Virus record (IMG/VR): IMGVR_UViG_3300025276_000200
Location: 1 to 25,171 of that record
From: a virus
DNA: 25,171 nucleotides
Strand: one strand, 5' to 3'
Part shown: positions 1-25,171 of the stretch, one piece after another
Layout of the letters: every line of letters starts with the position of its first letter
Numbering within the stretch: position 1 is the first letter of the stretch
Notes under the pieces: generated by a model
What the model saw: the letters and a program-made list of their open reading frames with translations, nothing else
Databases searched by the model: none
Told to the model about the DNA's origin: nothing
Translations under genes and position numbers: made by a program

Positions 1-513
1 TAAGTTTCCTGATATTAGCTTATTTCTAAAGTTTGTTGCTCTAATAGCAAGATTTTCTCCTGAAGGTACTAAAGCTAATCCCTCTACATTAGTTAGGTTT
101 TTAAATGTTGATATACGTTTTAAATCAATTAAATCTTCTTCTCCTCTTATTCCTGTAACAGCATAAAAGTTTTCTGTTGGTCTGTCTTTAGCATATACCT
201 TAGCATTTAACATAGGGTTAGGAACTCTATCGTATATTACTACTTCTCCTGGTAAATATTTAGCGTATATTTCCCATATTGCCTTAGATTTATCTGCTCC
301 TAAACCATTACGATCTTTTCCTCCTATGAATATAACAACTTTATTTATTGGTTCTGCCTTAGAGTCTTCTCCTTCTAAAGCCTTTATACCTGCTTCTTTA
401 TAATCATCAAGGCCATATAGCTTTCCAGTGAAGGAACCGTTAAGTAGACTCTTAACGACTTCAAAATGACCTCTATGAGGTGGTTTAAATGCTCCTGGGT
501 ATAATGCTATCAT
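1..513 (-). CDS. HxGH nucleotidyltransferase (cytidylyltransferase-like), C-terminus cut by window edge
   Basis: I translated this by hand from an ATG at 513-511; the frame stays open for 171 codons to base 1, so the C-terminus is missing. The N-terminus reads MIALYPGAFKPPHRGHFEVV. It contains the (H/R)xGH nucleotide-binding motif (P-H-R-G-H, residues 12-16) of the nucleotidyltransferase superfamily, which includes NMN, pantetheine-phosphate and glycerol-phosphate adenylyl/cytidylyltransferases. Near the window edge, IRATNFRNKL resembles the second family motif (ISxTxxR), so both halves of the active site are visible. Members transfer a nucleotide from NTP to a phosphorylated small molecule and release pyrophosphate. 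The substrate cannot be read from sequence; an NMN adenylyltransferase-like role in NAD synthesis is only a guess. The ATG overlaps the kinase stop as ATGA, so the two are probably translationally coupled. It is cytosolic, with no signal peptide. Confidence 0.85.
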   Translation of the reverse strand, partial: MIALYPGAFKPPHRGHFEVVKSLLNGSFTGKLYGLDDYKEAGIKALEGEDSKAEPINKVVIFIGGKDRNGLGADKSKAIWEIYAKYLPGEVVIYDRVPNPMLNAKVYAKDRPTENFYAVTGIRGEEDLIDLKRISTFKNLTNVEGLALVPSGENLAIRATNFRNKLISGNL

Positions 514-1448
514 GCTAAGAATGATTGTACTTTAGTATCTATTTCTTTAGGTGTTGAATGTTTTAGTAGTTCTTGAAATTCAGGTGAATATATCATGTCA
601 GCGATACTGGTTAGTACTGCATCGCTTTTTTCTTTTTCGCCAACACTTTTATCTTTATATTTTTTTACCGTGTCTTTAAGTTTATCCTCACCTGGTCCAG
701 TACCTATTTTTTGATAAGACTTAAGGAAGGCTGTTTTTAAAGCTTTATCTTCTGATCTGTTATCTTTATTCCAATCGACGTTTACTACAGCTTTATTAAA
801 TTCTTGTTCCTCTTCTGAAGACATTACTACTGGTTTAAAGAAAGAGCTTTTCCCTGCTCCTGTCTTTTCGTTATATGCAGCTAAGTAGTCTTTAATACCG
901 TTAATGCCGTTTTTAGCAGCAGTATTAAATGCCTCTACTTCATTAGTAAATTTACCTCCGTGATCGTTTACAAATATTGAAAGATTACCTTTAGTCTTCT
1001 TTTGAAACTCACCAATTTTTTGATAAGCGTTTCTCCAAGTTGAGAAAACTGATGCTGCAGGTATATTTCTACCTCTAGAGAAGTTAGAGATATAAGAAAT
1101 CATAGGGTGACTATATACTAGTATCATATATATATCATAACCTAATGAAATTAACTTATTTAATGTTTCATCAAATCTAACTCCCGATGCTGTTGTATCC
1201 CATAAAAAACTCATTTTATCATCTGCAGCGGCATTTACGTCTTTATTTATTTGGTTTGATGCAGCTCCTAGGTTATTATGGTAGGGATGATCTGGATCTT
1301 CAACGTATTTGTCTGGATTAAAAGAAGTTAGTCCTTCTATACCGAGTTGGTTAAGTAGATATGTTTTCCCAGAGCCTGCTCCTCCTGCCATTATTACAGC
1401 TTTAGGTTTATTACTATCTTCGGTTAATATGTGCATTAATTTAATCAT
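510..1448 (-). CDS. Zeta-toxin-like P-loop kinase with putative capsid-targeting leader
   Basis: This is a 312-aa P-loop kinase. The Walker A motif AGGAGSGKT is at residues 21-29. It is followed by FNPDKY (D46 aligns with the zeta-family catalytic Asp region), HPY at 54-56 and WDTTASG at 83-89. This order fits the zeta-toxin/PezT-like kinase fold, whose best-known members phosphorylate UDP-N-acetylglucosamine; the substrate here is unknown. Residues 200-312 are lysine/glutamate-rich and match no domain I recognise. The first ten residues, MIKLMHILTE, resemble the leader of the small genes at 4096-6407 and end in L-T-E, the T4 prohead-protease cleavage pattern. I infer that the protein may be packaged in the head. 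It overlaps the neighbours on both sides by ATGA (1448 and 513). No antitoxin-like gene lies beside it, which argues against a classical toxin-antitoxin pair. It could also be a metabolic or nucleic-acid kinase. Confidence 0.72.
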   Translation of the reverse strand: MIKLMHILTEDSNKPKAVIMAGGAGSGKTYLLNQLGIEGLTSFNPDKYVEDPDHPYHNNLGAASNQINKDVNAAADDKMSFLWDTTASGVRFDETLNKLISLGYDIYMILVYSHPMISYISNFSRGRNIPAASVFSTWRNAYQKIGEFQKKTKGNLSIFVNDHGGKFTNEVEAFNTAAKNGINGIKDYLAAYNEKTGAGKSSFFKPVVMSSEEEQEFNKAVVNVDWNKDNRSEDKALKTAFLKSYQKIGTGPGEDKLKDTVKKYKDKSVGEKEKSDAVLTSIADMIYSPEFQELLKHSTPKEIDTKVQSFLA

Positions 1449-2329
1449 TGTTGCTTTCTTCCGTTATTAGATGTAGACTTATTATTACTTCTAGTAGGAG
1501 TATTACTACTATTAGAACTACTTCTTCTAGGAGTAGAGGTTCTTTGAACTTCTTGTCTCCTTATTTGATTAGACCTACTATTATTATTATTATAAATAGT
1601 ACGTCTATTATTGGTTCTAGTCAGCTGTATATTATTATTTCTACGTCTTATTACAGTAGGTACACTGTTAGGACTTAGATATACTCTTACTTCTTTATTT
1701 TTTTCTCTCAATTTATTAACCATACGGTCGATTGTAGAAGCGGGTTGTTGGTTAACTAGGGTATTACCTGCTGTTGCTGATCTTGGATTAACACTGCTAC
1801 TTCCTCTTCTACCTCTATTGTAAGATATGTTTCTATTTTTAGGTTGATTATAATACAAGTTATTCCATGTATATCGATTACCCCTTCTGTTATATGGATC
1901 ATACCAGCTATTACCGTATCCCCAATTATTATAACCGTTACTTCCATACATTGAATTAAACCCAAAAGGGTCTCTCCAGTTATAATTAAAGTTATTAAAT
2001 GGGTAATCAAATGCCCAATTCATCCAAAAGTTATTACTGTTAGCGTACATATCGAACCTACTATATGGATTCCACATGTTATACCTATTAAGTGTGCGGT
2101 TATTAAAGTACCAGCTGTAAGGCTGATTCATTGCATATTCAGCAAAATTATATCTAAATTGAAAATCGTCTCTTAGCTTTCTATTTAATTCCCATTGAGT
2201 ATTAATTACACCTACTTCAATTTCATCTCCTGTTGGTCCGTATATAGGATCATAGTTATGAGTCGAGAGTTTAAAAGTAGAACAGCCTATTAAAATAAGA
2301 ATAGATAAGGTAAGTAGTAATTTTCGCAT
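1445..2329 (-). CDS. Asn/Tyr/Trp-rich phage lipoprotein
   Basis: This is a 294-aa protein with an N-terminal lipoprotein signal. It has basic MRK, a hydrophobic run at residues 4-14 and lipobox L-I-G-C with the lipidated Cys at 16. The mature part is unusual: residues 60-170 are dominated by Asn, Tyr, Trp, Phe, Arg and Gly (repeated N-W, Y-N and N-N-F patterns). Residues 170-294 form a low-complexity Ser/Asn/Arg/Thr tail with runs of Asn, which appear as attatt repeats on the plus strand. I recognise no domain. After the Cys there is no acidic cluster of the kind that exports lipoproteins to the surface in some Bacteroidota, so a periplasm-facing location is more likely. Phage lipoproteins can block superinfection or act as outer-membrane spanins; neither role is shown here. 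It sits 3 bases after the PD-(D/E)XK gene and overlaps the kinase by ATGA. Confidence 0.75.
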   Translation of the reverse strand: MRKLLLTLSILILIGCSTFKLSTHNYDPIYGPTGDEIEVGVINTQWELNRKLRDDFQFRYNFAEYAMNQPYSWYFNNRTLNRYNMWNPYSRFDMYANSNNFWMNWAFDYPFNNFNYNWRDPFGFNSMYGSNGYNNWGYGNSWYDPYNRRGNRYTWNNLYYNQPKNRNISYNRGRRGSSSVNPRSATAGNTLVNQQPASTIDRMVNKLREKNKEVRVYLSPNSVPTVIRRRNNNIQLTRTNNRRTIYNNNNSRSNQIRRQEVQRTSTPRRSSSNSSNTPTRSNNKSTSNNGRKQQ

Positions 2330-2332
2330 ATA

Positions 2333-3115
2333 TTATAGTTTAAGTGTAGTAGGGTAACTATTATAAATAGGTTCAACTACGGGATGTTCTAATCCGTATA
2401 GTCTATATATAAGTTGAAATAGTTCAAAGTTCTCTTCAATTTTGTCTATTTGTAATACTTTCCATCCTTTACCCTGTATTACATTTTTCTGTTTAGAGGG
2501 TCCTCTACTTTGAGCTTTAAGCCAAATGATACCTGTCCTATCAATTTTCTGGTTTTTAGATTCTTCTAACGCTTTTGCATATGAAGCTAACTGAAGATCA
2601 AAAGACTTGTGTACTGAGTTGGATGTTTTGATGTCTAGTAACCATATTTCTCCATTCATTTTACATACAATGTCTGCTGTACCTGCATACTTATGTTTAT
2701 CTGACCATACAAATTCTTCTGCAGAAATAAGTTCTGGTTTATGAGTTGTCCAGAAGTCATGAAACTTTAATATCATTTCCCATACAAGTTGGCTATATTT
2801 AGCTCTACCGTAATCATCCATCCATGTTACTTCATTTCCTAGTATCAACTGTTCTGCAGCTTCATGTACTTGTGTACCTTCTTTACCTGCTCTACGCATA
2901 ATAAGATCAGCGTTATGCCCAACATCCTTCATCCACGATTCGAAGAACTTATTCTTGGGCATATATTGGAGTATTGTAGTTACGGACGGGTAATATACTC
3001 CTTCGCCTCTCTTATAGACTCTACGGTCTAAAAAGTTTATTTGCTTTAATTTAGGGTTAAAGTCTAATTTCTTTTTTTCATTCTGTTCTAGAATGTTCAT
3101 ACCTTGTTTTATCAT
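2333..3115 (-). CDS. RecB/Cas4-like PD-(D/E)XK exonuclease
   Basis: This 260-aa protein carries all the landmarks of the RecB-family PD-(D/E)XK nucleases. They are an upstream conserved His in GTQVHE (H84), an acidic residue at E134, the metal-binding Asp in YAGTADIV (D148), the D-x-K pair in LLDIKTS (D161, K163), and Q-x3-Y in LQLASY (Q175, Y179). Family members are Mg-dependent DNA exonucleases that act in recombination, repair or degradation of host DNA. The gene starts four bases inside the end of the primase gene (ATGA), placing it in the replication/recombination group. An internal Met at position 6 is a possible alternative start, but the ATGA overlap favours the first. Comparable stand-alone nucleases are common in T4-like phages of aquatic bacteria. 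Its exact role is not fixed by the sequence. Confidence 0.85.
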   Translation of the reverse strand: MIKQGMNILEQNEKKKLDFNPKLKQINFLDRRVYKRGEGVYYPSVTTILQYMPKNKFFESWMKDVGHNADLIMRRAGKEGTQVHEAAEQLILGNEVTWMDDYGRAKYSQLVWEMILKFHDFWTTHKPELISAEEFVWSDKHKYAGTADIVCKMNGEIWLLDIKTSNSVHKSFDLQLASYAKALEESKNQKIDRTGIIWLKAQSRGPSKQKNVIQGKGWKVLQIDKIEENFELFQLIYRLYGLEHPVVEPIYNSYPTTLKL

Positions 3116-4035
3116 AAATCTAGCTTATGCATCATTAGACTGCTAAGGTCTAATTCTTCTGCTGTTTTAATTAAATCTGTAAATGACTTAAAGCCCATGT
3201 TAGATGGGTCTTTTTCTTTCATATCAATTAAGAATACTCTTTTACCGAGGTTTAAGAATTGTTCTGATATTTGTAATGCTTTTGTTTTAGCATCATTATC
3301 TAATGCAATGTATATATCTTCAAGAGGGCTTATAAGAATCTTTTTGTATAGAGCTGTAGAGATTGACTTTCCTAGTATGGGTATGACATTACGTTTTATA
3401 GCTATAGCATCAAATACACCTTCACATAGTATGATAGGCATATTCCAATTAATTAAGTTCTCAAAGAATATTATATCTTTTGAAGTTTCAGGGTTCTTGT
3501 ATTTAAAGTAATCCCCCTGGTAACTTCGTGCAACAAAGAAATTGAGTTGATTGGATCTAGAATAACTTGGAATAATAACTCTTCCTCCATACTCTCCACT
3601 TGCTGCGTATCCAATACCATATTTAATAAAATCTGTTGAGCTAAGTCCTCTTGCATATAGGTATTTTTTAATTAAGTTAGCTGTAACTGATGTTGTTGTT
3701 GCATTTTGAAGCAATTGAAACTCTTTTGGTAGTTCTAATATAGATAGGTGTTTGTATTCCACCTCATTCCCTTTCGGTACAAACTTAAGAATATCTACTG
3801 CTTGATCACGAGGTGTTTGCAACTGTCTTAATAGGGACCTAATCGTAGTCCCTCTAGTTTGACAAACCCAACATTCCCAGTAGTTCTTACCTTCTTCGTT
3901 AGTAAACATATTAATTTCTAACTTAGGTTTGCGGTGATTGCAAAAAGGGCATGAGAAAGCATAATTATCTCTAGCTCTCTTATGACTCTTACCTAGTATA
4001 TTCTCTATACTTCCTAAAAGAAAAGCGTAATCCAT
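3112..4035 (-). CDS. 61: DNA primase, DnaG/T4 gp61 type
   Basis: This 307-aa protein has the two hallmarks of a bacterial-type primase. An N-terminal zinc-binding module contains C29-x2-C32 and C55-x2-C58. A Toprim catalytic domain has the metal-binding Glu in PIILCEGVFDA (E205) and the D-x-D pair in ALDNDAK (D246, D248). The central segment (about residues 120-180, with RGL, IGYA and RVIIPSY) matches the RNA-polymerase core of DnaG-like primases. There is no helicase domain, so it should work with a separate replicative helicase, as T4 gp61 works with gp41. It makes RNA primers for lagging-strand synthesis. Its length is slightly below T4 gp61 (about 340 aa). The start follows a 60-base intergenic stretch that contains nested inverted repeats, and no Shine-Dalgarno sequence is present. 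Confidence 0.93.
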   Translation of the reverse strand: MDYAFLLGSIENILGKSHKRARDNYAFSCPFCNHRKPKLEINMFTNEEGKNYWECWVCQTRGTTIRSLLRQLQTPRDQAVDILKFVPKGNEVEYKHLSILELPKEFQLLQNATTTSVTANLIKKYLYARGLSSTDFIKYGIGYAASGEYGGRVIIPSYSRSNQLNFFVARSYQGDYFKYKNPETSKDIIFFENLINWNMPIILCEGVFDAIAIKRNVIPILGKSISTALYKKILISPLEDIYIALDNDAKTKALQISEQFLNLGKRVFLIDMKEKDPSNMGFKSFTDLIKTAEELDLSSLMMHKLDL

Positions 4036-4039
4036 ATAA

Positions 4040-4083
4040 CCGTCCGTATCTTATAGTAAAGATAAGAACTTTTATTCAGACGG
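4040..4083 (-). promoter_or_regulatory. Nested inverted repeats in the primase 5' leader
   Basis: In the gap before the primase there is a perfect 6-bp stem (tatctt 4047-4052, aagata 4059-4064, loop of six). It lies inside a second 5-bp inverted repeat (ccgtc 4040-4044, gacgg 4079-4083). The structure ends only 4 bases upstream of the primase ATG. There is no T-run after it in the direction of transcription, so it does not look like an intrinsic terminator. It could be a translational control element or a processing site, or chance in AT-rich DNA. Confidence 0.3.
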
Positions 4084-4095
4084 CAAACTTTTATA

Positions 4096-4290
4096 TTATT
4101 TGTTTTGGAGCAGTTCGTTAATAGCAGTTGCTACTGTAATCCTTATAAGGTCTCTGTTGCCTGTGTCTAGGAATTCTTCTAGTTGATTTGTTATAGATTC
4201 AGTTAGTTTATTGATATCATCATTAGACATATCTACTTCTGTTCTTGCTACAATAGTTTTATCTTCTAGTATAATTTTGGATAGTTTCAT
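4096..4290 (-). CDS. Small leader-bearing protein, putative capsid-internal
   Basis: This is a 64-aa protein of unknown function. It begins MKLSKIILE, followed by Asp, so it carries the shared leader and an I-L-E site. If cut after Glu9, the mature product would be about 55 residues. It is acidic in the middle, with a predicted amphipathic helical C-terminal half (about residues 27-62), and has no known domain. The start overlaps the preceding gene's stop by ATGA (4290-4287), so the two are likely co-translated. A leader of this kind on such a short protein resembles T4 internal proteins, which are small, head-packaged and injected. This is an inference from the leader only. Confidence 0.65.
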   Translation of the reverse strand: MKLSKIILEDKTIVARTEVDMSNDDINKLTESITNQLEEFLDTGNRDLIRITVATAINELLQNK

Positions 4291-4631
4291 TTTACATCGC
4301 TTTGTGAAAACTCGAATTGTATTCTAGGATAGTAATATCTATCCCCATCATCATCATAGTAATTAGCTTCTGATGTTACATTATATTTTCTGGTTTTAAG
4401 GAACGCTACTACTTGTCTAAATGTGTCATCTGGAAGTGCTTCTTCAACTTTAAATTCAACTGATCCATATCCTTTCCCTGCATTAGGTCCGTCCTCAACA
4501 TAATGCCCCATACTAACCATTGGATTATAATCACCGTATCCAACAGTAAGCTCTTTTGTTATATCGAGAGCTACATGCTTATATTTATCATAGTCATGTC
4601 CTTCTGTTAAGATAATATCTGATAGTTTCAT
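4287..4631 (-). CDS. Leader-bearing protein, putative capsid-internal
   Basis: This is a 114-aa protein that begins MKLSDIILTE and then G-H-D. The leader ends in L-T-E at residue 10, matching the (L/I)-x-E prohead protease pattern. The rest looks like a small alpha/beta fold. It has a Tyr/Gly/Asp-rich segment (GYGDYNP), a stretch GYGSVEFKVEEALPDDTFRQ, a helix containing VVAFLKTRKYNV, then an Asp/Tyr-rich loop and a strand YYPRIQFEFSQ. I recognise no family. The next gene starts inside its stop (ATGA at 4290-4287). The upstream sequence has TATAAAATAACTTAA before the ATG and no Shine-Dalgarno sequence. The strongest clue to function is the shared leader. Confidence 0.65.
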   Translation of the reverse strand: MKLSDIILTEGHDYDKYKHVALDITKELTVGYGDYNPMVSMGHYVEDGPNAGKGYGSVEFKVEEALPDDTFRQVVAFLKTRKYNVTSEANYYDDDGDRYYYPRIQFEFSQSDVK

Positions 4632-4641
4632 TTAAGTTATT

Positions 4642-4908
4642 TTATAGTTTCCAAACTTTGAGAGTTATATCACCTGTTCCTTTTATAAGTCTGTGGTAAG
4701 TCTCTTTAGGTATAAATAGTTTACTATTACCGAACTCCACAGGTACTGTATTGTCTAGTTGTAGCTTCCAATCAGAATAATTAATAGGCTGTACGTACCT
4801 ATCTTCTTTATCTCTATGCCAAACATATTCAAGTGATGAGGTACTCTGTAAAAACTCTCTCACAGAATACTCCTTACCTAATGTTTCTTTGTAGGGTTTA
4901 TTATTCAC
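4642..4908 (-). CDS. Small hypothetical protein with GTG start
   Basis: This is an 88-aa protein read from a GTG at 4908-4906. No ATG lies in this frame upstream before a stop codon. It is rich in Lys, Tyr, Trp and Asp. The middle has EYVWHRDKEDRYVQPINYSD and the C-terminal part has PVEFGNSKLFIPKETYHRL, which would suit a small beta-rich protein. It lacks the MKLxxIIL leader of its neighbours. Its start codon lies within the last codons of a 23-codon small ORF (4972-4901), so initiation could depend on translation of that ORF. I recognise no family; the tight spacing on the downstream side supports a real gene. Confidence 0.55.
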   Translation of the reverse strand: MNNKPYKETLGKEYSVREFLQSTSSLEYVWHRDKEDRYVQPINYSDWKLQLDNTVPVEFGNSKLFIPKETYHRLIKGTGDITLKVWKL

Positions 4909-4972
4909 TTGGTAAACAAGCAGATGGTGCGATTTGATAATCGTTTAGTGGTAGTAGTAATAACTTTTTCAT
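4901..4972 (-). CDS. Candidate 23-codon leader peptide
   Basis: In the 85-base gap between genes, an ATG at 4972-4970 opens a 23-codon frame that starts MKKLLLLPLNDYQI and ends in TAA at 4903-4901. The product has a basic start, a leucine run and one Cys at position 19, somewhat like a truncated signal peptide. Its stop overlaps the GTG start of the next gene by 8 bases, an arrangement that suits translational coupling. Without conservation data it could be chance. Confidence 0.3.
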   Translation of the reverse strand: MKKLLLLPLNDYQIAPSACLPSE

Positions 4973-4993
4973 TAAGGTGAAAATTTAAAATAA

Positions 4994-5311
4994 TTATCCG
5001 TGTTTAATAATTAACTCTCCTAGAACCTCTAACCTCCCCATTTCTTTTTGAAACGCCGTCTGGCTCATAGTAGAACTAATTTTTTTGTGAGTCTCTTCAA
5101 ACTCTTTTTGAGCTGCTTCTAGATTAAATTTTCCGTCAGCTGCTTTTTTATAATAAGAAAGCTTTACGTTAAAGTGTTCATAAGTTAATAATGAATCACC
5201 TCCTTTTTCTTTAGCAGATGAAGCAATTTTACTTGCTCCTTTTTCTCTACCTTCAGCAAAGTCATCGAAAGTTTCTTTTGTATCCTCTAATATAAGTTTA
5301 ATTAATTTCAT
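4994..5311 (-). CDS. Leader-bearing charged helical protein, putative capsid-internal
   Basis: This is a 105-aa protein that begins MKLIKLILE, then Asp-Thr; the leader ends in I-L-E at residue 9. The remainder is highly charged and almost entirely helical by composition, with many Lys, Glu and Ala (for example EGREKGASKIASSAKEKGGD and the helix around NLEAAQKEFEETHKKI). No membrane segment, Cys pair or catalytic motif is visible. Small, charged, helical proteins with a trimmed N-terminus are what T4 internal proteins look like. That supports, but does not prove, packaging in the head. The start lies 3 bases after the upstream stop. A weak TAGGA sits too close to the ATG to be a normal ribosome-binding site. 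Confidence 0.65.
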   Translation of the reverse strand: MKLIKLILEDTKETFDDFAEGREKGASKIASSAKEKGGDSLLTYEHFNVKLSYYKKAADGKFNLEAAQKEFEETHKKISSTMSQTAFQKEMGRLEVLGELIIKHG

Positions 5312-5314
5312 ATC

Positions 5315-6100
5315 CTACCAATATCCTGAAAAGTTAGCGCTGCCGCCTAATGATTTCCAATAGCGACCTATATTACAGGACCAGTACCCTGCTTTTGTTT
5401 TGTCTTTCTTAGTAGCACATTTATGTCGTGCTGCAAAAGATGCTCTTGCTCCTTTTTGTTTAAACTTAACTGATAAGTTAGTATCTCCAAAAGATACTTT
5501 TTTTACATTACCTTTTTTAGATTTAACATATACGTAGAATTTTTTAGAGCCTCCACGTTTAGGTTTGTTAAGTTTTACTTTTTTACCTTTATATTCTAGC
5601 TCATTCATATATCCGACTGAGGCTTTTATCATGTCAAATCCAGAATAGTCAAATGATTCATTTTGAATACTAACTGCTTTCCTAAATTTATCCATATTAA
5701 TATTTGCTCCAATTGATTCTACTAGCTCTTTTATTAAATCAAAATCTATCATTTGCTCGATAGTAGAGGCTTCGTCGATTGTGTCCTCGTTTTCAATCAT
5801 ATCGTCAATTAGACAGCCAATTTCAAATAGTGGGTTATATTTTGCAGAGACCATTGGTAAGTCTAAAGGTACCCTCATACCATTATAATCTGCGTATTCT
5901 CCTATGTCAGTTGTTTCTAAGAGCTCTCTATCTGTTTCGTTTAACTCAATAGCTTCGTCTCTAAGAGCTTCTCTTGCTTCATTAAACAATTGTATAAAGG
6001 CTTTAGAGTTATAACGGTAGACATGCTCATGCAATGAGAGCTTATTGTCTATATGGTAAGCTAGAGATGGGTATCCTAATATATCTTTTATTCTTATCAT
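5315..6100 (-). CDS. Conserved phage protein with C-terminal ARHxC...YWSC module
   Basis: This 261-aa protein is made of two parts. Residues 1-130 include YHIDNKLSLHEHVYRYNSK and an acidic helical stretch ending near GEYADYNGMRVPLDLPM. This resembles a domain I recall from aquatic T4-like phages, but I cannot name it with certainty. The C-terminal part (about residues 165-261) is Lys-rich. It contains SFGDTNLSVKFKQKGARASF, then ARHKC (224-228) and YWSC (239-242). This His/Cys-containing signature recurs at the ends of many phage and algal-virus proteins of unknown function. The H226/C228/C242 spacing might bind a metal. The N-terminus MIRIKDIL looks like a degenerate form of the leader in neighbouring genes but lacks the Glu. 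Its position among putative head-packaged genes hints at a virion role. Confidence 0.7.
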   Translation of the reverse strand: MIRIKDILGYPSLAYHIDNKLSLHEHVYRYNSKAFIQLFNEAREALRDEAIELNETDRELLETTDIGEYADYNGMRVPLDLPMVSAKYNPLFEIGCLIDDMIENEDTIDEASTIEQMIDFDLIKELVESIGANINMDKFRKAVSIQNESFDYSGFDMIKASVGYMNELEYKGKKVKLNKPKRGGSKKFYVYVKSKKGNVKKVSFGDTNLSVKFKQKGARASFAARHKCATKKDKTKAGYWSCNIGRYWKSLGGSANFSGYW

Positions 6101-6101
6101 A

Positions 6102-6407
6102 TTATTTCATTTCTGGGTGAAACATAAATTTTATTATTTTTGCATCTTTAGATACTTCTACACCGTCTATCTCTATTCCTATAGGATAAGGCTTAGTCTT
6201 ATCGTCTGCCCAGTATGCTACATCGTAACTTTTATCTTTATTGCTAGTTACTAGTAATCCTCTATTATATGTATCCTCCTCTGCTTGGAGTACAACCATT
6301 TTATCAGTAGGAAGAATCATATCACCCATTAGTTTGATATCTCCTTCGTCGTAACCGTCGTCGTTGTACCTGTTATCTTCTTTTAGAATTATATCTGCTA
6401 GTTTCAT
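6102..6407 (-). CDS. Leader-bearing acidic protein, putative capsid-internal
   Basis: This is a 101-aa protein that begins MKLADIILKE, then Asp-Asn; the leader ends in L-K-E at residue 10. An Asp/Tyr-rich linker (RYNDDGYDEGD) follows. Next come alternating hydrophobic strands (KMVVLQAEE, RGLLVTSNKDKSYDVAYWADD, IGIEIDGVEV, AKIIKFMFHPEM) that look like a small beta-barrel or SH3-like fold. I recognise no family. Its ATG overlaps the GIY-YIG gene's stop by ATGA, and a single base separates it from the next gene. The leader links it with the genes starting at 4290, 4631, 5311 and 1448. Confidence 0.65.
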   Translation of the reverse strand: MKLADIILKEDNRYNDDGYDEGDIKLMGDMILPTDKMVVLQAEEDTYNRGLLVTSNKDKSYDVAYWADDKTKPYPIGIEIDGVEVSKDAKIIKFMFHPEMK

Positions 6408-6898
6408 ACTTTAAAGTCTTTACGGTAAAATTTACCGAGTACGTTATCATTTATATGAGAACTGTATTCATCCTCTAATACGTTATTAATAAATAGGTGT
6501 TTAGTCTCATAATAGGTTAACAGCTTTTTATTAGGTACAAATTCAAGGATTCTTTTTTCCCAATTCTCTTGAGCATTATCTTTTTTAGATATAGCTAATA
6601 TTTCTTTTTGAGAACCATAATAAGATTTCCAATCTGATTCTGTTACTACTTTTTGCTTAAGTGGAGTCCTACCGCCTATTCCTTTTGCCTTTCTATCTAA
6701 TCTTAATTCCTCTAAAGCTCTTTTACCTAGTCTTTTATTACGTTCAAAGTAGAGAACTTTTTTTCCTATGTATCTAGTATCAGTTGGTTTATGAATTACT
6801 TCATATATAAACCCATAGGTACCTTTTGGCATATCTGAAATGTCAGTAATTAACCTCCCCTGGTGTGACCAGGTAGGTTGTGTTGGCATGTTTTTCAT
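6404..6898 (-). CDS. GIY-YIG family endonuclease (Seg-like, free-standing)
   Basis: This 164-aa protein carries a GIY-YIG nuclease core. GFIY (residues 29-32) and RYIG (42-45) are separated by the usual short beta-hairpin. They are followed by WKSYYGS (90-96), the helix ENWEKRILEF (111-120), the candidate catalytic Glu in YYETKHLF (E131) and a conserved Asn region HINDNVLGKF (148-157). T4-like phages carry such nucleases as free-standing homing or intergenic endonucleases that cut DNA of competing phages. No separate DNA-binding domain (NUMOD or zinc finger) is visible, so this is the catalytic module almost alone. It sits just after the long tail-fibre gene, a variable locus where homing enzymes often insert. 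Two perfect short inverted repeats lie in its coding sequence, at 6423-6437 and 6859-6873. Confidence 0.75.
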   Translation of the reverse strand: MKNMPTQPTWSHQGRLITDISDMPKGTYGFIYEVIHKPTDTRYIGKKVLYFERNKRLGKRALEELRLDRKAKGIGGRTPLKQKVVTESDWKSYYGSQKEILAISKKDNAQENWEKRILEFVPNKKLLTYYETKHLFINNVLEDEYSSHINDNVLGKFYRKDFKV

Positions 6899-6913
6899 GA
6901 TTAGTTCTGGTCG

Positions 6914-9442
6914 CTAGAGTTTAGATTTCAGCTCATCAATTTGACCTTGCTGATCTTTTATAGCTTCAATTAATAACGCGACAATTTTTTCATAACGTAC
7001 AGCTTTATAGCCGTTATCTCTATCTACTACTATTTCTGGAAGTATGGCTTCTATTTCTTGAGCAATAACTCCAACATCGTGTCCTTCATGGTTTGATTTA
7101 GAATTCCAATCAAATTCATATCCCCCTATAGATTTTAATTTCTCTATCGGGTTTGATATAGGAGTAACATTATCTTTTAACCTTTCATCCGAAGAGTAGT
7201 ATGCTGTTATATCTCCTGTAGCTCTTATATCCCCTGCTACATCTAATTTTGCAGCAGGAGCACTAGTCCCTATACCAACATTACCGTTAGCTGCAATTCT
7301 CATGCGCTCGGTATTGTTGTAAGTAGCAAATGCCATACCCGTATCAGCACCACTTGCAATCTCTGCTTTCATAGACACAGAACCTCTAAGCACTGCTCCT
7401 GGTGCTGTTGTATCTGCTGAGAAAAAGTCTAGTGAACCTATAGTGTTTCCTACAGCCCACGTTCCATCCTTTGTGCATCCCAATCTAATTCTAGCTGTAT
7501 CAACATTAGAACTTTCTATATTTAAAAGTGCATCAGGAGTAGTTGTTCCTATACCGACGTTGCCACCGTTAAAGTAAGTATTATTGTTTGCTTGAATTTC
7601 AACTTTTACAGTAGTATCTGACTTCATTAAAAGACGAGCATCATTAGTGGCATTAGTTGTAAACTCAAAAGTTTGTTTACCATCTGTATTCGGAGCAATA
7701 ACAACCACTCCATTTACGTCTAATTTTGCGTTAGGCGAATCAGTCCCGATACCAATGTTACCGTCAGAATCTATACGTGCCTTTTCTGTGCCATCTGTTT
7801 TGAATATAACATTTGAACTTCCTCCTGTATATGAGCCATCTTCATCAGCACCTAATGTTAGGTTTTTTTGAGAATGAATTTCAATTCCTCCTGTTACTTG
7901 TTTTATAACTCCAGCTTCTCCTTGTGTATCTCTTGAAATAAGTATAGCATTAGTTGTTCCTGCAGATGGTGTATTTACATTTAATGTTGCAAGTTTTGCA
8001 TTACTTCCTGTTATCTTAAGGCCTGTTATGTTACCATTAATATTAATTCCACCCGAGCCTGATATGATGCGAGAATTTATATCTAAATTTCCTCCTAGTT
8101 TTGGAGCATTATCGTCCACTATATTTGTTGAACCGCCACTTGCTGCTGATATTGAAGAAGAAACATTAGTAATACCCGGTATGGCAAATACTCCAGAAGT
8201 TACAGTCACTGTCGAACCGTTGTCTGTTATATTACTACCTGTTAAATGGCCGGTACCTGTTCCTTTTTGAATTTGATTTGCTAAAGGATATATCGGAGTT
8301 CCTTTAGTAGGGTAAGACGGTCCAAATATTACTACCTTATGATCATCTGCTCCACCTTCATATTCTTGGAACCAATCGTTAGTTGATCCATCAAACTGTA
8401 GTGATGCTGTTACATTAGACGATCCTGAGTCTATTACTTTTATCCCTGCATACCTAGCAGTTGGAGTATTATTATTAAGTATAAGAAATGCATCTCCTAT
8501 TATTTTAGCTGACCCGGTAATTGTTTGAACGTAACCAAATGAACCTGTACCGTTGACTTGTAAGTTACCAGCAACTTGTAAGTTACTGCTTACTACTCCT
8601 GATCCGGTAACTTTAAGGTTACCTGTAAGTTGAGTTTCACCTGTCCTTGTAAGTAGTCCAGTTTGAGTGACTCCTCCTGTTAGAGTAACATTACCTGTTG
8701 AGTTTATAGATATTGAACCTGAATGTGTAAGGCTTCCAGTATGAAGTATGCTTCCATTTATAGTAGTGTTTCCTGTTTGATTTACATTACCAACATGAGT
8801 TACATTACCAGTTACTGTGTGAGTAGATCCTGAAAGAATAGTGTTACCTGTTGATTGTAGTACTCCTGTCAAGTTAGTATTTCCAATTCTAGTAGTATTA
8901 CCTAAGTGTAAGTTACTTCCAGTAAGTTCTAATTTACCTACTGTTGTATTGTTTCCTGTTTGAGTATAATTTCCAATTAATGCTCCACTTCCTGTTGTAC
9001 TTACGCTACCTGTAAAATCGTGAAAATCGTCTAATGAGTCTCCAAACTTAGTTGATCCTGAGTCGAATATAATAGACGAACTAATTAGTTCTGTTTTAAA
9101 CTCTTGTGCAAATACTGTTCCTCCTACAGTAAGGTCTCCCGTAATGTTTCCTGATCCGGTTACAATAAGTTTCTTTTGGTTATAGTTCCATAAGAAGTAG
9201 CTTGACCCTGTTGCAATAGATCCTGTACCTAATGCTTCGGATCCAGATTTAACCTGTATTGAGTATTTAGATCCTCTTGCTTGGTTAACAGGAAGGATTG
9301 TCTCTGCATTTAGAGATTTAGATTTAAATAAACTTATAGAATGAGAGGTATAAGAACTTGAATAATATAGTTCTCTAAAGTTAGTATCTAACTCTGTATG
9401 AGTTAAAGCTCTTCCTAATCCGTCTCTAAATGTTAGTGCCAT
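6914..9442 (-). CDS. Long tail fibre with C-terminal intramolecular chaperone (Peptidase_S74)
   Basis: This 842-aa fibre has three parts. The N-terminal module MALTFRDGLGRALTHTELDT is shared with the next upstream gene and probably anchors the fibre or mediates trimer formation. The shaft (about residues 145-315) is a run of short T-G-N/T-G-S repeats (TGNTT, TGNVT, TGSLTH), a pattern typical of triple-stranded beta fibres. Residues 340-740 contain two or more copies of a GNVGIGT-type repeat (IGIGTDSPNAKLDV, VGIGTTTPDALLNI, VGIGTSAPAAKLDV). The last 93 residues are the S74/endosialidase chaperone, with SSDERLK (750-756), GVIAQEIEAILPE and LLIEAIKDQ. In characterised members the chaperone helps trimer folding and then cuts itself off at the Ser-Asp bond, here S751/D752. 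It probably contributes to host recognition. It starts from AAATAAATAACAATG, without a Shine-Dalgarno sequence. Confidence 0.9.
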   Translation of the reverse strand: MALTFRDGLGRALTHTELDTNFRELYYSSSYTSHSISLFKSKSLNAETILPVNQARGSKYSIQVKSGSEALGTGSIATGSSYFLWNYNQKKLIVTGSGNITGDLTVGGTVFAQEFKTELISSSIIFDSGSTKFGDSLDDFHDFTGSVSTTGSGALIGNYTQTGNNTTVGKLELTGSNLHLGNTTRIGNTNLTGVLQSTGNTILSGSTHTVTGNVTHVGNVNQTGNTTINGSILHTGSLTHSGSISINSTGNVTLTGGVTQTGLLTRTGETQLTGNLKVTGSGVVSSNLQVAGNLQVNGTGSFGYVQTITGSAKIIGDAFLILNNNTPTARYAGIKVIDSGSSNVTASLQFDGSTNDWFQEYEGGADDHKVVIFGPSYPTKGTPIYPLANQIQKGTGTGHLTGSNITDNGSTVTVTSGVFAIPGITNVSSSISAASGGSTNIVDDNAPKLGGNLDINSRIISGSGGININGNITGLKITGSNAKLATLNVNTPSAGTTNAILISRDTQGEAGVIKQVTGGIEIHSQKNLTLGADEDGSYTGGSSNVIFKTDGTEKARIDSDGNIGIGTDSPNAKLDVNGVVVIAPNTDGKQTFEFTTNATNDARLLMKSDTTVKVEIQANNNTYFNGGNVGIGTTTPDALLNIESSNVDTARIRLGCTKDGTWAVGNTIGSLDFFSADTTAPGAVLRGSVSMKAEIASGADTGMAFATYNNTERMRIAANGNVGIGTSAPAAKLDVAGDIRATGDITAYYSSDERLKDNVTPISNPIEKLKSIGGYEFDWNSKSNHEGHDVGVIAQEIEAILPEIVVDRDNGYKAVRYEKIVALLIEAIKDQQGQIDELKSKL

Positions 9443-9444
9443 TG

Positions 9445-10086
9445 TTATTTATTTTTTAACTCGTCTACTTGTTCCTGTAGGTCCTTTATTGCTTCTATCA
9501 AGTATGGTACTATACCACTATAGTTAACTCCAAGATAGCCTTTTTTATCTTCATAGACAACTTCCGGAATAACTTTCTGTATTTCTTGGGCAATTACACC
9601 TGGATTGGTATCACCTGAATCTTTCCAGTCAAAATTAACTCCTCTCAAGTGTAGTACTTTTTCTATACCGTCTTCTATATCAACAATGTTTTCTTTTAAC
9701 CTTTCATCTGATCCTTGTATTACTGTAGCTGATGCTTTTATACTACCGGATACTTCTAATGCGTAAGTTAAAGGAACATCACCTGTTTCGTTTAATCCTA
9801 TTCCAACTTTACCGCTGTGTACGATAAATCCTGGGGTTGTTGTAAGAGCTGCGCTACTTGTAAAGTAAGGTATTCTCATATTAGAACCTGCGGTTCCGAT
9901 ACCCTTTGTTAATGGTACAGCAATAGTTGCTTGATTCATACTTGCTGCTGCACTACTTGTGTAGTGTAGGTCTAGCTGTTGTCCATTGTTAGAAGTCGAT
10001 GCTGAGTAAATGTAACTACCTAAGTTGGTATCCATTTCTGCATACGATAATGCTTGTCCTTTTTGTGCTCTAAATGTTATAGCCAT
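9445..10086 (-). CDS. Short tail fibre or tip protein with Peptidase_S74 chaperone
   Basis: This 213-aa protein is built like a miniature of the next gene. It has the same N-terminal module (MAITFRAQKGQALSYAEMDT), a brief beta-rich body with one VGIGLNETGDV repeat, and an 88-residue S74 chaperone at the C-terminus (SDERLKENI from S126, then GVIAQEIQKVIPE and YLIEAIKDLQ). Self-cleavage would be expected at S126/D127, leaving a mature product of only about 126 residues. It has almost no shaft, so it may be a fibre tip, a connector or a short fibre. The shared ends suggest that it and the 842-aa fibre arose by duplication. Its stop is two bases before the fibre start. Confidence 0.88.
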   Translation of the reverse strand: MAITFRAQKGQALSYAEMDTNLGSYIYSASTSNNGQQLDLHYTSSAAASMNQATIAVPLTKGIGTAGSNMRIPYFTSSAALTTTPGFIVHSGKVGIGLNETGDVPLTYALEVSGSIKASATVIQGSDERLKENIVDIEDGIEKVLHLRGVNFDWKDSGDTNPGVIAQEIQKVIPEVVYEDKKGYLGVNYSGIVPYLIEAIKDLQEQVDELKNK

Positions 10087-10087
10087 T

Positions 10088-11131
10088 TTATATGTCTAAT
10101 TTTACTATAAATGTTGTATCAACTTCTTCCGGTTTCGGAATTGGTTTATTTGTTTTTGCTACTGCAATTAATTCATTTGCATCGTTATATAATCCTATTG
10201 AGGTTATATATGGGCTAAAATCACTACCTGTGATATTATTCCTCAGTACCCCGTTTGAACCTGATGTAGCTGATGGATTTTGTGAGAAATTAAACTCTGA
10301 ATCTTTTATTCTACAGTATACGTTATACGTATAAATAGGTTGGTTTGATTTCCATCGTAAATTATGTCTGCTAAAGGTACTTAAATATCTTGCTACATCT
10401 GTATCTGTGATAATAAGCATTCCTTCATTATATATTATATCTCCTACTACTCTCAGAGGCTTTGTATAATCTAAATTAGAGTAAGCAGTAACTAATCTTC
10501 CTTCCCCATCATCAATGATTTGTATACTCTGTTGACTTCTATTAATATCTACGTACAGTCCATTTGATTCTGTAACATACGTAGCTGAAGAGCTAATATA
10601 AGGTGTATTACTTAAAGGCTCACTATCATACCAGTATCCTATATCTTCTGTATACTGGTTCGTTCCATCAAACTTATCAATAATATACCCGTCTGTTAGG
10701 TACTTATCTTTTGATGCTGATTCAGGAGAAAATAATAAAGAGTGCGGAACGATATTAGTTCCGTATACCTTTCTTGGTATACTTATGATACCTACTTCGG
10801 TTTTAAGGTCTCGTGAACGAGATAAAGTTAATGTGGATTGGTAGTGTAGGTCGTATGCAGATCCTGATTTTTCATATATAGATCCACTGTACCCTAAGGA
10901 ACCGGAAGTGCCTCTATAGTATAGTTGGTCGACACTTCTAAAGTTCAGTTCTTCATGTCTCCCTTTATATAAATCATGCGGGTAGTGTCTGTCGGTTACA
11001 GATCCGCTAAAACCTCTTAGTGTTTCTAGACCATAACTACCAGTTAGGCTACCTGAGGCATGCCATGATTTACGGGCGGGGTAGGTTGTAACAAATACAT
11101 CCTGATGGTTTAGTTTTTTCCAAGCGCTCAT
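10088..11131 (-). CDS. Tail or baseplate-associated structural protein A
   Basis: This is a 347-aa protein rich in Ser, Gly and Tyr with frequent S-G-S motifs, as in several neighbouring virion proteins. I do not recognise the N-terminal 260 residues. The last 75 or so residues (SEFNFSQNPS, then ITSIGLYNDANELIAVAK and VKLDI at the end) are clearly related to the C-terminus of the next upstream gene. The two therefore share an end module that may bind the same partner. The position between baseplate genes and fibres suggests a baseplate-proximal or fibre-attachment part. The start ATTAATGAATG has no Shine-Dalgarno sequence. Confidence 0.75.
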   Translation of the reverse strand: MSAWKKLNHQDVFVTTYPARKSWHASGSLTGSYGLETLRGFSGSVTDRHYPHDLYKGRHEELNFRSVDQLYYRGTSGSLGYSGSIYEKSGSAYDLHYQSTLTLSRSRDLKTEVGIISIPRKVYGTNIVPHSLLFSPESASKDKYLTDGYIIDKFDGTNQYTEDIGYWYDSEPLSNTPYISSSATYVTESNGLYVDINRSQQSIQIIDDGEGRLVTAYSNLDYTKPLRVVGDIIYNEGMLIITDTDVARYLSTFSRHNLRWKSNQPIYTYNVYCRIKDSEFNFSQNPSATSGSNGVLRNNITGSDFSPYITSIGLYNDANELIAVAKTNKPIPKPEEVDTTFIVKLDI

Positions 11132-11134
11132 TCA

Positions 11135-12163
11135 TTAATAGTCTAACTTAATTCTTATAAGAGACTCTTTTGTAAAATCTTTCAAAAGAGGTCTTGATAG
11201 TTTTGCTACTGCTAGTAGATCATTATTATCGTTATATAGTCCCACTGCTGTTACAAAGGTCTGTGGTGAGTCAATTAATACGTTATGTATTAACTCTCCT
11301 GACCCTGTTGTTATAGAAGGATTTGTAGTATAGTTAAATTCACTGTTACGAGCTCTAACGAATATGAAGTTAGAAGAAATAGTTTCTTCACCTTGCATTC
11401 TAAAGTTAGATCCCCATCTGATTAGTTCAAAGAATTGTTTTTTATTATTATCACCAATAGCATTGTTACCTCGGCTGCTAGTATAGTTTAATCCTCCAGC
11501 ACTAACAGGTGTTTTTAATGCATTAGCATTAATTAATATTACTCCAATATCCGGTAGTAATTTTCCATATGATCCTGAGTTGGTAGTATAGCCGTTCGAT
11601 TCTTTTTTACCTGATGAAAGAACTCCTTTTGAACCGCTGATCAGTTCGTATACTCTACCTGAATCTGCAAATGTTGTAGTTGGAACAGTTATACTGTTAT
11701 CAGTTAAATGTATTACATGTCCACTTCCTGATTTAGTCAACGCTAAATCCATTGTACCAGGTAAAAGCTTTTCTTTATATCTTGCTCTATCTACATTTAT
11801 GACATAGAAGTTATCTGAGGTTACTCCTCCAAAGTTAAATGAAGCTTCTTCGTCTCCTAGTATTAAGTTTCTATATTGGCCGTATATTGTAGAAGAAGGT
11901 GACTTACCTGTTACTCCAGCATTAAATAATACTGATCCGCTTCCTTTTTCATCTGCATATGCTATAGAAAATTGTACTTTCGCTCCTGTTAAGTTAGAAG
12001 CAGTCTGGTAAATATCATAATAATATTCTCCTGATGTTGCTCCTGTCTGTGTAGAGGAGGTAAAAAAAGTAGTAAGTGTTGTTGTATCACCTGACCATAT
12101 TGGAGAAGTTATCGACTCAGCGCTAACTACTACATCTTCGGTATCAAATCTTTTATATGACAT
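11135..12163 (-). CDS. Tail or baseplate-associated structural protein B (paralogue of A)
   Basis: This is a 342-aa protein. Its C-terminal module (SEFNYTTNPS, VTAVGLYNDNNDLLAVAKLS, RIKLDY at the end) is shared with the downstream 347-aa protein. The N-terminal 260 residues differ and have a beta-rich composition with many Ser, Thr and Gly (for example TSSTQTGATSGEYYYDIYQT). No enzyme motif is seen. I recall similar C-terminal modules in tail proteins of other aquatic phages, which supports a virion role, but the name of the part is unknown. It lies one base from the 218-aa gene and 3 bases from protein A, in one transcription unit. Confidence 0.75.
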   Translation of the reverse strand: MSYKRFDTEDVVVSAESITSPIWSGDTTTLTTFFTSSTQTGATSGEYYYDIYQTASNLTGAKVQFSIAYADEKGSGSVLFNAGVTGKSPSSTIYGQYRNLILGDEEASFNFGGVTSDNFYVINVDRARYKEKLLPGTMDLALTKSGSGHVIHLTDNSITVPTTTFADSGRVYELISGSKGVLSSGKKESNGYTTNSGSYGKLLPDIGVILINANALKTPVSAGGLNYTSSRGNNAIGDNNKKQFFELIRWGSNFRMQGEETISSNFIFVRARNSEFNYTTNPSITTGSGELIHNVLIDSPQTFVTAVGLYNDNNDLLAVAKLSRPLLKDFTKESLIRIKLDY

Positions 12164-12164
12164 T

Positions 12165-12821
12165 TTAGTTAGTTTTAATTATTGTTACTGGAATCGTTAA
12201 CCTTGCACCTGAGTCTCTACCTATTATTGTTACTGTAGTAGATAACTGTGTATTTGTGCCGAATAAAGTATTAACTGTAGTGGCGGTTAAGTTTACAGAT
12301 GTACCTATTACCGTCTTAGATACATTTGTACCTAATGTAGTGTTAGCATTTAAAGCTTCTGCAGCATCTGTATTGACTCCTACTCCTGTAAATGAATTAA
12401 GTACTCTTGTATCTGCTATTGTTGCAGTATACCCGCCTGCTTCGAAAATTGAAGTAGCACCTAAGTAGTTTAGTGTTTGAGGGGTGATTGCTAATGAAGC
12501 TCCTTGTTTAAGAGTAATAGTAGCAAATCCTAAATCTAGTACTGGAAGTTTAGAAGTACCTCGAGGAAGAGTAGTTAACTTATACTTCAAGATTTGGTTT
12601 TCGTCTGGGAATGCTTCTAGTAGAGGCATATTTTCTATAGCCTCTCCGTATAATGCTGATCCAGATGGATGTGCAGGATTATATAATGTATAATCGATCT
12701 CATCATCCCCTAAAGCAAATTGTGTTATTTTAAAAGAACCATCTCCTCGGGCTAATAGCTCTCTTCCTTTTTTTGTTAGGATAGCATCCACTGTTACTAT
12801 CGCATTATCTAAGTATCCCAT
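12165..12821 (-). CDS. Tail structural protein, LTKKGRELLARG family
   Basis: This is a 218-aa protein. The first 110 residues contain AILTKKGRELLARGDGSFK followed by ITQFALGDDEIDYTLYNP. I recall this pattern from conserved virion proteins of T4-like phages of aquatic bacteria, where its role is not established. The second half (about residues 110-218) is Thr/Ala/Val-rich and beta-strand-like (TIADTRVLNSFTGVGVNTD, then TTVTIIGRDSGARLTIPV). It could be an Ig-like domain. The gene opens a new block after a 41-base gap with an A/T-rich leader (AACAATAACAAAATG) that contains a TATAAAAT box. Confidence 0.75.
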   Translation of the reverse strand: MGYLDNAIVTVDAILTKKGRELLARGDGSFKITQFALGDDEIDYTLYNPAHPSGSALYGEAIENMPLLEAFPDENQILKYKLTTLPRGTSKLPVLDLGFATITLKQGASLAITPQTLNYLGATSIFEAGGYTATIADTRVLNSFTGVGVNTDAAEALNANTTLGTNVSKTVIGTSVNLTATTVNTLFGTNTQLSTTVTIIGRDSGARLTIPVTIIKTN

Positions 12822-12833
12822 TTTGTTATTGTT

Positions 12834-12841
12834 ATTTTATA
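12834..12841 (-). promoter_or_regulatory. Possible weak late-type promoter box TATAAAAT
   Basis: TATAAAAT lies in the 41-base gap before the 12821 start, at the head of the fibre block. It differs from the T4 late consensus TATAAATA at two positions. TATAAAA also occurs directly before starts at 4631, 10086 and 24375, so it may only reflect A-rich initiation regions. Confidence 0.25.
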
Positions 12842-12862
12842 TAAATATATGAAAATTTTATT

Positions 12863-13777
12863 TTACTCTATACTAGTTACTATACCATTTAAGTCTACGT
12901 TGTATACCTCGTCTGTATCGATTGAATATACTCGAGATGTTACTATTCTGTTAAATACATTTCCTTCTGGTGTAAATACTATACTAGAAGAAGCTGGAAA
13001 ATTTTGAACTGACATTATAGAGGCTGATTTTATTGTTCTTGCATTAAAAAATATCTCTTCTATCTCTCTATCAGCAAATAGCTGTGCTTTTATAGTCACT
13101 ACGGTAGCGTCTTCACTATATATACTGCCTTCAAAAGACCTTAGTGCAAGAGCAGGATCATTACCTACTACGCTTCCGCTGTTTAATTTAGTTCCTTCAT
13201 ACCTAGCTCTTACTATTCCAGCTATAGTATAGTTGCTATCTTGTACTTGAGCAAATGCAGCTGATTGAGAAATAATTGCAGATAGGTTAGAAGGATTAGC
13301 AATTCCTGTATTTCTGTCTACCTGCTGTCTAACCGTATTTTTCTTCTCTACTGTTGAATTTCCTTGTAGAGGGTAAAATTCACTATTTTCAAATCCTTTA
13401 GCAACATAAGGCTCAAATATTAATGGAGAAAGAAGTTCTCTTGGATTACCTGCATCATCATCAACTGGTAAACTTGTTGCTACCGTATCTCTCAGCCTAA
13501 AGTAGTAGTGTGTATTTTGCTGCTGTCTACCTACTATATCTGAGGTGTATACTGTGCCACCGTATGCATAGGATACGTTATTCATTTCAGTTAAAGCAGA
13601 CCTAATAGAAGTTCCATCTTGTGATCTAAAAGGTATAGTCATACCCTGTATAACAAAGGGAGCTATATTAATAGAAGCAGATACACTGCTGCTTACAAGT
13701 AAGTTTATATTACCTACTCCTCCAGTATAGTTAGAAAATGCTGCAGGATTTAACGCTATGAATTCATCTATTATCAT
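12863..13777 (-). CDS. Putative tail/baseplate structural protein
   Basis: This is a 304-aa protein I cannot assign to a family. It is rich in Ser, Val, Asn and Ile, with alternating polar and hydrophobic strands, no transmembrane segment after the N-terminus and no enzyme motif. Notable segments are IAPFVIQGMTIPFRSQDG (about residue 38) and IVGRQQQNTHYYFRLRDT (about residue 80). The C-terminus carries RTIKSASIMSVQNFPASSSI and SRVYSIDTDEVYNVDLNG. It follows the 969-aa gp7-position protein with a 2-base gap and precedes the tail-fibre block, so it probably belongs to the outer baseplate. In T4 this position is held by gp8 to gp11, but I see no clear match to any of them. Confidence 0.7.
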   Translation of the reverse strand: MIIDEFIALNPAAFSNYTGGVGNINLLVSSSVSASINIAPFVIQGMTIPFRSQDGTSIRSALTEMNNVSYAYGGTVYTSDIVGRQQQNTHYYFRLRDTVATSLPVDDDAGNPRELLSPLIFEPYVAKGFENSEFYPLQGNSTVEKKNTVRQQVDRNTGIANPSNLSAIISQSAAFAQVQDSNYTIAGIVRARYEGTKLNSGSVVGNDPALALRSFEGSIYSEDATVVTIKAQLFADREIEEIFFNARTIKSASIMSVQNFPASSSIVFTPEGNVFNRIVTSRVYSIDTDEVYNVDLNGIVTSIE

Positions 13778-13779
13778 CT

Positions 13780-16689
13780 TTAATTAAATATTGCGTATAT
13801 GTTATTACCGTATACAGGTTCGAATGTTTCGTATACACTTAAGGTTGTATCGGTAGAAATTAAGTTACCTGAGCTTGAGGTAGGTGCTTTATACCACCCC
13901 CTAAATGTTCTTGGATATGTGGCTGTTTGAGTTAAAGTAAAGAACTCATAGTCATCATAATTTTGAGCTATATTAATACTGGCTGCTTCTGTAACAGCAA
14001 CTGGGTAACTGGATCCAACTTTTCCTGTTGTTGCAGCTGACCCTGTAGCAAATATACTAAAGTAATCACCTGCATAAGTAACCTGTAAAGAAATATTACA
14101 TGAAGCAGGAATTGGATCAGATAAGAATAGAGTAGTAAGGTCCATTAGTACTTGAGGCTGTGCAGCTGATTTATATGGATTACTAGCATTCAGTTCTCCA
14201 GTCGTAACTATAGTTAGTGAACCTTTAAATTCTCCTGTATACTTAGGAGCTTCATCTGTAACGTTCCTTGGAGCTGATCCTAGTGGTGTATTTATAGTGC
14301 CGGTATAGTTTGTTGTATACGCTGTACTTGCTGAAACTGGAAAAGATCCTGCATCTCCTGCTGAGGCTGTTACAATTGCTATTGATGCTGTATGTATAGT
14401 GTTTTCGGCTGTTGCTTTAGGGGCTTTAGCTTTACTTCTATTCATCAAGTGGGGTTCAATAATAAGGCCTGTTGCTACAGTTGCCCTAGCTGGAACAAAG
14501 TTTTTAATCATCTTAAATAAAGAATTATCAAAAAACTTTAATAGTCTTATAAATGCTTTAGGTGATTTTTCCCAGTATTGTTCTGAGTTCCATATTGCGT
14601 TGTTTTCGTTCCATTTACCAGATGCTTCATCCCAAGTGGCAGTTAAGTTCATTAAGCTACTTGCTAGAGTGTTTAAAGCATCATAACTTCCTGACTGCTC
14701 TAAGCTAGGGTCTCCTATATACTGGTCAATGTTAAATGAACCGGTAGTTCTACTTCTTAACTTATCGTTGTATTGGTTATTTATATTGAATCCTACGTGT
14801 ATCTCACTTGTATCTTGAGAATACTTTTTACTTGGTTTTTCTATAGATGTATAGTTAGAAACTACACTTTCACTAAGGTAGCTTCCTGTGGCGTCAGTTC
14901 TAATAGAATTTAAAGAGCCTGTTACGTTTACTTCGTATCCAAAATAATCATCAGATCCTATCTTAGCGCCTGCTCCTAATTCTATAGAGAGGATACTATC
15001 AGGTATACCGAAGCATGCAGTTAGTGCCCTAAGCCCTCTTATAGTTCCTTTTCCTTTTGTTAGTAAGGGTAGATTATGGTATATTCGTTTATATACCTCT
15101 TGTTTATAGCTTTGCTTAGCCATAGGTTGTTGGTAAGCAAGGTTACTTCCAGAGGTTATTACTTTAATATAATTTATATCTTCACTTCCAGTCTGATATG
15201 TTTCACCTACATAAGAAGAGAATAAATTATCTATATTTTCATTTCCATCGTATAGGTTAATACCAAAAGACTGTACTACTTCTCTTACTATATCTTTACT
15301 TACACCAAAGTCTATCCTATTATCAGAGTCGTATTTATCTGTAACGGCTTTAGAGTATATCCATAAGTTATCAAAATGATGTGCGATCATATGCACAAAC
15401 ATTAAGTAAGATGTATTGTTAGCATCTTCTCTTATAAAGTTAGGAATAGTGTTTATTAAAATATCAAAATTACTAAAGTCGTAGTTATTAGCAACTGCTA
15501 TTTGACTATTAAACCAGGTTACAGCTTCTGAAGTACTACTAGCGTAATTAGTATATGGTTTAATACTATTAGATTTAGGCCAAGAAGAAGATCCACTACT
15601 AAAATATAGGTGTCTATCGTAATGATCAAAATTATCTACTATCCCCTCTATTAGTCCGTTATAGTATGCTTTACTTCCAGATATTCCTGTTCCTATATAT
15701 GTGCCTGCTGTAGCTGTATCTAAACTAGTTCTATAAGAATTTACTAGGTCTAACTTGTATTTAAAGTTTCTTAACCTTTCTTCTGCTGAAGAGAAGTGTA
15801 CAAAATTACTATAGTCCGAGTGGTTTATAGATACGTTTACGCTTTTTTCCTTGAGTAAAGAGTGTAACTCATAATTAGAACCTGTTACTGGGTAGCTAAA
15901 TAAGTCGTTGTAGTCTAAGTATTCTGTTGGACTATCTGAAGTTTCTGATATGGGAATGCTAAAGTTTGGTCCTCTAAGGTATTCAATAGATTCTTTTTCC
16001 TCTATAAAATCAGCTTCTATATTAAAAGCAATTGTGTTAGATACAATCTCTGATATAGTTACTTGGTCCTTACTTACAACTGTGTTAGGAAGAGGTTTCA
16101 TCAGTTTTATAACCACGGAGTAACCTTTAGGTACTTCTTCTGATGTTATATTTATACCTACTGAGGATGTATCATTACTTAAGTTTACGTAGAACTCAGA
16201 AAAGTATGCTTCTTGTTCTAGTTTACTTGTAAATGCTTCTGTATAGGTTTTAGTCTGTTCGTCAGTTAACCCTAATGCAAACAGTCTAATTTCTGTTCTA
16301 TCAGGTGATATCTGGTCTATATAGAAGTTTCCTCCTGATCTATTATCCGTGTAGGGGTTATTTAGGAAGCTATATACTACGTTAACGTCTCCTGCTTCAT
16401 ATCCATTTGCAATAATATCGTCTATAGGACTTAAAGTAATCTGACTAGCTCCTGATTGGCCTGCTGATACAGCGTTAAGGAGCTCACTATATCTTTTGTA
16501 ATTTGAGTTAGAGAGTAAGAGAGTGTTCTGAATTGAGTATATTTCAAGTTTTAATTGATTCTTACTAGACTCAAAAAACGTGTTAATAGAATAATCACTA
16601 ACTATATCAGTTACTTTTTTATCTATTACCAACTCTTCTTTTATCTCTGAAGCTGAGGTGGGGTTCACTATGTAATTAACCTCTTGCAT
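13780..16689 (-). CDS. Large baseplate protein in gp7 position, with C-terminal InlB-like repeat
   Basis: This 969-aa protein follows gp6 with two genes between and is comparable in size to T4 gp7 (about 1,030 aa). Around residues 535-560 it has YHNLPLLTKGKGTIRGL, then ALTACFGIP. I recall this motif from large baseplate or tail proteins of many myophages, and it recalls the P2 tail protein I region. The N-terminal third is beta-rich and holds VVIKLMKPLPNTVV. The last 55 or so residues (TFRGWYKAPTSSSG to NNIYAIF) resemble the InlB/Listeria-Bacteroides beta-grasp repeat, an adhesion-type module. A gp7-like wedge role is inferred from order and size. The gene begins 14 bases inside the coiled-coil gene. 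Confidence 0.75.
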   Translation of the reverse strand: MQEVNYIVNPTSASEIKEELVIDKKVTDIVSDYSINTFFESSKNQLKLEIYSIQNTLLLSNSNYKRYSELLNAVSAGQSGASQITLSPIDDIIANGYEAGDVNVVYSFLNNPYTDNRSGGNFYIDQISPDRTEIRLFALGLTDEQTKTYTEAFTSKLEQEAYFSEFYVNLSNDTSSVGINITSEEVPKGYSVVIKLMKPLPNTVVSKDQVTISEIVSNTIAFNIEADFIEEKESIEYLRGPNFSIPISETSDSPTEYLDYNDLFSYPVTGSNYELHSLLKEKSVNVSINHSDYSNFVHFSSAEERLRNFKYKLDLVNSYRTSLDTATAGTYIGTGISGSKAYYNGLIEGIVDNFDHYDRHLYFSSGSSSWPKSNSIKPYTNYASSTSEAVTWFNSQIAVANNYDFSNFDILINTIPNFIREDANNTSYLMFVHMIAHHFDNLWIYSKAVTDKYDSDNRIDFGVSKDIVREVVQSFGINLYDGNENIDNLFSSYVGETYQTGSEDINYIKVITSGSNLAYQQPMAKQSYKQEVYKRIYHNLPLLTKGKGTIRGLRALTACFGIPDSILSIELGAGAKIGSDDYFGYEVNVTGSLNSIRTDATGSYLSESVVSNYTSIEKPSKKYSQDTSEIHVGFNINNQYNDKLRSRTTGSFNIDQYIGDPSLEQSGSYDALNTLASSLMNLTATWDEASGKWNENNAIWNSEQYWEKSPKAFIRLLKFFDNSLFKMIKNFVPARATVATGLIIEPHLMNRSKAKAPKATAENTIHTASIAIVTASAGDAGSFPVSASTAYTTNYTGTINTPLGSAPRNVTDEAPKYTGEFKGSLTIVTTGELNASNPYKSAAQPQVLMDLTTLFLSDPIPASCNISLQVTYAGDYFSIFATGSAATTGKVGSSYPVAVTEAASINIAQNYDDYEFFTLTQTATYPRTFRGWYKAPTSSSGNLISTDTTLSVYETFEPVYGNNIYAIFN

Positions 16690-17026
16690 CTGCTAATTTT
16701 GTATTTAGGTCAAGAATCTCTTGTTGATCCTTTAATATGTTTTCTCTCAAATTAGCTATCTCATCTAATAGAGGCTGTATATCTTCTGTTTCTTTATCTA
16801 TTCCTACTAGTTCATTACTTCTTCTAACTAAGTACTCATGAGATTCTTCAGGTCCATTCACTGTTATATCCATATAGAGTCTTTCGTATTCGTTGAAAAA
16901 CTCGTCTACAGTTAATTCTACTACAGCAGGAGCAGGTTGAGCAAAGGTTTTAAAGTCTCTATCGACTACTTTGTCAAATTCATCTTTTGTGTATACAGTT
17001 TTTTCAATCTTAATATCATTAGCCAT
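16676..17026 (-). CDS. Small coiled-coil baseplate-module protein
   Basis: This is a 116-aa acidic protein. The N-terminal half contains YTKDEFDKVVDRDFKTF, a Pro/Ala hinge (AQPAPAV) and LTVDEFFNEYERLYMDI. The last 35 residues (about 80-116) show heptad-like spacing of Ile and Leu (IQPLLDEIANLRENILKDQQ), so a coiled coil is likely. It overlaps the preceding DNRLRE-like gene by 8 bases and the following 969-aa gene by 14, which indicates tight co-translation. It may be an oligomerisation or assembly partner of the flanking large proteins. I know of no T4 equivalent. Confidence 0.72.
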   Translation of the reverse strand: MANDIKIEKTVYTKDEFDKVVDRDFKTFAQPAPAVVELTVDEFFNEYERLYMDITVNGPEESHEYLVRRSNELVGIDKETEDIQPLLDEIANLRENILKDQQEILDLNTKLADARG

Positions 17027-18074
17027 TTCTTACAACTTTGAATATGTTTTTATTATCAATTACTAAGTCACTCCCGTTCAGAGTTGTTTTTATTAACAGC
17101 CTATAGTACCTTTCTGGTTGTAGTGTATCCATATATATATCGAAGAAACTTCCGCTACTATCGTAGGATACCTTAGTATAGTTGGTATCAAAATCAATAA
17201 TCATTTCTTCACTATATTCATCTCGTATGCCCCAATATGTAGTAGCTGGTAGTCTGTAGTTTGTCGTGTAGATAGAAGCTGTTACAAATGTTCTCGGTGG
17301 ATATTTAGGTCGTGCCGCTAATCTAAATCTACTTTTATCTGAGTCTGTGTATTCTGCTTTAGCGTTCTTTATACTAATGGTTGCTATGTCTGTTGTAAGT
17401 TCAGTTAAAGAGCCAGCTGTTGAAGAGTCGTCCCATTTAAACTGTAAGTAAGGTGGAAATATAGTATTCGTATCAGATCCAAAGTACTTCAAGTGTATGC
17501 TTGCACTAGTGTACCCTTCGTATGCAGATTCCATTCTTAATAACCATCCATTATTAGCTATAGAACTGCTTGCAAATGCTTTAGTAGCAGATGTTACGTC
17601 CATATTAATATCATAAGTAGATGTCTTATCGAAAGCTTGCGAGCTTTGGGATACTGCTAAATAGTCTCCTCCTAGAGTAGTCCATTGAGTTGTTGCTGCA
17701 TCCTTATATTTCCAGGTTGCTCCTGTTCTATTTACAGGATTATCTGCTTGTTTACCTACCCCTTCTGTCCAGGAGGAAGAAACTGGATTAGCGAAGACTG
17801 TAAAAGATGTTGGTATTTCTCCAGCTGTTGCTAGAGCTAGATTAATACTTGCAGAATAATTTCCTGATACTTTATCTGTTAAAGCAGAAGTTATGTCTGA
17901 CTGTTTAAATTGTATTAGAGTCCTACTAGTTCTTCCTGTGAGTGGAAAACTAGGATCAGGATAGCCACCTATTTCTAAAATCTCATCACGACCAGCATTT
18001 CCATATAGACCAGCAATAGTTGGTGTGCTAAATAGGAAGGTGTCTTTTTCTGGATATATTCTATATACTGCCAT
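17019..18074 (-). CDS. DNRLRE-like beta-sandwich tail protein
   Basis: This 351-aa protein begins MAVYRIYPEKDTFLFST. Residues 1-215 carry the pattern of a DNRLRE-type beta-sandwich, with SWTEGVGKQADNPVNRTG followed by ATWKY, W and GGDY, and later GWLLRMESAYEGYTSASI. Such domains bind surfaces or carbohydrates in other proteins; here the protein is most likely a structural or host-contact part. The last 130 residues (RFRLAARPKYPPRTFV onward, ending LVIDNKNIFKVVRNG) look like a second beta-rich domain. The gene lies 3 bases after gp6, in the outer-baseplate group. The start context is TTATAAACAATG. No T4 homologue can be named with confidence. Confidence 0.72.
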   Translation of the reverse strand: MAVYRIYPEKDTFLFSTPTIAGLYGNAGRDEILEIGGYPDPSFPLTGRTSRTLIQFKQSDITSALTDKVSGNYSASINLALATAGEIPTSFTVFANPVSSSWTEGVGKQADNPVNRTGATWKYKDAATTQWTTLGGDYLAVSQSSQAFDKTSTYDINMDVTSATKAFASSSIANNGWLLRMESAYEGYTSASIHLKYFGSDTNTIFPPYLQFKWDDSSTAGSLTELTTDIATISIKNAKAEYTDSDKSRFRLAARPKYPPRTFVTASIYTTNYRLPATTYWGIRDEYSEEMIIDFDTNYTKVSYDSSGSFFDIYMDTLQPERYYRLLIKTTLNGSDLVIDNKNIFKVVRNG

Positions 18075-18077
18075 TGT

Positions 18078-19895
18078 TTATAATGTTGTTACACGTCCTT
18101 CAATATCGGAATTTGGATATTTTATTTCAAATATACATGGATCATATGAAGGGTATACTATGTTATTTCTAGTAGCTCCTTTCACATCGTATGCGTATGT
18201 TGAATATTTACCGCCTGTTAAATTATCTACTTCTACTGTTTTTACTGTTTGTACTCCTTTTACTTTATCTAATAGTGTATATATGCTAGATAAGTTAATA
18301 GGTTGGTTAATGTTCCATTTACTTATACTGAAATACTCTTTAAGTTCTCCTGTACAGGAAAGAAGTACGTCTCTAGAAGAAACATTTGGAAGAGCTACTA
18401 TCTCAAACTTAACTTTTATATTAACTATGAATGCATCTTTAAGATTGATTGCATCAGTAAGCATTATATATTGAGAAAGGTATTTTTTAAGGTTAGCTTT
18501 TAAAGACGAACTAGTATTAACTAATTTTTTATTAATATCGTACCCTAACGTATACATGCTTAATGCTAAAGAATTAACATCAGAATTTTGCTGTTCACTA
18601 TTTAAAGTAGCTAATCCCTTACTTACATATACTTTAGCAACAGATCCGAATTGAGTAGGCATTGATAATGCTCTTACTGTGAAGTCGTTTTCTGTTACCA
18701 TTCTTTGTTGCTCAGCAAATGAACGGAGAGAGTTTTGTCTAAGTTCATCAATTGAATCACCGTCTCCTCCTCCTGTAGCGGCTTCAACGTTATTAAATGC
18801 TAGTGTTGAGGTATAAGAGCTGTCTGTTGCTGATGTAGTTACTGTTCCGAGTGCTGTAATAGAGTTTGCTGGAGCATTTGATGCTACTCCTCCTCCTACT
18901 ATATAGGTTATAGTTAATGTAGTATTTGTAGGTGATATACCATATGCACCTGTAAAGAGAAAATTAGAAGGATCATAAGCATAGTCTAATTTATTAACGT
19001 CTTGCTTAGTTCCTGTTATCTGTTCATTTGGGTTTGGAAGGAAAGAATCATTATCTGTCCCAGTTATACCGGACCCAAATTGTATTTGTAATACTCCTTT
19101 TGATGTAAACCTAGTGACAAACCTTCTTGGTGCTTTAACTAAATTAAGGGTAGAGGGGACTAAGTTACTATCTGTTGCACTATTTGTTACCTCTTGAAAT
19201 ACGGTATCTTGTCCTAAAAAAGGAACCTCTTTCCACTCATTGCCATCACTATCTACTATACTTTGTACTTTTACTATATTAGTGTCTCCTAATTCTATAG
19301 TGGCAAATTTCTCTGCTGTTGTAAAGGTTGAGGTTGTAACTTTTGGTGCTCCTGAAGTAACTAGTACTTTTTTGGATAATAAAAATTCAGCAGGTTGTCC
19401 TCCATCTAGTGAAAAGATAGTTACGTCTGTTGGATCGTAGGAACTAGAAAAACTAAAGTCAATTGGTTCAGAAGTTGTAAAAGTAGTTGAACCTGATACA
19501 GTTGATGTTACTGTGGCTCCTTCAGTGATTTTTAATGCTTGATTATAGTTAGGGGTGTAGGTTGAACCTTGTGCTGCTACTCTCTGCGTAACTGTTAATA
19601 CTGTGCTAGATACAGCTGAAACTTTAGGCCTATAGCCCATCATGTAGGCTAAAGAATATAGATTAGATGGGTTCTTCGCGTGTTGTAAGAAGGTTTCCTG
19701 AAGTTGTGTATCTTGGTAGAAGGATAGTACATCTCCTAGATATGAGGCCATTTCTATAAACATCATACCAGGTGATGTGGGTGAGAAGTCGTTATAGGCG
19801 TCGGGGAAATAGTTCTTAGCTAATTCTATCAGCCCTTGTCTGAAGTCTCCAAACTCCTTATTTACGTACTTTATGTCTCTTTCTTGTTGTGCCAT
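18078..19895 (-). CDS. 6: Baseplate wedge protein gp6 (baseplate J-like)
   Basis: This 605-aa protein is close to the length of T4 gp6 (660). The N-terminus shows the family signature: DIKYVNKEFGDFRQGLIELA, then YFPDAYNDFSPTSPGMMFIE and YLGDVLSFYQDTQLQETFL. Near the middle, a Gly-rich turn (EAATGGGDGDSIDELRQNSL) is followed by ENDFTVRALSMP, as in baseplate J/gp6 proteins, where this segment forms the core helical bundle. In T4, gp6 dimers tie the wedges into the ring around the hub. It starts at a TAATG overlap with gp25, the standard order for contractile-tail baseplates. Confidence in the family is high, although residue-level equivalence was not checked. Confidence 0.93.
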   Translation of the reverse strand: MAQQERDIKYVNKEFGDFRQGLIELAKNYFPDAYNDFSPTSPGMMFIEMASYLGDVLSFYQDTQLQETFLQHAKNPSNLYSLAYMMGYRPKVSAVSSTVLTVTQRVAAQGSTYTPNYNQALKITEGATVTSTVSGSTTFTTSEPIDFSFSSSYDPTDVTIFSLDGGQPAEFLLSKKVLVTSGAPKVTTSTFTTAEKFATIELGDTNIVKVQSIVDSDGNEWKEVPFLGQDTVFQEVTNSATDSNLVPSTLNLVKAPRRFVTRFTSKGVLQIQFGSGITGTDNDSFLPNPNEQITGTKQDVNKLDYAYDPSNFLFTGAYGISPTNTTLTITYIVGGGVASNAPANSITALGTVTTSATDSSYTSTLAFNNVEAATGGGDGDSIDELRQNSLRSFAEQQRMVTENDFTVRALSMPTQFGSVAKVYVSKGLATLNSEQQNSDVNSLALSMYTLGYDINKKLVNTSSSLKANLKKYLSQYIMLTDAINLKDAFIVNIKVKFEIVALPNVSSRDVLLSCTGELKEYFSISKWNINQPINLSSIYTLLDKVKGVQTVKTVEVDNLTGGKYSTYAYDVKGATRNNIVYPSYDPCIFEIKYPNSDIEGRVTTL

Positions 19896-20305
19896 TATTG
19901 TTCGAAGTTAATAATTACTTCATCTTCTATGTTAGTATCTTGAACAGTGTACGACATTGCAAACTGAACTGTGTGTGTGTCTGGGTCTCCTACTGTAGTT
20001 AGGTTGATTATATTTACTCTAGGAAATAATACTTCCATATCTCTTTCTACAGTTGATTGAATTTGACTGACCTTTTCTTGTGTTAGATTATCAAAAAGTA
20101 AGTTTTGTAGTCTATTCCCAAAATTAGGATTCATAAAGCGTTCTCCTTTGGCTGTTAAGAAGTAATTGATTATATTGGTTTTAAGTGCATCTTTAGACGT
20201 GTAGGTAGAGTTAAAAACAGCTTTTCCAGAAAACGGAAGGGCTACCCCTACTGCTTTACTAGGTTGTGTGTCTATTACGCTAAGTCTTGTTACTTCAAAT
20301 GCCAT
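19895..20305 (-). CDS. 25: Baseplate wedge protein gp25
   Basis: This 136-aa protein matches gp25/gpW in length (T4 gp25 is 132 aa) and layout. PFSGKAVFNSTYTSKDAL is followed by the family core GERFMNPNFGNRLQNLLFD (about residues 54-72) and a C-terminal beta part, TVQFAMSYTVQDT. In T4 it joins gp6 and gp53 in the wedge and contacts the sheath. It is often annotated lysozyme-like, but there is no reason to expect enzyme activity here. The stop of the preceding gene overlaps its start (TAATG), as does its own stop with gp6. Confidence 0.95.
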   Translation of the reverse strand: MAFEVTRLSVIDTQPSKAVGVALPFSGKAVFNSTYTSKDALKTNIINYFLTAKGERFMNPNFGNRLQNLLFDNLTQEKVSQIQSTVERDMEVLFPRVNIINLTTVGDPDTHTVQFAMSYTVQDTNIEDEVIINFEQ

Positions 20306-20751
20306 TATCTACGTCCTTTTTCTTTATCTTTTTCTATTGAGGCTTTATATATAGCGCCTGCATTTTTTAAAAATGGAAGTGTGGATAAATCAAGACCTGG
20401 TGCAGGACCTGTATTTTCTGTCATTCCCATTTGAGATGCTCCTCTTGAAGCAAAATTAGGTGCAATTGGACCTGAGGTTCCTGATATGTTTTTATATTCC
20501 TCGTTAGACATGGTGTTAGCAGTCTGATTTAACATTTCTTCTAACGTGGACGACTTACCTGATGTCCATTGTTGTTTTTTTAATTCTTTTTTCGGTGCTG
20601 ACCAGCTTGTATTACCTGCTTCTGGGGCTGCAGTCATAGTTGTTGGAGCACTGGCTGCTTTAACAGCCTCGTTCATAACTTCTTGTAGCTCTGCCTTTAT
20701 AGCAGATCTAACCTCTTCTCGTATGATTTTTCTTAATTGATCGAGTTTCAT
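20305..20751 (-). CDS. Putative virion-associated protein with amphipathic N-terminal helix
   Basis: This is a 148-aa protein that begins MKLDQLRKIIREEVRSAI, a strongly amphipathic helix. An Ala/Pro/Thr-rich linker follows (about residues 30-55). Then comes a low-complexity region with Gly, Ser and Met, ending in a Lys/Arg tail EKDKEKGRR. No domain is recognised. I recall similar N-terminal helices in phage proteins from aquatic metagenomes. The first residues resemble the leader of the 4096-6407 genes, and IRE fits the (L/I)-x-E pattern, but the helix runs on, so the relation is uncertain. It lies between the 349-aa protein and gp25, 17 bases after the former. An assembly or hub-linked role is possible. 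Confidence 0.65.
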   Translation of the reverse strand: MKLDQLRKIIREEVRSAIKAELQEVMNEAVKAASAPTTMTAAPEAGNTSWSAPKKELKKQQWTSGKSSTLEEMLNQTANTMSNEEYKNISGTSGPIAPNFASRGASQMGMTENTGPAPGLDLSTLPFLKNAGAIYKASIEKDKEKGRR

Positions 20752-20768
20752 ATATATAAATAGTTGTA

Positions 20769-21818
20769 TTATGCAAGTTGATTATCTATTCTGAATTTAA
20801 TTTCATCTATTAGTACAGTTTCAGAAGAACTGTAGGATTTAGCACCTCTTAGCACTACTATATTATTTAGGTTTTTAGCTACTGCGAACCTTTGAGGTGC
20901 TATAGTAGACCCTTCTACATCTAACTCTACATTTAACTTATATACAGTACCGTCTGGTCCTACATGTGAGTACTGTGTATCTGACAGGTTACTCGTCTGT
21001 CTATCGGAAGTAGCTTGATATGTATCTATTAAATCTTTTAAACTATTTGAATCGTCGAGAGATGGAAGTAGCTCTATAGCGCTGCTAAGTACAGTTGCTG
21101 CTTCTGATTGAGCACTTAGTTCTTGTTGTTCGTTGTTATTAGGGTAGTACGTACTTCCGTCAGTATTAAATTGAGTAGTACCAAGGAATATAGGTATAAG
21201 AGATGTGAATATATACTCTCCTTTATCATTTAGTAATCCTGCAGCTATTAACTGTTCTTCTGTTAGTTTGCCGTTTGTTACTTCTTCTTTTAGTGCATTT
21301 TCTATTTTGCAAGCTATAATTGGTAGTTTAGCTGATTGTACTTTCTTGTTTATGTTATCTATAAAGAGTATAGACGGTGCTACCATAGTTTCAATAGAGC
21401 TTACATTTTCTTTTATAGCTGCAATCATTTCTAATAAAAGTATTAGCTGTTCTGTAAATTTATTAGTGATAGATATGGGTATACCTACACCAGGGGGCAC
21501 TGCTTGTGGAATAGGTATGTTACCTATCACATTAATTGCTATTTCTAACCCTGTTAATGGGATGCCTAGTTTAGTAGCCATCCTCTTAACCTTGTTGGTT
21601 TTTTTTGCAGTACTGTTTATAGTACGTTGCATTTGAGAGATTGTCCTTGAAACTTGATTTAGTTTTTGTAGATGCGGACAGCCTTCTCTTCTAAAGTCGT
21701 CTATCACTTCAAATAGCTTACTTAAGACTTTTTGTTTAAGTATACCAAGAGTTTTACCTACTTGCGGGGCAAGGGCTGCTACTAATTCTTGTTTATTTGG
21801 AAATTTAATATATGGCAT
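20769..21818 (-). CDS. Baseplate/tail protein of unknown role, hub-adjacent
   Basis: This is a 349-aa protein between the gp5-like spike and gp25. The N-terminal half is helical and basic (TLGILKQKVLSKLFEVIDDF, QRTINSTAKKTNKVKRMATKL). A hydrophobic Gly/Pro/Ile-rich stretch follows at about residues 85-130 (IAINVIGNIPIPQAVPPGVG), then a helix with MIAAIKENVSSI. The C-terminal 80 residues are beta-rich (YKLNVELDVEGSTIAPQRFA, then NIVVLRGAKSYSSSETVLID). I recall this ending from tail proteins of aquatic phages. Function is unknown; a hub or wedge part or a tail-tube end protein is plausible. The start overlaps the gp5-like stop (TAATG). Confidence 0.7.
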   Translation of the reverse strand: MPYIKFPNKQELVAALAPQVGKTLGILKQKVLSKLFEVIDDFRREGCPHLQKLNQVSRTISQMQRTINSTAKKTNKVKRMATKLGIPLTGLEIAINVIGNIPIPQAVPPGVGIPISITNKFTEQLILLLEMIAAIKENVSSIETMVAPSILFIDNINKKVQSAKLPIIACKIENALKEEVTNGKLTEEQLIAAGLLNDKGEYIFTSLIPIFLGTTQFNTDGSTYYPNNNEQQELSAQSEAATVLSSAIELLPSLDDSNSLKDLIDTYQATSDRQTSNLSDTQYSHVGPDGTVYKLNVELDVEGSTIAPQRFAVAKNLNNIVVLRGAKSYSSSETVLIDEIKFRIDNQLA

Positions 21819-23008
21819 TACTCTGTAAATACTTTTTCAGACATTATTCTCCTAAGTTTATTCTTTAATAAGGGTATTGAAGGTTTTTGCATATTACCTA
21901 ATACTACTAGTTTAGCAATTCCTGCTGGAGGAGCTGGTGGTAGAGTAGCAAGATTAGTATATATAGCGTCTAATTCATCTATTATTTCCTCTAACAAGTC
22001 TACTGTTCTCTTACCTAGTAGTACCGGTTCGTCTTCTAACCTTTTAGCTGCTTCACCTAAGTATATTTTATCAGCATCGAATGCTACATATTGTTCTCCG
22101 TCTACTGCTACTATGTTACTATTTAGGCCGATAGTTTCTTTAGCAGATATGAACGCTCCTTCATCTTTAGCGTTAAAAAATAATCTTCCTCCGTTTACTA
22201 TAACCTGCGAACCTTTATATTCTTCAGGAGTTATAGGAGGATCTATATATGCTTCTCTTTTATCATTAGCAGGTTCTATTTCTACCTGATGGTCCGAGGT
22301 TAGGTATATTGAAGAAGGATCTTTATTAATATCTTCTTTTACCGGGTTAATTGAGTCTTCAGGCTCTGCCTGTCCATTACTTATTAGAATTGTAGGTTTA
22401 CCGTTATTATCTTCTACTACAATTGTATTAGACTCTGCTTTAGTTCCGTTAAGTCTAATAGATTGCCCAAACCTTCCCTCTATTATAGTATCACCGGGAA
22501 AAGCTCCAAGGGGTGCTATTGTTTTTTCTGGGTCAAAGTCCTCTCCGTATATGTATCCAGTAATGTCTTCGTTAGGCATTACATTAGCATTAGGATGGTT
22601 CCAGCCTGCAACAATACCTGTCCAGTATGTTAAAAGTCCTTCTTTGGATCTATTAATGTTGGTCTTATCGTTTGGGGTATTTTTTGTAAGTGTGTATACT
22701 GATGGGCGTCTTTCTATTACGACTATCTCTCCAGGTATTGGTATCCTTTTAAGAAAAGAGGCATCGCAGTAGGCAAAACTGTTAGCTGTTTCATTATCAC
22801 CATCGCCGTCTGTATAAGGAGTATAAAATACCCCATTTAGACCTTGTGATTTATTATAGTTTTCGTATTCCGGATGGGTTTCGTTTAGCAGTATATCTAA
22901 AACTATCCCAAAGGACATTCCGCCGGAGGATGAAGATTGGCCGGTTGAACCATTACTCATAAGGCTTCCACCTGAAAAGGTATTTAGACTATACGGATTG
23001 TTCGCCAT
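21818..23008 (-). CDS. 5: Baseplate hub/spike protein, gp5-like, without lysozyme domain
   Basis: This 396-aa protein is a spike-type baseplate protein. After a Ser/Gly-rich start (residues 11-32) comes an OB-fold-like region: FGIVLDILLNETHPEYENY, RIPIPGEIVVIERRPS (88-103), and GDTIIEGRFGQSIRLNG (172-188), a pattern of the gp5/VgrG spike group. The C-terminal part has repeating beta-strand units (SSIYLTSDHQVEIE, GSQVIVNGGRLFFNA, FISAKETIGLNSNI, DADKIYLGEAA). These would form the spike, with a helical end near residues 325-396. T4 gp5 carries a lysozyme domain between the OB and spike parts; I see none here. In T4 the spike punctures the outer membrane. The gene overlaps the preceding one by 20 bases. 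Confidence 0.82.
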   Translation of the reverse strand: MANNPYSLNTFSGGSLMSNGSTGQSSSSGGMSFGIVLDILLNETHPEYENYNKSQGLNGVFYTPYTDGDGDNETANSFAYCDASFLKRIPIPGEIVVIERRPSVYTLTKNTPNDKTNINRSKEGLLTYWTGIVAGWNHPNANVMPNEDITGYIYGEDFDPEKTIAPLGAFPGDTIIEGRFGQSIRLNGTKAESNTIVVEDNNGKPTILISNGQAEPEDSINPVKEDINKDPSSIYLTSDHQVEIEPANDKREAYIDPPITPEEYKGSQVIVNGGRLFFNAKDEGAFISAKETIGLNSNIVAVDGEQYVAFDADKIYLGEAAKRLEDEPVLLGKRTVDLLEEIIDELDAIYTNLATLPPAPPAGIAKLVVLGNMQKPSIPLLKNKLRRIMSEKVFTE

Positions 23009-23366
23009 CTTTACTTTCTTCTATTTTTACTTGTGTTTCACTGTCTAGTGCTTCTTGCTCCTCTAATAAGTCCTGTAGTTCTGAGAGGTCAAACATCTCA
23101 TCTCCTGATCCATTTGCATTTGCTGTTTCAATCCTCTGTACTATAGTAGCCAGTTTAATTAAAGCGTCATCGTTTTTTACTTGAATTTCCATGTACTCTT
23201 TAATCATGGGTACAATTAAAGTAGCATCCCCTATATTCTCTATAAGAGGTTTTAATTCGTTTATTAGACTTTTTACCTGGTTCCTAGTAGTAGAAGAATT
23301 ATCATGTATCTCCCCGAATAGGTCTGAAAGAGTTTTGCCGTTGAATATTTCTTTATCTAAACTCAT
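22989..23366 (-). CDS. Small acidic helical protein preceding the baseplate hub gene
   Basis: This is a 125-aa acidic protein, helical throughout, with a Glu/Asp-rich second half (EMFDLSELQDLLEEQEALDS). The first half has NSSTTRNQVKSLINELKPLI and a helix with IVPMIKEYMEIQVKND. No motif or membrane segment is visible, and I do not recognise it beyond its position between the late sigma factor and the hub. It may be an assembly chaperone or a baseplate accessory, which is inference only. It is the first gene behind the TATAAATA at 23374-23381 and so may be among the late genes. It overlaps the hub gene by 20 bases, which makes co-translation likely. Confidence 0.7.
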   Translation of the reverse strand: MSLDKEIFNGKTLSDLFGEIHDNSSTTRNQVKSLINELKPLIENIGDATLIVPMIKEYMEIQVKNDDALIKLATIVQRIETANANGSGDEMFDLSELQDLLEEQEALDSETQVKIEESKDGEQSV

Positions 23367-23373
23367 GGTGTTT

Positions 23374-23381
23374 TATTTATA
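23374..23381 (-). promoter_or_regulatory. Late promoter box TATAAATA
   Basis: An exact match to the T4 late -10 consensus lies in the 24-base gap between the sigma-factor gene and the 23366 start. By T4 spacing (box at about -13 to -6) transcription would start near 23368, two bases before the ATG. The transcript would then be nearly leaderless. A gp55-type sigma encoded next door supports the reading. Exact copies also occur inside genes, so sequence alone is not proof. Confidence 0.5.
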
Positions 23382-23390
23382 ATAAATAGA

Positions 23391-24092
23391 CTAGTAAGTT
23401 TTATCTGTAAGATATCCTTGGTCGTATAGTTTTTGGTACTTCCTTTTAAAGTCCTCTTTTAACACGTTAATTACCTTTGTAAGGTAGGGGGTGTCACAGT
23501 TAGTCATCTCTCTTATATAGATGTAAAGAGCTTTCTTTTTAAAAATATCTAAGTCTTGACGAGTTTTAAATAGAGTAAGAACAGCATCAGCAATCTGTAA
23601 ATCTGATTCTTTTTCGAACATATTGTCAAGTACTTCATATACTTCCTTAACCCACATGTCTATAAATTGAGAGAGATTAATATGACCTTCCTCTATACCT
23701 CTATCTTCAATAGATGAATCGTACATTTCATCAAAAGATCCAATCTGCTTTAGCTTTTTATAGTTCTTATTATTATAGTTTATTAACCACCTTTTTACTA
23801 TTGTTCCGAAATACGAATATGCTTTTGCTCCATTATCGGGATCAAATTTCATAATCTTCTCTTCTAATAAAACAGAAACAATCTCGTGTTTGAGATCTTC
23901 AATTTTATTTACATCCGTATAGTAGAACTTAAAAGTATGTATAATGTTCTCTGCAAGCTTGTAAAATGGTAAGTATATGTGATCTGTAAAGATCTTCTGT
24001 CGTTCAGCTACATCTGATGATCTGTTGTATACTTTTATGTAGGACTCTGTTTCTTGAGTAAAGTAATTAGCTTTCGCTTTCTTTCGTGCCAT
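23391..24092 (-). CDS. 55: Late-transcription sigma factor gp55
   Basis: This 233-aa protein is a sigma-70-related factor of the T4 gp55 type. Residues 60-110 have the region-2-like core that binds core polymerase and the -10 box (KIEDLKHEIVSVLLEEKIMK, then FDPDNGAKAYSYFGTIVKRW). A region LKQIGSFDEMYDSSIED follows and a basic C-terminal tail (LKEDFKRKYQKLYDQGY). It is longer than T4 gp55 (185 aa). In T4, gp55 directs host polymerase to TATAAATA late promoters together with the sliding clamp and gp33. Boxes of that type lie upstream of the next gene and of the operon. The ATG at 24092 is 26 bases inside the preceding gene; the next in-frame Met is at residue 81, so this start is well founded. 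Confidence 0.88.
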   Translation of the reverse strand: MARKKAKANYFTQETESYIKVYNRSSDVAERQKIFTDHIYLPFYKLAENIIHTFKFYYTDVNKIEDLKHEIVSVLLEEKIMKFDPDNGAKAYSYFGTIVKRWLINYNNKNYKKLKQIGSFDEMYDSSIEDRGIEEGHINLSQFIDMWVKEVYEVLDNMFEKESDLQIADAVLTLFKTRQDLDIFKKKALYIYIREMTNCDTPYLTKVINVLKEDFKRKYQKLYDQGYLTDKTY

Positions 24093-24375
24093 AGTTTTCT
24101 GGGAGCATGTATCTATTCAATTCCTCTTGTACTGCTTGCATTTGTTTGAAAAATGTTCCTACTTCATCGTCGCTTTGAAATACCCCCTTTTCATCGAGAT
24201 TTTGAAGATGTAGTTTTCCTTGAGTTATTGAATTAGATATATTCTGTAAATAATTTACTTGATCTTCTATTATATCTTCATGTTTTTCTACTGCATTAAG
24301 TAGGTTATAAATAATATAAGAACTAAAAATCAAGCCGGCAACTAATATGGCAATTATTATTTGGTAAGTTAACAT
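24067..24375 (-). CDS. Small single-pass membrane protein with coiled coil
   Basis: This is a 102-aa protein with one hydrophobic segment at about residues 4-24 (QIIIAILVAGLIFSSYIIY). A predicted helix with charged residues follows (AVEKHEDIIEDQVNYLQNI) and then an acidic C-terminal part, DDEVGTFFKQMQAVQEELNR. The hydrophobic run begins at the N-terminus and lacks a cleavage site, so it is more likely an anchor than a cleaved signal. Small anchored proteins beside the late sigma and HD genes occur in related phages as far as I recall, but no function is known. The gene sits one base after the HD gene and overlaps gp55 by 26 bases. The start context is AAAAAATATATAAAATG. Confidence 0.75.
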   Translation of the reverse strand: MLTYQIIIAILVAGLIFSSYIIYNLLNAVEKHEDIIEDQVNYLQNISNSITQGKLHLQNLDEKGVFQSDDEVGTFFKQMQAVQEELNRYMLPENYGTKESES

Positions 24376-24376
24376 T

Positions 24377-25111
24377 TTATATATTTTTTAATATGTTAGA
24401 TAATCCTTCTGAGCTTTTAACTGGTCTTCCAGTTGAAGCAGTAACTTTCCTAGAAGTAGGTTTAGAGCTACCTCCATCTCTTTTCCACATATCATATTCA
24501 ACTTTAGAAGCTAAGAAATCTGCTGAGTGAAGTACTGATATAATAGAGGTCTTCTGTCTAGAACCCTCCTGGTGGCTAAAAAAATATGCTTCATTAGCTT
24601 TATCGAAAACTCCATCATGGCAACGTATAGCTAGGAATTCCCTATGTGTTACTTTAATTCCGTTGTTTTGAAGAATATATAATGAGCGGTCTGGGATTAG
24701 CATAAAATCCAATTCTGAATTATTAGTATACATCTCTGAGAGTTTATCTTGTCTCCATTTATCAGTCTGAGGTATATAATTTGGTGATACTCCATCTCCT
24801 ATTTTTCCTAGGTCGTGAAATAAAGCAGAGAATACTAATTCTTCTTCTGTATAATCTATAGTACCTCCCATATCTTTATAGAGTCTAGATTGCTTTACCG
24901 CATACTCTACAACTCTATTTACATGATCTACGTACCCTCCTGCAAAAGCATTATGATACCAAGTCTTTCCACTAGCAGGAGCCATAACATAATTATCTTC
25001 TAACGAAGAAAGTAAGGCTAGCACTTGATCTTTACGATTAGTAATGTAGGTCTCTACAATTTTTAAGTGCTTTTCATAGTTTGAGGCTATTTTTTCTGCT
25101 GTTATAGACAT
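24377..25111 (-). CDS. HD-domain metal-dependent phosphohydrolase
   Basis: This 244-aa protein has the metal ligands of the HD superfamily in order: His63 in GGYVDHV, the H99-D100 pair in ALFHDLGKIG, His165 in IRCHDGVF and Asp198 in LHSADFLAS. The superfamily hydrolyses phosphate esters such as nucleotides and cyclic nucleotides; the substrate here is unknown. Comparable HD proteins are common in T4-like phages of aquatic bacteria and are often assumed to act in nucleotide metabolism or counter-defence. The last 30 residues are Ser/Lys/Thr-rich and look disordered. The gene leads the operon with the membrane protein and gp55. The start at 25111 has leader AAATAAATAACATATG and no Shine-Dalgarno sequence. 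Confidence 0.87.
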   Translation of the reverse strand: MSITAEKIASNYEKHLKIVETYITNRKDQVLALLSSLEDNYVMAPASGKTWYHNAFAGGYVDHVNRVVEYAVKQSRLYKDMGGTIDYTEEELVFSALFHDLGKIGDGVSPNYIPQTDKWRQDKLSEMYTNNSELDFMLIPDRSLYILQNNGIKVTHREFLAIRCHDGVFDKANEAYFFSHQEGSRQKTSIISVLHSADFLASKVEYDMWKRDGGSSKPTSRKVTASTGRPVKSSEGLSNILKNI

Positions 25112-25171
25112 ATGTTATTTATTTGATTAATTATTACTATATATATATTTATATATTTATATACTTATATT
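25112..25171. other. AT-only intergenic edge segment
   Basis: This 60-base segment before the HD gene is cut by the right window edge. It consists almost only of A and T with alternating TA runs. Besides the two TATAAATA boxes, I see no coding frame, no hairpin with a GC stem and no tRNA fragment. Confidence 0.6.
25146..25161 (-). promoter_or_regulatory. Tandem TATAAATA boxes upstream of the HD gene
   Basis: Two abutting exact TATAAATA copies (25161-25154 and 25153-25146 on the minus strand) lie 35-50 bases before the HD start at 25111. By T4 spacing, transcription would begin near 25148 or 25140, giving a leader of about 30-37 bases. The whole 25112-25171 segment is nearly pure A and T, so the match could be fortuitous. 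Confidence 0.4.

Follow-up and report, generated by a model that had tools for sequence, protein, structure and literature searches.

N-terminal leaders resembling prohead core-protein C-termini as putative cleavable docking tags in T4-like phages of Bacteroidetes

Described systems of head-packaged proteins

In phage T4, the internal proteins IPI–III (MKTYQEFIAE) and Alt carry an N-terminal targeting sequence of about 10 residues, which is cut by the prohead protease gp21. The initial 10 residues are enough to target IPIII, its residues 8 and 10 control cutting, and the residues for targeting and for cutting are separable (PMC9026906). The T4 internal proteins are injected, and all three inhibit GmrSD restriction enzymes (PMC12373910). 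It is still described as an unsolved question in what way T4-type targeting sequences recognise the prohead core (PMC9958956). In the giant phages of the phiKZ/SPN3US type, which carry diverged paralogs with shared N-termini (PMC5694885), a prohead protease removes N-terminal propeptides (A/S/G-x-E) from packaged ejection proteins. In herpesviruses, the C-terminal tail of the scaffold VP22a/VP21 holds on to the capsid protein until its release at the M site, and the P22 scaffold has a C-terminal coat-binding domain, which was used for engineered cargo loading (PMC12474303, PMC9962691).

The proteins described here share with the T4 system a leader of about 10 residues on unrelated bodies, gene turnover, a hydrophobic-x-Glu cut site and a gp21-type (Peptidase_S77) protease in the genome. 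However, the leader sequences differed from MKTYQEFIAE and formed several interchangeable classes, more than 100 cargo body families were found across the group, and some cargoes were concatenated. The T4 internal proteins are basic (pI 9.6–9.7, two IPs), whereas the cargoes here were mostly acidic. In addition, the leaders matched the C-terminal tails of core proteins, whereas no matching tail was seen when the C-termini of T4 gp22, gp67, and gp68 were compared with the T4 leader by eye. The small cargoes of the window had no Pfam or PHROG match, either to the bodies of T4 internal proteins or to any other family. The propeptides of the phiKZ/SPN3US type, in contrast, are mostly longer than 100 residues and belong to another protease family and site, and scaffold-tail copies were not reported for them in the literature examined. 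The herpesvirus and P22 scaffolds also dock through their C-terminus, and in herpesviruses a protease site severs the dock, whereas here natural, unrelated cargoes appear to carry the docking peptide again as an N-terminal tag. No report of scaffold-tail copies as cargo leaders was found in the open-access literature.

Leader genes of the window and the prohead protease site

The window, an IMG/VR virus fragment of 25,171 nucleotides, matched positions 21224–46394 of the 177-kb virus contig IMGVR_UViG_3300027714_002764 (G001) in reverse orientation with 99.96% identity. The nearest isolate was Flavobacterium phage vB_FspM_immuto (immuto, MW353175; gp6, 58% identity), in which a cut after Glu is predicted for genes 40, 41, 103, 176–179, 184, 188, 189, 191, 194, and 195. 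The leader genes of G001 and immuto were located between the tail genes and the terminase-portal-protease-scaffold-capsid block, and in G001 the cargo cluster ran on to the genes of this block. Starts outside immuto and the annotated records were taken from our own gene caller, which placed the start as annotated in 212 of the 224 annotated immuto genes called (239 in all).

The five starts and leader sequences given by the initial annotation were reproduced, all on the minus strand and ending in (I/L)-x-E at residue 9 or 10 (Table 1). The bodies were unrelated, as it had claimed, and fell into separate clusters with no common Pfam or PHROG family. Orthologs of gene 4994–5311 carried the leaders MKLRDIILE, MRLLELLRE, and MKLLHLIKE. 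Its predicted structure was all-helical (pLDDT 70), and a PDB search with this model gave no match with E below 2; the prediction for the cargo of gene 6102–6407 was set aside (pLDDT 59). Gene 5315–6100, with a C-terminal domain of phrog_7595, kept the Glu of its longer leader in 32 of 35 orthologs. The mature cargoes were mostly acidic, with pI values of 4.3–6.4 in four small ones and 7.1 and 8.7 in two others. A T4 late-promoter-like sequence in the window, TATAAATA, was set aside as only weakly above chance.

Table 1. Leaders and associated features of the window (window positions).
Feature	Position	Strand	Remarks
Leader MIKLMHILTE	1419..1448	-	On gene 510-1448 (zeta-toxin-like P-loop kinase); predicted cut after Glu10
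Zeta-toxin/polynucleotide-kinase-like cargo enzyme	510..1448	-	302 aa after leader; Pfam Zeta_toxin 2.9e-9
Cargo cluster	4096..6407	-	Flanked by GIY-YIG gene (6404-6898) and primase (3112-4035)
Leader MKLSKIILE	4264..4290	-	Gene 4096-4290; cargo 55 aa, pI 4.3
Leader MKLSDIILTE	4602..4631	-	Gene 4287-4631; cargo 104 aa, pI 4.8; relatives in IMG/VR
Leader MKLIKLILE	5285..5311	-	Gene 4994-5311; helical cargo 96 aa
Longer leader MIRIKDILGYPSLAYHIDNKLSLHE (25 aa, other type)	6026..6100	-	Gene 5315-6100; predicted cut after Glu25
Leader MKLADIILKE	6378..6407	-	Gene 6102-6407; cargo 91 aa, pI 4.5

Gene 20305–20751 of the window (MKLDQLRKIIRE-E...) was a borderline case. Its protein adjoins gp25 in a baseplate gene neighbourhood and starts with MKLDQLRKIIREEVRSAIKAEL; relatives retain this N-terminal amphipathic helix, which is similar to the KKSxL leader class.

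The strict leader regex matched 5 of the 29 window genes, whereas 300 shuffles of residues 2–25 gave 0.05 matches on average and at most 1. None of the 581 genes of four Bacteroidetes phages lacking gp21 was matched, and neither was any gene of the phages HTVC008M and S-PM2. A broader motif, defined as two hydrophobic residues, any residue and Glu at 7–16, was overrepresented in the head/late block in all genomes tested (Fisher p 4e-6 to 0.02), with block edges set after inspection. T4 served as a positive control, and the 31 matches to this motif in it included 61.1 and the known or inferred substrates gp21, gp22, gp24, IPI, IPII, and Alt. Of these, gp24 (MAKINELLRE) is known to lose 10 residues.

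The Peptidase_S77 protein encoded by G001 matched T4 gp21 (PDB code 5jbl) with an E value of 1e-24. The site of the leaders was present in the gp21-type protease and in the scaffold, where the initial annotation had suggested looking for it, and also in the capsid protein. It was invariant at the N-terminus of the protease itself (63/63 distinct sequences; LLTE/SK, VLKE/AK, slash marking the site), in the scaffold (12/12; AIAE/AK), and at the N-terminus of the capsid protein (27/27; MELNQLLE/S). A second capsid site at residue 58 (IVAE, IVSE or LVSE) was invariant in 29/29 distinct sequences and is the counterpart of FLTE65 of T4 gp23, the known cut position. In the leader of the window kinase, the Glu was kept in 25/25 distinct orthologs and the residues before it varied. 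The encoded protease and the conserved site in protease, scaffold, and capsid protein strongly support the head targeting and gp21-type trimming that had been proposed for these proteins.

Leaders in relatives without the protease, a case at odds with this proposal, were sought and were absent from all near-complete genomes; the protease was found in 15 of 15 contigs, namely those of at least 100 kb carrying a leader or tail of the classes scanned. Three candidates for leader contigs without protease were rejected: the matches in G020 and G035 were unrelated to frame (ORFs of 11 and 8 codons), and that in G038 looked like a chance match. G019 (111 kb) proved to be truly related; it was rejected as a protease-less genome and regarded as a fragment because its capsid gene was missing too.

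Leader classes, cargo bodies and core-protein C-termini

The expectation that the leader allows genome-wide listing of such proteins was borne out by scans of IMG/VR with leader patterns, in which all counts are lower bounds. The exact DNA pattern for MKLxDIILxE was found in at least 120 stretches, compared with 3 for the same codons permuted. Among the matches listed, 119 of 124 opened a frame of at least 50 aa or ran off the contig, the bodies were of 18 unrelated kinds, and 100 of 120 loci were immuto-like by gene content. In total, at least 580 leader-bearing proteins of 227 body families were collected, a regex-based set with some false members and with families split at E=1e-5. The initial annotation had missed the further leader classes and the link to scaffold tails; examples of leaders are KLSDIILTE, RMQKLAGIITE, and NFDLKKFLVENKLT.

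The C-terminal tail of the scaffold, ...EVSEQVxR(M/W)QKLAGII(K), was conserved in about 40 orthologs, and two immuto proteins carried this peptide as an N-terminal leader, MKKQILSEQFRRMQKLAGIITE/S. The matches listed for RMQxLAGI in IMG/VR comprised 57 C-tails of scaffold orthologs, 55 N-terminal leaders, 1 internal copy, and 3 truncated cases, and the leaders listed were attached to 46 unrelated bodies. Both uses of the peptide occurred together in several genomes, including immuto and two genomes of about 180 kb each that lie outside the immuto-like loci (G043 and G045). A hydrophobic-x-Glu site followed within 7 residues after 55 of 58 RMQ leaders, whereas Glu was found there in 5 of 117 tails; therefore, the leader was read as the scaffold tail extended by a cut site.

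A second peptide, NFDLxxFLxENK, was found among the matches listed as 120 leaders on 51 body clusters and as 2 internal copies, and the core protein upstream of the protease in G001 ended in NFDLRKFLKENK. The leader class of the window, KL(S/T)(D/E)(I/L)(I/L), matched the C-tail of the immuto-clade homolog of this core protein (SLKDLL, SLSELLK, SLTDLI). This was the weakest of the three leader-tail pairings, with the tail motif, in a regex written after the tails were seen, present in 32 of 44 distinct tails of that family versus 3 of 2708 other proteins. In G001, the genome of the window itself, no core tail matching the KLxxII leader was found, the SLKDLL tail being that of the immuto clade. 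At the level of sequence, each leader is a short amphipathic peptide equivalent to the C-tail of a prohead core protein (RMQKLAGII; SLKDLL or NFDLRKFLKENK), followed by a gp21-type hydrophobic-x-Glu site.

Leader and body behaved as separate modules. When kinase orthologs with MAGGAGSGK-type bodies were compared, the leader was MIKLMHILTE in the window, MKLSDIILAE in L293, and MINLTDLILE in G008, and it was MIPFILKE in Pelagibacter phage HTVC008M and MKTFAELQE in Methylophilales phage Melnitz. The Glu was invariant across all five despite the differing leaders (three lineages), and the kinases bearing MIKLMHILTE and MKLSDIILAE were 78% identical. The kinase seems to be tagged in the dialect of each lineage, since HTVC008M and Melnitz represent other T4-like lineages. 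Leader classes were also swapped on homologous bodies in four body families, such as RMQ and NFDL in one case (55% over 188 aa) and KKSxL and NFDL in another (67% over 169 aa).

The cargo of gene 6102–6407 was found alone behind a leader or, elsewhere among the phages, following a different cargo, with ILKE, VLRE or GITE precisely at the junction. Fusion junctions carried the site in 6 of 11 independent contexts, compared with 1.3 by chance (p=0.003), evidence that is modest once contexts are collapsed and possible start mis-calls removed. A first count of 46 of 70 contexts was dropped as redundant and partly due to start mis-calls. Judging from these junctions, a single tag may bring in several cargoes, which would be separated later by cleavage. 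In proteins of G004 (36342–37934), L061 (1921–3051), L511, and L555, the leader NFDLKKFLxENKLT, complete with its Met, occurred a second time internally, which looks like the fusion of two tagged genes through loss of a stop codon.

Several related N-termini were also observed. Microcystis phage Mel-JY01, a distant gp21-positive relative, has the same leader pattern in two paralogs, MIKLKSLLQE/IISDRVWHLT and MIKLMSLVTE/TISDRVWHVT (60276–60926 and 62056–62718). Many proteins of L278 (2398–11819) share another recurrent N-terminus, approximately M..ITESQLKxLxE (e.g., MNILITESQYKLITE, MKLQVTESQLKLIEQ, and MTKKLKITESQLKMLVE), which may be yet another leader class. The leader-bearing protein of immuto gene 178 (103366–103806; 146 aa) and its orthologs have a YLGEGDYGAAY-like sequence after the leader, which recalls the glycine loop of protein kinases.

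Proposed mechanism, alternatives and significance

The leaders are most probably removable prohead-docking tags, each joining the equivalent of a core tail to a gp21-type site, by which the cargo would be docked, freed in the head and probably injected. During head assembly, the tag would dock the cargo where the tails of the core proteins dock, most likely on the inside of the capsid lattice or at the core itself. The gp21-like protease would cut after the Glu and leave the cargo free inside the head, and the DNA would then be packed on top of it. In analogy with the T4 internal proteins and Alt, the cargoes would probably be injected together with the DNA and act early, in anti-defence or host takeover. 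Packaging and trimming of the leader proteins are well supported by the sequence comparisons, and injection is probable from the T4 analogy.

The proteins might be targeted and trimmed in this way and yet remain inside the head, serving in assembly or in DNA organisation, a possibility that is unlikely but has to be taken seriously. The great variety and turnover of the bodies (18, 46, and 51 clusters among the matches listed) fit effectors better, and enzymes among the cargoes, such as the zeta-like kinase and a 5'-nucleotidase, suit effectors more than structural parts. However, the gene at 69095 of G001, with a conserved leader, sits among head-completion genes, the protease and the capsid protein bear the same site and are no injected effectors, and T4 gp67 and gp68 are core proteins of such a sort (PMC9958956). 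It is rather improbable that the leader is an uncut helix which binds the core or another late complex with the conserved Glu as binding surface. The hydrophobic pattern alone could bind, and conservation of Glu is no proof of cleavage, but the Glu has the same context as in the real gp21-type sites of capsid, scaffold, and protease, the scaffold C-tail is the same peptide lacking this Glu in nearly all cases, and the site is retained at the domain junctions of fused cargoes.

Since overlapping ATGA starts in clustered genes could allow recombination at the 5' ends, the shared N-termini might be left over from a common 5' end, such as a translation-start cassette, that was duplicated or recombined, and play no part in targeting. 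The different peptides of one pattern on orthologous kinases and the presence of the same peptides at scaffold C-tails make this very improbable. Short hydrophobic N-termini are common, but chance or N-terminal composition bias was rejected by the shuffles, the control genomes, and the permuted-pattern scan, and its probability is negligible.

With the leaders read as removable docking tags, it seems reasonably likely that Bacteroidetes T4-like phages load a large, fast-changing cargo set into the head by natural mimicry of scaffold and core tails, with several interchangeable tags, each a core C-tail plus a protease site, on well over 100 cargo families and sometimes on concatenated, cleavable polyproteins. 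Because the tags would copy the phage's own scaffold tails on more than 100 unrelated kinds of protein, head-carried proteins could be listed from sequence alone, and hundreds of unannotated small phage genes would become one defined class of proteins carried in the virion. Since GmrSD is inhibited by each of the three T4 internal proteins (PMC12373910), the cargo genes become candidate genes for injected factors that counter host defence.

In G001, gene N-termini at 124037–137300 (contig also listed as L116) matched the QueC, QueD, QueE, FolE, DpdA, and QueF genes of immuto (18607–37015), so that the DNA is probably 7-deazaguanine-modified; injected proteins would then plausibly act against type IV restriction systems.

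In the laboratory, a small native tag by which cargo is loaded into a Flavobacterium phage head and subsequently released would be of practical use. As to how targeting sequences recognise the core, the occurrence of the same peptide as scaffold C-tail and as cargo leader would offer a concrete, testable answer, namely that the leaders borrow the docking site of the scaffold.
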